From assembly GCF_000344155.1 (NCBI RefSeq), contig NZ_BAOQ01000004.1, positions 1 through 64,000 on the forward strand: a DNA stretch of 64,000 nt. The letters run 5' to 3'. A program made the translations under genes and the position numbers. This DNA comes from Gordonia paraffinivorans NBRC 108238. GTDB lineage: Bacteria; Actinomycetota; Actinomycetes; Mycobacteriales; Mycobacteriaceae. The notes beneath the pieces are model-generated. The model was not told the DNA's origin, searched no databases, and was given only the letters and a program-made list of their open reading frames with translations. Positions 1 to 64,000 of the stretch are shown in pieces. Numbering within the stretch: the stretch's first letter is position 1; every line of letters starts with the position of its first letter.

Positions 1-26
1 GAAGGTCGGTGGGGCTCTTCTCGTAT

Positions 27-41
27 CGACGGACTCCGTCG
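27..41 (-). terminator. weak hairpin downstream of the DHA2 exporter
   Basis: Inverted repeat CGACGG / CCGTCG with a three-base loop, just past the stop of the leftward exporter. There is no T-tract, so termination is only a possibility. Confidence 0.25.
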
Positions 42-48
42 GACCGGA

Positions 49-1596
49 TCAGTGCATCACGATCGGGCCGCGCTCGAGGTCCTCCTCGACCAGCGGCGAG
101 GCGATCTTCTTGCGCGGCAGGAAGAACGCCGGGATCAGGGTGCAGGCGATCAGCACGACCGAGATCAGGAAGGTGTTGGAGAACACGTCGGCGGCGGTGT
201 CGAAGAACGACTCCGGCAGCGGGTCCGGGACGCCCGGGGGCAGCGGCTTGTCGGAGGTGTTGGCGAAGATCGCCAGGCCCGCCTCCGGCTTCGCGGCCAG
301 GCTGCTGGCCAGGACCACCGAGATCACCGCGGTGCCGACCGAGGTCGCCGACTGCTGGATGACGTTCATCAGCGTCGAGCCGTCGGGCACCTGGGTGTTG
401 GACAGGGTGGCCAGCGCCGCCGACATGATCGGCATCATCGTCATGCCCATGCCCAGACCCTGGACGAACAGCGAACCGCAGATCAGCCAGTACGAGGTGT
501 TCGCGCCCAGCATGGTGAAGGTGGACATGCCGATGAGGATCAGCACGATGCCGCCCAGCACGAACTTGCCCGGGCCCATCTTGTCGGTGAGGCGGCCGGC
601 GATCGGCATCGTCAGCATGGCGCCGAGGCCCTGCGGGGCGAGCAGCAGGCCGGCGGTCAGGGTCGACTCGCCGCGCACGCCGATGAAGTACTGCGGGAAC
701 AGCAGGGCCGCGCCGAAGAAGGCGACCATGAACAACACCATCGTGGTGACCGCGATCGACAGCGTCTTGTTCTTGAACAGGCGCAGGTCGAGAAGCGGCT
801 TCTTGGCGCGCAGCGCGTGGGCGACGAACCCGATGATCAGCAGCAGGCCGATGATCGCGGGGATCAGCACGCCCTTCGCCATGAAGGTGCGGTGCTCGGC
901 GCTGGTGGAGATGCCGTACAGGAACAGCGCGAGACCCGGGGACAGCAGCAGCAGGCCGATCCAGTCGATCGACGCCGGCGAGGGCTCGGCGTCGTCGCGC
1001 AGGACGATGGCGGCGTAGACGAACGCGACCACGCCGACCGGCACGTTGATCAGGAAGATCCAGTGCCAGCTCAGGTTCTCGATGAGCACGCCGCCCAGGA
1101 TCGGGCCGGAGATGGGGCCGAGCAGCATGGGGATACCGAGGACGGCCATGACCGAGCCCACGCGCTCGGGGCCGGCCGCCTTGGTCAGCATCATCATGCC
1201 GATGGGCATGAGCAGGCCGCCGCCGAGACCCTGGATCACGCGGAACGCCACGAGCATCCCGATGCTGGTGGCGAGCGCGCACAGCGCTGAACCGAGGGTG
1301 AACAGCACCAGCGAGAACAGGTAGACCTTCTTGGTGCCGAAGCGCGAGGCGGCCCAGCTCGCGAGCGGGATGACCGCGGCGAGGGCCAGGGTGTAGCCGG
1401 TCGCGGTCCAGGCGGCGCCCGCGGCGTCGGTGCTGAACTCCTGCTGGAAGGTGTTCTGCGCGACGCCGACGACGGTGACGTCGAGGATCGACATGATCGC
1501 GCCGAGCACGACCACACCGGCGACCAGCAGGACGTTCTTGTCCAGCTTGGTGTCTGGCGGACCTTCGTGGAGGTGGCCTCCGGTGGAGGATGTCAT
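49..1596 (-). CDS. DHA2-family MFS drug:H+ antiporter (EmrB/QacA type)
   Basis: A 515-residue membrane protein with about 14 hydrophobic segments, the size and topology of the DHA2 branch of the major facilitator superfamily. Segment 1 carries the LDVTVVGVA motif typical of EmrB/QacA proteins, and the antiporter motif C region reads GPISGPILGG. It should sit in the inner membrane and expel hydrophobic drugs or metabolites using the proton gradient; the substrate cannot be read from sequence. It starts 12 bases after the end of the upstream marR-type gene on the same strand, so the two almost certainly form one transcript and the regulator is the likely controller of the pump. Confidence 0.9.
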   Translation of the reverse strand: MTSSTGGHLHEGPPDTKLDKNVLLVAGVVVLGAIMSILDVTVVGVAQNTFQQEFSTDAAGAAWTATGYTLALAAVIPLASWAASRFGTKKVYLFSLVLFTLGSALCALATSIGMLVAFRVIQGLGGGLLMPIGMMMLTKAAGPERVGSVMAVLGIPMLLGPISGPILGGVLIENLSWHWIFLINVPVGVVAFVYAAIVLRDDAEPSPASIDWIGLLLLSPGLALFLYGISTSAEHRTFMAKGVLIPAIIGLLLIIGFVAHALRAKKPLLDLRLFKNKTLSIAVTTMVLFMVAFFGAALLFPQYFIGVRGESTLTAGLLLAPQGLGAMLTMPIAGRLTDKMGPGKFVLGGIVLILIGMSTFTMLGANTSYWLICGSLFVQGLGMGMTMMPIMSAALATLSNTQVPDGSTLMNVIQQSATSVGTAVISVVLASSLAAKPEAGLAIFANTSDKPLPPGVPDPLPESFFDTAADVFSNTFLISVVLIACTLIPAFFLPRKKIASPLVEEDLERGPIVMH

Positions 1597-1608
1597 GCGG
1601 TGTTCTTC

Positions 1609-2241
1609 CTATCGGTCTCTCGAGATCGCAGAGGTGGCGCGGTCCCGATCTACTTCATGCGGATGGACGTCGGTGTCCGAAGGTGTTCGTGGGCACCGGC
1701 CGCGGAGATTGGCCGTCGGCGCCCGATGCGGCCACGACACCTTGCGCCCGGGTTCGGGCTCGAGGAGGAAGTGATCGACGGAGTCGTAGACGATGGGCTG
1801 CAGGGCTGCGCAGAGGTTGTCGCGCATCTCCGCGGGCAGTCCGGCCACGAACCGTCGGACGGTGTCGTGTTGCAGCGCCAGGTGTGTCTCCAGGTAGCGA
1901 GTGCCGTCGTCGGTCAGCGAGACCCGTTTGATGCGACGGTCGTCCGGGTCCTCGCGCCGGTCGACGAATCCGGCGCACACCAGCTTGTCGACCGTGCGGC
2001 CGGCGGCGGCGAGCGACAGTTGCACCTGCTCGGCGATGGCGTTCACCGGCATCGGGCCCCCGTGGCTGCCGAGCGTGCAGAGCACCCGCAGCTGGGAGAA
2101 GGTGATGTCGGTGGCGGCAAGGTTCTCCATGGTCTCGGGACGGCCGAGGTCGAGGAGTCGGTCGAGGAACGCGACGAGTGCCGCGGATGCGGACTCGATC
2201 GACTGGTCGGCGCCGCTCGGGCGCTGGTTTTCCTCGGACAC
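1609..2241 (-). CDS. MarR-family transcriptional regulator
   Basis: About 210 residues with a winged-helix core: the recognition helix region contains AAAGRTVDKLVCAGFV and is followed by the wing motif REDPDDRRIKRVSLT, both classic MarR signatures. The GTG start at 2241 was chosen because a TTG at 2283 would place the upstream palindrome inside the gene. The C-terminal 40 residues are rich in Arg, Asp and Pro and look disordered. The gene is followed after 12 bases by the DHA2 exporter and is divergent from the glutathione peroxidase gene, so it probably represses its own operon and perhaps the peroxidase. The inducing ligand is unknown. Confidence 0.85.
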   Translation of the reverse strand: MSEENQRPSGADQSIESASAALVAFLDRLLDLGRPETMENLAATDITFSQLRVLCTLGSHGGPMPVNAIAEQVQLSLAAAGRTVDKLVCAGFVDRREDPDDRRIKRVSLTDDGTRYLETHLALQHDTVRRFVAGLPAEMRDNLCAALQPIVYDSVDHFLLEPEPGRKVSWPHRAPTANLRGRCPRTPSDTDVHPHEVDRDRATSAISRDR

Positions 2242-2268
2242 GACGAAAATACTAAGGCCGATGCAACT

Positions 2269-2284
2269 ATTGCGAGAACGCAAT
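2269..2284. promoter_or_regulatory. palindromic operator candidate for the MarR regulator
   Basis: Perfect inverted repeat ATTGCG-AGAA-CGCAAT, 28 bases before the chosen marR start and in the divergent gap with the glutathione peroxidase gene. The size and position fit a MarR dimer site. Binding is inferred. Confidence 0.5.
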
Positions 2285-2377
2285 ATCCGGTGAGATCGCG
2301 CATACCCCGTGCGCCCGTGTGACGACGGTCTCAGGTCGCGTGTCCTGTTCGGGCGACTTGGCGTCTAGTGTCGTGAC

Positions 2378-2860
2378 ATGGGCAACATCAAGGACATCCC
2401 GGTCAAGGCTCTCGACGGTTCCGAGCTCTCGCTGAAGGACTTCTCCGGTCCGCTGCTGGTGGTCAATGTCGCCAGCAAGTGCGGCCTCACCCCGCAGTAC
2501 GAGGGTCTCGAACAACTCGCGAAGACCTACGGGGAGAAGGGCCTGACCGTCGTCGGCGTGCCGTGCAACCAGTTCATGGGGCAGGAGCCCGGCACCCCGG
2601 AGGAGATCGCGACCTTCTGCTCGACCACCTACGGCGTGACCTTCCCCCTCCTGGAGAAGACCGACGTCAACGGCGACGCGCGGCATCCGCTGTACGCCGA
2701 GCTGACGCAGCATCCCGACGCCGACGGCGAGGCCGGCGACATCCAGTGGAACTTCGAGAAGTTCCTCGTCGACGCCGACGGCCGCGTCGTCAACCGGTTC
2801 CGCCCGCGCACCGAGCCCACCGACCCTGCGGTCGTCTCCGCGATCGAATCCCTGCTCTGA
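2378..2860 (+). CDS. glutathione-peroxidase-family thiol peroxidase
   Basis: A 160-residue cytoplasmic protein of the GPx family. The peroxidatic residue is a normal cysteine, not selenocysteine: Cys35 in SKCGLTPQ. The catalytic partners Gln69 (GQEPG) and Trp124-Asn125 (WNFEKF) are present. Cys63 and Cys81 could act as resolving cysteines, and actinobacterial members generally use thioredoxin rather than glutathione (family knowledge). It reduces hydrogen peroxide or organic hydroperoxides. It stands alone, divergent from marR, and the shared promoter region suggests a possible link to that regulator. Confidence 0.9.
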   Translation: MGNIKDIPVKALDGSELSLKDFSGPLLVVNVASKCGLTPQYEGLEQLAKTYGEKGLTVVGVPCNQFMGQEPGTPEEIATFCSTTYGVTFPLLEKTDVNGDARHPLYAELTQHPDADGEAGDIQWNFEKFLVDADGRVVNRFRPRTEPTDPAVVSAIESLL

Positions 2861-2970
2861 CGCCGGACTTCGACCGCTGTGCGCCCGGTTCGGGGTACGC
2901 GGTGACGATTTGGGGCACCCGGTAAGCTGACCAGGCGAGAACTGATCATCCGATATTGAGGAGCGGTGCC

Positions 2971-3210
2971 ATGGCGCGAGTGGTGGTCGACGTGATGCCC
3001 AAGGCCGAGATTCTCGATCCGCAGGGGCAGGCCATCGTCGGCGCGCTCGGCCGTCTCGGGTTCACCGGGATCGTCGACGTCCGTCAGGGCAAGCGCTTCG
3101 AGCTCGAGGTCGACGACTCGGTCGATGACGCAACCCTGGAGCGGATCGCCGAGGAGTTGCTGACCAACACCGTGATCGAGAACTACAACGTCTCCCGGGT
3201 CGCGGAGTAA
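2971..3210 (+). CDS. purS: phosphoribosylformylglycinamidine synthase subunit PurS
   Basis: A 79-residue protein with the PurS fold, beginning MARVVVDVMPKAEILDPQG and containing the GFTGIVDVRQGK strand. The ATG at 2971 is preceded by a GAGGAG ribosome site. PurS is the small dimeric scaffold that joins PurQ and PurL in the FGAM synthase of Gram-positive purine synthesis. purQ follows after six bases. purL is not in the window. Confidence 0.95.
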   Translation: MARVVVDVMPKAEILDPQGQAIVGALGRLGFTGIVDVRQGKRFELEVDDSVDDATLERIAEELLTNTVIENYNVSRVAE

Positions 3211-3216
3211 TCGGGC

Positions 3217-3897
3217 ATGACCGCACGAATCGGTGTCATCACCTTCCCCGGAACCCTCGACGACGTCGACGCCGCGCGCGCGGTGCGCCTGGCCGGCGCC
3301 GAGCCCGTGTCCCTGTGGCACGGCGACGCAGACCTGAAGGGCGTCGACGCGGTCATCGTCCCGGGCGGCTTCTCCTACGGTGACTACCTCCGCGCAGGCG
3401 CCATCGCGCGCTTCGCGTCGGTCATGGGCTCGGTCGTCGACGCCGCGTTCAAGGGCATGCCGGTCCTGGGCATCTGCAACGGTTTCCAGGTGCTGTGCGA
3501 GGCCGGGCTGTTGCCGGGCGCGCTGACGCGCAACGAGGGCCTGCACTTCATCTGCCGCGACGAGTGGCTGCGCGTGGAGAACAACACCACGGCGTGGACG
3601 ACCCGCTTCGAGCGCGGCGCCGAGATCCTCATCCCGCTGAAGTCGGGCGAGGGACGCTACGTGGCGTCGCAGGAGGTGCTCGAGGTCCTCGAGGGCGAGG
3701 GACGCATCGTCTTCACCTACCCGGAGCGCAACCCCAACGGCTCGGCCCTCGACATCGCCGGCATCTGCAGCGAGAACGGCAGGGTCGTCGGCCTGATGCC
3801 GCATCCCGAGCACGCCACGGAGGCCCTCACCGGTCCCAGCGACGACGGGCTCGGCCTCTTCTACTCGGTGATCGACTCGGTCCTCGCCTCGGTGTGA
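3217..3897 (+). CDS. purQ: phosphoribosylformylglycinamidine synthase glutaminase PurQ
   Basis: A 226-residue class I glutamine amidotransferase. The nucleophile is Cys87 in LGICNGFQ, and the His196/Glu198 pair lies in MPHPEHA. It releases ammonia from glutamine for the fourth step of purine synthesis (FGAR to FGAM), working with PurS and PurL in the cytoplasm. It lies six bases after purS and seven bases before the M18 peptidase gene, so all three are probably co-transcribed. Confidence 0.96.
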
Positions 3898-3904
3898 CCC
3901 TCCG

Positions 3905-5191
3905 ATGACCGGTCCGAAGATCCCGACCAGCGCCACCGCGTCCGGGCTCGGCGCCTTCGTCGACGCGTCGCCGTCGCCGTTCCACGTGTGCGCGACGGTC
4001 GCCCGCGAGCTCGAGAGCGCCGGGTACACGAGACTGTTCGAGGACGAGGCGTGGCCGGCCGCGGTGAGCACGCCGTCGTCGAAGTTCTACGTCATCCGCG
4101 GCGGATCGATCATCGCCTGGGAGTCGGGTGACGGACCGGCGTTCCGCATCGTCGGCGGACACACCGACAGCCCGAATCTCCGCGTGAAGCAGCACCCCGA
4201 CCGGATCTCGGCGGGGGTGGCGATGGTGGCGCTCGAACCGTATGGCGGCGCGTGGCTGAACTCCTGGCTCGACCGCGACCTGGGGCTGTCCGGGCGCCTG
4301 GCCTACCGGTCGGGGGACGGCGTGGCGCGCACGCTCGTCCACGTCACCGAGCCGGTTCTGCGGGTGCCGCAGCTGGCGATCCACCTGTCCGAGGACCGCA
4401 AGGGCGTCTCGCCCGATCCGCAACGGCACGTCAACGGGATATGGGGGCTCAACGACTCCGCGCCCGGAGTCCTCGCCTGGGTCGCCGAATATGCCGGCAT
4501 CGATCCCGATTCGCTCCTCGGCTGGGAGCTGATGACCCACGACGTCGCGCCGTCCGCGGTGATCGGCGCCGACGAGAACCTGCTGTCGGCACCGCGCCTG
4601 GACAATCAGGGCACCTGCTACGCCGGGTTACGGGCGCTTCTCGACGGGGCGTCGTCGGCGCACACCCGCGTTCTCGCGCTCTTCGACCACGAAGAGGTCG
4701 GCAGCGGCTCCGAGCGCGGCGCCGCATCGGACTTCCTGGCGTCGGTCTGCGAACGGATCGTGTTGACGCGCGGCGGTTCTCGCGCCGACTACCTCCAGGC
4801 GATGGCGGCGAGCGTGTGCCTGTCCGGCGACATGGCGCACGCGACGCACCCGAACCACCCCGAGCGGCACGAGCCCGGCCACCACATCTCGATCGGCGGC
4901 GGGCCGGTGCTCAAGGTGAACCAGAACCTGCGGTATGCGTCAGATGCCGTGGGGGAGGCCATCTTCGCGCTCGCATGTGACACCGCGGGGGTTCCGATGC
5001 AGCGCTACGTCCATCGCGCGGATCTGCCCTGCGGATCGACGATCGGTCCGATCACCGCCACCCGCACCGGGCTCACGACCATCGACGTCGGTGCTCCGCA
5101 GCTCGCGATGCATTCCGCACGCGAACTCATGGGCGCTGCCGATGTGCCGATGTATTCCGCTGCGCTGCAGGCGTTCCTGTCGCAGGAGTAG
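3905..5191 (+). CDS. M18-family metallo-aminopeptidase
   Basis: A 428-residue cytoplasmic zinc aminopeptidase of the aspartyl aminopeptidase family. Metal and catalytic motifs are in order: His86/Asp88 in GGHTDSPN, the bridging Asp in LDNQGT near residue 230, the Glu pair in DHEEVGSGS near 262, and the C-terminal His in LAMHSAREL near 405. It removes N-terminal, preferably acidic, residues from peptides. It follows purQ with a seven-base gap. The link to purine genes is probably positional only. Confidence 0.93.
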
Positions 5192-5221
5192 TCGGGGACC
5201 CGACGCCGGATCGGTGTCCGC

Positions 5222-5995
5222 TCAGTAGCTGCGGGCGAACCCGAGGACGTTGTTCACGTACTCCATCGAGTTGTTGTACCGCAGGATCGCGGTGACCAGC
5301 GACGAGGGATCGCGCAGGTCCAGGTCTTCGTCGCACAGGTAGTTCGCGGTGGTCAGCGCGGCGTCGAAGATGTTCTGCGGGTCGGACTTGCCGTCGCCGT
5401 TGCCGTCCTTGGCGTATGCCTTCCACGTCGACGGCAGGAACTGCATCGGACCGACCGCGCGGTCGTAGGTCGCGTCGCCGTCGAGCTCGCCGCCGTCGGT
5501 GTCGCCGATGACCTCGTTGCCGCCGAGCGATCCGTCGAGGAGCGGGCCGAAGATCGCGCTGCGCAGCACGCCGTCGGGGTTCACGTTGCCCCGGTCGGCA
5601 TGGTGGGACTCGACCTTGCCGATGCCGGCGATGACCTTCCAGTCGATGCCGCAGCGAGACTTGGTCTCGGCGATCTTGATGGCCGCGTTCTGGTAGGCGT
5701 CGAAGTTCGTCTCGGGGACCTCGCCGGAGGTCACGCTGGCCGGGCGGATGACCGGAGCGGGGGCCGGCGCCGGCTCGGGAGCGACCGGATGTGCGTTGGC
5801 CGCGGGCGTCAGCGCCGGGGGCGCCGCGGTGGCGTCGACTGCGCCCTCGTCGAAGTGGGCGGTCTGCGGCGCCGCGCTCGGCTGGGAGAGCTCTGCGCCT
5901 GCGGTCGCCGCGCCCGCCAAGACTCCCACCGGGAGCAGGGCCGTGGCCCACAGCTTGGTGCGTGTGTTCTTCCGTGGCTTGGAGCGTTTACCCAA
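5222..5995 (-). CDS. secreted lytic-transglycosylase-like peptidoglycan hydrolase
   Basis: About 257 residues. A basic N-terminus (GKRSKPRKNTRTK) and a hydrophobic segment at about 15-32 form a signal or anchor, followed by an Ala/Pro-rich linker (about 55-90) and an SLT-type domain. The expected catalytic Glu is Glu129 in GIGKVESHH, followed by the typical GPMQFLPSTWK motif. It should cleave peptidoglycan glycan strands in the cell wall. The start is uncertain: TTG at 5995 was preferred over an in-frame TTG at 6073 because the latter abuts a possible MtrA box. It lies downstream of the PQQ-like gene on the same strand, after a 186-base gap. Confidence 0.82.
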   Translation of the reverse strand: MGKRSKPRKNTRTKLWATALLPVGVLAGAATAGAELSQPSAAPQTAHFDEGAVDATAAPPALTPAANAHPVAPEPAPAPAPVIRPASVTSGEVPETNFDAYQNAAIKIAETKSRCGIDWKVIAGIGKVESHHADRGNVNPDGVLRSAIFGPLLDGSLGGNEVIGDTDGGELDGDATYDRAVGPMQFLPSTWKAYAKDGNGDGKSDPQNIFDAALTTANYLCDEDLDLRDPSSLVTAILRYNNSMEYVNNVLGFARSY

Positions 5996-6076
5996 AACTA
6001 AATCGACCTCGCGTGTACTGCTTGTGGTTCGTGCTTCTGGAACCGGGCCGACCGTACACGCGGTCGTGAGCAAAGC

Positions 6077-6092
6077 GTTACTTTTCTGTGAC
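6077..6092 (-). promoter_or_regulatory. possible MtrA box upstream of the transglycosylase gene
   Basis: On the minus strand the sequence reads GTCAC-AGAAAA-GTAAC, two direct pentamers at 11-base spacing. This resembles the MtrA sites known before rpf and ripA wall-hydrolase genes in mycobacteria and corynebacteria. The fit with a wall hydrolase supports it; binding is inferred. Confidence 0.4.
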
Positions 6093-6181
6093 CATCGCTG
6101 GGCTGGACAAATGTAGCAACGTCTGTCCTAGCAGGTAGCCCTGCCGACCGGGCACGGGTGTGAGTCCCGCCACAGTGTGGG
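6093..6181 (-). other. intergenic leader with two short hairpins
   Basis: The gap between the PQQ-like gene and the transglycosylase gene holds two adjacent stems, GCAGG/CCTGC at 6131-6144 and CGGG/CCCG at 6155-6169. They could be a terminator for the upstream gene or a structured leader. No known riboswitch consensus could be matched convincingly. Confidence 0.3.
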
Positions 6182-7489
6182 TCAGTTCGGGCGCAAAACG
6201 GACAGCGTGTCACCCTCGCCGAGAACGAGATATCCGTCCACGACATCGACCCTGCCCGACCCCATGGGCTGCTCCCAGGCGACGGTGTTGTCGGGGCGCA
6301 ATGCGGTGAGCTGGCCCTGGTTGAGCAGGATCATGGTGTCGCCCGTGGACCCCACGCACGCAGGGTTGGCGAGGGTCGGCGTGGTCGGGCCCGGCGGGGG
6401 ACCGCTGCCGATGTGCCGCCCGTCGGACAGGGCATAGGTCGTCCGCGAGCCGTCGAGCAGGCCGAAGTTGACCAGCGCGCCACAGGCGATGACGCCCGAC
6501 TTGGACAGCTCGCGGTCGGCGATCCGCCAGACCGCCGAGCGCCGGGCCGGGTCGCGGATCTCGTACTGCCCGCCGTCGGCGAAGATCCGGTTGGACGCGG
6601 TCAGCACCGGCAGGATCGACGGGCCGGACTCGACCTGGAGGCCGGGCGCCTCGGCGACCGGCTCGGGGTTCACCCGCCCGTTGACGATCGCATGGGTGTC
6701 CACCTTCTCCTCGCCGTACTGCTGGTGCTCGACGGTGATGCCCGTGGGGTAGAGGTCGATGGTGCACTGGTCGCAGGCGAGGCGGTTGTCGCCGGTGGCC
6801 GGGTTGATCACGTACTGACTGGCGTCGGCGGTCTTGACGATCACGATGTCGCCGGCGACCTCGAGATCGACAACCGGCGCCGCGAAGGTGCGGCCCCAGA
6901 TGGTCCGGCCCGCGGGCGTGTTGAGCGAGAGCTGGTGTCCGAACTTGTTGACGCGCAGGAAATTGGTGCCCAGTCCCACGACCTTGCGGGTGTCGAGGTA
7001 GCGGGCTGTGCGGGTCGGGGTGCCCGTCTCGTCGATGAGGTAGAAGCCGTCGGGGAGCGGGCTGCCGAGTTCGACGGCGCAGCCGACCTGTCCGGCCGCG
7101 TTGAACGCGCAATCGCCCTGACCGGCGTTGATCGGGGTGTCCCAGAGGATACGGCCGTTGCGGCGCTCGATCAGCGTGAAGGAGCGGCCGAGGCCGGACG
7201 GGTAGGAGATCAGCCACTTGTCCCCGGCGGCGTCGGCGACCTCGATGGGGACGCCGTCGCGGTGGTCGGGCAGATCCCGGTGGCCGACGATCGTCCAGGC
7301 CGGTTCCGGTTGCCGCTCGTAGTCGCGCAGCTCGCCGTATGCGTAATCGGTGTCATCGACCCTCGGATCGCCTCCGAACAGCACCACACCGGCGGTCGCG
7401 AGCATGGATGCGCAGCAGATGAGTACGACCGTCCCGATGCCGAACGGCAGACGCGCGGAGAGGGCCCGGGCGCGGGAGCGTGAGGACAT
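6182..7489 (-). CDS. membrane-anchored PQQ-like beta-propeller protein
   Basis: A 435-residue protein. After about 18 basic residues, one transmembrane segment (about 19-38, TVVLICCASMLATAGVVLF) anchors it, leaving the rest outside the membrane. The exported part has repeated strand motifs such as NGRILWDTPI, AGRTIWGRTF and DNTVAWEQPM, each with the Trp typical of PQQ-like propeller blades. Several Cys residues (for example CDQC) may form disulphides. The enzymatic PQQ-binding residues of dehydrogenases are not evident, so a structural or sensing role in the envelope is more likely. The exact function is unknown. Confidence 0.75.
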   Translation of the reverse strand: MSSRSRARALSARLPFGIGTVVLICCASMLATAGVVLFGGDPRVDDTDYAYGELRDYERQPEPAWTIVGHRDLPDHRDGVPIEVADAAGDKWLISYPSGLGRSFTLIERRNGRILWDTPINAGQGDCAFNAAGQVGCAVELGSPLPDGFYLIDETGTPTRTARYLDTRKVVGLGTNFLRVNKFGHQLSLNTPAGRTIWGRTFAAPVVDLEVAGDIVIVKTADASQYVINPATGDNRLACDQCTIDLYPTGITVEHQQYGEEKVDTHAIVNGRVNPEPVAEAPGLQVESGPSILPVLTASNRIFADGGQYEIRDPARRSAVWRIADRELSKSGVIACGALVNFGLLDGSRTTYALSDGRHIGSGPPPGPTTPTLANPACVGSTGDTMILLNQGQLTALRPDNTVAWEQPMGSGRVDVVDGYLVLGEGDTLSVLRPN

Positions 7490-7650
7490 GGCTAAGAGTG
7501 AACCATGACGAATCCGGCCCCTCACGGCCGGAGGCCGGTGCACAGTGGCCTCATGGACGTCCTGCGTGATGGGCTGGTGATGCTCACCGTCGTGACCACG
7601 GGTTGCGGTGCTGGTCGTGGGATTGCTGGTGACCTGAGGACGGCGGCTCC

Positions 7651-8991
7651 TCAGAACAGCTGCCCCAGGTAGAACTCCGCGCCCTGGTCGTCGGCGCACC
7701 GCGCGGACACCCCGTACGGGGCGGTGCGCGGCTCGTCGAGCACGGTGCCGCCGGCGGCGCGCACACGCCCGACGGCTGCCTCGACGTCGTCGGTGACCCA
7801 CATGGGCACCGCCACGGACCGGTCTGCGCCGCCGGCGATCCCGACCTGGGGCCGCACGTCGTCGACCTCCCAGCCGTCCTCGATGCGTCCGGCGTGCAAG
7901 GTCCAGTCGAGCACCGACCCGTAGAAGTCGCGGAGACGTGCGCTGTCGGGTGTGTACACGGTCAGGTACGTCATCGCACCCCGGGTGCGCGGGTGCTGCT
8001 CGGGGCGGGTGTCACCGGGTTCGATCTGATAGACGGCGAATCGCACTCCCTGATCGTCGACGGCGTCGACGACGCGGCGACCGTCCTGACTCGATCCGAA
8101 CTCGCCGTGGCCGCCGGCCGCGACGATCCGCGCATGGGCGGCCTCGAGATCGTGAACGGCGTACGCGCAGAACACGGTCGGCGGACCGTCGGTCTCGTGG
8201 ATGCCGAGCCGGTGCCCCGCGTTGGTGACCCGGCGGCCGTCGGCGTCGAATTCCCAGCCGAGCACCGTCGCGTAGAACCTGCGGGCACGCGCGGCGTCCG
8301 GCGTGCTCAGCGCCATGTAGCCGATGTCGCCCTGATGGATGGCGTCGACGACCTTGTTCCCGGACGGACCGGTCAGCATCCAGCGATGGCCGAACGGGTC
8401 GACGACGACGCCGGTGCGGGTTCCGTGCGCCTCGTACGGCTCGCGGGTGACCGCGGCTCCGGCGCGGGCGGCGGCTGCGACGACGGCGTCGGTGTCGGCC
8501 ACGGGGAGCATCAGGCTCACCGAGACCTTGCCGGGTTCGGGGGCCCGCAGGCCCAGGTCCGGGAACTCGGCGGCGAGGTAGATGACCCCGCCGCCCATCT
8601 CGAGCTCGGCGTGGCCGATGCGGCCGTCGTCCATGACGAGCGGTTCGCCGCGCAACACGGCGCCGAGGGTGGAGGTGTACCAGTCGATCGCCCGCCGTGG
8701 ATCGGCGACCACGAGGTAGGGGAGTGCGCCGGGTCGTTCGACGGACGGGCTCGTGGTGGTGGTGTCGCTCTCGACGACCGTCTCGTCGGATCGCGGTGCG
8801 GTGTCGGTGGCCGTGCCGGACATGATGACTCCTTGCGGTAGTGTCGCCCCGCGTTCGAGACGGTCACGCAGGGCGGCGGCGAACGCCGCGTCGGGCATCA
8901 CCGGCTCGTCGAAGCCGGGGGCGTCGGCCGCGCGCAGGACGTGCAGCGGGTCCCGGGCGTCGCTGGAGCGCGTGCCGTTCCGGGTACTCAT
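7651..8991 (-). CDS. triple-domain VOC (glyoxalase-fold) protein linked to an ECF sigma factor
   Basis: About 446 residues. The first ~55 (RDPLHVLRAADAPGFDEP then FAAALRDRLERGATLPQGV) form a short helical region, and three VOC domains follow at about 75-215, 220-330 and 337-446. Each VOC unit shows the paired beta-alpha-beta-beta-beta pattern with motifs such as DPFGHRWML. Its ATG at 8991 overlaps the stop of the sigma factor gene (ATGA), so the two are translationally coupled. An internal ATG at 8823 would leave only the VOC domains, but the N-terminal extension is clearly coding in style. VOC proteins bind small molecules or are lyases or dioxygenases; the substrate is unknown. It may sense a ligand for the sigma factor, which is inference. 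Confidence 0.8.
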   Translation of the reverse strand: MSTRNGTRSSDARDPLHVLRAADAPGFDEPVMPDAAFAAALRDRLERGATLPQGVIMSGTATDTAPRSDETVVESDTTTTSPSVERPGALPYLVVADPRRAIDWYTSTLGAVLRGEPLVMDDGRIGHAELEMGGGVIYLAAEFPDLGLRAPEPGKVSVSLMLPVADTDAVVAAAARAGAAVTREPYEAHGTRTGVVVDPFGHRWMLTGPSGNKVVDAIHQGDIGYMALSTPDAARARRFYATVLGWEFDADGRRVTNAGHRLGIHETDGPPTVFCAYAVHDLEAAHARIVAAGGHGEFGSSQDGRRVVDAVDDQGVRFAVYQIEPGDTRPEQHPRTRGAMTYLTVYTPDSARLRDFYGSVLDWTLHAGRIEDGWEVDDVRPQVGIAGGADRSVAVPMWVTDDVEAAVGRVRAAGGTVLDEPRTAPYGVSARCADDQGAEFYLGQLF

Positions 8992-9527
8992 GCGTGACCT
9001 CCTCTCGCGCTTCGCTGGGGGTGGGTCTGTGGATAGGCCGCGCGGAAGGCTCGCTTCGCGCGGGTGAGCAGCGCCTCGGTGGCGCCGACCGTCCGGCCGA
9101 GGATCTCGGCGCAGTCGCCGACGGGGAGATCGTCGACGTAGCGCAGGGTCAGGACCGCACGGTGAACCGGCGACAGTTGTCCGAGGACGTGGTGGGCGAC
9201 CATGCGGTCGACCTCGGCATCCCATGGATCGTCCGGGGGCTCCGGGAGTTCCTCCATGGGCTCCGGTGTCCGTTGGGCGCGTCGCCAGTGGTCGGCGAGT
9301 TTGTGTCTCGCGATCCCGATCAGCCAGGGTGTCGTCGGTTCGGTGTCCCGGTGCTTCCGGACGGAGTCCATCGCGGCCAGGAAGGTCTCCGACGTGACGT
9401 CCTCGGCGACCCGCCGGTCGGCGCATCGGTGGATGACGTAGCCGTACACGGCGGGCAGCGCCTCGTCGTACACCGCCAGCAGTCCCTCGGGTCCTGCCGG
9501 CGGAGAAACCGGATGGTCGCCGCTCAC
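8988..9527 (-). CDS. ECF-family RNA polymerase sigma factor
   Basis: A 179-residue sigma-70 family protein with region 2 (YGYVIHRCADRRVAEDVTSETFLAA) and region 4 (LSPVHRAVLTLRYVDDLPVGDCAEIL then VGATEALLTRAKRAF), separated by an acidic Pro/Glu linker. The GTG at 9527 is the best start; it lies four bases after the hydrolase stop. No anti-sigma gene with a zinc finger or transmembrane anchor is next to it. The coupled partner is the VOC protein. Target promoters are unknown. Confidence 0.88.
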   Translation of the reverse strand: MSGDHPVSPPAGPEGLLAVYDEALPAVYGYVIHRCADRRVAEDVTSETFLAAMDSVRKHRDTEPTTPWLIGIARHKLADHWRRAQRTPEPMEELPEPPDDPWDAEVDRMVAHHVLGQLSPVHRAVLTLRYVDDLPVGDCAEILGRTVGATEALLTRAKRAFRAAYPQTHPQRSARGGHA

Positions 9528-9531
9528 ATCT

Positions 9532-10464
9532 CTACTGTCGTGGCCCGGAGCCGGAATCCGACGCCTCTCCGGTGACTTTCTTCTCTTCCGGTGTCCGCGC
9601 CTCCACGGTGAACGCCGCGATCTCGTCGGCGACCGCCCGTGGCTGGTCGAGGGAGACGAAGGTCCGGGCACCCGGGACCTCGACGAACGGCACCGCCTCG
9701 CCGCCGAAGAGCAGGGCGAACCGACGGCCGTGGGTGAGCGTGAAGCACCGGTCGTCGCGACCCCACACGAAGCGGACGGGCAGGTCGACCTGCGACATCC
9801 GCTGGGTGACGGCGAAGAGCTCCGACGGTCGGATGCCTTTCAGGAACGCGCGGAAGTCGTCGCGGATGCGCGCGTCGGACCGGAGGGGTTCGAAGACCGA
9901 GGCGGTGAGGTCCGGATCGGGATCGTTCAGCAACAGCCCGACACCGAGCGGTGAGTGCCGCAGGCGCCGCCAGCGCATGGCCTCGGCGAGCGGCCTCAGC
10001 AGTGCACGCCGTTTCATCAGCGCGAAGTACAGCCCGAACGGTTGCGGCGGGAAGAGGTCGAAGGCGTCACAGTTGGTGAACACCAGCCGCCCGACGAAGC
10101 CCGGGTCCTCGTCGAGGGCGAACTGGGTGATCGCCCCGCCGGTGTCGTTGGCCACCAGGGTCGCCGACGAGAGGCCGAGGTGTCCGGCGAATTCCCGCAA
10201 CAGTCTGCTCACTCCACGGGGTGAGCGATCCGCGCCCGATCCCAACGGGATTCGGTGGGCACCGAGTGGCAGGAGCGGGATCACCGACCGGATCCCGCGA
10301 TCTGCGAGCAGGTCGGCGACAGGCTCCCAGAGCCGGTGGTCGACGACCGCGCCGTGCACGAACAACACGGGCGGGTACCGGGACCCCTCCGGGCCGTATG
10401 TGGCGTACTCGAGCGTGCCGGAGGGAAGTCCGACGGTGTGCAGTGCAGTCGGCGTGGTTCCCAT
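9532..10464 (-). CDS. alpha/beta hydrolase resembling haloalkane dehalogenases
   Basis: A 310-residue alpha/beta-hydrolase fold protein. The oxyanion motif is VHGAVV (about 36-41). The nucleophile position reads ANDTGG with Asp107, as in haloalkane dehalogenases and epoxide hydrolases. The Arg-Trp pairs of the cap and the WGRDD acid motif are present. At the place where the catalytic His is expected (PGARTFVSLDQP, about 275-286) there is Thr, so activity is doubtful or uses another residue. It lies 13 bases after the choline dehydrogenase stop and four before the sigma factor gene, so it is probably part of the same transcript. Confidence 0.8.
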   Translation of the reverse strand: MGTTPTALHTVGLPSGTLEYATYGPEGSRYPPVLFVHGAVVDHRLWEPVADLLADRGIRSVIPLLPLGAHRIPLGSGADRSPRGVSRLLREFAGHLGLSSATLVANDTGGAITQFALDEDPGFVGRLVFTNCDAFDLFPPQPFGLYFALMKRRALLRPLAEAMRWRRLRHSPLGVGLLLNDPDPDLTASVFEPLRSDARIRDDFRAFLKGIRPSELFAVTQRMSQVDLPVRFVWGRDDRCFTLTHGRRFALLFGGEAVPFVEVPGARTFVSLDQPRAVADEIAAFTVEARTPEEKKVTGEASDSGSGPRQ

Positions 10465-10477
10465 CGCGAATCCGCTC

Positions 10478-12040
10478 CTAGGTGGTCGCCACCAGTTCCG
10501 CGCACCGTTCGCCGACGAGCATCACGGTGATGTTCGGGTTGACGGTGGTGTGCTCCGGGAACACCGAGGCGTCGGCGACCCGGAGACCCGCGACGCCCTT
10601 GACGCGCAACTCGGGGTCGAGGGGCGACATGTCGTCGTCCGGCGGTCCCATCCGCACCGTGCCGACCGGGTGGTAGACGGTGTTGTGGGTGCGCCGGATG
10701 TAGTCGGCGAGTTCCTCGTCGGTGGTCGCCCCCGGACCCGGATACAGTTCGCGCGCAACCCAATCGGCCAGCGGTGCGGCGGCGGCGATCTCGCGCGCCT
10801 TGCGCAGGCCCGCGATCATGATGCGCATGTCGTAGCCCTCGGAGTCGGTGAAATACCTCGGGTCGACGCGGGGCTTGTCGCGGAAGTCGCACGAGCGGAG
10901 CCGCACCGTGCCGCGGGAGCGGGCGTGGGTGACGTTCGGCGTGAGGCAGAAGGTGTTATCGCTGGTCGGGTATCCCTGCCGGAGCGTGTGCATGTCGAAC
11001 GGCACGCTGCCGTAGTGCATCATCAGGTCCGGCCGGTCGAGGTGGTCGTCGACGGTGGTGAAGATGCCCGCCTCCCACCACTGGGTCGACTCCCGCACCA
11101 TCGGCCTCTTGGTCTCGAAGCCGATCACGCCCTCGGGATGGTCCTGGAGGTGCTCGCCGACGCCGGGGGAGTCGACGAGGACGTCGATGCCGTGCTCGAC
11201 GAGGTGGTCGGCCGGGCCGATCCCGGAGAGCATCAGCAGCTTCGGGGTGTCGATCGCGCCCGCGGACACGATCACCTCGCGCCGTGCCTCGATCCGCGTC
11301 GTCCGGCCGAAGGCGTTGTCGGTGATGTCGACGCCGACCGCGCGTAGGTCGCCGTCGACCTCCTCCACCGCGATCTTCTTGGCCCACGACCCGGTCCGGA
11401 CCGTGAGGTTGGGCCGGTCGAGGTTCGGGTGCAGGTAGCTCACCGACGACGACGCGCGCACGCCGTCCGGCCGGCGGTTGATCTGGAAGAAGTTGGCGCC
11501 GTTGACCACCGTCGTGCCGCTGTTGAACTCGGCGCGCGGGATGCCCACGGCCTCGCAGGCGTCGAGCACGGCCACGCCGCAGGGGTCGCGGGGCGGGATC
11601 GTCATGATGTGGACCGGGCCGTTGCGGCCGTGGTGGTCGCCCGGGGCGTCGTTGGTCTCGATCTTCGTGAAGAGCCGGTACACCTCCTCCGAACCCCAGC
11701 CCGCGCAGCCGAAATCGCGTTCCCAGGAATCGAGGTCCTCGCGCGGCGCCCAGAAGGCGATGCAGCTGTTGTGGGAACTGCAGCCGCCCAGCACCTTGGC
11801 GCGCGCGTGCCGCATGAAGCTGTTGCCGTTCTCCTGCGGTTCGACGGGATAGTCCCAGTCGTAACCGGATTCGAGGAGCTCCATCCACCGGTCGAGACGC
11901 AGGATGGCCTCGTCGCCGACATCCGACGGGCCGGCCTCGAGCAGGCAGACCGTCACCGACGGGTTCTCCGACAGCCGCGCCGCCACCGCCGCGCCCGCCG
12001 AACCGCCGCCGACGACCACGTAGTCGTAGGTCTCGGTCAC
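10478..12040 (-). CDS. betA: GMC oxidoreductase, probable choline dehydrogenase
   Basis: A 520-residue FAD enzyme of the glucose-methanol-choline family. The dinucleotide motif [10 protein letters not shown] is at 11-20, the GMC signature [13 protein letters not shown] near 80, and the second signature [15 protein letters not shown] near 265. The active-site pair is His457 (YHPVGT) and Asn501 (VNPNITV). With betaine aldehyde dehydrogenase upstream and a BCCT transporter before that, oxidation of choline to betaine aldehyde is the natural assignment, though related GMC alcohol oxidases cannot be excluded by sequence alone. The GTG start at 12040 lies two bases after the betB stop. Confidence 0.88.
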
Positions 12041-12042
12041 CG

Positions 12043-13551
12043 CTACCCCTTCCGGTTCTCGAACCAGCCGGTCACACCCGGCCGGAGGTTCTCGTAGACA
12101 TGCTTGGCCTCGCGGTACTCCGCGAGGCCGGACGGGCCGAGCTCGCGGCCGAAGCCGGACTGTCCGAAGCCACCCCATTCCGCCTGGGGGAGATAGGGCC
12201 CGAAGTCGTTGACCCACACCGTGCCCGCGCGAATCCTGCCCGCGATCCGGCGCGCGCGGGCCGCGTCGGACGACCACACCGCCCCGGCGAGCCCGTAGAC
12301 GGTGTCGTTGGCCAGGCGCACGGCCTCGTCCTCGGTCGTGAACGTCTCCACGGTGACGGTCGGTCCGAACGCCTCGTCGTGCACGCACGCCATCGAGCGG
12401 TCGGCGCGGTCGATGACCGTCGGCAGGTAGAACCACCCGTCGTCGAGCTTCCCGGAGCCCTGGTCGCCGGTGGCGAACGCGCCGCCGCAACGGATCTCGG
12501 CGCCGTCGGCGCGCGCCTGCTCGACGTAGGCGTGCACCTTGTCGCGGTGGGCCTGCGAGATGAGCGGGCCGGTTTCGGTGCCGTCGGCGAATGGCAGCCC
12601 GAGCCGGATCTGCTCGGCGCGGCGGACCAGTTCGTCGACGAACCGGTCGTGCAGGGACTCCTCGACGATGAGCCGCGCGCCGGCGGAGCAGACCTGCCCG
12701 GAGTGCAGGAACGCGGCGTTGAGCGCGTTGTCGACCGCGGCGTCGAAGAACTCGTCGGTGACGCCCACGTCGGCGAACACGACGTTGGGGTTCTTGCCGC
12801 CGAGTTCGAGCGCGACCTTCTTCACCGTCGCGGCCGCCTCGCGGGCGATGACGCGGCCGGTGACGAGGCCGCCGGTGAACGACACGAGGTCGACGTCGGG
12901 ATGCGAGGACAGCGGGGCGCCGGCGTCCGCGCCGGGTCCGAGGACGAGATTGGCCACGCCCGCCGGCAGGCCGAGTTCGTGGAGCACCTCGAAGAGCAGG
13001 ATCGAGGTGTGCGGCGTCAGTTCTGCAGGCTTGAGGACGAAGGTGTTGCCGGCCGCCAGCGCCGGGGCGACCTTCCACGCCGCCTGCAGCAGCGGATAGT
13101 TCCACGGGGTGATGAGTCCGCAGACGCCGACCGGCTCGTAGACGATCCGCGAGTCCACGTCGGCGGAACCGGCGTCGACGACCCGTCCCGCGTCCTGGGC
13201 GGCGAGCTTGCCGAAGTATCGGAAGCAGTTGGCGATGTCGGTCATGTCGATGTCCGACTCGTACGGCCGTTTGCCGGTGTCGAGGGTCTCGGCGTTGACG
13301 AACTGGTCGCGGCGGGCGTCGATGCGGTCGGCGATCCGGAGGAGCAGATCGCCGCGCTCGGCGGCGGGTGTCGAGCTCCACTTGCCGTCGTCGAACGCCC
13401 GGCGTGCGGCGGCGATCGCCGCCTCGGTGTCGGCGGCGGACGCCTCGGCGACCACACCCACCACGGAGTTGTCGGCGGGACAACGGATCTCGCGTGTCTC
13501 GCGGGAGGCGGCCGGGCGCCACTGGCCGTCGATGTAGAGGGTGTCACTCAT
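12043..13551 (-). CDS. betB: betaine aldehyde dehydrogenase
   Basis: A 502-residue NAD(P)-dependent aldehyde dehydrogenase. The active site is complete: Asn151 (PWNYP), Glu249 (LELGGKNPN) and Cys288 (SGQVCSAG). It oxidises betaine aldehyde to glycine betaine, an osmoprotectant, in the cytoplasm. The ATG at 13551 overlaps the stop of the transporter gene (ATGA), and choline dehydrogenase follows after two bases, so the three are translated together from one message. Confidence 0.93.
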
Positions 13552-15749
13552 GGAGCAGGCGCCCCTTCCGGGTCGGTGTCGGCGGTCTCGGTGGAGGAGG
13601 CGGCGGATGATCCGGTGCCCGCGTCGTCCGCCGGGACCGGGTCGGGCGAGTGGTCGTGCGTGTCCGCCGCGGCGTCACGGAGGTGCAGGTATCCGAGATG
13701 ACGTTCGTACTGGTCGAGGATGTCGCCGATGATCTGCTCGCGCGTGTACCCCGACAGCGAATAACCCTGCGATCCCTCGGTGAGGTACACCTCGCAGCGG
13801 AAGTAGCGGTCGTCGGAGCGCTGGGAGCGGACCGCGAAGGAGGGCGTGGGCGCCGACACGGGCCACACGCAGTACTCGAACCGCGGGGCATCGGCCAGTT
13901 CGACGATGAGTCTCGGCGACGGGAGTCCCTCGTTCTGCTCGCTCTCGTCGACCGACGCGGGTATCCCCTCGCCGCTGAACTGCTCGGCCACCTCGTGCAT
14001 CGCGGGGATCACCGTCGCCGTCAGGAACCTGCGGGTGGCCACGCGTCCGGGGAAGCGCAGGGTTCCGATGAGGCGTTGTCGCCAGCTGCTCTGCTCGGTG
14101 GGTCCGCGCCCCACCGCGATGACCTTGGGCAGGGTCGTGCGGAAGCTGTCGAGTTTCATCGACTCGGTACGCACCGCCTTCAGCAGCGAGTACCCGATCA
14201 TGCCGAGCACGAACGAGAACGGCAGGCCCATGATCACGGTGGCGGCCTGCAGGGTCAGGATCGATCCGTCCCCGCCGCCGGCGAAGAGCATCGACAGGGT
14301 CAGCAGGCCGATGGCGACCGACCAGAAGATGCGCACCGGCCGGGAGCAGTCGGTCATCGGTCCGTCGAGCCTGCTGGTGAAGTTGCCCATCACCAGCGAG
14401 CCCGAGTCGGCGCTCGTCACGTAGAACAGCAGGCCCGTGATGGTCGCGACGCCGATGAGCAGCGTCGCGCCCGGGTACTGGTCGAGAAGCGAGTAGAAGC
14501 CGGCCTCGGGTGCCGACGCGGTGGTCTCGGCGAAGTCCTTGTCGCCCCGGGCCACCGCGAGGGCGCTGTTGCCGAAGATCGAGATCCACAACAGGATGAA
14601 GCTGAACGGCACCACGAGCACGCCGAAGACGAACTGTCGCAGCGTCCGCCCGCGGGAGATGCGGGCGAGGAACAGGCCGACGAACGGCGCCCACGCCACC
14701 CACCAGGCCCAGAAGAACAGGGTCCAGCCGTCGACGAAGGCGCGCGCGTCGTTGCCGGGGGACGGATCGACCTGATCCCACGCGAACGTGTTCAGGGTGC
14801 GGTCGGCGAACGTGGCCACGTAGTCGCCGGCGTTCTGGACCAGACCGTTGAGCAGGAAGTCGGCGTCTCGGGCCACCGTGATGTAGATCAGCAGGAAGAT
14901 CGCGAGGATGACGTTGATCTCCGACAGCCGACGGATGCCCTTGTCGACGCCCGAGATCGCCGACGCGGTCGCGATCACGACCGACAGCACGATGAGGCCG
15001 ATCTGGGCCGCCTTGCCCTGGGAGATGCCGAAGATCTCGCTCAGGCCGAAGTTGAGCTGCACCACGCCGATGCCGAGCGAGGTCGCGATGCCGAAGATCG
15101 TGCCGAGCACCGCGGCGACGTCGATGGCATCGCCCCACCGGCCCTCGATGCGCTTGCCGAAGATCGGGTAGAGCGCGGCGCGGATCGTGAGCGGGAGGTT
15201 GTGGCGGAAGGCGAAGTAGGCCAGCGCGCCGCCCATGAGCGCATACATCGCCCACCCGGTGACGCCGTAGTGGAAGACGGTCCACGTGACGGCCTCCCGG
15301 GCGGCGGAGTTGGTCTCCGGGTCGCCCGTGGGCGGCATCAGGAAGTGGGTGACCGGCTCGGCGACGGAGAAGAACATGAGGTCGATGCCGATGCCGGCGG
15401 CGAAGAGCATCGACGTCCAGGTGAAGAGGCTGTACTCCGGCCTCGACTCCTCCGGGCCCAGCCGGTAGCGCCCGTACTTGGACAGGCCGAGGAACACGAC
15501 GAGGCCCACGATCGCGGTCGCGAGGATGAAGTACCACCAGCCGAACCAGCGGGTGATGAAGTCGCGGACCTCGCCGATGACGTTCTCGGCGGTGCCGGGC
15601 GCCGCGAGCGCCCAGATCGCGAACGCGAGCACGATGACGGCCGACGCGGTGAACACCGCGACGTTGACCGACCCGGTCCGGCGCTGCGGGGGACCGGTGT
15701 CGGGGTGGTGTGGAGTGGAGCGGTCAAGTGGACTCGCGTCGTCACTCAT
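13548..15749 (-). CDS. betT: BCCT-family choline/betaine transporter with a long C-terminal tail
   Basis: A 733-residue betaine-choline-carnitine transporter. About 12 transmembrane segments span roughly residues 30-510. The BCCT signature with the Trp-rich stretch FFWAWWVAWAPFVGLFLARIS lies near 345. A hydrophilic C-terminal region of about 200 residues follows, ending in an acidic, Ser/Thr-rich tail. The length matches BetT-type choline carriers, whose tails sense osmotic stress (family knowledge). It is the first gene of the betaine operon. No BetI-type regulator is adjacent. The ATG at 15749 was chosen because the upstream in-frame sequence is not membrane-protein-like. Confidence 0.9.
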   Translation of the reverse strand: MSDDASPLDRSTPHHPDTGPPQRRTGSVNVAVFTASAVIVLAFAIWALAAPGTAENVIGEVRDFITRWFGWWYFILATAIVGLVVFLGLSKYGRYRLGPEESRPEYSLFTWTSMLFAAGIGIDLMFFSVAEPVTHFLMPPTGDPETNSAAREAVTWTVFHYGVTGWAMYALMGGALAYFAFRHNLPLTIRAALYPIFGKRIEGRWGDAIDVAAVLGTIFGIATSLGIGVVQLNFGLSEIFGISQGKAAQIGLIVLSVVIATASAISGVDKGIRRLSEINVILAIFLLIYITVARDADFLLNGLVQNAGDYVATFADRTLNTFAWDQVDPSPGNDARAFVDGWTLFFWAWWVAWAPFVGLFLARISRGRTLRQFVFGVLVVPFSFILLWISIFGNSALAVARGDKDFAETTASAPEAGFYSLLDQYPGATLLIGVATITGLLFYVTSADSGSLVMGNFTSRLDGPMTDCSRPVRIFWSVAIGLLTLSMLFAGGGDGSILTLQAATVIMGLPFSFVLGMIGYSLLKAVRTESMKLDSFRTTLPKVIAVGRGPTEQSSWRQRLIGTLRFPGRVATRRFLTATVIPAMHEVAEQFSGEGIPASVDESEQNEGLPSPRLIVELADAPRFEYCVWPVSAPTPSFAVRSQRSDDRYFRCEVYLTEGSQGYSLSGYTREQIIGDILDQYERHLGYLHLRDAAADTHDHSPDPVPADDAGTGSSAASSTETADTDPEGAPAP

Positions 15750-16136
15750 GGATTCCGACGGTAGCGGGGCATTTCGGGCCACGCGGGCGTTTTGCCCCAC
15801 TTCGCACCGAGTCAAACGGATGGTGACGCAGACAACGCGTCGGTGGCCGCATCCGGCGTCTGGCGAACGGTTCGCCGCGTCCGGCCTTTCCGCCCGGCCC
15901 GTTCGCTCTCGGCGTATTGATCCGGGAACACCGCCCCGGCCTGCGCAGTTGTACTGTGCACATCCCCGCCGCAGCGGCGGATTCGTGCATCCGGAGCAGG
16001 GTTTACCTGCAGGTGCACGCACGGCGACCTCTAGAGTGGAGACAGGCTGGTCGTCGCCTACCCGCACCGGGTGTCCGAGCCGGACACGACAGGTGTTCTC
16101 GCGGCGGCCGGGGCGCTAGCAATGTGAGGGAGAACA
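15750..16136. other. 387-base divergent intergenic region, betT / clpC
   Basis: It must hold promoters for both the betaine operon and clpC. Visible elements are the palindrome at 15862-15876, a GC-rich stem CCGCCGC/GCGGCGG near 15965-15980, and a GGGAG ribosome site before clpC. No open reading frame looks real here. Confidence 0.6.
15862..15876. promoter_or_regulatory. palindrome GGCGAAC-G-GTTCGCC upstream of clpC
   Basis: A perfect seven-base inverted repeat about 260 bases before the clpC start. ClgR controls clp genes in related actinobacteria through sites built from TTCGC/GCGAA-type halves. The resemblance is only partial, so the regulator is inferred. Confidence 0.35.
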
Positions 16137-18683
16137 ATGTTCGAACGGTTCACCGACCGCGCGCGACGGGTTGTGGTTCTGGCCCAAGAAGAAGCGCGGA
16201 TGCTCAACCACAATTACATCGGAACCGAGCACATCCTCCTCGGCCTCATCCACGAGGGCGAGGGTGTGGCCGCCAAGGCTCTCGAGTCGCTCGGGATCTC
16301 CCTGGAAGGTGTCCGCAGTCAGGTCGAGGAGATCATCGGCCAGGGCCAGCAGGCGCCCTCGGGGCACATCCCGTTCACCCCGCGCGCCAAGAAGGTGCTG
16401 GAGCTCTCGCTGCGCGAGGCCCTGCAGCTCGGCCACAACTACATCGGCACCGAGCACATCCTGCTCGGCCTCATCCGCGAGGGTGAGGGTGTCGCCGCGC
16501 AGGTTCTCGTCAAGCTGGGCGCCGATCTCAACCGTGTCCGCCAGCAGGTCATCCAGCTGCTGAGCGGCTACCAGGGCAAGGAGCCGCAGGAAGCGGGCAC
16601 CGGCGGTCGCAGCAGCGAGTCCGGCACCCCGTCGACCTCGCTGGTCCTCGACCAGTTCGGTCGCAACCTCACCGCCGCCGCCGCCGAGGGCAAGCTCGAC
16701 CCGGTCATCGGGCGCGAGAAGGAGATCGAGCGGGTCATGCAGGTGCTGAGCCGCCGCACCAAGAACAACCCCGTTCTGATCGGCGAGCCCGGCGTCGGCA
16801 AGACCGCCGTCGTCGAGGGCCTCGCGCAGGCCATCGTCAACGGCAAGGTGCCCGAGACCCTCAAGGACAAGCAGCTCTACACCCTCGACCTCGGTTCGCT
16901 GGTCGCGGGTAGCCGCTACCGCGGTGACTTCGAGGAACGCCTGAAGAAGGTGCTCAAGGAGATCAACACCCGCGGCGACATCATCCTGTTCATCGACGAG
17001 CTGCACACGCTGGTCGGTGCGGGTGCCGCCGAGGGCGCGATCGACGCCGCGAGCATCCTGAAGCCGAAGCTGGCGCGCGGCGAGCTGCAGACCATCGGTG
17101 CGACGACCCTCGACGAGTACCGCAAGTACATCGAGAAGGACGCCGCGCTCGAGCGCCGCTTCCAGCCGGTCCAGGTCGGCGAGCCGTCGGTCGAGCACAC
17201 CATCGAGATCCTCAAGGGTCTGCGCGACCGCTACGAGTCGCACCACCGCGTCTCGATCACCGACGGCGCGCTGGTGGCCGCCGCGACGCTGGCCGATCGC
17301 TACATCAACGACCGGTTCCTGCCGGACAAGGCGATCGACCTCATCGACGAGGCGGGCGCGCGCATGCGCATCCGCCGGATGACCGCTCCGCCGGACCTGC
17401 GCGAGTTCGACGAGCGCATCGCCGAGGCGCGCAAGGAGAAGGAGTCCGCGATCGACGCGCAGGACTTCGAGAAGGCCGCTGCGCTCCGCGACAAGGAGAA
17501 GCAGCTGGTCGCCGAGCGCGCCGAGCGCGAGAAGCAGTGGCGCAACGGTGACATGGACGTCGTGGCCGAGGTCGACGACGAGCAGATCGCCGAGGTCCTG
17601 GGCAACTGGACCGGCATCCCGGTGTTCAAGCTCACCGAGGAGGAGACCACCCGTCTGCTCCGCATGGAGGAGGAGCTGCACAAGCGGATCATCGGCCAGG
17701 AGGACGCGGTCAAGGCCGTCTCGAAGGCGATCCGCCGCACCCGTGCCGGCCTGAAGGACCCGAAGCGTCCGTCGGGCTCGTTCATCTTCGCCGGCCCGTC
17801 CGGCGTCGGTAAGACCGAGCTGTCCAAGGCGCTGGCGAACTTCCTGTTCGGCGAGGACGACGCGCTCATCCAGATCGACATGGGCGAGTTCCACGACCGG
17901 TTCACCGCGTCGCGCCTGTTCGGCGCGCCTCCCGGCTACGTCGGCTACGAAGAGGGCGGCCAGCTCACCGAGAAGGTGCGCCGCAAGCCGTTCTCGGTGG
18001 TGCTGTTCGACGAGATCGAGAAGGCGCACTCGGAGATCTACAACACGCTGCTGCAGGTCCTCGAGGACGGCCGTCTCACCGACGGTCAGGGTCGCACGGT
18101 CGACTTCAAGAACACCGTGCTGATCTTCACCTCGAACCTCGGTACGGGCGACATCTCCAAGGCCGTGGGCATGGGCTTCTCGTCCAAGGACGACACCAAG
18201 TCCGGCTACGAGCGGATGAAGCAGAAGGTCAACGACGAGCTGAAGAAGCACTTCCGCCCCGAGTTCCTCAACCGCATCGACGACGTCATCGTCTTCCACC
18301 AGCTGACGCAGGACGAGATCATCCAGATGGTCGACCTGATGATCGGCCGGGTCGAGACCCAGTTGAAGAACAAGGACATGGCCATCGAGCTCACCGACAA
18401 GGCGAAGAGCCTGCTCGCCAAGCGCGGGTTCGATCCGGTGCTCGGCGCCCGTCCGCTGCGTCGCACGATCCAGCGCGAGATCGAGGACCAGCTGTCGGAG
18501 AAGATCCTCTTCGGCGAGCTGACCCCGGGCCAGATCGTTCTGGTCGACGTCGAGGGCTGGGACGGCGAAGGCGACGGCGAGGACGCCAAGTTCACCTTCA
18601 CCGGGTCGGAGAAGCCGCGTGAGGTTCCCGACGCCCCGGTCGAGCTGTCCAAGGCCGGCGACGGCAGCGCGGACGCGAGCTGA
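16137..18683 (+). CDS. clpC: ATP-dependent Clp protease ATPase subunit ClpC
   Basis: An 848-residue Hsp100 unfoldase, the same length as Mycobacterium tuberculosis ClpC1. The N-domain has two Clp-N repeats (1-72 and 78-145, each with [14 protein letters not shown]). The first AAA module has Walker A GEPGVGKT at 216-223. A UVR/middle domain lies around 425-470, and the second AAA module has Walker A GPSGVGKT at 553-560. The IGF/LGF-type loop for ClpP docking lies in GMGFSS. It unfolds tagged proteins and feeds them to ClpP1P2. It is monocistronic, closed by a strong hairpin. Confidence 0.98.
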
Positions 18684-18704
18684 CCGGAGTCCGTCTGACA
18701 CATG

Positions 18705-18740
18705 AGCGGCGGCGTCACCCGAGAGGGTGGCGCCGCCGCT
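18705..18740 (+). terminator. strong intrinsic terminator hairpin after clpC
   Basis: Sixteen-base stem AGCGGCGGCGTCACCC pairing with GGGTGGCGCCGCCGCT (one G-U pair) around a GAGA loop, starting 22 bases after the clpC stop. Flanking GACAC/GTGTC can extend the stem. As usual in high-GC actinobacteria there is no long T-tract. Confidence 0.85.
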
Positions 18741-18852
18741 GTCGTGTCGGCGCACGGGAGGCTCCGGTTCGTCTAGAGCGACGGAACGCTCGCTCGGGAA
18801 AACCGGCTCCTGCGCGAAACCTGCGTGACCCGACTGGATAGCATCGCTACTT

Positions 18853-19719
18853 GTGACGAGCGATACATCAGCGGTAGGCCGCAAGGCCGCGCAGGAGCAG
18901 CCCACCATCTCCGTCGAGCGGGACGGCGAGATCGTCATCATCCGTCTGAACCGGCCCGACCGCCTCAACGCATTCACCCTTCAGATGGGTGCGGAGATCC
19001 GCGCGGTCCTCGACGAGACCGACGCCGACGACTCGGTGCGTGCCGTGGTGCTGACCGGAGAGGGCCGCGCGTTCTGCGCCGGCGCAGACCTCGAGGCCGG
19101 CGGGTCGACCTTCGACGCGTCGTCGGAGGTCGCCGGCGACGAGGTTCCACCGGACGAGGGGGGCCTGCTGACCCTGCGCATGTTCGCCTCGCTGAAGCCG
19201 ATCGTCGCCGCGATCAACGGCCCGTCGGCCGGGGTCGGGGTGACGATGACGTTGCCCGCCGACGTTCGGATCGCTTCGGAGGATGCGAAGTTCGGCTTCG
19301 TCTTCGCCGCCCGCGGCCTCGTCCCGGAGGCTGCGTCGAGCTGGTTCCTGCCGCGCCTCGTCGGCCTGCCCACAGCGTTGCAGTGGACCATCGGCGCCAA
19401 GATGGTCCAGGTCGACGAGGCCCTCGAACGCGGCCTGGTCCAGCAGGTGGTGCCCAAGGACAAGGTCCTCGAGACCGCGATCGCGGTGGCCCGCGAGATG
19501 ACCGCCAACAGCGCGCCGGTCTCGGCGGCACTGACCCGCCAGCTCCTGTGGCGGATGGCCGGCGCCCCCAGCCCGCTCGATGCCCACCACGCCGACTCGA
19601 AGGCCATCTTCTACCGCGGACAGTCCGGCGACGTCTACGAGGGCGTCATGTCGTTCCTCGAGAAGCGGCCGGCCACCTACCCCAACACCGTGTCGAAGGA
19701 TCTGCCCGACATCTTCTGA
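18853..19719 (+). CDS. crotonase-family protein, probable enoyl-CoA isomerase
   Basis: A 288-residue crotonase-fold protein with oxyanion motifs AFCAGADL (about 73-80) and INGPSAGVGVT (about 121-131). The two hydratase glutamates of classical enoyl-CoA hydratase are absent: the first position reads Thr, the second lies in FAARG. Instead Glu159 in LVPEAASSWFLP matches the PEGCSS-type catalytic Glu of delta3,delta2-enoyl-CoA isomerases (family knowledge). It probably shifts double bonds during degradation of unsaturated acyl-CoAs. It is flanked by the clpC terminator and its own perfect hairpin, so it is monocistronic. The start is GTG at 18853. Confidence 0.82.
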   Translation: MTSDTSAVGRKAAQEQPTISVERDGEIVIIRLNRPDRLNAFTLQMGAEIRAVLDETDADDSVRAVVLTGEGRAFCAGADLEAGGSTFDASSEVAGDEVPPDEGGLLTLRMFASLKPIVAAINGPSAGVGVTMTLPADVRIASEDAKFGFVFAARGLVPEAASSWFLPRLVGLPTALQWTIGAKMVQVDEALERGLVQQVVPKDKVLETAIAVAREMTANSAPVSAALTRQLLWRMAGAPSPLDAHHADSKAIFYRGQSGDVYEGVMSFLEKRPATYPNTVSKDLPDIF

Positions 19720-19739
19720 GCATGCCGCTTGTGCTCACC

Positions 19740-19770
19740 CGCCCCCGTCCGCGAGTCGCGGACGGGGGCG
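19740..19770 (+). terminator. perfect hairpin terminator after the crotonase gene
   Basis: Fourteen-base perfect stem CGCCCCCGTCCGCG / CGCGGACGGGGGCG with a three-base loop, 21 bases after the stop. It is followed by TCGTCGTC rather than a T-run. Confidence 0.88.
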
Positions 19771-19942
19771 TCGTCGTCTCGTGGCGTCCGATCGACCGCC
19801 GGTGACAGCCGACGCGAACAGCGCGTATGGAACACGTGAACATCGGCGAACACGGACGATAAACGGTGGCAGGGTCCCCCGACCGCGGTTATCGTGTGCC
19901 TCAGCAGGCCAGGAGAACGAGTTTCGAAGGGAGGTGGCGCAG

Positions 19943-20062
19943 ATGTCGACGGGTATGGCGATGTTCATCCGCGAGTGGCCGATGGCCGACCCCGGTTGCC
20001 GGGGAGGGCTCCTGAATCCGACCCGCCCCGAGCCGGTCACATCGAGCGCCACCGGTTCCTGA
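19943..20062 (+). CDS. small hypothetical protein (39 residues) before the HNH gene
   Basis: A short frame beginning MSTGMAMFIREWPMADPGC with an unusually strong ribosome site (AAGGGAGGTGG, six bases before the ATG). It ends in a Pro/Ser/Thr-rich tail. It lies 55 bases before the HNH endonuclease gene on the same strand and could be a leader peptide or a real small protein. The upstream gap (19771-19942) contains a loose inverted repeat, CGATAA at 19855 and TTATCG near 19890. No family was recognised. Confidence 0.45.
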   Translation: MSTGMAMFIREWPMADPGCRGGLLNPTRPEPVTSSATGS

Positions 20063-20117
20063 GGTCATGAGCCTCGATGGTCGGCGCAGTCACCCGCCCA
20101 CGCATCGAGGAGCATCC

Positions 20118-20615
20118 ATGACCATCTTCGTCACGAATGCGGGCTTACAGATCCTCGCCCGCGTCACCTGGCGCCGCGCCGCGGTGCTGCTGACCACCGA
20201 GGTCGCGCGCAACGTCGAGGGCACACCCCTGGTGCGTGTCGTCCACTCGCCCACGGTGTCGCTGCCGATCCACAAGGTGGTGGCGATCAAGCACAACGCC
20301 TACCGCCCGTTCTCCGGCAAGACCATGGATTCCTACGCGTCCAATGCGACGATCCTGCGCCGGGATCAGTGGATCTGCGCCTACTGCGACGGCCCCGCGG
20401 ACACCGTCGACCACATCGTCCCGGTGTCCCAGGGCGGGCCCAGCACGTTCGGCAACCAGGTGGCGGCATGCAAGTCCTGCAACGGGTTCAAGGCGAACCG
20501 GACCCCGCGGCAGGCGGGCATGGCGTTGCGGCATGCCCCGTTCGTCTACGACCCGTGGGCGGCGGACCAGAAAGAGGTCTGGGAGATGTTCATGCTGCAC
20601 CCCAAGACCGCCTGA
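20118..20615 (+). CDS. HNH endonuclease
   Basis: A 165-residue protein with a complete HNH-type zinc fold: Cys87-x-x-Cys90 (CAYC), the Asp98-His99 metal/catalytic pair in VDHIVPVSQGG, Asn113, and Cys118-x-x-Cys121 (CKSC). The first 80 residues contain no recognised domain. Solitary HNH proteins of this type are common in actinobacterial chromosomes and nick or cut DNA; the biological role is not known. The ATG at 20118 follows GAGGAG; an upstream ATG at 20067 would add 17 residues. Confidence 0.88.
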   Translation: MTIFVTNAGLQILARVTWRRAAVLLTTEVARNVEGTPLVRVVHSPTVSLPIHKVVAIKHNAYRPFSGKTMDSYASNATILRRDQWICAYCDGPADTVDHIVPVSQGGPSTFGNQVAACKSCNGFKANRTPRQAGMALRHAPFVYDPWAADQKEVWEMFMLHPKTA

Positions 20616-20638
20616 TCCGCCGCCCCGGCGTCAGTTGT

Positions 20639-23245
20639 TCAGCCTGCGGGCTTCACCTTCGTGGCGTTCACCGTCGAGGCGAGGATGCGCGGGATGTTGT
20701 AGAGCGGTCGGCTCTGGTTCCACAGCTGCTCGTACGGAGTGGTGAGCTGGCGGTTGAGGGCCGCGCGGTCGTGCTTGGCCTGGTAGGTGTACCGCGGCAG
20801 CAGCTCGCTGGTGACGAAGGTCCAGCGCTCGCTGAAGATCGACCAGTCCCACGAGGGGATGCCGAGCTGGACCTCGGTCTTGCCGGCGCCCGCGACGTCG
20901 GTCGTGAACTTGACCGGCCGGAACTCACGAAGAGCCGGGACACCGGCGACGGACGGGGAGCCCGCGAGCGTCTTCATGTAGGTCAGCGCCTCGCCGACGC
21001 CGTTCTTGTAGCCGCGGCACTGGTCCCACAGGGTGCCGACGCAGTATTCCTGTTCGCGGCGGAGCAGGTCGGCGTTGCCGCGCGCGATGCGAGACGAGTC
21101 GCCGGAGGCCACGTCCTCCCACGCGGTCATGGTCCGGTCGTCGATGATCTCCGCGGCATGCATCTCGCGGATGCCCGTCAGTCCGGTGCGCACGTAGGTG
21201 AGGTGCTGGGTCATCATGTCCTGGTAGATGGCCTTCTGCATCACGAGGACCTTGCGCACGAACCAGCCGAGGTCGTTCGGGGTGATCTTGTCGGCGTGGG
21301 TCGCCACTGCGCGCAGGCCGGACGGCAGGGCCTTCTGCGCGGCGATTCCGTAGCGCAGTCCGACGTTGGAGATGATGGTGCGGGAGAGCTGCGCGATGCC
21401 GGGAAGCTCGTAGATGAACTTGCCGAGCTCCAGATCCTCGATGCCCGAGCCGAAGTCGGCGCCGACCAGGCCGCCCATGCCGGCCCACTGCAGCTCGTCG
21501 TGACGCAGCTGGAAGTTCCGGTAGTAGTTGTACGACTTGATCATATTGGGCTTGCACCGGGCCAGTGTCGTGCCGGGGTCCCAGGTGGCCAGGTCGATCC
21601 CGGATTCCTTGGTGCACTGGACGAGACGCAACTGGTAGAGCAGCGCCGCGTAGCGCTTGGGCGCGAGGCCCCGTGCGCGGGCCTGGGAGACCAGTGCCTC
21701 GAGGTCGTATGGGAGTCGCGGGTGAACGCCGCCGCGGGTGACGCCCCTTTTTTCAGCTTCGCGTCGATCCAGTCGATGGTCTGCATGCCGAAGAGGTCGG
21801 TCGTCCACCGGTAGGTGTTCGTGATCAGTTCGGTGTCATCGCATTTCGCGGGGACGTAGGTGACCTTGGTGCCCAGGTCCCGGTAGCGCTGGACCAGCTT
21901 GCGCATGTCGGCGGCCGGTGTCACGGACATGAACGAACCGTCCTCGCCGCAGGAGGTGATCAGGGTCGGCGCCTGCGGACCGTACTTGTCGGTGCCCATG
22001 ATGTTGTCGGCGTACGCGTACTGGAAGTCCTTGATCTCGGCGGGGTTCTGGTTGCCCTTGAACAGGGGCTCGAACCGCTCGAAACCGAAGACGAAGTAGC
22101 CGTAGGTCTGGCACATCGTCTTCCACGCCGCGGCCTGTGCTCGGCCGAGCTCGTTGAGGTGCTTGTCGAGATTCATCGACGGGTAGGACTCGTTGAGTCC
22201 CACGATGGTGGCGAATCCGAACGCCGACGCCATCGAGCCGTTGGAGAAGTTCACGAACTGCTTCTGGTCGGCGTTGAAGTTCTGCAGGACCACCGCGCCG
22301 ACGTTGAGCTCGGGGTAGTACCAGGGCTGGTACTCGGCGGCGTAGCCGGCGCCGTTGCCGCCGCCGGCGATGCCGAAGAAGCCGACCGGCTGCTTCGGGT
22401 TCAGGCCGAGCGACTTGACCTGGTAAGCGGCGCGCAGGCCGTTGAGCAGCGCCATCCCCGCGACGCGGCCGGCGAAGACCTCGGACACCCCGTTCGGGCC
22501 GGGGTTCCCGCTGTTGCCGATGTCGGTGATGACGACGCCATAGCCCTTGCCGAACATCTGGGCCAGGGGGCCGAGGGCCGACCAGGCCGACGCCTCGGAG
22601 AAGACGCCGCCGCTCCACTGGGTGGATGGGTGGCACCGGGCGCCGAGGCTGTCATTGGCCTCCTGATACGCGATCAGCTTCCGTTTGCTGTTCTTGATCC
22701 CGTCCCGCAGGATCATGATGACGCCGGTGCTGACGTTCTTGGAGCCGTCGAGACGCTCGGTCACGTACATGGTCATGTACGCGTCGATCGCGCCAGGCGT
22801 GGTCCCGGCGACGAACGTCGTCGCGAACTGCATCGGGAACTTCTGGACCTTGAGCAGCGTGCCGGTGCTTCGTTGCCGGTCAGCTTGGGTTACTTGTAGA
22901 AGTCCCGGTACCCGAGGAGGCCGGTGAACTGCTCCCACGGGCTGGTGACGCTGCTGGTCTTGACATCTCCAGCACGTACCCGTTGAGGATCGAATCCGGT
23001 CGCGGAGTGGTGACCAGGTGCGCATCCGGGTCCGAGTTGGCGGCCTTCAGCTTCGCGACGCTGGGCGTCGGCTGCGCCGCCACCCGATCCAACTTCGCCA
23101 ATGTCCTTCGCTCGGATGGCGTTTCCTCGTATGGCGCCGCCGACGCGGTGGCGGCGAACATCCCGCCGGTCAGCACGGTCGAGGCGACCGCCACACAGCT
23201 GGACAGACGCACGAGTGCGCGCCTGCTCCCCAAGAAACTCTTCAT
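20639..23245 (-). pseudogene. secretory-lipase-like protein, broken by three frameshifts
   Basis: Four overlapping frames join into one product of about 869 residues. Frame one (23245 to about 22966) starts MKSFLGSRRALVRLSS and carries a signal peptide ending ATASA. A shift near 22966 leads to VTSPWEQFTGLLGYRDFYK, a second near 22892 leads to TQADRQRSTGTLL and the lipase core, and a third in the run AAAAAAGGGG near 21740 leads to the C-terminal half. Each is a one-base loss. The core resembles the LIP secretory lipase family, but the nucleophile elbow reads GIAGGG (Ala for Ser, codon at 22366-22368). The C-terminal half, with YCVGTLWDQCRG, is of unknown function. It is either a decayed gene or has assembly errors. 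Confidence 0.75.
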
Positions 23246-23259
23246 TCAACCCCCAGGCA

Positions 23260-23273
23260 TTACCGGCCGGTAA
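23260..23273. promoter_or_regulatory. 14-base palindrome in the lipase-like gene promoter
   Basis: TTACCGGCCGGTAA, perfectly self-complementary, 15 bases before the start of the secretory-lipase-like gene. The form is typical of a TetR-family operator. No TetR gene is adjacent. Confidence 0.45.
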
Positions 23274-23339
23274 CGATAGCGATACAGATATTGACTCTGG
23301 CAAATCAAATGAGACGGATCACAACTGTGGTCTCAGAAT

Positions 23340-24023
23340 CTACTTCGGCAGCGGTTCCTTGCCGCGTTCCCGGAGAGCCATGGTCATCTGGCCGAGTTCG
23401 TTGCCCTGGTCGCCGATCATGCTCAGCGCCAACTGCTTCGTCGCCTGGCCCGAACGCGGGTCGTTGTAGGCGGCCCGGGCCATCTCGATGCCGGCCCGGT
23501 GGTGGCGGATCATCAGCTGCAGGAACAGTGTCTCCGCCTCGTCTCCCCGGAGGGTCGACAGCCGGCCCATCTCGTCGGCGCTCGCGAGGCCCGGCATCGG
23601 CGCGTCCCGGGGCGAACCCGGCGTCGCGCCGTCATGCGCGTGGGCCCCACCCTGCGACATCCAGGCCATGGGGGTCTCGGAGGTCTGCGGGATCCCGAAG
23701 AGCTGCAGCCAGCCCCGCATGGTGCCGTTCTCCGCGGACTGGGCGACGAGGATCTGGTCGGCCAGTCCGCGGATGGCCGGGTCGACGTCGGGTGCGGCGA
23801 GGACGGTGCGCGCCATCAGGATCGCCTGATCGTGATGCATCGACATGTCCTGCGCGAAACCGATGTCGGTGACGCTCAGCGACTTCGGCGATGTCGCTCC
23901 CGCATCATCCGACGCGAACGGTCGCCACACCGAGCCCACGACGATGCCGATCGCCAGCAGGAGTACCGCAAGCGAGGCCAGGCCGGCGAGCGGAAGCCAG
24001 GCGGGGCGGTGCGAATCGGTCAT
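23340..24023 (-). CDS. DUF305-family exported metal-related protein
   Basis: A 227-residue protein with one N-terminal transmembrane/signal segment (about 9-31) and a DUF305 (ferritin-like helical) domain. It has the paired motifs MSMHHDQAILMA near residue 60 and LMIRHHRAGIEMA near 175, whose His residues suggest metal binding. A His/Gly-rich loop (GGAHAHDG) lies between. The ATG at 24023 overlaps the stop of the LVIVD-repeat gene (ATGA), so the two are coupled and likely work together in the envelope. The biochemical role is not established. Confidence 0.85.
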   Translation of the reverse strand: MTDSHRPAWLPLAGLASLAVLLLAIGIVVGSVWRPFASDDAGATSPKSLSVTDIGFAQDMSMHHDQAILMARTVLAAPDVDPAIRGLADQILVAQSAENGTMRGWLQLFGIPQTSETPMAWMSQGGAHAHDGATPGSPRDAPMPGLASADEMGRLSTLRGDEAETLFLQLMIRHHRAGIEMARAAYNDPRSGQATKQLALSMIGDQGNELGQMTMALRERGKEPLPK

Positions 24024-25623
24024 CCCAGGTAGGAGTCCTGATCCGGGGGCGGCGTGTACACGCGGCTGCTGAGTTCGAGTGCGTAGAAGCCGCCGTCGCC
24101 ACATGTCACGAAGATCTTGTTGCCGCGGAACTCCGGCGGTGAGAAGCACCAGTCGGTCGAGACGTCACCGCCGACCACCATTCCCGCGCGGGGGCCGACC
24201 ATCTCGTTCAGCTTCGCGCGCCCGTTCGCGAGAGACATTCCCAGGCTGAGGAACTCGATGGCCGGCACGCCGATGATCGACGCGACGACGTGGGGCGAGT
24301 TCGGGCGGGTGAGCACCGTGGCACCCTTCTGCGCCGGAGGGTTGTAGTAGGCGATCTCGCGGATGCGGTCGAGATCGCGGATGTCGAAGACCCGGATCCC
24401 CGAGGACTCCCACGAACAGGCCAGGGCCGTCGGGTCGGTCGGCCGGTCGACGGCGCAGTAGTGCGGGTTGCTGCCGAACAGCGAACCGCCCATCGAGGAG
24501 CGGAACTGGGTGTCGAGGTGCTCGGGCAGGTTGATCTCGAGCTTGAGTTGGGCTGCGTAGCGCGGTTTGTCGACGCGGGTGACGTCGAAGATCTTCACGC
24601 CGCCCGAGCCGCCCTCGTCGGCGGTGATCACATACGGCTTGCCGCCGTGGGTGATCGGGATCGAATGCTGATTGAGCTGCCCGTCGGGCCAGTGGTAGGC
24701 GGCGACGTGGCGGACCTGGGGATAGGGGTCCCGGCGCTGCACCGCGCTGATGTCGAGGATCGTGATCCCCATCATGTTCGACAGGTACATGCGGTTGCCG
24801 TCGGGGGAGATCCCGAAGCCGTGGCCGAGGAAGCTGTGCAGGCCCTGCCAGATCACCCGCGGGTTGCGGGGGTCGGAGACGTCGATGGCGCTCAGATGGC
24901 CCGGCGCGATCCCCGAGGCCCAGTACGTTCGTCCGTCGGGCGACCACCCGCCCTCGTGCGAGGTGAACGGGATCGGGTGGGCGAGTCCGCCGCCGCGGGC
25001 GTTGAGGAGCTTGGGGCGCTCGCAGTCGGAGATGTCGTACACCGCGAAAAAGCCTGCGCCCCAGACGAAGGGCACACCGGTGGCGGCGAGCAGCTTGCGC
25101 TTCTTGTTGACCTTCAGCGTCTCCCAGGTGCCGGCGCGCATCGCGGTGTCGGTGAGCGAGCCGACGATCCGCGGCTTGCGCGGGTCCTTGGCCGAGACGA
25201 TCCCGACGCCGGGTTGCGGCATGAAGTTGTTGCCGGGGAAGAGACTGCCGGTGTAGCTGCAGTGTTCGAAGGAGGCCGACACGATGCCACCGCGCCGCCG
25301 GTGACGTTGCCGAGCTTCGTCAGGTTGCAGTGGTAGCCGCGCTTGCTGCGGCCCGACAGGCGGTCCTCGGCGCTGACGTCACCCTGCAGTCCCGGTTCGG
25401 GCAACGATCCGGGACCGCACTCGGCCTTGGGCACCGCGGTCTCCGAGATGTCGGTGAACCAGTGGTTTCCGGCATTCGCGGGGGCGGCGACCAGCATCGT
25501 CGACGCGAGCGTCGCGCCGGCGAGGAGGCAGGTGGCCGCGTGCATCCGGCGTCGTAGTGCTGTGGCGCGGGTCTTGCGCGGAGTCCGCGCCTTCCCCGAC
25601 GATTCCAATCGTTCTGGCGTCAT
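24020..25623 (-). pseudogene. secreted LVIVD-repeat protein, broken by one frameshift
   Basis: The start at 25623 (ribosome site GGAGGGG) gives a signal peptide (basic MTPERLESSGKARTPRK, a hydrophobic stretch, then APANA). The frame reads to LTKLGNVTGG and then continues, after a one-base loss near 25288, in the next frame as SASFEHCSYTGSLFPGNNF to the natural end. The joined product is about 534 residues with repeated beta-propeller strands of the LVIVD type (GVGIVSAKDP, LSAIDVSDPRNPRV, GVKIFDVTRV). It is coupled to the DUF305 gene. It is either a recent inactivation or an assembly error; the rest of the frame is clean. Confidence 0.75.
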
Positions 25624-25635
25624 CGCCCCTCCGAT

Positions 25636-25651
25636 CGTGACGTCGATCACG
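25636..25651. promoter_or_regulatory. possible CRP/GlxR-type site before the LVIVD gene
   Basis: CGTGA-CGTCGA-TCACG matches the TGTGA-N6-TCACA pattern of CRP-family sites except at the outer base of each half. It lies 13 bases before the ATG, a position that would repress. Binding is inferred. Confidence 0.3.
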
Positions 25652-25775
25652 CTAGCGGGGCTGCTGAGACGGTGGGGTCGATTCGTCGAAAATCGCCGGT
25701 CACCGGGCTGTTTCGAGGGTCGTCGGTGGCTCGGCCGCCCCGGTCGCCACGCCTGTGCAGCCCGCGGGGGCCGGG

Positions 25776-27059
25776 TCAGAGGTCGGTGGCCGCGCGTTCG
25801 CGACTGCGCCGGTGCGCGAGAAACGCCAGCAGTGCCGCGACCAGGCATGCAATCGCCCCGACGCCGAGTCCGACGCGCGGATTGGTGGCCTCGATGACCG
25901 CGCCGATGAGCGGCCCGCCGATGGGCGTCGACCCCATGAACGCCACCGACCAGAGGGCCATCACCCGACCGCGCATGTGCGGCTCGGAGTTGAGTTGCAA
26001 GGTGGCGTTCCCGGTCGACATGAACGTCACGCTGAGCCAGCCGACGAGGAAGAGCGCGCAGATGGCGGTGAGGAGATCGGGGGCGAGGGCCGCGGCGCCG
26101 ATCGTGATGCCGAAGCCCAGGGCGGCGAGCGTGAGGGGACGCAGCCCGATGGTTCCGCGGGCGGCGACGACGAGGCCGCCGACGACCGCGCCCACGCCCA
26201 TCGCCGACGTCATGAACCCGAGTGCCTGCGGCCCGCCGTCGAAGACGAAGTCGGCCGCAGCCGTGAGGGTGACGGGAAAGTTGTAGGCGAGGGTGCCCAC
26301 GAGTGCCATGGTGGCCAGCGGAATCCACAGCGACGGATTGCCGCGCACGTAGCGCAGGCCCTCCCGGAGTTGCCCCTTCGCGCGCGGAACCGGGGTCTCC
26401 TGCGCGATCCTCGATCCGTCCAGTGCGATCAGGGAGGCCACGACGGCGACGAAGCTCACGGCGTTGATGGCGAAACACCAACCGGCCCCGACGAGGGTGA
26501 GCACGACGCCGGCCACCGCGGGACCGACGGCGCGAGCGGCGTTGACCATCACCGAGTTCAGCGTCACCGCGTTGCGGATCAGCGACATGCCGACGATCTG
26601 ATGGATGAACGCCTGTCGCGCAGGTTGTTCGAAGGCGTGCCCGAGTCCGAGCATCAACGCGAGGATCGCGACGTGCCACACCTCGACCACGCCGGTGACC
26701 GTGAGGACCGCGAGCGTCGCGGCGAGCGCGCCCATCAGCGCTTGCAGGACCGTCAGCAACCGGCGCCGGTCGACCCGGTCGGCGATGACACCCGCATAGG
26801 GGCCGATCAGCAGGACGGGTAGCGCCTGCAGGGCCACGATGAGCCCGAGGACCGACGCCGAACCGCTCAGCGTCAGCACCAGCCATGCCTGCGCGGTGGC
26901 CTGCATCCACGATCCGGTCATCGACACGGCCATGCCGACGTAGAAGATGCGGTAGTTGCGGATGCGGAGGGAGGCGAACACGCCCTGCCGGACAGGGGCG
27001 TCAGGTGCGGGTGGCGATGCGGCGACCCCGCTCGTCTCGGGTGCGCGGTCGTCGGACAT
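25776..27059 (-). CDS. MFS exporter (DHA3/EntS-like)
   Basis: A 427-residue major facilitator protein with about 12 transmembrane segments. It begins with a cytoplasmic Pro/Ala-rich tail and then FASLRIRNYRIFYVGMAVSMTGSWMQ, typical of the MFS_3 branch that includes enterobactin exporter EntS and macrolide pumps. Motif A is present as GVIADRVDRRR. The substrate is unknown. It lies upstream of the LVIVD gene on the same strand with a 152-base gap, so it is probably a separate unit. Confidence 0.88.
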   Translation of the reverse strand: MSDDRAPETSGVAASPPAPDAPVRQGVFASLRIRNYRIFYVGMAVSMTGSWMQATAQAWLVLTLSGSASVLGLIVALQALPVLLIGPYAGVIADRVDRRRLLTVLQALMGALAATLAVLTVTGVVEVWHVAILALMLGLGHAFEQPARQAFIHQIVGMSLIRNAVTLNSVMVNAARAVGPAVAGVVLTLVGAGWCFAINAVSFVAVVASLIALDGSRIAQETPVPRAKGQLREGLRYVRGNPSLWIPLATMALVGTLAYNFPVTLTAAADFVFDGGPQALGFMTSAMGVGAVVGGLVVAARGTIGLRPLTLAALGFGITIGAAALAPDLLTAICALFLVGWLSVTFMSTGNATLQLNSEPHMRGRVMALWSVAFMGSTPIGGPLIGAVIEATNPRVGLGVGAIACLVAALLAFLAHRRSRERAATDL

Positions 27060-27083
27060 CGCGGTCCATACTAGTTGCCCGAT

Positions 27084-27980
27084 TCAACCGACCGGGTTCT
27101 GCGATCTCGCCGATCGCTCCGCGAGGACCTCGTCGATGACGTCCATCAGGGCGAGCGGCTCCTCGAGCATGACGTGATGACCGGCACCGGGGAGTTCGAC
27201 GACGCGAGCCGGCTCGTCGAGGTGGCCCGTCACCTGCTCGACCATCGCCGGGGTCATCACGCCGTGCTCCCCGTGGACGACGCTGAGCCGGACGCTCTTC
27301 GGCGGCCGGGGCGGGAGGTCGCGCAGTTCGTCGGCGAAGCCACGGTCGAACTTCCAGCGCCACCCGTCGCCGTCGCGGACCGCCGACTGTCTCGCGACGT
27401 ACGCGCGTGCGTAGTCGAGGCTCGCGTGGTCGGGGACGAGGCGGAACCGATCGAGGGCGGCCTCGAGAGTCGGGTAGGTCTTGTTTCTGCGTGGGATGCC
27501 CTCGTGCGGCTGGTTGCGCTGGATCTCCGCGAGCCCCGCCGCGTCGAGGATGCGGGAGTCGACGAGGACGAGGTCCCGGACCAGGTCGGGGTGGGCGATC
27601 GACGCCCGGATCCCGACCAGCCCGCCGAGGCTGTGCCCGACGAGGACGGCGTCGTCGGCGGCCCCCGCGACGTCGGCGACCGCGGCCACCTCGTCGGCCC
27701 AGGTGGCGATCCGGTAGGTGTCACGCCAGTCGCTGTCACCGTGACCGGAGAGGTCGAGGGCGACGACGCGCCGACTCCCCGCGTATCTCGGTGCGATGTG
27801 ATCCCACCAGCCCGCGTGCGCGGCGCCGCCGTGGACGAGGATCAGGCCCGGCGCACCGCGCTCGCCCCAGCTGCGAAAGGTGATCCGCGCGCCGTCGACC
27901 GTGGTCGACGAGTGCTCGGGAGTGATCGCGACAGCGGTCCGGAACCAGTCGGGAGCGTCCTCGGCGACGTCCGTGCCCAT
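27084..27980 (-). CDS. alpha/beta hydrolase
   Basis: A 298-residue alpha/beta-hydrolase with oxyanion motif VHGGAAH (about 49-55), nucleophile Ser117 in GHSLGG and catalytic His268 in GAGHHVM, so the triad looks intact. It may hydrolyse an ester, lactone or C-C bond of a small organic acid; the substrate is not predictable. Start at 27980 is favoured because AAGGAG lies six bases upstream; in-frame ATGs at 27986 and 27995 are alternatives. It diverges from an SDR gene across 119 bases. Confidence 0.82.
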   Translation of the reverse strand: MGTDVAEDAPDWFRTAVAITPEHSSTTVDGARITFRSWGERGAPGLILVHGGAAHAGWWDHIAPRYAGSRRVVALDLSGHGDSDWRDTYRIATWADEVAAVADVAGAADDAVLVGHSLGGLVGIRASIAHPDLVRDLVLVDSRILDAAGLAEIQRNQPHEGIPRRNKTYPTLEAALDRFRLVPDHASLDYARAYVARQSAVRDGDGWRWKFDRGFADELRDLPPRPPKSVRLSVVHGEHGVMTPAMVEQVTGHLDEPARVVELPGAGHHVMLEEPLALMDVIDEVLAERSARSQNPVG

Positions 27981-28099
27981 GGGCATCTCCTTCATGCTGC
28001 CGACGGGTCCTGGCGGATCATCGGCTGCTGAGGTACATACGGTGAGATCAATATAGACATTTCGACGACCACTACACCGGGTGAGGGAAGGTCGAGACG

Positions 28100-28792
28100 A
28101 TGGCGCAGACGGTGATCGTGTCCGGCGGTACGGGCGGACTCGGCTCGGCGGTGACGAGGAGGCTGCTCGACGACGGCTGGCGCGTGGTGGTGCCGTGGGT
28201 CGTCGAGTCCGAACTGTCACGGCTGCCCGAATCGGATGCTCTCGTGACGCTCGAGGCCGACCTCTTCGACGAGTCGTCGGTCGCCGAGGTCGTGTCGGTC
28301 GCCGCGGCCGACACGTCGGCACCGGTGAGGGCCGCGGTCAACCTCGTCGGCGGATTCGCGATGGGGGAGCGGGTGCACGCGACGCCGATCGGTGAGTTCG
28401 AGCGCCTGCTGCAGCTCAACCTGCGCCCGCTGTATCTCCTGTCCGCGGCGGCGATCCCGAAGCTGATCGAGGCGGGCGGCGGTTCGGTGGTCGGTGTCTC
28501 GGCCAAGGCGGCGTTCGCGCCGTTCTCCGGTGCGGCCGGCTACATCACGTCGAAGGCCGCGGTCTGGGCGTTCATCTCGGCGCTCGCCGCCGAGTACAAG
28601 GACGACGGCATCCGGGCCAACGCCATCCTGCCCTCGGTGATCGACACCCCGGGCAACCGCGAGAGCCAGCCGGACTCGTCCCGAAAGGGGTGGGTGTCAC
28701 CCGAGTCGATCGCCGAGACGATCGCGTTCCTGGTCTCCGACGCCTCCGCCGCGGTCACCGGGGCTCAGGTGCCGGTGCCCGGGGTCGGCTGA
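28100..28792 (+). CDS. short-chain dehydrogenase/reductase
   Basis: A 230-residue SDR with cofactor motif SGGTGGLG (8-15), NLVGG in place of the NNAG strand, and the catalytic set Ser134, Tyr148 and Lys152 (YITSK). It should oxidise or reduce a hydroxyl/keto group with NAD(P). It is a single gene, divergent from the alpha/beta hydrolase and convergent with the amidohydrolase; the shared region suggests they belong to one catabolic neighbourhood. Confidence 0.86.
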   Translation: MAQTVIVSGGTGGLGSAVTRRLLDDGWRVVVPWVVESELSRLPESDALVTLEADLFDESSVAEVVSVAAADTSAPVRAAVNLVGGFAMGERVHATPIGEFERLLQLNLRPLYLLSAAAIPKLIEAGGGSVVGVSAKAAFAPFSGAAGYITSKAAVWAFISALAAEYKDDGIRANAILPSVIDTPGNRESQPDSSRKGWVSPESIAETIAFLVSDASAAVTGAQVPVPGVG

Positions 28793-28801
28793 CGGCGGCC
28801 G

Positions 28802-30202
28802 TCAGCCGACCCGGCGGTAGACGACCCGCCCGCGGATCATCGTGCAGCGCACGGCTTCCGATCCCGCGGCGAGGGCTTCGTCGAGTACGCGATCGAGGAG
28901 GACGACGTCGGCGGGTGCGCCGACGCGGATCGAGCGCGGTGGACCGCCGGGCTGCTGCGCCGACGTCAGGAATCGCCCGAGAGCCGTGGTGCGGCCGATC
29001 CTCTCGTCGGCCCCGACGGTCCGCCCGTCCGGCGCGAGCCGCGTCGCGGCCGCGTCGACGACCTCCCACGGGTCCACCGGGCCGTACGGCGCGTCGCTGG
29101 ACAGTCCGACGGGCACCCCGTGGTCGACGAGCGAGCGGCAGCGGTAGAGGTCGCCGACGTCGGTGGCGTCGAGTCGATCGACGAAGTCGTTCCCGCGGTC
29201 GGCGATGAAGCCCGGTTGGGTGACGACCGGCAGGTTCCGCTGCCGGAGGTCGTCGACGGTATCGGGCGCGATGATCGCTCCGTGTTCGATCCGGTCGTCG
29301 GGATGCGGGCCGGCCTCGTCGAGGGCCGCGAGCAACAGGATCAGTGACTCCCGGGTCACGCTGTGCACGGCGACGCCGCGACCGACGTTGTGCGCGAGGC
29401 GAATCCGATCGCACAGCCACGCGAGATCGGGGAGGTCGGAGTCGGCGAGGACGATCTTCTGCGGACCCACGGTCACCGTGTCGGGGAGCCCGGTCGTCCC
29501 CGTCGGCGCGCCCAGGAGATGGAGCCGCTGCGGCACCGCGTCGTGCGTGTGTGCCCCGACGAGGGCGTCGACCGTCGCCGGGGACAGGTCCGGGGTGGCG
29601 TCGGTGACGCCGGTGACGCCGTACCGTGCGAGTTCGGCGCCGACCTCCGACAGATCCGGCGGACCGGTGTCGGGGAGTCGTGAGCGCAGCCAGTCGTCGG
29701 CACGCCACACGCGTCCGGTGGGTGTTCCCGAGGGGTCCCGTTCCACGCCCGGGTGCTCGGCCGTCGCAAGTCCGGCGGCCTCGGAGGCCATCGTGTTGAG
29801 GAACCACACCGCACCGCTGCGATGCTGGACGCGAACGGGGCGCCGGGCGTGGAGGCGGTCGAGATCTGACGAATCGAGGAGTCCGGCAACGGTTTCCACG
29901 TACCCGATGCCGCGGACCCAGCCGGCACTGTCGGCGTCGGCGGCCGCGAGTGCGGCGCGGAGTCCGTCGGGATCGGTGACTCGGGGCGGGCCGCAGTGCA
30001 CCGAGGCCCTGGCCGCGGCCAGCGCGTGCAGGTGGATGTGGTGGTCGTGGAGGCCGGGGATGAGCGCGCCGTGCCGGGCATCGATGACCTCGGCGTCACG
30101 CGGGATCGGCAGGTCGGCGCCGATCCCGGCGATCACACCGTCGTCGATCAGGACATCACGGTGGCCCTCGGGTAGTGCGACCTGCCGGAACACGACCGTC
30201 AT
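28802..30202 (-). CDS. YtcJ-like amidohydrolase
   Basis: A 466-residue metal-dependent amidohydrolase (Amidohydro_3 type). Metal ligands His55-x-His57 lie in GLHDHHIHL; further His residues lie in VAVHSVTRES and RIEHGAII, and the C-terminal Asp in GLSSDAPYGP. It should hydrolyse an amide, imide or cyclic C-N bond in the cytoplasm. Its ATG at 30202 overlaps the stop of the CoA-transferase gene (ATGA), so the two are coupled, an unusual pairing that hints at release of an acid which is then activated to a CoA ester (inference). Confidence 0.85.
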   Translation of the reverse strand: MTVVFRQVALPEGHRDVLIDDGVIAGIGADLPIPRDAEVIDARHGALIPGLHDHHIHLHALAAARASVHCGPPRVTDPDGLRAALAAADADSAGWVRGIGYVETVAGLLDSSDLDRLHARRPVRVQHRSGAVWFLNTMASEAAGLATAEHPGVERDPSGTPTGRVWRADDWLRSRLPDTGPPDLSEVGAELARYGVTGVTDATPDLSPATVDALVGAHTHDAVPQRLHLLGAPTGTTGLPDTVTVGPQKIVLADSDLPDLAWLCDRIRLAHNVGRGVAVHSVTRESLILLLAALDEAGPHPDDRIEHGAIIAPDTVDDLRQRNLPVVTQPGFIADRGNDFVDRLDATDVGDLYRCRSLVDHGVPVGLSSDAPYGPVDPWEVVDAAATRLAPDGRTVGADERIGRTTALGRFLTSAQQPGGPPRSIRVGAPADVVLLDRVLDEALAAGSEAVRCTMIRGRVVYRRVG

Positions 30203-31455
30203 CGGGTGATCCCGAGGTCGGCGAGAACGGCGTCGGTGTCGCGGCCCGGGGCGGGTGCATCCCCCGTCACGGCACGGGGCCGCGGTGGTGCGAGTTCGAC
30301 GGCGGCGGAATCGGTGTCGACCAGCCACCGCCGGCCGTCGTGACGCGGCGTGCGGGTCGCGGTCCCGTCGAGGGTGGCCGCGACGGTCGCCCGCATAGAG
30401 ATGTCCCAGAGGGCGCCGGGACCGTGTGCGGGCCTCGACATGGCCAGTGCCGCCGCGGTCAGTCCGGCGAGCGGGTCGGCGATCGCGTCCCCGACGAACA
30501 CCGGGTCGAGGTCGTCTCGGGCCACGAGTCCGGCCGAGGCGGCGACGTCGTCGCCGAAACCGATCCGGTCGAAGTCTCGTCCGGCGGCGGTGATCGAGAT
30601 CCAGGTGCCTCCTGACGCGACGAAATCCTCGCTGCTCAGCCCGAATCCACGCAGCGCGCGTGGTCGCGACGCCTCGATGACGACGTCCGCGGCGTCGACG
30701 AGCCGATGCAGAGCGGTCCGGTCGGGGTCCACCGCGGGGTCGAGGACGACCGACTCGTGCCCGCCGTGCAGGAGGCGGTAGAAATCGGCGTCGCCTCGGC
30801 GGGCACCGTCGGGGCGCGCCGGCGTCTCGACCTTCACCACGCGCGCGCCGGCGAGCCCGAGCAGATGGGCGCACAGCGGTCCCGCCCACAGGGCGGAGAA
30901 GTCGACGACGAGCAGGCCGTCCACCGACCGGGGGTCCCCGTGGGGAGTCAGGTCGGCGTGGGGCGCGTCGACGGATTCGATCTCGTCCGTGGCGCGGTTC
31001 TCCGGAATGCCGCCCCCGGCCACGCCCAACAGTGTTGCGCGCTCGTCGAATTCGGCACGGGTGTGTTCGTGTAGCCAATCGGCCAGCGCAGGCCAGACCG
31101 TGGTGTGGTCGACCTCGCGCTCGATCAGTGCGCCCAGCAGGAGCGGGTCGTCGGGACGTGCGCAGCTCACGGCGACCCAGCCGTCGGCCGCCGGTAGGAG
31201 TCGTCCGGCGCCCCCGGGGGTCAGCGGCCCCCGTCGACGTTGGCCGGTGAACGCCGCGCGTTCGGCGAGGATCGTCGCGCCGTCGACGTCGACCGAGCCG
31301 GAGGTCGCCGTGCGGATCCAGTCGGTGAGTTCCCGGGCTCGGGCTGCGGCGTGACCGGGCGGGACGAGAGGAGGGCCGTCGGGTCGTCCGGTGAGGTGCG
31401 GGACCCCGCTCTCGGCCCAGGCGCGTACCGGGTCGTACGACGCGTTGCTGGTCAC
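30199..31455 (-). CDS. class III (CaiB/frc family) CoA-transferase
   Basis: A 418-residue protein whose second half carries the family signature VVDFSALWAGPLCAHLLGLA followed by ARVVKVETP, typical of the formyl-CoA/carnitine CoA-transferase family. The N-terminal half is unusual for the family (RLLPAADGWVAVSC), as if domains were permuted. It should move CoA between acids. Start is GTG at 31455. It is coupled to the downstream amidohydrolase and divergent, across 48 bases, from an unusual crotonase, which suggests shared control. Confidence 0.85.
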   Translation of the reverse strand: MTSNASYDPVRAWAESGVPHLTGRPDGPPLVPPGHAAARARELTDWIRTATSGSVDVDGATILAERAAFTGQRRRGPLTPGGAGRLLPAADGWVAVSCARPDDPLLLGALIEREVDHTTVWPALADWLHEHTRAEFDERATLLGVAGGGIPENRATDEIESVDAPHADLTPHGDPRSVDGLLVVDFSALWAGPLCAHLLGLAGARVVKVETPARPDGARRGDADFYRLLHGGHESVVLDPAVDPDRTALHRLVDAADVVIEASRPRALRGFGLSSEDFVASGGTWISITAAGRDFDRIGFGDDVAASAGLVARDDLDPVFVGDAIADPLAGLTAAALAMSRPAHGPGALWDISMRATVAATLDGTATRTPRHDGRRWLVDTDSAAVELAPPRPRAVTGDAPAPGRDTDAVLADLGITR

Positions 31456-31503
31456 GGGCGAAATGCTACCGTCCGCACGACAATGCTCAGGAGGTTCACC
31501 GCC

Positions 31504-32574
31504 ATGCACGTTCGACGTATCTCCATCGCCGACCTCGCCGCCGACCCGGTCATCGGGGGCGGCGGGGACCTGTTCGGGACCGGGGCCGCGGTGTCGATCC
31601 CGGTGACGCTGGTCGATCTCGACGCGCGGGTGCCGGTCGACGTCCTCGACCGCGCGGTCGCCCGCGCGCAGTCGGCGGACACCGTCCTGGTCGGGATCTC
31701 GTCCGGGCCGGTCGCGGCGGAGTTGCGTCCACTGACCGAGGCACTCGACCTGACCGTCGCGCCCACGGCCGATCACCGCTCGGTCGTCGGCGCCGACGAC
31801 CTCGCCGGCGACGTCGAGTCGCTCGTCACGGCGTTCGTCGACGCTCTCGCCCGATGCCCGCAGGCCTCCCTGGTCGCCGCACAGGTCGTCCGGGTGGCGG
31901 AGCCGCTCGGGCCGGTGGCCGCCATCGACGTCGAGTCCCTCGGCTACTCGACGCTGCAGGGCGGGGCCGAGTACGGGAGCTGGCTGGAAGAGCGTCGTGC
32001 CCTGGGGCGTCCGCTGCCGCCGCCCCCGGCCACCGAGCCGGTGCTGCTCGCCCGTGAGGGAGAGGTCCTGCGGATCACCCTGAACCGGCCCGAGCGCCGC
32101 AACGCCTACGGGACGTCGCTGCGCGACGCACTCGTCGAGGCGCTGCGCATCGCGGTGCTCGACGACTCCGTCGAGCACGTCGTCATCGACGGTGCCGGCA
32201 GCTCGTTCTGTGCCGGAGGGGATCTCGACGAGTTCGGCCACATGCCCGACGCGACGACCGCCCACCTGATCCGGACGCGCGGCGGCGCCGGCCGACTCGT
32301 GGCCGAGCTCGCCGATCGGGTCGAGGTCCGGCTGCACGGCCACTGCGTGGGCGCGGGCATCGAGATCCCCGCCTTCGCGCGGCGCGTCGTGGCCGCACCC
32401 GACACCCGCATCCGCCTGCCCGAGGTCTCGATGGGTCTCATCCCCGGGGCCGGCGGCACGGCGAGCGTCCCGCGGCGTATCGGCCGCTGGCGCGCGCTGT
32501 ACCTCTTCGTCACCGGGGCCGAGCTCGACGCGGGGCAGGCATTGCGGTGGGGGCTGGTCGACGAGATCGCCTGA
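31504..32574 (+). CDS. enoyl-CoA hydratase with an extra N-terminal domain
   Basis: A 356-residue protein. Residues about 178-356 are a crotonase domain with oxyanion loop SFCAGGDL and both catalytic glutamates, Glu287 (GAGIE) and Glu307 (RLPEVSMG). Residues 1-170 form an additional alpha/beta region that may be a degenerate crotonase-like half (ISSGPVAAELRPL; VESLGYSTLQGG). The ATG at 31504 follows AGGAGG. It is divergent from the CoA-transferase gene across 48 bases, with no known operator visible. It probably hydrates an enoyl-CoA made in the same pathway. Confidence 0.8.
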   Translation: MHVRRISIADLAADPVIGGGGDLFGTGAAVSIPVTLVDLDARVPVDVLDRAVARAQSADTVLVGISSGPVAAELRPLTEALDLTVAPTADHRSVVGADDLAGDVESLVTAFVDALARCPQASLVAAQVVRVAEPLGPVAAIDVESLGYSTLQGGAEYGSWLEERRALGRPLPPPPATEPVLLAREGEVLRITLNRPERRNAYGTSLRDALVEALRIAVLDDSVEHVVIDGAGSSFCAGGDLDEFGHMPDATTAHLIRTRGGAGRLVAELADRVEVRLHGHCVGAGIEIPAFARRVVAAPDTRIRLPEVSMGLIPGAGGTASVPRRIGRWRALYLFVTGAELDAGQALRWGLVDEIA

Positions 32575-32805
32575 CCGGGACACCCACCCGTGTTCCGTGA
32601 ACCCTCCGGGCGATGTGGGGAAGGGATTGCGCACGAGGATGGTCCTGCGGAACGGCGCCCGGCACTTGTTTAACTCAGTTGGTTCATCTCCCCCATTCGG
32701 GAAGCGCTCTCTGCTTACCATCACCCGTGAGCAGCGGCCGGCGCCCGATACATCGGTGCTCCTGTTCGCCGCGATCGAACGACATCGGTGAGGGGTCGAC
32801 GACAC
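32575..32805. other. 231-base intergenic region
   Basis: It must contain the promoter of the following hydratase-SDR pair. A small palindrome GTTC-CGT-GAAC lies near 32593. No coding frame or known operator was recognised. Confidence 0.5.
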
Positions 32806-33567
32806 ATGTCGGATGCAGTTCTGGTGGAGCGCCGCGGGCGCATCCTGGTCATCACGATCAACCGTCCGCAGGCGCGCAACGCGATCAACCTCGAGGTCAG
32901 TCAGGCGCTTGCCGACGCGATGGACGAACTCGACGACAGTCCGGACCTGTCGGTGGCGATCCTGACCGGCGCGGGCGGGAACTTCTGCGCGGGAATGGAT
33001 CTCAAGGCCTTCGCCGCCGGCGAGCGGGTCGCCGTCGAGGGTCGGGGCCTCGGGTTCACCCAGAAGCCCCCGCGTAAACCCGTCATCGCGGCCGTCGAGG
33101 GATTCGCACTGGCCGGCGGCACCGAACTCGTGCTGGCGACCGATCTCGTCGTGGCGTCTCGGTCGGCGAGATTCGGCATTCCCGAGGTCAGGCGCGGACT
33201 CGTCGCCGGTGCCGGCGGGCTGCTGCGGCTGCCGAGGAAGATCCCGTACCAGAAGGCGCTCGAACTCGCGCTGACCGGCGACGACTTCACCGCCGAGCAG
33301 GCCGCCGGCTGGGGATTGGTGAACATCCTCACCGAGGACGGGGGAGCTCTGGACGGAGCAATCCATCTCGCGGAGAAGATCACCGGGAACGGCCCGCTGG
33401 CCGTCGCCATCACCAAGCGGATCATCGCCGAGTCGGAGTCGTGGGGCGACGACGAGAAGTGGGACCGGCAGGCCGAGCTGCTCGCCCCGGTCTTCACCTC
33501 GAAGGACGCCCTCGAGGGCGCGAAGGCGTTCGCGGAGAAGCGCAAGCCGCGGTGGACCGGGGCCTGA
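32806..33567 (+). CDS. enoyl-CoA hydratase
   Basis: A 253-residue crotonase with a full active site: oxyanion loop FCAGMDL (60-66), Glu107 in AGGTELVLATD and Glu127 in GIPEVRRG. It should add water to trans-2-enoyl-CoA in beta-oxidation. It resembles the EchA19 type of the steroid regulon, but no KstR site precedes it, so the substrate is open. The SDR that follows 39 bases later would oxidise the hydroxyacyl-CoA product, making a two-step module. Confidence 0.88.
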   Translation: MSDAVLVERRGRILVITINRPQARNAINLEVSQALADAMDELDDSPDLSVAILTGAGGNFCAGMDLKAFAAGERVAVEGRGLGFTQKPPRKPVIAAVEGFALAGGTELVLATDLVVASRSARFGIPEVRRGLVAGAGGLLRLPRKIPYQKALELALTGDDFTAEQAAGWGLVNILTEDGGALDGAIHLAEKITGNGPLAVAITKRIIAESESWGDDEKWDRQAELLAPVFTSKDALEGAKAFAEKRKPRWTGA

Positions 33568-33606
33568 GCCCGGCTCGTCCACGTGAGATCGACCTGAGGA
33601 GAACAC

Positions 33607-34377
33607 ATGTCGCTTGAGGGTGAGGTCGCCATCGTCACCGGCGGGGCCGGTGGCCTCGGTGCGGCGACCGTGCGTCGCCTCCACGCCGCGGGTGCGTCGG
33701 TGGTCATCGCCGACGTCGCCGACGATCCGGCCGAGATGCTCGCCGACGAACTCGGCGAACGGGTCGTCTACGTGCGAACCGACGTCCTCGACGACGAATC
33801 GGTGAACGATGCGCTCGCGCAGGCGGGCCGGCTCGGCGCCCTGCGGTATGCCGTGATCGCCCACGGCGGGTTCGGCGTGGCGTCGCGACTGGTCAACCGG
33901 GACGGATCGCCGCATCCGATGAAGGGCTTCGTCGACACCATCGCCCTGTACCTGACGGGCACCTACAACGTCCTGCGCCTGACCGCCGCGAAGCTCGCGA
34001 CGGGCGAGCCGAAGGAGAACGGCGAGCGCGGGGCGATCGTCATGACCAGCTCGATCGCCGGTTACGAGGGCCAGATCGGGCAGACCGCATACGCGGCCGC
34101 GAAGGCGGGTGTCATGGGCCTCACCCTGTCGGGCGCCCGCGACCTCGGTTCGATCGCGGTCCGCCTCAACACCATCGCACCCGGCACCATGCGCACCCCG
34201 ATCATGGAGTCGATGGGCGAGGATGCGCTCGCGAAGTTCGCGCAGGGTGTCCCGTATCCCAAGCGTCTCGGGTCGCCCGACGAGTACGCGGCGCTCGCTC
34301 AGCACCTCTTGGAGAACACCTACATCAACGGCGAGATCGTCCGGCTCGACGGCGCGCAGCGGTTCCAGCCGCGCTGA
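33607..34377 (+). CDS. type II 3-hydroxyacyl-CoA dehydrogenase-like SDR
   Basis: A 256-residue SDR with cofactor motif TGGAGGLG (11-18), Asp36 favouring NAD, and catalytic Ser148/149, Tyr162 and Lys166 (YAAAK). The insertion around 88-110 and the ENGERGAIVMTSSIAGYEGQ segment are characteristic of HSD10/type II hydroxyacyl-CoA dehydrogenases. It likely oxidises 3-hydroxyacyl-CoA, following the hydratase encoded 39 bases upstream. A ribosome site GAGGAG precedes the ATG. Confidence 0.88.
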   Translation: MSLEGEVAIVTGGAGGLGAATVRRLHAAGASVVIADVADDPAEMLADELGERVVYVRTDVLDDESVNDALAQAGRLGALRYAVIAHGGFGVASRLVNRDGSPHPMKGFVDTIALYLTGTYNVLRLTAAKLATGEPKENGERGAIVMTSSIAGYEGQIGQTAYAAAKAGVMGLTLSGARDLGSIAVRLNTIAPGTMRTPIMESMGEDALAKFAQGVPYPKRLGSPDEYAALAQHLLENTYINGEIVRLDGAQRFQPR

Positions 34378-34447
34378 GTCGGGCAAGACGATTGGTCACG
34401 AACGCCTAACGACGGTCCGCCTCGGCTTGGGGTGGCCCCTGGTCCTC

Positions 34448-34463
34448 GGTAACCTTTGTTACC
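34448..34463. promoter_or_regulatory. palindrome GGTAAC-CTTT-GTTACC before the mycolyltransferase gene
   Basis: Perfect six-base inverted repeat, 32 bases before the GTG start. It fits an operator for a dimeric repressor or activator; the regulator is unknown. Confidence 0.45.
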
Positions 34464-34495
34464 TCTGGGGAAAGAGTCAACAAAAGGGGCTGTTG

Positions 34496-35503
34496 GTGCG
34501 TTCGTGGAAGAAGCGACTGATCGTCGCCGCGTGTGCTGTCGCCGTGGCCACAACCGGATGGGCGCCGGCGGCGCTCGCGGCACCGGCACCTGACCCGAAT
34601 CGTGCCCGGATCGACACCGTCATCCACGGTTCCGCCCAGCAGACGACGCTGATCGTCTGGTCGGGGGCGATGCGCAAGCTGATACCGGTCAACGTCCTGC
34701 GGCCGCGGAACACCAAGAAGCCGGCCCCGACGCTGTATCTGCTGAACGGCGCGGGCGGCGGCGAGGACACCGCCACCTGGGGTGCGAAGACGCAGTACGC
34801 GAAGTTCTTCTCCGACAAGCACGTCAACGTGGTGACCCCGATCGGCGGCGCGTTCTCCTATTACACCGACTGGCAGCGCGACGACGCCGTGCTCGGTCGC
34901 AACAAGTGGCAGACGTTCCTCACCAAGGAGTTGCCGCCGCTGGTGGACAAGGAATTCGCCACCACCGGCAAGAACTCCGTCGCGGGCATCTCGATGGCCG
35001 GCACGTCGGTGCTCAATCTCGCGATCGCCGCACCCCGGCTGTACAAGTCCGTCGCCGCCTACAGCGGGTGTGCCCGGACGAGTGATCCGTTGGGGCAGAC
35101 GTACATCCGGATGGTCGTCGCCGGCAGAGGTGGTGCCGACCTCGACAACATGTGGGGCCCGGTCAACTCGGCGGGCTGGCGCGCGAACGATCCGTACCTC
35201 AACGCCGCGAAGCTGCGCGGCACCAAGGTCTACATGACCAGCGGCACCGGCCTGCCCGGCTGGTACGACCGGCTCGAGGCGCCGCTCATCGCGGGTGACC
35301 CGATGACGCTGGCCAACCAGGTCGTCCTCGGCGGCGTCATCGAGGCCGCGGTCAACGAGTGCACCAAGCAGATGGCACAGCGCCTGCGCGCGTTGAAGAT
35401 CCCGCACAAGGTGCTGTTCCGTCCGGACGGCACCCACTCGTGGGGTTACTGGGAACGCGACCTCAAGACCACCTGGCCGATGATCGCCGCCGATCTGAAG
35501 TGA
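34496..35503 (+). CDS. secreted antigen-85-type mycolyltransferase/esterase
   Basis: A 335-residue exported alpha/beta-hydrolase of the trehalose mycolyltransferase family. The signal peptide covers about 1-29 (RSWKKRL, hydrophobic core, ALAAP). Ser166 lies in AGISMAGTS and His314 in DGTHSWGYW. The segment DNMWGPVNSAGWRANDPYLN matches the antigen 85 pattern. It should transfer mycolic acids from trehalose monomycolate to arabinogalactan or trehalose in the cell envelope, implying a mycolate-bearing host. The GTG start follows AAGGGG. It overlaps the MaoC gene by GTGA. Confidence 0.93.
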   Translation: MRSWKKRLIVAACAVAVATTGWAPAALAAPAPDPNRARIDTVIHGSAQQTTLIVWSGAMRKLIPVNVLRPRNTKKPAPTLYLLNGAGGGEDTATWGAKTQYAKFFSDKHVNVVTPIGGAFSYYTDWQRDDAVLGRNKWQTFLTKELPPLVDKEFATTGKNSVAGISMAGTSVLNLAIAAPRLYKSVAAYSGCARTSDPLGQTYIRMVVAGRGGADLDNMWGPVNSAGWRANDPYLNAAKLRGTKVYMTSGTGLPGWYDRLEAPLIAGDPMTLANQVVLGGVIEAAVNECTKQMAQRLRALKIPHKVLFRPDGTHSWGYWERDLKTTWPMIAADLK

Positions 35504-35958
35504 CCGGGCAGGACGGGATCCGGGTCGAGGACCTCCGACCCGGGCGGGTGATCGCGCTGGGTTCACACACGGTGACCGAAGCCGAGATCGTGGAGTTCGC
35601 GCGGGCGTGGGACCCCCAGGACTTCCACGTCGACAAGGAACTCGCGGCGGCGCGTGCCTACGGCGGGCTCATCGCCAGCGGTATCCACACCATGGCCGTC
35701 TATCAGCGTCTCTGCGTCGACGGCGTGCTGCGCCGGCTGCCGGTGATCGCCGGGAAGCGCCTCGCCGAGACCGTCTTTCTGCGTCCGGTCCGTCCCGGGG
35801 ACACCCTCACCGGGACGATGACCGTCGACGCGGTCGAGTTCGACGACCGCGGCCGGGCCCTGGTCACCTCGACCGGTGAGCTGGTCAACGACGACGGCAA
35901 GCCGGTGTTCCGGACGGTCGTCGAGGCGTACATGCGCGTCCGGGACGTGTCGGCGTGA
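35500..35958 (+). CDS. MaoC-like (hot-dog) dehydratase
   Basis: A 152-residue hot-dog protein with the hydratase-2 motif WDPQDFHVD (Asp38, His43) and the following GGLIASGIHTMA helix. It should act on 2-enoyl-CoA or 3-hydroxyacyl thioesters. The GTG at 35500 overlaps the mycolyltransferase stop, so the two are translationally coupled, perhaps reflecting mycolate or other lipid metabolism; the specific substrate is unknown. It is convergent with kstR. Confidence 0.85.
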   Translation: MTGQDGIRVEDLRPGRVIALGSHTVTEAEIVEFARAWDPQDFHVDKELAAARAYGGLIASGIHTMAVYQRLCVDGVLRRLPVIAGKRLAETVFLRPVRPGDTLTGTMTVDAVEFDDRGRALVTSTGELVNDDGKPVFRTVVEAYMRVRDVSA

Positions 35959-35991
35959 TCCCCCGGGCCGGTGATCCCGTGCCCGTGAGTC

Positions 35992-36648
35992 TCAGTCCTG
36001 CTTGACCCGGTCCTTCAGCAGCAGGCGCACGGTCAGTTCGAGCCGGTTGGTGACGTCGGTGGCCGACGCCCGGCGGGTGAGCCACTGGACGAGGTTCGAC
36101 ATCCACACGTCCGAGAGCACGCGCGCGATGGCGAGATCCTCCTCGGTCGGTTCGCCCTCGTCGACGATGGCGTTGGCCAGCAGTCGGTCGATGATGTTCG
36201 CGACCTGGTCGACCTCAGCGGTCGCCGAGGCGTCGGCGAACATGAACGCGCGCGTCATCGCCTCGGTGAGCAACGGGTCGCGCTGCATCGCGAACGTGAT
36301 CATGTCGAGGACGTGGCGGAGTCGGTCGATCGCGTTGTCGCCGCGCAACTGCGAGCGGTCGACCTTCGACTCGACGCGCTCGAACTCGCGCGCGAGCGCG
36401 GTCACCAGCAGGTGGACCTTGGACGGGAAGTAACGGTAGAGCGTGCCCACCGCGACGTCGGCCTTGTCGGCGACGGTGCGCATCTGGACGGCGTCGTAAC
36501 CGCCTTTCGAGGCGAGGGCGAGGGTCGCGTCGAGGATGCGGCGACGCCGCTCGCGCTGCGCGGACGAACCGGATTCGGGAGACGCTGCGGGGGTCGGGGA
36601 ACCACCGGGCGCGTCAACCGCGGCATTGCCTGGTGCAGAGCGGGCCAT
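35992..36648 (-). CDS. kstR: TetR-family repressor of steroid catabolism, KstR
   Basis: A 218-residue TetR regulator. The segments SAQRERRRRILDATLALASKGG and VADKADVAVGTLYRYFPSKVHLL (HTH about 54-76) and the C-terminal SDVWMSNLVQWLTRRASATDV match mycobacterial KstR closely. KstR represses cholesterol side-chain and ring genes and is released by 3-oxo-cholestenoyl-CoA-type ligands (established for the family). The ATG at 36648 was preferred; a GTG at 36699 would add 17 residues. It diverges from fadE34 around a perfect operator, so it is autoregulated. Confidence 0.95.
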   Translation of the reverse strand: MARSAPGNAAVDAPGGSPTPAASPESGSSAQRERRRRILDATLALASKGGYDAVQMRTVADKADVAVGTLYRYFPSKVHLLVTALAREFERVESKVDRSQLRGDNAIDRLRHVLDMITFAMQRDPLLTEAMTRAFMFADASATAEVDQVANIIDRLLANAIVDEGEPTEEDLAIARVLSDVWMSNLVQWLTRRASATDVTNRLELTVRLLLKDRVKQD

Positions 36649-36733
36649 GTGTTTACGAACATCCTCACGTGATCGGCGACCGGGTAGGCGGGGAATCACG
36701 GGTGGCTACCCGATCACCTCCACCCATGGCATA

Positions 36734-36749
36734 TTAGAACAGGTTCTAA
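36734..36749. promoter_or_regulatory. KstR operator between kstR and fadE34
   Basis: Perfect 16-base palindrome TTAGAAC-AG-GTTCTAA matching the KstR consensus TAGAAC-N2-GTTCTA. It sits in the divergent promoter region and should control both genes. Confidence 0.93.
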
Positions 36750-36784
36750 TTATTCCTCACAACCCGACATGCAGAGGATCACCC

Positions 36785-38971
36785 GTGACAATCGCCACGT
36801 CTTCCGAGCAAATCGCCGTATGCCACAGTATCGAGTCCTGGGCGCGCGCGGCGAAGGTGACCGAACTCGTCCGCTCCGACATCGACAAGCCGCGCGACCA
36901 GTGGACCCAGATGTTCGGGCAGTTGGCGGACTTCGGGGTCTTCGCGGCGGCCCTGCCGGAATCGGCGGGTGGGCTCGGCGCGGGCTTCGTGGACGTGGCG
37001 GCCATGGTCGAGCAGTGCGGCGCCGAGTTGGTGCCCGGTCCGATCGTCCCGACCGTCACGGCCGCGATCGCGCTCGCCGGCAGCGACGACCCGCGGGCGG
37101 GAGAGCTCCTGGAGCAGGTCGCCGCGGGGGCGGTGCCGGTGGTCACGCCGGCGGCGGGGCATGCGCGAGCCGCGGCGGCCGAGTTGTCGGACACCCTCGA
37201 CCTCGGCATCGTCGCCGGTCATGTCGACGGTGCCGCCATCCTCCTGGCGCTCGACGTCCCCGGCTCCGACACGCGCTGGTGGCTCCTCCCGTCGGGGGCC
37301 GGTGCGGTCGACGCGGTGCCGCAGGCGCCGCTGGACGGCACCATGTCGGTCTCCCGGGTGCGGGTCTCGGGCGTGAGGGCCGACGACCTGATCGCGCTTC
37401 CCGACGCCGTGCTCGTCGAGGGACTGCTCTCGGCGACGCTGGCCGCCTATCAGAGCGGCGTCACGCGCTGGGCGCTCGACACCGCCGTCGAGTATGCCAA
37501 GGTCCGCACGCAGTTCGGGGTCCCGATCGGTTCCTTCCAGGCGATCAAGCACATCGCTGCCGAGATGCTCTGCCGCTGCGAGGAGGTCACTGCGGTGGCA
37601 TGGGACGCGGCGCGCGCCGTCGACGAGGTGCTGCAGGCGTCTGCCGATGAACTCGACTCCGCGCGTGAGCAACTGGCGATCAGCGCGCTCGCCGCGGACG
37701 TGGTCGTCGCCGAGGCGCCGGCGGCCACGGCCAAGGACTGCGTGCAGGTGCTCGGCGGCATCGGCTTCACCTTCGAGCACGACGCCCACCTCTACCTGCG
37801 CTCCGCGCTCGCCGCGCAGGCGGTCCTCGAGGGCGGGCGGAGCGCGGCGTCTGCGCTCGCCGCCCTCGGACTCCGCGGCGTCCGCCGCCGGTTCTCCCTC
37901 GACCTGTCGCAGGTGGAGGGCCGGCGCGACGAGGTCCGCGCCACGGTCGGCCGCATCGCCGAGGCCGACGAGGCGGACCGCCGCCGTCTCCTCGCCGAGA
38001 CCGGCTACCTGACCCCGCACTGGCCGAAGCCCTATGGTCTCGGCGCCGACCCCGCGCTGCAGCTGCTCATCGACGTCGAACTCGACCGCGCCGGAATCGT
38101 CCGCCCCGACCTGGTCATCGGCGCGTGGGCGATCCCGACGATCCTGGCCCACGGCACCGATGCGCAGCGTGAGCGGTTCGTCGCCCCGACCCTGGCCGGC
38201 GAGATCGTCTGGTGTCAGCTGTTCAGCGAACCCGAGGCGGGTTCGGACCTGGCCGCCCTGCGCACCAAGGCCGTACGCGTGGACGGCGGCTGGAAGCTGT
38301 CCGGCCAGAAGATCTGGACCTCCCAGGCGCACAACGCGCAGTGGGCGATCTGCCTGGCCCGCACCAATCCCGAGGCGCCGAAGAACAAGGGCATCACCTA
38401 CTTCCTGGTCGACATGGCCTCGCCCGGCATCGACATCCGGCCCCTGCGCGAACTCACCGGGCGTGCCAACTTCAACGAGGTGTTCCTCGACGGGGTCTTC
38501 GTTCCCGACGACTGTGTGGTCGGCGAGGTCGACAACGGCTGGCGCCTGGCCCGCACGACCCTCGCGAACGAGCGCGTGGCGATGGGCGGGTCCGGTCTCG
38601 GCAAGGAGATGGAGGGGTTGCTGCGTCAGGTGGAGGCGATGACTCGGGATCTGACCGACGACGAGCGCGCCGCGCTCGGCCGCCAGTTCGCGGATGCGCA
38701 CGTGGGCCGGGTCATCGACGCCCGCACCGCCACGCAGCAGCTCGCCGGACTCGATCCCGGCGCCCTGTCGAGCGTCCGCAAGCTCATCGGTGTCCGACAC
38801 CGCCAGGCGGTGCCGGATCTGGCGTTCCGGCTCCTCGGCGCGCAGGGCCTCACGCTCAACGACGCCTCGGACGCCGTGCTGCAGAACAGGTGCCTGTCCA
38901 TCGCCGGCGGCACCACCCAGATCCTCAAGACCGCCGCGGCTGAACGCATTCTCGGTTTGCCGCGCCGATGA
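36785..38971 (+). CDS. fadE34: fused two-domain acyl-CoA dehydrogenase FadE34 (ChsE3)
   Basis: A 728-residue protein of two acyl-CoA dehydrogenase units in tandem. The N-terminal unit (about 1-370) lacks the catalytic Glu. The C-terminal unit (about 375-728) has FSEPEAGSDLAALRT for flavin binding and Glu596 in TLANERVAMG, the position used as base in this class. Length and position next to kstR match FadE34, which forms the C22-C23 double bond in C24 bile-acid-type CoA esters during side-chain removal. The GTG at 36785 was chosen because upstream in-frame sequence crosses the KstR operator. Confidence 0.92.
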   Translation: MTIATSSEQIAVCHSIESWARAAKVTELVRSDIDKPRDQWTQMFGQLADFGVFAAALPESAGGLGAGFVDVAAMVEQCGAELVPGPIVPTVTAAIALAGSDDPRAGELLEQVAAGAVPVVTPAAGHARAAAAELSDTLDLGIVAGHVDGAAILLALDVPGSDTRWWLLPSGAGAVDAVPQAPLDGTMSVSRVRVSGVRADDLIALPDAVLVEGLLSATLAAYQSGVTRWALDTAVEYAKVRTQFGVPIGSFQAIKHIAAEMLCRCEEVTAVAWDAARAVDEVLQASADELDSAREQLAISALAADVVVAEAPAATAKDCVQVLGGIGFTFEHDAHLYLRSALAAQAVLEGGRSAASALAALGLRGVRRRFSLDLSQVEGRRDEVRATVGRIAEADEADRRRLLAETGYLTPHWPKPYGLGADPALQLLIDVELDRAGIVRPDLVIGAWAIPTILAHGTDAQRERFVAPTLAGEIVWCQLFSEPEAGSDLAALRTKAVRVDGGWKLSGQKIWTSQAHNAQWAICLARTNPEAPKNKGITYFLVDMASPGIDIRPLRELTGRANFNEVFLDGVFVPDDCVVGEVDNGWRLARTTLANERVAMGGSGLGKEMEGLLRQVEAMTRDLTDDERAALGRQFADAHVGRVIDARTATQQLAGLDPGALSSVRKLIGVRHRQAVPDLAFRLLGAQGLTLNDASDAVLQNRCLSIAGGTTQILKTAAAERILGLPRR

Positions 38972-39040
38972 ACGTCCGTTCTGGGCGAAAAGCGCAGATG
39001 AACCGCAATCTCTACCCCCTGGCGGTTGGACTCTGATACA

Positions 39041-39058
39041 ACTAGAACAAGTTCTAGT
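39041..39058. promoter_or_regulatory. KstR operator before the chsE1-fadD operon
   Basis: Perfect 18-base palindrome ACTAGAAC-AA-GTTCTAGT, 30 bases upstream of the GTG start of the first FadE gene. Confidence 0.93.
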
Positions 39059-39088
39059 TCTGTTGCCCGCACATGGAGGAGACGCAGG

Positions 39089-40201
39089 GTGGACTTTGCC
39101 CTGGACGCTACGGCGATCGCGGTTCGCGACGTCGCCGACGAGGTGTTCGCACGCCGGCAACCCGACTGGGAGTCGACCTTCGGCAAACGAGGGTCCGACG
39201 ACCGGCCGGGGAGTGATCAGGCGGGCGGCTTCGACGCCGAGACCTGGCAGGCGCTCGTCGAATCGGGCCTGCTGGTGCTCCCGCTTCCGCCCTCGGCCGA
39301 CGGCGACGAGGTCGACGAGGCCGGACTGCTGCCGCTGTTGCGCCGGATGGGCCGGTCCGCGGCCGTCACCCCGGCACTCGGCACCCTGGCCGCCGCGCTG
39401 GTCCTGGCGAAGGCCGAGCCCGAGGTCTGGCAGCGGTGGGGTGAGAAGATCACCGGCGGCCGCTGGGCTGCGGTGGCCATCGGCGAGCACGGCGACGCCC
39501 TGACCGCGACGCCGAAGGCCGGCATCCACGACGGACGCCTCAACGGCACCAAGGTCGGCGTCCTGCACGCCGACGGGGCGTCGGTCCTGCTGGTCACGAC
39601 CGACGCGGGCGTCGTCGCGGTCGATCCGGCCGCCGAGGGCGTCACCCTCACGCGGACGCCCACCTCGAGCGGATGGGGCGAGTACACGGTGACGTTCGAC
39701 GACGTCGCGATCGACGACGCCGACGTCGTCGGCCGCGACCTCGCACCGCTGCGGGACCGCTTCCGACTGGCCCTCTGCGCCTACGGCGACGGCCTGGTGG
39801 CCGGGGCGACCCGCCTGACCGCCGACCATGTCTCCACCCGCGAGCAGTTCGGCAAGCCCATCGCGCTGTTCCAGGCGGTCGGCCAGCAGCTCGCCGACAT
39901 CTACGTCGTCGGCCGCTCGATCGAGCTGTCCACCACCGCCGCGGCCTGGCGGCTTTCCGAGGGGCTCGACGCCGCAACGGATCTCGGCATCGCCGCCTAC
40001 TGGTTGGCGGAGGAGGTGCCGCCGACCCTGCGCACGATGACCCACCTGCACGGCGGGATCGGTGTCGACATCACCTACCCGCTGCACCGCTACTTCTCCG
40101 TCGCCAAGGACCTCGCCCGCCTGGTGGGCGGATCGGCCGTGCGACTCGACGAACTCGCCGACATCACCGAGGCCGCTGCCTCGGCGGCCGGACAGGGGTG
40201 A
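39089..40201 (+). CDS. fadE28: acyl-CoA dehydrogenase ChsE1 (FadE28), non-catalytic-base subunit
   Basis: A 370-residue acyl-CoA dehydrogenase homologue. The middle domain is shortened and lacks the usual EPxAGSD flavin motif, and no catalytic Glu is found in the helix where ChsE2 has NHER. The ADHVSTREQFGKPIALFQAVGQ segment is normal. In Mycobacterium tuberculosis, FadE28 and FadE29 form an alpha2-beta2 enzyme that dehydrogenates the three-carbon side-chain CoA ester. GTG at 39089 follows AGGAGG-like GGAGGA. First gene of the operon; fadE29 follows after three bases. Confidence 0.9.
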   Translation: MDFALDATAIAVRDVADEVFARRQPDWESTFGKRGSDDRPGSDQAGGFDAETWQALVESGLLVLPLPPSADGDEVDEAGLLPLLRRMGRSAAVTPALGTLAAALVLAKAEPEVWQRWGEKITGGRWAAVAIGEHGDALTATPKAGIHDGRLNGTKVGVLHADGASVLLVTTDAGVVAVDPAAEGVTLTRTPTSSGWGEYTVTFDDVAIDDADVVGRDLAPLRDRFRLALCAYGDGLVAGATRLTADHVSTREQFGKPIALFQAVGQQLADIYVVGRSIELSTTAAAWRLSEGLDAATDLGIAAYWLAEEVPPTLRTMTHLHGGIGVDITYPLHRYFSVAKDLARLVGGSAVRLDELADITEAAASAAGQG

Positions 40202-40204
40202 GAG

Positions 40205-41368
40205 ATGTTCATCGACCTGACACCAGAACAGCGGGCGCTGCGCGCCGAACTCCGCGAGTACTTCGCCGACCTCGTCAGTCCCGAGGAGGCGAAGGTCATG
40301 CTCACCGAGCGGCATGGCCCCACCTACCGCAAGATCATCAAGCGCATGGGCGACGACGGCTGGCTCGGCGTCGGCTGGCCGAAGGAGTTCGGCGGCAAGG
40401 GATTCGGTGAGATCGAACAGCAGATCTTCACCAACGAGGCGGTCCGCGCCGACGTGCCCCTGCCGTCGGTGACGCTGCAGACCGTCGGCCCGACCCTGCA
40501 GGTTCACGGCACCGAGGAGCAGAAGCGGAAGTTCCTGCCCGCGATCCTCGCCGGAGACGTCCACTTCGCGATCGGCTACACCGAGCCGTCGGCGGGCACC
40601 GATCTCGCGTCGCTGACCACGACCGCTGTCCGCGAGGGCGACCACTACGTCGTCAACGGACAGAAGATCTTCACCACCGGCGGCCACGACGCCGACTACA
40701 TCTGGCTGGCCGTGCGGACCGACAAGGACGCGCCCAAGCACAAGGGCATCTCGATCCTCATCGTCGACACCACCGATCCCGGGTTCAGCTGGACCCCGAT
40801 CATCACCGCCGACGGTGCGCACCACGTCAATGCCACCTACTACAACGACGTCAAGGTCCCGGTGTCGATGCGCGTGGGCGAGGAAGGCGACGGCTGGAAG
40901 CTGATCACCACCCAGCTCAACCACGAGCGCGTGATGCTCGGACCGGCCGGCCGCATCGAGGGGCTCGCCGCGCGGCTGCGTGCGTGGGCACAGCGCCCGG
41001 GTCCCGACGGCACGGTCATCGCCAAGCAGCCCGACGTGCGTCGCGCGCTGGCCACCATCGACGCCTACGGCCGCATCAACGAGCTGCTCAACTGGCAGGT
41101 CGCGTCCACCGGGGAGGCGATCTCGATGGCCGACGCCGCGGCGACGAAGGTGTTCGCCACCGAACGGATCCAGGCGGTGTGCCGCATGGCCAACGAGATC
41201 GTCGGGCGCTACGGCGATTTCACCGATCCCGAGACCGCTGCCCTCGTCGACTGGCTCGACGTCCAGCAGAAGCGCCACGTCGTCATCACCTTCGGCGGCG
41301 GCGTCAACGAGGTCATGCGCGACATGATCGCCACCGCCGGCCTGGGACTGCCGAGGGCCAAGCGATGA
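40205..41368 (+). CDS. fadE29: acyl-CoA dehydrogenase ChsE2 (FadE29), catalytic subunit
   Basis: A 387-residue protein, identical in length to mycobacterial FadE29 and very similar throughout (MFIDLTPEQR; GVGWPKEFGG; GYTEPSAGTDLASL; DGAHHVNATYYNDVKVP). Glu241 in QLNHERVMLG is the catalytic base position for this class. It pairs with the preceding ChsE1 to introduce the double bond in 3-oxo-4-pregnene-20-carboxyl-CoA. Its stop overlaps the ATG of chsH2 (ATGA). Confidence 0.95.
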   Translation: MFIDLTPEQRALRAELREYFADLVSPEEAKVMLTERHGPTYRKIIKRMGDDGWLGVGWPKEFGGKGFGEIEQQIFTNEAVRADVPLPSVTLQTVGPTLQVHGTEEQKRKFLPAILAGDVHFAIGYTEPSAGTDLASLTTTAVREGDHYVVNGQKIFTTGGHDADYIWLAVRTDKDAPKHKGISILIVDTTDPGFSWTPIITADGAHHVNATYYNDVKVPVSMRVGEEGDGWKLITTQLNHERVMLGPAGRIEGLAARLRAWAQRPGPDGTVIAKQPDVRRALATIDAYGRINELLNWQVASTGEAISMADAAATKVFATERIQAVCRMANEIVGRYGDFTDPETAALVDWLDVQQKRHVVITFGGGVNEVMRDMIATAGLGLPRAKR

Positions 41369-42459
41369 GCACCACGCAGGAGAGGGGCGAGGTGACCGCG
41401 CCCGACACGACCGGCCTGTCCGACGACGACGCGATCCGCGCTGCGGCACAGGCGATCATGGACGCAGGTCCCAGCGCGCCCGTGCGCGGCCGCGACCCGA
41501 TCAACCAGCCGATGATCAACAACTGGGTCGAGGCGATGGGGGACACCAATCCCATCTACGTCGACGAGGAGGCCGCACGCGCGGCCGGGCACCCCGGGAT
41601 CGTCGCACCGCCGGCGATGGCGCAGGTGTGGACCATGCGCGGGCTCCACGGCGTCCGCACCGCCGACGACCCGCTCGGCCGCGCGTCGCAGCTGTTCGAC
41701 GAGGCCGGGTTCACCTCGGTCGTCGCGACCAACTGCGACACCGTCTACCACCGCTACACCCGCCCGGGCGAGGAGGTCTCGCTGTCGGCCGAGCTCGTCG
41801 AGGTCGTCGGTCCCAAGAACACCGCACTCGGTGAGGGTTGGTTCTTCACCACCCGAAACGTCTGGTCCGTGGTCGGAGAAGACGGCGCAGACGAGGTGGT
41901 CGCCGAAATGCGGTTCCGCATCCTCAAGTTCCGGCCCCCGGCCAAGAGCGGCGAGTCGAATACAGCCGTCGCACAACAGGGTGCGCGGGTTCCCGACGAC
42001 CTGGACCCGTCGCGGATGCTCAAGCCGAGCGTCTCGCGGGACACCGCCTTCTTCTGGGAGGGCGTCAAGGCCCACGAGTTACGCATCCAGCGCGACGGCG
42101 AGGGCGCCCTGCGCCACCCGCCGGTCCCGGCGACGTGGAAGCCGCGGCAGCCCGACGGCACGGTCCCCGAGACCGATTACGTCGTCGCGGCCGGAACAGG
42201 GACGGTATACAGCTACGTCGTCCACCGGGCACCCAAGGTGCCCGGGCGGCAGCTGCCGTTCGTCGTGGCCCTCGTCGAACTCGACGAAGGCGTGCGGATG
42301 CTCGGCGAGCTGCGCGGCGTCGAACCGGAGGAGGTGTCGATCGGCATGCCGGTGCGGGTCACGTTCCTCGATTTCCCCGCGGACGAGGACGCGGGCACGG
42401 AGGCATGGACGCTCTACGCGTGGGAGCCGGCCGGATCGAGCGAGGGGACGGACCGATGA
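41365..42459 (+). CDS. chsH2: steroid enoyl-CoA hydratase subunit ChsH2 (MaoC + DUF35)
   Basis: A 364-residue two-domain protein. The N-terminal MaoC hot-dog domain (about 40-200) has NWVEAMGDTNPIYVDEEAA, and the C-terminal DUF35 OB-fold domain (about 245-355) has TGTVYSYVVHRAP and PFVVALVELDEGVRMLGEL. It makes the hydratase with ChsH1, while the DUF35 part is needed by Ltp2 for the retro-aldol step (established in mycobacteria and Thermomonospora). It is longer than the 311-residue mycobacterial form because of N-terminal and linker additions. ATGA overlaps at both ends. Confidence 0.95.
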   Translation: MSTTQERGEVTAPDTTGLSDDDAIRAAAQAIMDAGPSAPVRGRDPINQPMINNWVEAMGDTNPIYVDEEAARAAGHPGIVAPPAMAQVWTMRGLHGVRTADDPLGRASQLFDEAGFTSVVATNCDTVYHRYTRPGEEVSLSAELVEVVGPKNTALGEGWFFTTRNVWSVVGEDGADEVVAEMRFRILKFRPPAKSGESNTAVAQQGARVPDDLDPSRMLKPSVSRDTAFFWEGVKAHELRIQRDGEGALRHPPVPATWKPRQPDGTVPETDYVVAAGTGTVYSYVVHRAPKVPGRQLPFVVALVELDEGVRMLGELRGVEPEEVSIGMPVRVTFLDFPADEDAGTEAWTLYAWEPAGSSEGTDR

Positions 42460-42914
42460 CCGGTATCGCCGCAACACCGATCGCGGTCGGGACCACGTTG
42501 CCGCCGTTGACGATCGAGGCCACGCCGACCTTCGTCGTGGCCACCGCGCTGGCCACCCGCGACTTCCAGGACGTCCACCACGATCGCGACCTCGCCCAGG
42601 CGAAGGGGTCCAAGGACATCTTCGTCAACATCCTGACCGACACCGGGCTGGTCGAACGGTTCGTCACCGACTGGGCCGGCCCGTACGCCCGAATCCGCTC
42701 GATCGCGCTCAAGCTCGGCGTGCCCTGGTACGCCTACGACACGGTCACGTTCGCCGGCGAGGTCACCGAGGTCGCCGATGACGGGCTCGTCACCGTCGCG
42801 GTCACCGGCACCAATTCGCTGGGCAAGCACGTGATCTCGACCGTCACTCTCACCGTCGGCGACGGCGCGCACGATTCGACGGAGCAGGATTCGGCAGAAG
42901 GGGAGGGTCGGTGA
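42456..42914 (+). CDS. chsH1: steroid enoyl-CoA hydratase subunit ChsH1
   Basis: A 152-residue MaoC-like protein with the active-site pair Asp36 and His41 in TRDFQDVHHDRD. With ChsH2 it hydrates 3-oxo-4,17-pregnadiene-20-carboxyl-CoA. It is about 20 residues longer than the mycobacterial form owing to an acidic C-terminal tail (DSTEQDSAEGEG). It overlaps chsH2 by ATGA and ltp2 by GTGA. Confidence 0.94.
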   Translation: MTGIAATPIAVGTTLPPLTIEATPTFVVATALATRDFQDVHHDRDLAQAKGSKDIFVNILTDTGLVERFVTDWAGPYARIRSIALKLGVPWYAYDTVTFAGEVTEVADDGLVTVAVTGTNSLGKHVISTVTLTVGDGAHDSTEQDSAEGEGR

Positions 42915-44086
42915 TGGGCACGCTCTCGGGACAGGCGGCGATCGTCGGCATCGGCGCCACCGAGTTCTCCAAGGACTCCGGACGCAGCGAACTGCGACTG
43001 GCCGCAGAGGCGGTGCAGGCGGCCATCGCCGACGCGGGCCTCACGCCGGCCGACGTCGACGGGCTGGTCACCTTCACGATGGACACCAACAGCGAGATCT
43101 CGGTCGCGCGTGCCGTCGGCATCCCGGAGCTGACCTATTTCTCGCGCATCCACTACGGCGGCGGCGCGGCGTGCGCCACCGTCCAGCAGGCGGCGATGGC
43201 CGTCGCGACCGGGGTCGCCGACGTGGTGGTCGCCTACCGTGCGTTCAACGAGCGGTCGGGACTCCGGTTCGGGCAGGTGAATTCGGCGGTCGCCAACCAG
43301 GAGAACTCCTCGGGCACGGAGAACGCCTTCAGCTATCCGCACGGGCTGTCGACGCCGGCGGCGTTCGTCGCGATGATCGCGCAGCGGTACATGCACGACT
43401 ACGGCGCCACCAGCGAGGACTTCGGCCGTATCGCCGTCGTCGACCGCAAGCATGCGGCCAACAACCCCGATGCCTTCTTCTACGGCAAGCCGATCACGCT
43501 GGAGGATCACCAGAACTCGCGCTACATCGCCGAGCCGCTCCACCTCCTCGACTGCTGCCAGGAATCCGACGGCGGTGTCGCACTGGTGATCACCTCGGCC
43601 GAGCGGGCCAAGGACCTGCCGCACAAGCCCGCGGTGATCGCCGCGGCGGCAGCGGGTTCGGCGGCCGACCAGTACATCATGACCAGCTACTACCGGGAGG
43701 AGCTGGCGGCGCTGCCCGAGATGGGTCTCGTCGGTCGTCAGCTGTGGTCGCAGTCCGGCCTCGGGCCCGACGACATGGACATGGCGATCCTCTACGACCA
43801 CTTCACCCCGTACACCCTCATCCAGCTCGAGGAGCTCGGCTTCTGCGCCCGCGGGGAGGCCAAGGACTTCGTGCGCGCGCCCGGAGCCCTGGAGGTGGGC
43901 GGACGGCTCCCGCTGAACACCCACGGCGGACAGCTCGGCGAGGCCTACATCCACGGGATGAACGGCATCGCCGAGGCGGTCCGCCAGATCCGCGGCGACT
44001 CGGTCAACCAGGTCGACGACGCCGAGAAGGTCGTCGTCACCGCCGGTACCGGCGTCCCGACAAGCGGATTGGTGCTCACCGCATGA
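42911..44086 (+). CDS. ltp2: steroid side-chain retro-aldolase Ltp2
   Basis: A 391-residue thiolase-superfamily (SCP-x thiolase-like) protein. It has the lipid-transfer pattern ATEFSKDSGRSELRLAAEAVQ, the FTPYTLIQLEELGFC loop with Tyr residues used in the aldolase active site, and NTHGGQLGEAYIHGMNG near the C-terminus. With the DUF35 domain of ChsH2 it cleaves the 17-hydroxy side-chain CoA ester to androstenedione and propionyl-CoA. Either GTG 42911, overlapping the chsH1 stop, or ATG 42914 may start translation. Confidence 0.94.
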   Translation: MMGTLSGQAAIVGIGATEFSKDSGRSELRLAAEAVQAAIADAGLTPADVDGLVTFTMDTNSEISVARAVGIPELTYFSRIHYGGGAACATVQQAAMAVATGVADVVVAYRAFNERSGLRFGQVNSAVANQENSSGTENAFSYPHGLSTPAAFVAMIAQRYMHDYGATSEDFGRIAVVDRKHAANNPDAFFYGKPITLEDHQNSRYIAEPLHLLDCCQESDGGVALVITSAERAKDLPHKPAVIAAAAAGSAADQYIMTSYYREELAALPEMGLVGRQLWSQSGLGPDDMDMAILYDHFTPYTLIQLEELGFCARGEAKDFVRAPGALEVGGRLPLNTHGGQLGEAYIHGMNGIAEAVRQIRGDSVNQVDDAEKVVVTAGTGVPTSGLVLTA

Positions 44087-44172
44087 GCACGTCCGCCCGT
44101 CCGGTCCCCATCGAATCCATCCAGCCACATCTGTCCATGAACACTCTTGAAAACGAGGAGCGCGCACGATGA
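44083..44172 (+). CDS. 29-codon mini-ORF bridging ltp2 and fadD
   Basis: It begins MSTSARPVPIESIQPHLSMN. Its ATG overlaps the ltp2 stop (ATGA at 44083) and its TGA overlaps the fadD ATG (ATGA at 44169). Ribosomes could thus run from ltp2 to fadD without release. A strong GAGGAG site inside it (44154-44161) also serves fadD. It may have no function as a peptide. Confidence 0.35.
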   Translation: MSTSARPVPIESIQPHLSMNTLENEERAR

Positions 44173-45800
44173 AGTTCAACCTCGCCGACGTCTTCGAAAC
44201 CGTCGCCGATTCGGTGCCCGAGCGGATCGCGCTCAGCTACCAGGGTCGCCAGATCAGCTACGCCGAGCTCGACAAGCTCTCGAACCAGGTCGCGCACCTC
44301 CTCTCCGACAACGGGATCGGCGCCTTCGACAACGTGGCGCTGTTCCTGAAGAACAGCGTCGAGCACGTGACCAGCCTTCTCGGCCTGCTCAAGATCCGCG
44401 CGGTGCCGGTCAACGTCAACTACCGCTACACCAACGCCGAGCTGCAGTACATCTTCGACAACTCCGATTCGCGCGCGATCATCGTCGAGCTCCCCGAGCA
44501 CCAGCGCAGCGTCGCCGCGATACTCGCGGACGTCCCGACGGTCCGGACGGTGTTCGTGATCGGCGAGATCGTCGACGAGCTGCATCAGGCGGTCGCCGAC
44601 CTGCCCGGCGGCCGGCTCGTCGAGGTCGTGTCGTTCTCCGACTACGAGGCCAAGCCGGACCACCGCGACTTCGAGCCGCGCAACGGCGAGGAGCTGTACC
44701 TGCTCTACACCGGCGGCACCACGGGTTATCCCAAGGGCGTCATGTGGCAGCACGACGACTTCTTCCGCAAGCCGCTGTCCGGCGGCAACCCGTACGGCGA
44801 GGCGCGCAAGGACCTCGAGGAGATCGGCACGGCGGTCAAGGACTTCCCGTCGATCGCCTTCCTGCTCGCGGCCCCGCTCATGCACGGCGCGGCGTCGTAC
44901 TCGCTGTTCACCTTCTTCACCCTGGGCGGGCGCCTGGTGATCCAGCGCGACTTCGACCCGGCCGCCATCGTCACCGAGGTCGAGAAGGAGAAGGTCAACA
45001 TCGTCCTCATCGTCGGCGACGCCATGGGCCTGCCGCTCGTCGAGGAGATGGAGAAGCGCAAGGACGAGGTTGATCTGTCGTCGATGTTCTCCATCACCTC
45101 CGGCGGTGCGATCTGGTCGCAGCACGTGCGCGACCGCATGCTCGCGGTGAAGCCGGATCTGGTGCTGCGCGACAACTTCGGCGCCTCGGAGTCGGGCAAC
45201 GACGGCGAGATCATGATGGACGAGAACGGCCACCTGAAGGTGCCGCCGACCGACAAGATGATGGTCGTTGACGAGAAGCTCAACAAGATCGCGCCCGGCT
45301 CGGGCGAGGTCGGCTACATCGCCCGCATCGGCAACGTGCCGCTCGGCTACTACAAGGACCCGGAGAAGACCGCCAAGACCTTCCCGACCCTGCCCGACGG
45401 GACCCGCATCTCGATCCTGGGCGATATGGGCACCGTCGAGGCCGACGGCTCGATCGTCTTCCTGGGCCGCGGTTCCCAGTGCATCAACACCGGCGGCGAG
45501 AAGGTCTACGCCGAGGAGGTCGAGGCCGTCCTGCACGCACACCCGGCCATCGCCGACGCCCTGGTGGTCCCGGTGCCCGACGAGAAGTACGGCCAGCGGG
45601 TCGCCGCGGTGATCGCGCTCGCCGAGGGCGCCGAGGAGCCGTCGCTGGAGGACATCCAGGAACACTGCCGGGCCGACCTGGCCCGCTACAAGGTCCCGCG
45701 CACCGTGGTCTTCGTCGACGAGGTCAAGCGCACCCCGGCCGGCAAGGCCGACTACCGCTGGGCGAAGGCCGAGGCGGCGAAGGAGAGCACGGCGGTCTGA
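44169..45800 (+). CDS. FadD19-type steroid acyl-CoA synthetase
   Basis: A 543-residue adenylate-forming enzyme. The P-loop is YTGGTTGYPKGVMW (about 178-191), the A5-like motif GDAMGLPLVEEM lies near 280, GGEKVYAEEVEAVL near 440, and the catalytic Lys526 in TPAGKADYRWAK. The FPKGVMW-type and VxRSPAGKPDYRWAK-type motifs match FadD19, the ligase that activates C24-branched sterol side chains to CoA esters, but other steroid FadD members are similar. It is the last gene of the KstR-controlled operon; its stop is 12 bases from that of a convergent permease gene. Confidence 0.85.
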   Translation: MKFNLADVFETVADSVPERIALSYQGRQISYAELDKLSNQVAHLLSDNGIGAFDNVALFLKNSVEHVTSLLGLLKIRAVPVNVNYRYTNAELQYIFDNSDSRAIIVELPEHQRSVAAILADVPTVRTVFVIGEIVDELHQAVADLPGGRLVEVVSFSDYEAKPDHRDFEPRNGEELYLLYTGGTTGYPKGVMWQHDDFFRKPLSGGNPYGEARKDLEEIGTAVKDFPSIAFLLAAPLMHGAASYSLFTFFTLGGRLVIQRDFDPAAIVTEVEKEKVNIVLIVGDAMGLPLVEEMEKRKDEVDLSSMFSITSGGAIWSQHVRDRMLAVKPDLVLRDNFGASESGNDGEIMMDENGHLKVPPTDKMMVVDEKLNKIAPGSGEVGYIARIGNVPLGYYKDPEKTAKTFPTLPDGTRISILGDMGTVEADGSIVFLGRGSQCINTGGEKVYAEEVEAVLHAHPAIADALVVPVPDEKYGQRVAAVIALAEGAEEPSLEDIQEHCRADLARYKVPRTVVFVDEVKRTPAGKADYRWAKAEAAKESTAV

Positions 45801-45812
45801 CCGGCCCGCTCC

Positions 45813-47096
45813 TCAGCGAGCGACCGACAACCCCGCCCACAACGCGAGCACCGCCGCCCCCAGCGTCACGGGAACCGTCAGCGCCCCCAGGCGCAGGTAC
45901 TCCCGTGACGTGGGGGCGGCGGTGTTCTTGTGCATGATCTCGCGCCACAGCAGGTTCGCCAGCGAGCCGAAGTAGGCCAGGTTCGGCCCGATGTTCACCC
46001 CGAGAAGCATCGCCAGGACGAGGCCCGGGTCGTGGGCGACGAGCGGGATCAGCAACAGCGTCGCCGGGAGATTGTTGACCAGGTTGGCCAGTGCCGCGGC
46101 CACCAGGGCGACGACGAGAATGCCGAGCAGCGTGGACGACGACGGGATCAGTCGGCCGATCCAGTCGCCGAGCGGGCCGTTGCGCACCGGCAGGATCACG
46201 ACGCTCAACGCGGCGACGAAGCCGAGGAACGGGATGTTCGCCGCGACCGCCGCGTCGCGGAGCGCCGGCAGCGGCGAACGGATCAGCCCGGGCAGCGCGA
46301 ACACCACCGCGCCGACGCCGGCGACCGCTGCGAGCGGCACGCCGAACGGCTCGGCGATCACGAAAGCGACGAGCAGCAGGCCCAGCGCAACGAGCAGGAG
46401 ACCGGGTCGATGGACCGGTGCGGGTTCGGCCTCAGGCGTCCCGGACGCCGGGACGTCGGACGGTGCCGCCTCCCGCAGCGCGTCGGCGAAGAACCACCGG
46501 AAGATCAGGTATTCGACGGCGATCCCGACGACCCACGGCGCCAGCATCAGCCCGGTGAAGCCGAGAAAACTCAGGCCGGTGGCCGAGAACGCCAGCAGAT
46601 TGGTCAGGTTCGACACCGGCATCAGCGTCGACGCGGTGTTGGCCAGGTGCGCACTCGAGAACGCGATCGGCGTGACCCGGGCGCCGATGTGACGGGCCGT
46701 GGCCACCGCGACCGGGGTCAGCAGCACGATCGTCGTGTCGAGACTTAGGATCGCGGTGGTCACCGCGGCCACGACGAACACGATGCGGAGCAGGCGGCGT
46801 GGTGAGGACCGGCTCCAACCGGCCAGGACCGACCCGACCCAGCGGAAGACCCCCTCCCGGGCGCACACCTCGGCGATCACCAGCATCGCGGCCAGGAAGC
46901 CGATCGTCGGTGCCATGGCGAGGACCTCGTCGACCGCGGAATCGAGGTCGGTCAGGCCGAGGGCGACGAGGAGCGCGGCGACCGGTGCGGCCACCGCGAC
47001 GGCCGGGACCCGCTGCGCGGCAAGAGTTGCGGCGATGACCACGAGGAGCGCGACGACGCCGACGAGGCATCCTGCGACGCTGTCCGTGGTGAGCAC
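45813..47096 (-). CDS. ArsB/SLC13-type ion permease
   Basis: A 427-residue integral membrane protein with about 11 hydrophobic segments. SLDTTIVLLTPVAVATARHIG and ANTASTLMPVSNLTNLLAFSATG in the first half, and NLVNNLPATLLLIPL with GVNIGPNLAYFGSLANLLW in the second, are the paired re-entrant motifs of the ArsB/NhaD/CitMHS superfamily. It may export arsenite or move another anion; no ars regulator or reductase is beside it, so the substrate is uncertain. GTG at 47096 is the chosen start. Confidence 0.85.
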   Translation of the reverse strand: MLTTDSVAGCLVGVVALLVVIAATLAAQRVPAVAVAAPVAALLVALGLTDLDSAVDEVLAMAPTIGFLAAMLVIAEVCAREGVFRWVGSVLAGWSRSSPRRLLRIVFVVAAVTTAILSLDTTIVLLTPVAVATARHIGARVTPIAFSSAHLANTASTLMPVSNLTNLLAFSATGLSFLGFTGLMLAPWVVGIAVEYLIFRWFFADALREAAPSDVPASGTPEAEPAPVHRPGLLLVALGLLLVAFVIAEPFGVPLAAVAGVGAVVFALPGLIRSPLPALRDAAVAANIPFLGFVAALSVVILPVRNGPLGDWIGRLIPSSSTLLGILVVALVAAALANLVNNLPATLLLIPLVAHDPGLVLAMLLGVNIGPNLAYFGSLANLLWREIMHKNTAAPTSREYLRLGALTVPVTLGAAVLALWAGLSVAR

Positions 47097-47143
47097 CGCA
47101 GACAGATTACGCGCGAGTGCGCGGGTTGCCCGGTCAGGGGAGG

Positions 47144-48880
47144 TCAGTCCCGGGTGGACAGTCCTCGACTCGAGGTGTCGTCGAGATCGTGCTCGCGGCC
47201 GCTGTGCCCGTCGTCGCCGGTCCCGTCGTCGCCGGACTCGTACTCGTCGGACTCGACGTAGGACCGCTCGATGTACACCGGCCCCTCGACGACGCGGCGG
47301 GGAGTGAGCCACAACAGGACGGCGGCACTGGCGAGCATGATGCCGCCGAGGATCAGCGAGGCGTGCTCGAACGGGACGTCGAAGGCGGACTGGCTGCCGT
47401 CGGCGATCCGGTCGGCGAGTTCCTGCGACCGGCCGGAGAGGTTGTCGACCACGACACGCGCCTCGGCGAGGGAGCGTTCGATGTGCGTGGCGGCCTGCTG
47501 TGCCTGCGCGATGGTGGCCTCGCCGCCGGCGACGTCGCCGGCCGCGATCTGCTGTTGGCCGTAGGCGGTGAGCTGTTCGCGCGCGAGGTCGGCGGTCGGG
47601 CCGATCCGGGCCTTGTACCCGGCGGCCACCATCGAGCCGGCGATCGCAATGCCGATGGCCGCGCCGATCTCGCGCGCGGTGTCGTTGACCGCCGAGCCGA
47701 CGCCCTGGTTGTCGAGCGGGGTGTTGGACATGATCGCGGTGGTCGCCGGGGCGGACGAGAACCCGATGCCAATGGCGATGACCGACAGGATCCCCGCCAG
47801 CGTCCAGTAGCCGTCCACCTGGATGAGGCCGAGAAGGGTCAGGCCGATGCCGCACAACAGCGCGCCGCCGGCGATCACGAACTTCAGCGAGTCGAGCCGC
47901 ACGGCCAGCCAGTTGGACAGCATCGCGAAGACGCCGACCCCGACGACGAACGGCATGAGCGCGAGGGCGGACTGCAGCGGCGAGTACCCGAAGACCAGCT
48001 GCAGCAGCTGGAGCACGAGGTAGAACATGCCGAACGAGGCGAGGAACTGCACCGCCACCGACAGCGACCCCGAGCCGAACGCGCGGTTGCGCATCAGGCG
48101 GATGTCGAAAAGCGGCGAGGCCGAACGCAGCTCGACCACGACGAACAACACGCCCAGCAGGATTCCGCCGATCAGGCAGATCAGCACGAGGGCGTCGTCC
48201 CATCCGCGGTGGGGGGCCTCGAGCAGGCCGAAGACGATGCCGGTGACGGCGAGGACCGAGCACAGGCTGCCCGGGATGTCGAAGCGGCCGGGATCGCTGT
48301 CCTTGCTCGTGCCGATGGTGAAGCAGAGAACCGCCGACACCGCCGACGAGGCGGCGAAGGTGATGAAGATCGAGTGCCAGGAGAAGAACTCCAGGAGCAG
48401 GCCGGTGACGAGGAAGCCGGCGATCGCGCCGCCGCCGGCGATGGCCGACCAGATGCTGATGCCGAGTGCGCGCTGCCCGTCGGGCATGCCGGAGGTGATG
48501 AGCGACAACGTCGTCGGCATGATCAGCGCGGCGGCCGCACCGGCCAGGCAGCGCGTGAGGATCAGTTGTTCGGGCCCGTTCACCCAGATCGCGGCCAGCG
48601 ACGCGACGCCGAACAGCACGAGCCCGACGATCAGGACCTCGCGGCGCCCCAGACGGTCGCCGATCGCGCCCGCGGGGAGCAGCAGCGCGGCGAGCGCGAG
48701 GGTGTAACCGTCCACGATCCAGGTCATCTGGCCGGCGTCGGCGCCGGTGTCGATCGCGATGTCCGGCAGCGCCGTGTTGAGGGCCGCCATCGCGGCGACC
48801 ACCATGCTCACCGACAGGCAGGCGATGAGGACCAACCAGGAGGAGCGCCAATCCATCCGGACGCCGATCGGCAGTTTCAT
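47144..48880 (-). CDS. DHA2-family MFS exporter (14 TMS)
   Basis: A 578-residue transporter with 14 predicted transmembrane segments. Motifs are MAALNTALPDIAIDTGADAG in segment 1, GDRLGRRE as motif A, and GGAIAGFLVTGLLLEFF in place of motif C. The C-terminus is a hydrophilic, Asp/Ser-rich tail (YESGDDGTGDDGHSG). ATG at 48880 follows AGGAGC. It exports drugs or metabolites by proton exchange. The permease gene follows after 47 bases, so co-transcription is likely. An operator-like palindrome lies upstream at 48995. Confidence 0.9.
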   Translation of the reverse strand: MKLPIGVRMDWRSSWLVLIACLSVSMVVAAMAALNTALPDIAIDTGADAGQMTWIVDGYTLALAALLLPAGAIGDRLGRREVLIVGLVLFGVASLAAIWVNGPEQLILTRCLAGAAAALIMPTTLSLITSGMPDGQRALGISIWSAIAGGGAIAGFLVTGLLLEFFSWHSIFITFAASSAVSAVLCFTIGTSKDSDPGRFDIPGSLCSVLAVTGIVFGLLEAPHRGWDDALVLICLIGGILLGVLFVVVELRSASPLFDIRLMRNRAFGSGSLSVAVQFLASFGMFYLVLQLLQLVFGYSPLQSALALMPFVVGVGVFAMLSNWLAVRLDSLKFVIAGGALLCGIGLTLLGLIQVDGYWTLAGILSVIAIGIGFSSAPATTAIMSNTPLDNQGVGSAVNDTAREIGAAIGIAIAGSMVAAGYKARIGPTADLAREQLTAYGQQQIAAGDVAGGEATIAQAQQAATHIERSLAEARVVVDNLSGRSQELADRIADGSQSAFDVPFEHASLILGGIMLASAAVLLWLTPRRVVEGPVYIERSYVESDEYESGDDGTGDDGHSGREHDLDDTSSRGLSTRD

Positions 48881-48994
48881 GATCCGCTCCTGGTCTCGGG
48901 GAGGAGTGCGTGGGGAGGCAGTCCTGCCGGCCGTCTCGTCGTGGTTGCGTTGTCGCGACACGCCCGGCGGGAGACTTCGTATCCGGGGTAACTT

Positions 48995-49010
48995 GTGACA
49001 CATTTGTCAC
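48995..49010. promoter_or_regulatory. palindrome GTGACA-CATT-TGTCAC before the DHA2 exporter
   Basis: Perfect six-base inverted repeat, 115 bases upstream of the exporter start. Probable operator for an unlinked repressor. Confidence 0.45.
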
Positions 49011-49138
49011 TGCAGTACCAATTCCGGGCGAAGCCCAGATCCCGCCTGCCAGTGCGAGATCGCAGATCGAACCGATCCTTGGACTGCAGACCGCAATGGT
49101 CGAAGTCGGCCCCGGACAATCGAAAGTGGTGACAGGTC

Positions 49139-49348
49139 ATGGCCTCACCCCACATCGCGTCGAATTCCGTCGCGTCCACCACTGCGGTGTCGAGTCCGGT
49201 TGCGTCGGGCACCGGCGCGACCCCGACCACATCGGACCGTGTCGAGATGTCACCGGCCCGCGTGCACGTCTGGCGAGTGCTGTCGATGCTCGCGGCGCTC
49301 ATCGGCGTGGTCGTGGCACTCGTGGTGATCGCGTCGTCGGCGGTCTGA
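49139..49348 (+). CDS. small single-span membrane protein (69 residues)
   Basis: A Ser/Thr/Ala-rich N-terminus followed by one hydrophobic segment, VLSMLAALIGVVVALVVIASS, at the C-terminus. Ribosome-site support is weak (GGTGACAGG). It fills a 493-base region between the exporter and a conserved small gene that otherwise holds only the palindrome at 48995. No family was recognised. Confidence 0.4.
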   Translation: MASPHIASNSVASTTAVSSPVASGTGATPTTSDRVEMSPARVHVWRVLSMLAALIGVVVALVVIASSAV

Positions 49349-49373
49349 TCGCCGACGACGCGACCGGCGCACG

Positions 49374-49805
49374 TCAGAGGGCGTGCTTCTCGATGGTTGC
49401 GCCCACTCGCGGCAGGGCGGCGACCACATAGTTCTTGGCCTTGCCGCGCAGCGAGTTGTAGGCCTTCGCCAGTGCCGGACGTGCGGTGTCGGCCTGGGCG
49501 TCGGTGACCGCCAGCAGCGCCTCGGCCGCGGCGTCGCCGTTGGCCGAGAGGTGATCGGCGAAGGAGACCCCCGCCGGCTTCGAGTCCCAGAACGGCGCCA
49601 GGGCCGTCAGGAAGTCCTCGGCCAGCACATCCGTGGCGCTGTGCACCACGTTCGGCTTCACCTTCTGGACCGCGGCGTACGCGGTCTTCACAGCGGCGCC
49701 GCTCAGTCCCGACTGGTCGGCAACCTCCGCGTCGATGACACCGACCAGGTCGGTCACCAGGGCGCTGCGGTTGTCGGCGAGAAGGGGCGTCAGCGAATCG
49801 CTCAT
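49374..49805 (-). CDS. small conserved actinobacterial protein (DUF6918-like)
   Basis: A 143-residue, mostly helical, soluble protein beginning MSDSLTPLLADNRSALVTDL, with helices AAVKTAYAAVQKVKPNVV and ALAKAYNSLRGKAKNYVV. It resembles a conserved family of unknown function in mycolate actinobacteria. No catalytic motif is visible. ATG at 49805 follows AAGGAGA. It lies downstream of chsH3 on the same strand, but a hairpin in between suggests separate transcription. Confidence 0.7.
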   Translation of the reverse strand: MSDSLTPLLADNRSALVTDLVGVIDAEVADQSGLSGAAVKTAYAAVQKVKPNVVHSATDVLAEDFLTALAPFWDSKPAGVSFADHLSANGDAAAEALLAVTDAQADTARPALAKAYNSLRGKAKNYVVAALPRVGATIEKHAL

Positions 49806-49835
49806 GCGGTCTCCTTGGGGATATGCGACGTAGTG

Positions 49836-49868
49836 GTCCACGCGGCCCGATTGCCGGACCGCGTGGAC
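49836..49868 (-). terminator. hairpin terminator after chsH3
   Basis: Perfect ten-base stem GTCCACGCGG / CCGCGTGGAC with a 13-base loop, 48 bases past the chsH3 stop and upstream of the next leftward gene. Confidence 0.65.
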
Positions 49869-49915
49869 AGAGTACTGGCCCCCGGTGACCGCGCAACGCG
49901 GCCGCCGCGGGCGCG

Positions 49916-50776
49916 TCAGCTACGCGCGCACACCACATTGGCGAGGGCCTTCGCGCCCTCCCGTTCCACGACGCTCGCGGTGGCCAGCAGGCGCGATCCG
50001 TCCTCCCACACGTCGACCTGCAGGGTCTCGCCCGGGAAGACGACCCCGGCGAAGCTCGCCGAGAAGTCGGCCACCGCGGTGACGTCGCCGTCGAGCAGCT
50101 CGTCGACGATCGCGCGGCACACCGATCCGTACGTGCACAGGCCGTGCAGGATCGGTCGCGGGAACCCGGCCCGCTTCGCGAACTCGGGATCCGAGTGCAG
50201 CGGGTTGCGGTCGCCGCAGAGGCGGTACAGCAGCGCCTGGTTCGGCAGGGTCGGCACCGTCAGGCGGTGGTCGGGTTCGCGCTCTGGGTAGGCGACCTTC
50301 TCCGACTGCCCTCGCTCGCCGCCGAATCCGCCCTCGCCCTTGGCGAAGATCGACGATCGCGCGGTCCACAGGGTCTGTCCGGAGTCGTCGGTGGTCACCG
50401 ACTCCTGGATGATCACCGCCGCCGAGCCCTTGTCCTGGACCTCGGCGATGCGGGTCCGCGTGGTGGCCTTGCCGCTCGGCGGCAGCGGCCGGTGAGCGGT
50501 GATTCGCTGGCTGCCGTGGACGACCTTCGCCAGGTCGATGTCGATGCCCGGGAAGGAGACCTTGGGCGGCTCGGTCGCGTGGAACGACGCGGCCACCGTC
50601 GCGAACGACGGCAGCACCTTGGGGTCGGAATCGTGCACGTAGGCAAGGCCACTGGCGTCCATCGGGTCGGCGGCCGCGCCCACCGCGAGGTGGTAGAGCG
50701 CGACATCCGACGCCGACCACTCGAACGAGACCTCGGGCAGCTCGGCTCCGACGGCGACGGCGGGATCGATCGGCAT
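49916..50776 (-). CDS. chsH3: steroid 2-enoyl-CoA hydratase ChsH3
   Basis: A 286-residue double hot-dog hydratase, exactly the length of mycobacterial Rv3538, starting MPIDPAVAVGAELP. The hydratase-2 motif in the second half reads LCGDRNPLHSDPEFA with Asp189 and His194, followed by GFPRPILHGLCTYG. It hydrates the enoyl-CoA made from the five-carbon sterol side chain. It begins two bases after the kstD stop and is co-transcribed with kstD, as in mycobacteria. Confidence 0.93.
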   Translation of the reverse strand: MPIDPAVAVGAELPEVSFEWSASDVALYHLAVGAAADPMDASGLAYVHDSDPKVLPSFATVAASFHATEPPKVSFPGIDIDLAKVVHGSQRITAHRPLPPSGKATTRTRIAEVQDKGSAAVIIQESVTTDDSGQTLWTARSSIFAKGEGGFGGERGQSEKVAYPEREPDHRLTVPTLPNQALLYRLCGDRNPLHSDPEFAKRAGFPRPILHGLCTYGSVCRAIVDELLDGDVTAVADFSASFAGVVFPGETLQVDVWEDGSRLLATASVVEREGAKALANVVCARS

Positions 50777-50778
50777 TC

Positions 50779-52545
50779 TCAGGCTCCTGTCTGCGGTGTC
50801 GTGGCCGGCGTGCGGTTCTCGTCGCCGGCGGTGGCCTTCTCGGCGATGTCGGAGGCGGCGAGGTACCCGAAGACCATCGCGGGTCCGATGGTCGCGCCCG
50901 GGCCGGCGTAGGTGTGGCCCATCACCGGGGCGCTGGTGTTGCCTGCGGCGTAGAGGCCCTCGATGACCGAGCCGTCGGCGCGCAGTGCGCGGCCGGCGGC
51001 GTCGGCGTTGATGCCGCCCTTGGTGCCGAGGTCGCCCGGCACCATCTTCACCGCGTAGAACGGCGGCTTGGAGACCTCGCCCAGGCTGGGGTTCGGCTTG
51101 TTGGTGATGTCGCCGTAGTAGTGGTCGTAGCCGCTCTCGCCGCGGTGGAAGTCCTCGTCGACGCCAGAGCGGGCGAAGCCGTTGAAGCGCTCGGTGGTCG
51201 CCTCGAGTTCGTCGGCGGGCACGCCGATCTTCTCCGCGAGCTCGCGGATGCTGCCGGCCTTGACGACCACACCCGAGTCGAACCACTTCTTGGGCAACGG
51301 CTGACGGGCGTTGATCCCGGCGAACAGATACCGGTTGCGGCACCGCTGGTCGAAGATCAGCCACGACGGCACGTTCTCGCCGGGGCCCTCGCCGTGTCCG
51401 AACTCGCCGCCGTACATGTGGTGCACCGCCTCCACGTAGGGCAGCGACTCGTTCATGTAGCGCTTGCCGCGCAGGTTGACGATGAACGTGCCCGGAACCG
51501 AACGCTCCGACAACGCGAACCAGGGGCCGCGCGGCAGCGGGATCGTCGGACCCCACCAGGCGTCGTCCATGAGCGAGACCGCGGCGCCGACCTTGAGGCC
51601 GGCGTTGATGCCGTCGCCGGTGTTGCTCGGCGCGCCGGTGGTCCACTCGGAGCCGATGGGCTCGCGCTGGTATTTCTTGCGCATCTCCGCGTTGTGCTCG
51701 AAGCCGCCGCAGGCCAGGATCACGCCGTGGCGGGCGCGGATCTCGAACTGGCGGCCGTCGGACTCGGCGATCACGCCGACCACCCGGTCGTCCTCGGTGA
51801 TCAGGTCGACCAGACCGGTGTTCAGGCGCAGCGGCACGCCGGCCTCGCGGACCCCGATGAGGAGTTCGGCGGCGAGCGCGGCGCCCATCGCGATGAGCTT
51901 CTTGCCCCGGCTGCGGGCCCAGAAGAACCTGCCGCCGACCTTGGCCATGCGCAGCGGGCCGCGCCAGTGGCGCAGGCCGGTGTTGAGCCAGCGGTAGTCC
52001 GACTGCAGCACGACCATGTTCAGCGGCGCCTTGGTGTACTGCGGGTGCAGGGTCTTCAGGTCGTCGCCGAGGCGGCGCGCGTCGAACGGACGCGGCTCCA
52101 CCGAACGGCCCTCGAGCCGGCCGCCGGGCGCCTCCGGGTAGTAGTCGGAGTAGCCCTTGACCCACTCGAGGTCGAGGGGCGCGTACTTCATCAGGAAATC
52201 GAGCGCCTCGGGTCCGCGGTCGATGTAGGCGTCGATGCGGTCGGCGGGCGCGTGCTCGCCGATGATCGCGTGCACGTACTCGCGGGCCTTCTCCGGCGAG
52301 TCGACGACGCCGTCGCGGCGCAGCACCGAGTTGTTCGGGATCCACACACCGCCGCCCGAGCGCGAGGTCGAGCCGCCCCAGTAGGGCGACTTCTCGATCA
52401 GGACGGTCTTCAGGCCCTTGCGGGCCGCGGTGATCGCGGCGCTCATGCCGGCGCCGCCCGCGCCCACGACGACGACGTCGTAGGTCTCCGGTGCGGTGCC
52501 GGTCTGCTCTGGGCTGGTCTGCTGTGGATCGGTCGAGCCGGCCAT
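50779..52545 (-). CDS. kstD: 3-ketosteroid delta1-dehydrogenase KstD
   Basis: A 588-residue flavoprotein. FAD motif GAGGAG is at 28-33 with downstream GGSTSRSGGGVWIPNN; the C-terminal FAD segment is GLYAAGNTSAPVMGHTYAG then GATIGPAMVFGY. The PPFYAVKMVPGDLGTKGGI segment carries the active-site Tyr and Gly of this family. It introduces the C1-C2 double bond in ring A of androstenedione-type steroids, required for ring B opening. First gene of the kstD-chsH3 operon, behind a double KstR operator. Confidence 0.95.
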   Translation of the reverse strand: MAGSTDPQQTSPEQTGTAPETYDVVVVGAGGAGMSAAITAARKGLKTVLIEKSPYWGGSTSRSGGGVWIPNNSVLRRDGVVDSPEKAREYVHAIIGEHAPADRIDAYIDRGPEALDFLMKYAPLDLEWVKGYSDYYPEAPGGRLEGRSVEPRPFDARRLGDDLKTLHPQYTKAPLNMVVLQSDYRWLNTGLRHWRGPLRMAKVGGRFFWARSRGKKLIAMGAALAAELLIGVREAGVPLRLNTGLVDLITEDDRVVGVIAESDGRQFEIRARHGVILACGGFEHNAEMRKKYQREPIGSEWTTGAPSNTGDGINAGLKVGAAVSLMDDAWWGPTIPLPRGPWFALSERSVPGTFIVNLRGKRYMNESLPYVEAVHHMYGGEFGHGEGPGENVPSWLIFDQRCRNRYLFAGINARQPLPKKWFDSGVVVKAGSIRELAEKIGVPADELEATTERFNGFARSGVDEDFHRGESGYDHYYGDITNKPNPSLGEVSKPPFYAVKMVPGDLGTKGGINADAAGRALRADGSVIEGLYAAGNTSAPVMGHTYAGPGATIGPAMVFGYLAASDIAEKATAGDENRTPATTPQTGA

Positions 52546-52568
52546 GGGGTCCCCTTCGTGCGACGCAG

Positions 52569-52608
52569 CTGTAACGTGTTCTACTCCCTGAATTAGAACA
52601 CGTTACAG
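52569..52608. promoter_or_regulatory. double KstR operator upstream of kstD
   Basis: Two KstR sites, TGTAACGTGTTCTA (52570-52583) and TAGAACACGTTACA (52594-52607), are exact reverse complements separated by ten bases; with one more pair the arms are 15 bases. Each single site is imperfect. It lies 24 bases upstream of the kstD start; there is no rightward gene on the other side. Confidence 0.9.
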
Positions 52609-52658
52609 AAATGGACCGCCAGGGTGGGAGGTCATGGGTACCGGCGAGCGGCGGCCCC

Positions 52659-52760
52659 TCACCGGTCGCCCTGGGTCACCGCGACGTCGGCCGGAGACCA
52701 GAACGCCCGCATCGAGGTGATGAGCCCGTCCTCGTCGAAGGTCATGACGTCGATCGGTTC
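52659..52760 (-). pseudogene. 3' remnant of a ketosteroid-isomerase-like gene
   Basis: The minus frame ends PIDVMTFDEDGLITSMRAFW followed by SPADVAVTQGDR and a stop. This is the typical C-terminal strand-turn-strand of NTF2/SnoaL-fold steroid delta-isomerases (compare the SMRA-W motif of known isomerases). Nothing upstream in this frame resembles the rest of the domain; instead the frame runs into the 3' end of the adjacent fadE gene, which overlaps it by 19 bases. A deletion that fused the two neighbours best explains it. Confidence 0.7.
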
Positions 52761-53824
52761 GCGTCGTCGACGGTGCCGGTGATCAGGTCCCACGGGTCGA
52801 GTCCGTCGTCCAGGATGCGTCCGGCAAGGGCGGAGGCCCATTCGCGCTCGGTGCCGTGGCGGTCGCGCCACGTCCACAGCGCGGTGGTGAACCGGCCCAG
52901 CGAATGCTCGGAGGTGAACCCGATCGCGCCGTGGATCTGATGGCCGGCCGCGGCGACGGCGTGGCCGTAGAGCGAGGTCACCACCTTGGCGACGGCGGTC
53001 GAGACCTCCGCGAGGACCGGGTTGCCGTCGCCGGCGGCGACGGCCCGCGACGAGGCGACCTCCATCATGGTCGCCAGCGCGGCCAGCGTGGCGAGTCTCT
53101 GCTGCACGGCCTGGAACTTGGTGAGCGGACGGCCGAACTGCACACGCTCCGATGCGTACTGCACCGTCCGGTCGCACACTGCGCGCGCCGCGGCGGCGAG
53201 CGCCGCCGCGTAGACGAGGGCGCCCCGCTCGCGCAGTCGCTCGGCGTCGACGGGGGTCTCGGCGACCCCGATCGCCGGGACCCGGTCGAGCGTCACGTCG
53301 CCGATCGACGCCCCGAGGAGGTCGGCCCCGGCGCTCACCGACACACCGGGGTGATCGAGCGGGAGCGTCGCCACCTGTGCGGGGCGATCGCCGTCGCCGG
53401 GTACCAGGGCCACGACCACCGACGCCGCCGAGACGTGGACGACGTCGCGCAGGACGCCGGTGACGTACGCCTGCTCGCCGTCGGCATCGAGGGCGAGGTC
53501 CGCGTCGGCGACCGCGATCGTCGCGGTCGCGTCCGGGAGTTCGTGGCCGGCGGAGCCGGCCAGCCACGCGGCCAGCATCGCGTGTTCGGCGTAGGGGACC
53601 AGCGCCCCGCTCTCGGTGATCGTCGTGAGCACGGACATCGCGTCCGCGGTGTCGCCGCCGTGCCCTCCGGCCGCTTCCGGGACGTCGATCGAGGTGAAAC
53701 CCGACTCACGCAGCGCCTCCCACAGCGCGTCGTCGGTGTGCTCGGCCGGTGTCCGGGTGTCGATCTCGATCCGCTCGATCATCGAACGCACTGCGGACAC
53801 CAGGTCCGCCGACATCTCGCTCAT
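52742..53824 (-). CDS. acyl-CoA dehydrogenase, non-catalytic-type subunit
   Basis: A 360-residue acyl-CoA dehydrogenase homologue of the FadE28-like type: QYASERVQFGRPLTKFQAVQ and GAIGFTSEHSLGRFTT are present, but there is no Glu in the base helix (ALVYAAALAAAARAV). It should form a heteromer with the catalytic FadE encoded just upstream, whose stop overlaps this ATG (ATGA at 53821). The last residues (GTVDDANRSTS) overlap the isomerase remnant and may not be the ancestral end. The substrate is likely a steroid- or acyl-derived CoA ester; the exact step is unknown. Confidence 0.85.
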   Translation of the reverse strand: MSEMSADLVSAVRSMIERIEIDTRTPAEHTDDALWEALRESGFTSIDVPEAAGGHGGDTADAMSVLTTITESGALVPYAEHAMLAAWLAGSAGHELPDATATIAVADADLALDADGEQAYVTGVLRDVVHVSAASVVVALVPGDGDRPAQVATLPLDHPGVSVSAGADLLGASIGDVTLDRVPAIGVAETPVDAERLRERGALVYAAALAAAARAVCDRTVQYASERVQFGRPLTKFQAVQQRLATLAALATMMEVASSRAVAAGDGNPVLAEVSTAVAKVVTSLYGHAVAAAGHQIHGAIGFTSEHSLGRFTTALWTWRDRHGTEREWASALAGRILDDGLDPWDLITGTVDDANRSTS

Positions 53825-54978
53825 CGAATCCCCAAGCCGCGCGCCACGATCCCGCGCAAGATCTCGTTGGTGCCGCCGCGCAGCGTGAAAGCCGGTGTGT
53901 GCAGGACGCTCTGGGCCATCAGACGCTCCATGCGCGAACCGCCGGAGCACCGTGCCGCAACTCCCGAGGAGCTGCGGATCGCGTCGACCAGGTCGCCCTC
54001 GAACGTCGAGCCCAGGTCCTTCACCATGGCGGCCAGGACATCGGGGCGCCGCCCGGCCGACAGCTCGTCGGCCACCTGCAGCGACATCGACCGCAGCGCC
54101 CAGGCGCGCGCGGTGAGCGTGCCCAGCGTCACGCGCTGTTCCTCCGTCGCGCCGTGCGTGCGCAGTTCGTCGGCCCAGGCGCGCAGCAACGGCATCGTGC
54201 TGAGGTAGCGCTCGGGTCCGGAACGCTCGAAGGCCAGCTCGCGCATCACCTGCGACCATCCCTTTCCGCGCTCGCCCAGCAGAGCCGACGAGTCGACGAC
54301 CGCGTCGTGGAAGATGACCTCGTTGAAGTGGGCCTGCCCGTCGATGCTCTCCAGCGGACGGATCTCGATGTCGGGGTGGGGGAGGTCGATGACGAGCTGG
54401 GACAGACCCTCGTGCCGGTCCTCCGGGCGACCGTCGGTGCGCGCGAGCAGCACCATCGCGTGGGCGAGATGCGCACCCGTCGTCCACACCTTGGTGCCGC
54501 TGATCGTCCAGGAGTCGCCGCCCGCGACGGCGCGGGTCCGGACCGCGGCGAGGTCGGAGCCGGCGTCCGGCTCGCTCATGCCGATCGCGAAGAACGACGT
54601 CCCGGCCGCGATCCCGGGCAGATAGCGCTGCTTCTGCTCCTCGGTGCCGTTGGCGAGGATGCCCGGCGCCATCTGCCGGTCGGCGATCCAGTGCGCGGCC
54701 ACCGGGGCCCCGTGGGCGAGCAACTCCTCGGTGATCACGAACCGCTCCGTCGCGGTGCGCCCCCGGCCGCCGTAGGCCTGCGGGATGGTCATCCCGAGCC
54801 AACCGCGCTCGCCGAGCCTCCGGCTGAACTCCGGGTCGAAACCGGTCATCCAGCTGTCGACATCGGGCTCGAAGGCGCCGCGATCGATCTCGTCGCGCAG
54901 GAAGGCTCGGACGTCGGCGCGCAATGCCTCCAGGTCGTCGCGGGTGACGGCCCGGGTCTCGGTGATGGTGCCCGTCAT
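53821..54978 (-). CDS. acyl-CoA dehydrogenase, catalytic-type subunit
   Basis: A 385-residue acyl-CoA dehydrogenase. Flavin-binding segment GMSEPDAGSDLAAVRTRAV (133-151), KVWTTGAH, and Glu251 in ELAFERSGPERY at the catalytic-base position, ending with RGGTNEILRGIVARGLG. The ATG at 54978 overlaps the crotonase stop (ATGA). It pairs with the following FadE to form a probable alpha2-beta2 enzyme like the steroid ChsE complexes. It does not match FadE26/27 or FadE28/29 closely, so its substrate is open. Confidence 0.87.
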   Translation of the reverse strand: MTGTITETRAVTRDDLEALRADVRAFLRDEIDRGAFEPDVDSWMTGFDPEFSRRLGERGWLGMTIPQAYGGRGRTATERFVITEELLAHGAPVAAHWIADRQMAPGILANGTEEQKQRYLPGIAAGTSFFAIGMSEPDAGSDLAAVRTRAVAGGDSWTISGTKVWTTGAHLAHAMVLLARTDGRPEDRHEGLSQLVIDLPHPDIEIRPLESIDGQAHFNEVIFHDAVVDSSALLGERGKGWSQVMRELAFERSGPERYLSTMPLLRAWADELRTHGATEEQRVTLGTLTARAWALRSMSLQVADELSAGRRPDVLAAMVKDLGSTFEGDLVDAIRSSSGVAARCSGGSRMERLMAQSVLHTPAFTLRGGTNEILRGIVARGLGIR

Positions 54979-55820
54979 CTGCGCTCCGGCCCCCGGGAAG
55001 ACCAGGCCTGCTTGCCCTTCCGCGACATCGACCACATCTGCACGCCGCGCTCGATCTCGAGCGCCGAGGCCCAGCTGACCGCCGGCGGGCCGAGCTCGAG
55101 GCGGGCGCTGGTCATGACCCGCCGGGTCAGCTCGGGGTCGCGGGCGGCCGGTCCGGTCAGCCCGTCGACGAGTGCCGGCAGCTCCTCCGCCGGTGCCGCG
55201 GCGTAGGCGAGCCCGCGCGCCACGGCCTGCTCGCCGGTCAGGCTCTGCCCGCACGCCGCCAGCGCGATCGTGGCGGACCAGCCGACCGCTCGTCCGAGCA
55301 GGGAGAGATGGCCTCCGCCGGGGTGGATGCTGCGTGTCAGGAAGCCGCTGTCGAGCACGGCGTCGGGGGTGGTCACCATGATGTCGGTCGCCATGGCCAG
55401 GTTCAGTCCGGCACCCACCGCGCCGCCGATCACGACGGAGATGGTCGGTACGGGCAGGCTTCCGACACGGACGAATGCGCCGTACACCGCCGACGTCCGC
55501 GCGACCGCCTCCGGCGAGGCCGGGTCGGCCGACGAGCTGGCCAGGTCGCGGGTGTCGGCCCCACTGCAGAAGTACTGCCCCGCGGCGTCGACGACGACCA
55601 CGCCGACGCTCGCGTCGTCGGCGACCCGATCGCAGAACTCCTCGATGGCCGCGGCCATCTCGAGGTTGATCGCGTTCTTGCGCCGGGGGTTGGTCAGGGT
55701 CAGTCGCGCCACGCCGTCGGTGAACGAGGTGAGAATGGCCGGACCGTCGGCCTCGGCGGAGGTCGTCCGGGTCGGACCCGACCCGGACGCGGAGGGGTTG
55801 GTTGTTCCTTCGGTGGTCAT
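54975..55820 (-). CDS. crotonase-family protein lacking hydratase glutamates
   Basis: A 281-residue crotonase-fold protein with oxyanion motif YFCSGADTRDLA and the loop VIGGAVGAGLNLAMATDIMV. The two Glu positions of hydratases are Asn (GAGLN) and Thr (SGFLTRSIHPGGG), so simple enoyl-CoA hydration is unlikely; it could be an isomerase, hydrolase or C-C lyase. It leads a leftward operon with two FadE genes, joined by ATGA overlaps. The ATG at 55820 is about 300 bases from the double KstR site at 56123. Confidence 0.8.
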   Translation of the reverse strand: MTTEGTTNPSASGSGPTRTTSAEADGPAILTSFTDGVARLTLTNPRRKNAINLEMAAAIEEFCDRVADDASVGVVVVDAAGQYFCSGADTRDLASSSADPASPEAVARTSAVYGAFVRVGSLPVPTISVVIGGAVGAGLNLAMATDIMVTTPDAVLDSGFLTRSIHPGGGHLSLLGRAVGWSATIALAACGQSLTGEQAVARGLAYAAAPAEELPALVDGLTGPAARDPELTRRVMTSARLELGPPAVSWASALEIERGVQMWSMSRKGKQAWSSRGPERR

Positions 55821-56122
55821 GCGCCGAACGTACAAGAGCGGATGCTGGGCCGTATCCGATTCGACCGCTGGCTGGGACGTCCGTGCCGGCGGGGATCGGT
55901 CACCCGCTGAGTTGGAAGGGTCCGCTCGCCGGGGATCACTGCGGCGCTCCTGTGCGGCGGAAGGCGATCGGCACCGGCCGTAGGGCGGCGGATGCAGACA
56001 GCAGGAGGGGTGGTTGTTCGACGGCGTGGCCGACCGGGCTTTCGGTCCCGGCGTGCGGGGGCGTCGTAGTGCAATCACGGGGGATCGACGACCCGGTCGG
56101 CGGACAGCCGGTGTCGCAATAC
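55821..56122. other. divergent intergenic region before the hsaE operators
   Basis: About 300 bases between the leftward crotonase gene and the KstR sites. It should contain the promoter of the leftward operon. No coding frame, repeat or further operator was recognised. Confidence 0.5.
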
Positions 56123-56153
56123 TGGAACCTGTTCTAAACTAGAACACGTTCAC
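56123..56153. promoter_or_regulatory. two adjacent KstR sites before hsaE
   Basis: TGGAACCTGTTCTA (56123-56136) and TAGAACACGTTCAC (56140-56153) lie three bases apart, each matching the KstR consensus with one or two mismatches in the outer positions. They are 21 bases upstream of the hsaE ATG and may also affect the leftward crotonase-FadE operon. Confidence 0.9.
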
Positions 56154-56173
56154 TTTCGGAAGGCGAGGAATCC

Positions 56174-56962
56174 ATGGCGGTTGACCAGCAGGTTCGAGAG
56201 CAGATCGCCGCAGATCTGTGGAACGCGGAGCAGACGGCGACGGCGATCGACCGTCCCACCGACACCCATCCCGACCTCGACGTGGTCGACGCTTACGAGA
56301 TCCAGCTGATCAACATCCGCAAGCGGCTCGACGCCGGCGCGAAGGTGGCCGGGCACAAGGTCGGCCTCGCCTCCGAGGCGATGCAGAAGATGATGGGGGT
56401 CGACGAGCCCGACTACGGGCACCTCCTCGACGAGATGCAGTACTTCGAGGACACCCCTATCGACGCGAAGACGCTGTGCTTCCCGCGCGTCGAGGTCGAG
56501 GTCGGGTACATCCTCGGCGAGGACCTGCCGGGCGAGGGGTGCACCAACGAGGACGTCATCGCGGCGGTCGAGTGGGTGGTCCCGGCGATCGAGCTCATCG
56601 ACTCGCGCATCAAGGACTGGAAGATCACCCTGTGCGACACGATCGCCGACAACGCGTCGTCGTGCGGCTGGATCCTCGGTAAGGAGCGTGTGCCGATCAG
56701 CGAGATCGACACCGGCGACATCGACGCGGTGCTGCACCGCAACGGCGAGATCGTCGCGAATGGCAACTCCTCGGCGGTGCTGGGTCATCCGCTCAACGCG
56801 GTGTCGTGGCTGGCGCGCAAGGTCGACGGCTTCGGGGTGCGGCTGCGCAAGGGCGACGTCATCCTGCCGGGCACCGCGACGCGGGCCATCGACATCGCCG
56901 CCGGGGACCACTTCGTCGCCGAGTTCGCCGGACTCGGCTCGGTCACTCTCGATTTCACCTGA
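56174..56962 (+). CDS. hsaE: 2-hydroxypentadienoate-type hydratase HsaE
   Basis: A 262-residue enzyme of the fumarylacetoacetase/MhpD fold. GHKVGLASEAMQ (60-71) is the signature; the metal ligands are Glu107, Glu109 (PRVEVEVGYIL) and Glu140. It hydrates 2-hydroxyhexa-2,4-dienoate, released when the A/B rings of cholesterol are cleaved, to 4-hydroxy-2-oxohexanoate. The ATG at 56174 follows AAGGCGAGG. It heads an operon with hsaG and hsaF. Confidence 0.93.
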   Translation: MAVDQQVREQIAADLWNAEQTATAIDRPTDTHPDLDVVDAYEIQLINIRKRLDAGAKVAGHKVGLASEAMQKMMGVDEPDYGHLLDEMQYFEDTPIDAKTLCFPRVEVEVGYILGEDLPGEGCTNEDVIAAVEWVVPAIELIDSRIKDWKITLCDTIADNASSCGWILGKERVPISEIDTGDIDAVLHRNGEIVANGNSSAVLGHPLNAVSWLARKVDGFGVRLRKGDVILPGTATRAIDIAAGDHFVAEFAGLGSVTLDFT

Positions 56963-56998
56963 TTCACCAGACTTTTCACGAGCACAAGGAGGGTTCAC

Positions 56999-57904
56999 GT
57001 GGCGGCAAAGCTGACCGCGGCGATCATCGGATCGGGCAACATCGGCACCGATCTGATGTACAAGCTGGAGCGTTCGGAGGTCATCGATCCGCGATGGATG
57101 GTCGGTATCGATCCCGACTCCGAGGGGATGAAGCGCGCCGCCGACCACGGCCTCATCACCATGAGCGGCGGCGCGGACGAACTCCTCGCCTCGCAGGAGA
57201 AGCCCGACCTCATCTTCGAGGCGACCTCGGCCTACGTGCACCGCGAGTACGCGCCCAAGTACGAGGCGGCGGGGATCACCGCCATCGACCTCACCCCGGC
57301 CGCGGTCGGACCCGCAGTGGTCCCGCCGGCGAACCTGCGTGAGCACCTCGACGCCCCCAACACCAACATGATCACGTGCGGCGGTCAGGCCACCATCCCG
57401 ATGGTGCACGCGGTCAGTTCGGTCGTCCCGGTTCCGTACGCGGAGATCGTCGCATCGGTCGCATCCGTGTCGGCGGGTCCGGGCACCCGCGCGAACATCG
57501 ACGAGTTCACCCGCACCACGTCGAAGGGCATCGAGACGATCGGCGGTGCCGACCGCGGCAAGGCCATCATCATCCTGAACCCGGCCGACCCGCCGATGAT
57601 CATGCGCGACACCATCTTCTGCGCGATCCCCGAGGATGCCGACACCGACGCGATCGCCGAGTCGATCCACAAGCGGGAGAAGGAGATCCAGGAGTACGTG
57701 CCGGGTTACCGGCTGCTGCAGGAGCCGCAGTTCGACCCGCCGAGCGTCATCAACGGCGGTTTCGCCCGCGTGTCCATCTTCGTGGAGGTCGAGGGCGCGG
57801 GAGACTTCCTGCCGCCCTACGCCGGAAACCTCGACATCATGACCGCCGCCGCCACCAAGGTCGGCGAAGAACTCGCCAAGAAGAAGTTGGGAGTCCCCGC
57901 ATGA
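56999..57904 (+). CDS. hsaG: acylating aldehyde dehydrogenase HsaG
   Basis: A 301-residue CoA-acylating acetaldehyde/propionaldehyde dehydrogenase. NAD motif GSGNIGTD is at 11-18 and the nucleophile is Cys127 in MITCGGQAT. It converts the aldehyde from HsaF (propanal in the steroid pathway) to propionyl-CoA through a channelled complex. GTG at 56999 follows AAGGAGG. Its stop overlaps the hsaF ATG (ATGA). Confidence 0.95.
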
Positions 57905-58995
57905 GCACCAACGTCGCCCCCAGGCAGCACGACCCGAAGCTGATGGCGAACGCGCGCAAGTTCTCCGACGAACTCGACATCCGCGTCACCGACTCCTCGC
58001 TGCGCGACGGCAGCCACCACAAGCGGCACCAGTTCACCGAGGAAGAGGTGCGCGCGATCGTCGGCGCCCTCGACGAGGCCGGCGTGCCGGTCATCGAGGT
58101 GACCCACGGTGACGGACTCGGCGGCTCGTCGTTCAACTACGGCTTCTCCAAGACCCCGGAGCAGCAGCTCATCGCGGCCGCGGCGGACACCGCCAAGCGC
58201 GCCAAGATCGCCTTCCTCATGCTCCCGGGCCTCGGCACCAAGGACGACATCCGCGCCGCGCAGGACAACGGCGGCCAGATCTGCCGCATCGCCACCCACT
58301 GCACCGAGGCGGACGTGTCGATCCAGCACTTCGGCCTCGCCCGCGACCTCGGCCTCGAGACCGTCGGCTTCCTGATGATGAGCCACAGCCAGCCGCCGGA
58401 GGTCATCGCCAAGCAGGGCCGCATCATGGCCGACGCCGGCTGCCAGTGCGTCTACGTCGTCGACTCCGCGGGCGCCCTCGTCCTCGAGGACGTGACACTG
58501 CGGGTGGAGGCGCTGCGTGCCGAGCTCGGCGACGACGCGCAGATCGGCTTCCACGGCCACGAGAACCTCGACATCGCGATCGCCAACTCCATCCACGCGA
58601 TCCGCGCGGGCGCCCAGCAGATCGACGGTTCGGTCCGCCGCTTCGGCGCCGGTGCGGGCAACACCCCGACCGAGGCCCTCGTCGGCGTGTGCGACAAGCT
58701 CGGCATCAAGACCGGCATCGACTTCATGAAGATCGCCGACGCGGCGCAGGACGTCGTCCGTCCGGCGATGCCGACCGAGTGCCTGGTCGACCGTCCGTCG
58801 ATGATGATGGGCTACGCGGGCTGCTACAGCTCGTTCCTCAAGCACGCCGAGAGCCACGCGGAGCGGTACGGCGTCTCCGCGGCGGACATCCTCATCGAGG
58901 CCGGCAACCGCAAGCTGGTCGGCGGCCAGGAGGACCAGCTCATCGACATCGCGCTCGAGCTGAAGAAGAAGCAAGACGCGAATGCCGGGGTCTGA
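57901..58995 (+). CDS. hsaF: 4-hydroxy-2-oxoacid aldolase HsaF
   Basis: A 364-residue DmpG-type class II pyruvate aldolase. Arg35-Asp36 in [11 protein letters not shown], and metal ligands His218 and His220 in GFHGHENLD, are present; the C-terminal dimerisation and communication domain begins near 285. It splits 4-hydroxy-2-oxohexanoate into pyruvate and propanal, passed to HsaG. An N-terminal extension of about 15 residues exceeds the mycobacterial length of 346. Its end overlaps the next SDR gene by 14 bases. Confidence 0.95.
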
Positions 58996-59821
58996 GCTCA
59001 CGTCGGGGGAGTCGACGGGGTTCGATCCGGGCAGGTACGGCCCGTGGGCGGTGATCGCCGGCGGTTCGGAAGGGGTGGGTGCGTCGTTCGCCCACCAGCT
59101 CGCCGACGCCGGCATCAACGTCGTGCTCCTCGCCCGCAAGCCGGGACCCCTGCAGGAGACCGCGGAGGCGGTACGGGCCAGGGGAGTGCAGGCAGTGACC
59201 CTCTCGCTCGACCTGACCGAGCTGGCGGCGATCGATGAGATCGTCTCGGCGACCGAGGGTCTCGACGTCGGTCTCCTGATCTACAACGCCGGGGCCAACA
59301 CCTACGGCGCCGACTTCGTCGACGGCGACCTCGCGGGATTCCAGAAGGTCATCGACCTCAACATCACCGCGCAACTCGCGCTCGTCCAGCATTTCGGCCG
59401 CCGGTTGAGGGATCGGGGACGGGGCGGGCTGCTGCTGGTCGGCTCGATGAGCGGCTACCTCGGTGGTCGTCACCTGTCGGTCTACGGCGGGGTCAAGGCC
59501 TTCGGGCGGGTCTTCGCCGAGTCGCTGTGGCTGGAACTGAGGGAGCACGGGGTCGACGTCCTCGAACTCGTCCTCGGCGTCACGCGCACCCCGGCGATGG
59601 AACGTGCCGGGCTGAACTTCGGCGGAGCGTTCAAGGCCGACGAACCCGACGACGTCGCACGGGAGGGGCTCGCGCACCTCGCCGACGGTCCGGTCTGGAT
59701 CGCCGGCGGCAACGCGCGGCGCGCCGAGAAGATCAACGGCCCCGACCGCCGGGGCCTGATCCTCGCCCAGCACGAGGCGATGGCGAAGCTGTTCCCGCAG
59801 AAGGAGGACGCTGCTCGTTGA
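58982..59821 (+). CDS. short-chain dehydrogenase in the hsa operon
   Basis: A 279-residue SDR. Cofactor motif AGGSEGVG (26-33), NAG strand YNAGANTYG (101-109), and catalytic Ser155, Tyr168 and Lys172 (YGGVK). The 20-residue N-terminal extension and the C-terminal helical tail ([17 protein letters not shown]) are typical of retinol/steroid dehydrogenase-like SDRs. Its position inside the KstR-controlled hsa operon implies a hydroxysteroid or degradation intermediate as substrate, but none can be named. It overlaps hsaF by 14 bases and the next gene by TTGA. Confidence 0.85.
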
Positions 59822-60690
59822 GTTCTCTGCGCCTCGGCCTCACCAGCCCGATCGTCACCCGGCTGCCCGGCGTCGCCGGCGGTTGGGAGGCGAGCGCGGG
59901 AATCGCCGAACTGGCCGACATCGCGGTTGCCGCAGAGGAACTCGGCTTCGAGTACCTGACCTGCAGCGAACACGTCGCCGTGCCCACCGGGGTCGCCGCA
60001 CAACGCGGCGGCACCTACTGGGACCCGCTGTCGACCTTCGGTTTCCTGGCCGCGCGCACCCGGCGAATCCGGTTCGTCACGCAGGTTCTGGTGCTCGGCT
60101 ACCACCATCCGCTGGAGATCGCCAAGCGCTACGGCACCCTCGACACCATCAGCGGTGGACGACTCACGCTGGGCGTCGGGGTCGGTTCCCTCCGTGAGGA
60201 ATTCGAGTTGCTCGGCGCCGAGTTCGCCGGTCGCGGTGCCCTGGCCGACGACGCCCTCCGGGCGTTGCGCGCGTCGTTGTCGGTGCCCGAGCCCGCATAT
60301 GAGGGTTCCGCGTACCGGTACGGCGGGATGCTCGTCGAACCGCACGCGGTGCAGCCGCACGTGCCGATCTGGGTGGGCGGGCGAACCAGGCGGTCGCTGC
60401 GACGTGCCGTCGAACTCGGCGACGGATGGGTGCCGTTCGGCCTGGGGCGCGGGCAGTTGGCCGAGATGCTCGACTCGGTGTCGCCGCCCGACGATTTCGA
60501 GGTGGTGTTGCCGGCCGGGCCGCTCGATCCCACCGACGAACAGGCCACCGCCGCCGTGCTCGAGAAGACGCGGCGGGCGGGTGCCACGATCATCGGCGTG
60601 ACGATCCGCGCGGACTCGGCCGGCGACCACGTCGACAAGCTGCGACGGCTCGCCGACCTGGCCGGGCTGAAACCGACCGGGGAGAGGTGA
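59818..60690 (+). CDS. LLM-class F420-dependent oxidoreductase-like protein
   Basis: A 290-residue luciferase-like TIM-barrel protein. TCSEHVAVPTG near 42-52, RIRFVTQVLVLGYHHPLEIAKR and the glycine-rich GRLTLGVGVGSLREEFELLG mark the LLM family, and the PIWVGGRT strand follows; actinobacterial members mostly use coenzyme F420. The rare TTG start at 59818 is supported by exact TTGA overlap with the SDR stop. It probably reduces or oxidises a ketone or enone in steroid breakdown; the substrate is unknown. Confidence 0.84.
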   Translation: MSSLRLGLTSPIVTRLPGVAGGWEASAGIAELADIAVAAEELGFEYLTCSEHVAVPTGVAAQRGGTYWDPLSTFGFLAARTRRIRFVTQVLVLGYHHPLEIAKRYGTLDTISGGRLTLGVGVGSLREEFELLGAEFAGRGALADDALRALRASLSVPEPAYEGSAYRYGGMLVEPHAVQPHVPIWVGGRTRRSLRRAVELGDGWVPFGLGRGQLAEMLDSVSPPDDFEVVLPAGPLDPTDEQATAAVLEKTRRAGATIIGVTIRADSAGDHVDKLRRLADLAGLKPTGER

Positions 60691-60693
60691 GAG

Positions 60694-61206
60694 GTGGACA
60701 CCGTCGAGCAGAGACTCGCCGCGCTCGAGGCGACCGTGCGGACACTCGCCGACGAGCGGGAGATCACCCGGCTCGTCACCGCCTACGGCCCCCTCGTCGA
60801 CAGCGGTGACGCCGACGCGGTCGCCGGGCTCTGGACGCCCGACGGCGTCTACGACGTCGACGGCCTGTACATGCAGGGCCGCGACGACATCGTCGCGATG
60901 GTCCGCTCGGACGCCCATCAGGGGTTGATCCGGCGCGGGTGCACCCACCTGCAGGGCGCGGTCCACGTGAACCTGCACGGTGACGAGGCCCTCGCCGCCA
61001 GTCACTCGCTGCTCGTGCTCGCCGCCGAGGGCAAGGGCTTCCGAGTCCTGCGCGCCACCGCACACCACTGGCGGTTCGTCCGGACGGACGACGGCTGGAA
61101 GGTCGCGCGACGCACGAGCCGAGCGCTGGACGGGAACCCCGAGGCGCACCGGCTCCTCGCCGCCGGCGCTCACGGCGTCGACCTGGAGGACGATCCCCGC
61201 AGGTGA
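60694..61206 (+). CDS. SnoaL/NTF2-fold protein
   Basis: A 170-residue cone-shaped NTF2-like protein (SnoaL_4 type). The pattern TAYGPLVDSGDADAVAGLW then DGVYDVDG marks the N-terminal helix-strand, and HHWRFVRTDDGWKVARRTSR the C-terminal strands. The fold includes ketosteroid isomerases, dehydratases and non-enzymatic binders; the catalytic Asp is not certain. GTG at 60694 follows GAGAGG, three bases after the LLM gene. It may work on the product of the SDR or LLM enzyme. Confidence 0.8.
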   Translation: MDTVEQRLAALEATVRTLADEREITRLVTAYGPLVDSGDADAVAGLWTPDGVYDVDGLYMQGRDDIVAMVRSDAHQGLIRRGCTHLQGAVHVNLHGDEALAASHSLLVLAAEGKGFRVLRATAHHWRFVRTDDGWKVARRTSRALDGNPEAHRLLAAGAHGVDLEDDPRR

Positions 61207-61324
61207 GAGGAAGGCGGTTGACGCCCGCCGTGGGCCTCCTACCATCGATGACACACCGGACGGCGGGTTCGCCGTCGATGGTGCCGACCCCCGGCACCGA
61301 GGGAGTCACACCGAAGGAGTCGTG

Positions 61325-61540
61325 ATGGCAGCCGAGGAACCCTGGACCATCGATGCCGCCAACGATGCGGACGTCGCCGAGCAGACGATCCCGGTCGAAC
61401 CGTCCGATCTGGACCCCGAGGCGCCCGTCGTCGAGGAGGTCCCCACACCCGGCCTCGAGGTGAACCCCGCCGACCTCGTCGAACAGTCCATCCCGGTCGG
61501 CTCCGACGACTCGGACGACTATCCGCCGGTAGACGAGTAG
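61325..61540 (+). CDS. small acidic protein with an internal EQ-IPV repeat
   Basis: A 71-residue, strongly acidic, probably disordered protein. The 12-residue motif NDADVAEQTIPV (13-24) recurs as NPADLVEQSIPV (47-58). Short actinobacterial proteins with this AD-x-x-EQ motif are widespread but uncharacterised. A GTG three bases upstream of the ATG is an alternative start. It lies 118 bases after the SnoaL gene and just before a strong convergent terminator. Confidence 0.65.
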   Translation: MAAEEPWTIDAANDADVAEQTIPVEPSDLDPEAPVVEEVPTPGLEVNPADLVEQSIPVGSDDSDDYPPVDE

Positions 61541-61548
61541 CCCATTCG

Positions 61549-61603
61549 CGGCATTCGGTAGAAATCGATGGCGCTGTGCGCCAACGATTTCTACCGATTG
61601 CCG
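61549..61603. terminator. bidirectional terminator between convergent genes
   Basis: A 55-base near-perfect palindrome centred on 61576. Core arms CGGTAGAAATCG / CGATTTCTACCG and inner arms TGGCGC / GCGCCA are perfect, with a three-base loop. It begins nine bases after the acidic-protein stop and ends five bases before the stop of the leftward VOC gene, so it can terminate both. Confidence 0.9.
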
Positions 61604-61607
61604 CTTG

Positions 61608-62405
61608 TCACATACCGGCCGGCGGATGCCCCAGACAGATCAGCGCGCCCATCGGGTCCTTGACGGTGGCGAGGGTGCCGTAGGGCGTCTGCTCGCCGGG
61701 CATGACGACCTCCCCGCCCAGTGATTCCACCTGGCGCACCGTCGCCGCGACGTCGTCGACGGTGATGTACACGTGCCAGAAGGACGGCACCTCGGCCGGG
61801 TACATCGAGGCCGCGTCCATGATCCCGGCGTAGGACATCTCGCCGAAGAAGATCTGACCGTAACGGTCGGGACCCACCGCGTCCGGGTCGCCGCCGGTGC
61901 CCACCTCCTCGATGCGCGCGCCGAGCACCGCGCGGTAGAAGTCGACCGATTTCGCGTAGTCCTTGGAATGGGTCTCGAACCAGTAGGGCGTGCCGTGGAC
62001 GCCGTACTCGGAGTAGCCGGTGTGCCGATCCGGTTGCCAGAAGCCGACGACCGCTCCTGCGGCGTCGGCGACGAGCAGCATGGTGCCCTCCTCGCCGATC
62101 TTCATCGGCGGGAACACGACATTGCCACCGGCCGCCTCGACGGCCCGCGCGGTGGCCTCGGCGTCCTCGGTGTGCAGGTAGACCGACCAGACATCCGACG
62201 GTGCGCCCGCGCCCTCCATCACCGGGCTCAGGCCCGCGACGCGGCGGCCGTTCCTGGTGAAGTTCCGATATCCGCCCATCTCCTCGTCGGGCGCCTCGGC
62301 CTCCCAGCCGAAGATCTCGCCGTAGAACCGTTCTGCCCTCGCGGTGTCGCTGCTCATCAGGTCGAACCAGATCGGGGCCCCGGATGGTGCTGCGTAGTCG
62401 GCCAT
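61608..62405 (-). CDS. two-domain VOC (glyoxalase/bleomycin-resistance) protein
   Basis: A 265-residue protein with two VOC domains (about 8-128 and 138-262). The first starts PIWFDLMSSDTARAERFYGE and the second GTPYWFETHSKDYAKSVDFY; each ends in a strand such as LATVKDPMGALICLG. Proteins of this layout are common in actinobacteria and bind or transform small hydrophobic compounds; the metal residues are incomplete, so activity is uncertain. ATG at 62405 follows GAGAGGGA. Confidence 0.86.
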   Translation of the reverse strand: MADYAAPSGAPIWFDLMSSDTARAERFYGEIFGWEAEAPDEEMGGYRNFTRNGRRVAGLSPVMEGAGAPSDVWSVYLHTEDAEATARAVEAAGGNVVFPPMKIGEEGTMLLVADAAGAVVGFWQPDRHTGYSEYGVHGTPYWFETHSKDYAKSVDFYRAVLGARIEEVGTGGDPDAVGPDRYGQIFFGEMSYAGIMDAASMYPAEVPSFWHVYITVDDVAATVRQVESLGGEVVMPGEQTPYGTLATVKDPMGALICLGHPPAGM

Positions 62406-62514
62406 GTCATGTCCCTCTCGATGTGCGGTGGTCATGTCGACGTGCTGTCACAGTGCAGACATCGAGCGTCTCGCAAACTCATCGCCGAGGGGCCGGGATG
62501 GCAACCTTGATGCC

Positions 62515-63075
62515 ATGACGACGCAACGGGAGTTCGTGGAGGGACTGCGGAGGTGGGTGTGGCCTGCCGCCCTCGCCGGTGGACTCCTCCTGGTGCTGTT
62601 CGCACAGGTGGAGTGGGGAAGCACCGACGAGGGCGTGCAGCCGTCCATCACCGGCCTCGGGCGCGTCACCGTGCCGGGGGCGAGCGACGAGGACGTGGCC
62701 TACTTCTTCGCCGACAACACCGATCGTCCCGGTCTCACCGTGCTGGTCGCCGACATCGTCGTCGCGGTGGCCGCCGCGCTGGGATGGTGGCGGGAGCGCC
62801 TCCGTCCCGCGGCGATCGGTGTGATCGGGGTGGCGTCGGCGGTGGCGCTGGTGGCCGGGGCCATGGTGCTGGCCGATCCGGCGGCCCACCTCTTCACCGA
62901 TCGCGTGGCCCGAGCGCTCGATTCCGAGCTGCCGCGGATGGACCCGGGGTACGGGCTGATCGGGACCGTGGCCGTCGCGGCCGGGTTGATCGTCGTCGCC
63001 GTGTCGGCGATCGCGTCGATGATCAGGCCGCGAGCGCCGGAGCGGCGACTCACCCCAGGCGACGGATCGTCTTGA
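62515..63075 (+). CDS. hypothetical membrane protein (4 TMS)
   Basis: A 186-residue protein with four hydrophobic segments, about 15-35, 73-92, 98-120 and 145-166. The exported loop after segment 1 is polar (EWGSTDEGVQPSITGLG) and a short basic C-terminus (RPRAPERRL) should face the cytoplasm. No family was recognised. Its last 26 bases overlap the 3' end of the convergent NlpC/P60 gene. Confidence 0.7.
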   Translation: MTTQREFVEGLRRWVWPAALAGGLLLVLFAQVEWGSTDEGVQPSITGLGRVTVPGASDEDVAYFFADNTDRPGLTVLVADIVVAVAAALGWWRERLRPAAIGVIGVASAVALVAGAMVLADPAAHLFTDRVARALDSELPRMDPGYGLIGTVAVAAGLIVVAVSAIASMIRPRAPERRLTPGDGSS

Positions 63076-63598
63076 TGTAGCCGAAGTCCTTGAGCTTGGT
63101 GAAGCCGACCGGGACGCCGGTGCCGTAGGCGTTGAACACCCGCCCGGCCCCGGCGTAGATCCCGACGTGTCCGGCGTCGCGCCGGAAGATGATGATGTCG
63201 CCCGGCGCCAGCGCGTAGAACGGGATCGCGTGACCGACCTTCGCCTGCTGCTGGCTGGTACGGGGGAGCTTCACCCCGGCCACCGAGAACGCCCATTGGA
63301 CCAGACCGGAGCAGTCCCACGAATGCGGGCCGGTTCCGCCCCAGCGGTACGGCTTGCCGATCTGGGTCATCGCCGCACCGAGTGCGGTGATCCCTTCGGG
63401 AGTCGGAATGGGGAGGTGGATCGGCACCGATCCGGTCGTGTCACTGGAGCCCGAGCTCGAACCGGAGCTCGAGCCGGCAGCAGCGGCCTGCCCGGTATCG
63501 GTGAACGGCGTGCCGATGAACGGAACTCCCACGGACAAGGCGGCGGACAGGGCGACAGCGCAGGTGACCTGCCTTGTGCGGGTTCGCAAAACGGACAT
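63050..63598 (-). CDS. secreted NlpC/P60 peptidoglycan endopeptidase
   Basis: A 182-residue exported protein: signal peptide about 1-40, a Ser/Gly-rich linker (41-55), and an NlpC/P60 domain with Cys96 in WDCSGLVQWAF and His144 in DAGHVGIYAG. The third polar residue is probably Asn156. It should cleave stem peptides in peptidoglycan, in the style of RipB-like mycobacterial proteins. It is monocistronic; the 144-base upstream gap shows no recognised riboswitch. Confidence 0.9.
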   Translation of the reverse strand: MSVLRTRTRQVTCAVALSAALSVGVPFIGTPFTDTGQAAAAGSSSGSSSGSSDTTGSVPIHLPIPTPEGITALGAAMTQIGKPYRWGGTGPHSWDCSGLVQWAFSVAGVKLPRTSQQQAKVGHAIPFYALAPGDIIIFRRDAGHVGIYAGAGRVFNAYGTGVPVGFTKLKDFGYIKTIRRLG

Positions 63599-63742
63599 GC
63601 CGAAAACACTGGCGGATTCACATCCGGCTGTCGCCGGTGGTTTTCGACGTGTGATGAAGGCGTGACCGATGTGATGTTTGGGACAAATGTCTCTTAATGC
63701 GATTAACGATCGCTACAGACGATCATCGCCGATTCGTCTCGT

Positions 63743-64000
63743 TCACCAATAGCCGTCTGGGTCGTGTTCGGGGGATTCCGCCGGAATGATCCCCTCTGCC
63801 ACCGCGTGATCGATGCTCGCCGACAGGCGGACGCACGTCGGCATCATCGCGCCCGGCAGGAGCGGGCCGTTGCCGTCGTCGCCGCCGGCGCGCATCTGGT
63901 CGAGGCCGTGGCAGCGTCGGCGCGCATCGGCGTTCCACTGCACCGTCGTGTGGGACGGGCTGGTCTTCTTCACCAGGACGCACGCGTGACAGGCGCGGCA
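63743..64000 (-). CDS. partial gene, Cys-rich small protein (CxxCHxC) cut by the window edge
   Basis: A GTG at 63973 would give a 76-residue protein starting KKTSPSHTTVQWNADARRRC, but the frame stays open to the window edge and reads CRACHACVLVKK, with a Cys-x-x-Cys-His-x-Cys cluster that looks functional. The true start is therefore probably outside the window. Further Cys residues (RRRC, MPTC) follow. It may bind a metal or an iron-sulphur centre. No function can be assigned. Confidence 0.55.
   Translation of the reverse strand, partial: CRACHACVLVKKTSPSHTTVQWNADARRRCHGLDQMRAGGDDGNGPLLPGAMMPTCVRLSASIDHAVAEGIIPAESPEHDPDGYW

Follow-up and report, generated by a model that had tools for sequence, protein, structure and literature searches.

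Clustered gene breaks in a Gordonia paraffinivorans draft genome, probably local assembly errors, overlie an accessory pair encoding a CalA-fold protein without catalytic serine and a helical partner

In draft bacterial genomes, insertion, deletion and gap-closing errors usually occur at homopolymers and are spread through the assembly. The locus described here resembles such errors in that several kinds of break lie in short patches, continuous copies of the affected genes exist and codon bias is unharmed, and differs from them in that the breaks are concentrated in about 4.5 kb and that one of them has cost at least 177 nt. One affected gene belongs to the Candida antarctica lipase A (CalA) family (PF03583, LIP), and its relatives have alanine where the CalA-like enzyme 9jca has serine, in agreement with the alanine found at the same place in 9jc9, an S200A mutant. 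A second affected gene, for a helical protein referred to below as the partner, shares a weak match with DUF2515 (PF10720), a match that is also precomputed in five of the 120 listed relatives. The species is described as a rare cause of bovine mastitis (PMC9001696) and is listed elsewhere among non-pathogenic actinomycetes as a bioremediation agent (PMC12981095).

The assembly consists of 4,632,332 bases in 111 contigs, and the window, i.e., the whole stretch of 64,000 nucleotides that was analysed, corresponds to bases 1-64000 of contig 108. The order of genes on the minus strand is LVIVD (25623-24020), DUF305 (24023-23340), a LIP-family gene (from 23245) and an ORF at 21808-20639; the plus-strand gene at 20067-20615 is one that we take to be HNH from its sequence. 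The features of the locus, with residue numbers of the database proteins P0121, P0241 and P0001, are as follows.

25291..25623, minus strand: LVIVD gene, 5' piece, covering the leader and about the first 111 residues; P0121 residues 1-111, frame -2; GC3 0.86
24020..25291, minus strand: LVIVD gene, 3' piece in the other frame; P0121 residues 112-534, 98.8% identical; frame change near 25290
23340..24023, minus strand: DUF305 gene, unbroken and flanked by damaged genes; PF03713 E 5e-37 on ORF 23340-24149; start 24023 from the sequence letters
22949..23245, minus strand: CalA-type pseudo-lipase, piece 1 (leader and N-terminus), an ORF; P0241 residues 1-46, frame -1
22863..22964, minus strand: pseudo-lipase, piece 2, with in-frame TAA at 22892-22890; P0241 residues 47-80, frame -3
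21745..22863, minus strand: pseudo-lipase, piece 3, third frame, bulk of the domain; P0241 residues 81-452, frame -2; PF03583 E 1e-23 on ORF 21541-23025
21736..21755, minus strand: lipase/partner junction with an A6G4 run, where lipase homology stops and partner homology starts; stop, spacer, start and 59 codons missing
20639..21745, minus strand: partner gene minus its 5' end; P0001 residues 60-430, 98.4% identical; 3-residue in-frame gap near 21700
20067..20615, plus strand: presumed HNH-type gene, right-hand core neighbour; nearly abuts DUF305 in relatives

Given continuous and nearly identical proteins in databases, i.e., P0121 (534 aa, 99%), P0241 (455 aa, 98%) and P0001 (430 aa, 98%), the latter two in records that carry the name Gordonia paraffinivorans, the breaks were located by tblastn of these three proteins against positions 20000-26500 of the window. 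P0121 (LVIVD) aligned as two collinear pieces with a frame switch near 25290, and P0241 (lipase-like) as three pieces with frame switches near 22963 and at 22863-22869; the start of P0241 corresponds to an internal TTG in the window sequence. Within the middle lipase piece, the in-frame stop at 22892-22890 lies about 25 nt before the next frame change. P0001 aligned from residue 60 to its end in a single frame (21745-20642), interrupted by the in-frame gap near 21700, and no credible match to its residues 1-59 was found anywhere in 20000-26500. Lipase homology stops at residue 452 of the 455 of P0241, where P0001 homology begins, and in the window the two genes abut without stop, spacer, start or leader. 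Three genes, all for probably secreted proteins (LVIVD, lipase and partner), are damaged, while the DUF305 gene in between stays open.

A first-pass annotation of the same DNA had described four frameshifts in two genes, LVIVD and lipase. Both genes are indeed hit, and the frame changes near 25290 and 22963 were borne out by tblastn with relatives, continuous proteins being collinear across each of them; the site at 22892 is instead the in-frame TAA and that at 21740 the junction of the lipase with a third gene, the partner, which had been mistaken for the end of the lipase. The proposal that all four sites are equivalent to the loss of one base failed at two of them, since a stop codon stands beside a separate frame change at one and at least 59 codons plus a spacer are lost at the other. 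For the same reasons, joining the frames does not restore continuous protein. Comparison with the continuous copies thus replaces the picture of four single-base shifts in two genes by one of damage to three genes, with one stop codon and the loss of one gene's start.

Elsewhere in the bacterial family, the counterpart of ORF 20639-21808 is a gene of its own, mostly of 400-450 aa, and relatives of the partner were found in 63 of 151 genomes searched within this family. Thirty partner loci were counted (L002 and L033-L061, own-locus copies L001 and L003 being left out). A lipase-like gene was present near the partner in 27 of them and was not seen in the fetched stretches of L049, L051 and L056. 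The two genes were on the same strand in 26 of the 27 pairs and on opposite strands in one (L046), and the order on the same strand was lipase first in 3 (L033-L035) and partner first in 23. In these 26 pairs a stop follows the first gene, and the aligned parts are 178-422 nt apart. Because relatives keep the pair separate, whereas that of the window abuts with none of the intervening signals, the site at 21740 marks a loss larger than a single base. The A6G4 run there, previously read as a sign of an indel, sits at a junction of two genes and is therefore not the site of a simple homopolymer miscount; likewise, a single ancestral gene across 21740 is contradicted by tblastn, which shows two different proteins meeting that are separate genes in relatives.

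Changes specific to the window copy were polarised against 119 relatives for each protein, a comparison that reveals protein changes only, synonymous ones being invisible because the near-identical copies are available solely as proteins. Six such events were noted in the lipase, i.e., two frame changes, one stop and three substitutions, of which that at residue 140 is less sure. All six fell within residues 47-140 of 452, leaving 141-452 free of them; if six events were placed uniformly, P would be about 0.002 (lipase only, and by a test chosen after the data were seen). An earlier, unpolarised count of 10 events gave 7/20,000 shuffles. One of the substitutions is at a column where 119 of 120 aligned proteins agree, and at lipase residues 41, 42 and 308 the window carries the family's usual residue. 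The partner copy has lost its 5' end and three residues, and its single specific substitution is distant from both of these losses. In LVIVD, no substitution was clearly copy-specific, residues 12 and 439 not being polarisable.

GC3 was 0.85-0.94 in one frame for the six pieces of broken genes and for DUF305, and local GC at the break sites was ordinary. LVIVD is under purifying selection. Thus, dN/dS of the window LVIVD to six relatives was 0.11-0.14 as opposed to 0.015-0.09 among the relatives, and the same tendency was noted for the unbroken DUF305 gene (0.21-0.31 as opposed to 0.08-0.23). The marks of a decayed pseudogene, dN/dS near 1 (judged from LVIVD) and loss of codon periodicity, were not found.

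The surroundings of the pair were compared by a search for LVIVD-DUF305 in 59 genomes of the genus including the present one, 57 of which gave some match. Among the loci outside the present genome, the best 29 (L004-L032) were fetched. They show the block to be conserved in the genus, LVIVD being present in all 29 and a single open frame in 28 of them. The exception, the LVIVD gene of L030, has a frame change at about 2762, in a different place from that of the window. A distance of 11-124 nt separated HNH and DUF305 in 14 of these best 29 loci; HNH was not seen in the fetched stretch of the other 15, and no lipase or partner match was found in any of the 29 best fetched genus stretches. Since DUF305 and HNH nearly abut in relatives and no pair occurs in the 29 stretches, the pair (window 20615-23340) is an insertion between two core genes. 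A second lipase-partner pair, about 45-48% identical, is located on contig 79 of the same genome.

The frequency of breaks elsewhere in the genome was estimated by scanning the window and further pieces, 38 in all (675,514 b), for frame changes in codon usage, which returned 21 raw calls; 20 were inspected, the 21st being the same site, 63019, called again in L062, a piece that overlaps the window. Two of the 20 were inside the 5 kb locus, in which two further breaks, the short ones at the N-terminal end of the lipase, escaped the scan. The only other call in the window, at 63019, looked by eye like a gene end, in agreement with the annotation's statement that all other genes of the 64 kb are intact, a statement that holds only at the sensitivity of a scan that missed these two breaks. 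Outside the window (611.5 kb sample), two similar breaks were confirmed by Pfam halves. In thiM (hydroxyethylthiazole kinase; L064 about 18670, contig 79), one ORF covers profile positions 2-95 and an overlapping ORF in another frame positions 98-244; in an nSTAND1-WD40 gene (L078 about 17164, contig 60), the frame change is within the WD40 repeats and repeat mis-assembly is possible. The scan also called a hydrolase (L083, 3551), the L065 call had no Pfam match on either side, and the remaining inspected calls looked by eye like gene overlaps, gene ends or weak-scoring stretches.

Given that near-identical unbroken versions of the proteins exist, we consider it rather probable that the breaks at 20.6-25.6 kb are local consensus or assembly errors in the draft genome and not gene decay. 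Mixed changes that come in patches, separated by clean stretches and lying on either side of an unbroken gene, suggest poor local consensus more than decay. Where read coverage was low or poor, in a few places, bases would have been miscalled and small indels introduced; at 21745, a short gap may have been closed on the A/G run, the assembler dropping the spacer and the beginning of the following gene. Underneath these errors would lie a two-gene accessory unit between two core genes. The choice between decay and assembly indels offered in the first-pass annotation thus stands, with error better supported by the clustering of changes, the continuous 98-99% relatives, the retained codon bias and the purifying selection on LVIVD, as well as by the unbroken gene in between and the thiM and nSTAND1-WD40 breaks. 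On the other hand, only two breaks were confirmed in 611.5 kb, and with the sampled remainder mostly clean such error would need to be unusually local. Also counting against error are the size of the loss at the junction (the spacer and no fewer than 177 nt besides), which exceeds the usual base-call error, the ordinary local GC, which gives no reason for poor coverage there, the LVIVD dN/dS on window pairs above that among relatives and the one partner-specific substitution outside the patches.

The opposite interpretation, a recent and real inactivation in which a deletion fused the lipase 3' end to the partner and the useless pair and nearby LVIVD then gathered indels and a stop, is less likely, if a serious contender. 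Loss of the pair could be tolerated, because it is accessory (none of the 14 genus loci showing both neighbours has it between DUF305 and HNH) and a second copy is present on another contig. The lesions are also diverse, among them a stop codon and a deletion where a short A/G run lies. However, the copy-specific changes are clustered and not spread across dead genes, LVIVD, present in the 29 best genus loci, has a break but no other clearly copy-specific protein change, and codon bias is intact in all pieces, although very recent decay would leave no trace of that sort. We regard as doubtful the wider proposal that mycolic-acid bacteria possess an uncharacterised envelope system, in which a serine-less secreted CalA-fold protein and a Tat-exported all-helical protein of unrecognised fold would jointly bind or ferry lipids without hydrolysis, and that this strain truly lost one copy by a gene-fusing deletion. 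Old pseudogenes in long decay would account for several lesions in one locus but are very improbable in view of protein identities of 98-99% to continuous copies (two of them named as one species), the high GC3 of all pieces and the selection on LVIVD. Least credible is programmed frameshifting, by which ribosome slippage at the A6G4 run would yield a lipase-partner fusion: the homopolymer run at the junction and the one-step difference between the two frames would fit, but all 27 pairs seen in relatives are separate genes, the product would remain blocked by the stop upstream and by two further changes of frame, and the partner would lose its export signal.

With local assembly error as the favoured explanation, gene loss, gene fusion or decay of envelope proteins should not be read from the draft assembly at this locus, and the healthy pair, a conserved lipase fold without nucleophile and a partner that matched no solved fold, becomes the more interesting object. 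The partner piece matched DUF2515 with 16.5 bits, below the curated cut-off of 24.3. Some of its relatives are named 'Tat pathway signal protein', and the leader of P0001 (first 59 residues) looks twin-arginine-like. PF08309 repeats were not detected in the window LVIVD piece and are precomputed for several relatives (e.g., P0124 and P0130). The lipase-like protein matched the LIP domain (PF03583) above the curated cut-off and has the CalA fold, but the nucleophile serine of the GxSxG elbow is missing: all 120 aligned proteins (P0241-P0360) carry alanine there, at residue 246 in P0241. With alanine at this position, it is classed as a CalA-fold protein and not filed as an active lipase. After P0241 residue 362, in the C-terminal part where the catalytic histidine of CalA would be expected, no column had histidine in 40% or more of the 120 sequences. 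In this unit, the CalA-fold protein, which lacks the catalytic serine, is probably secreted and its helical partner probably exported by the Tat route; the two are predicted to bind lipids together, without catalysis, in the mycolate envelope. One relative (P0260) is already called 'Putative inactive lipase' in UniRef, and genes of this family, annotated as lipase, usually adjoin the gene for the helical partner.
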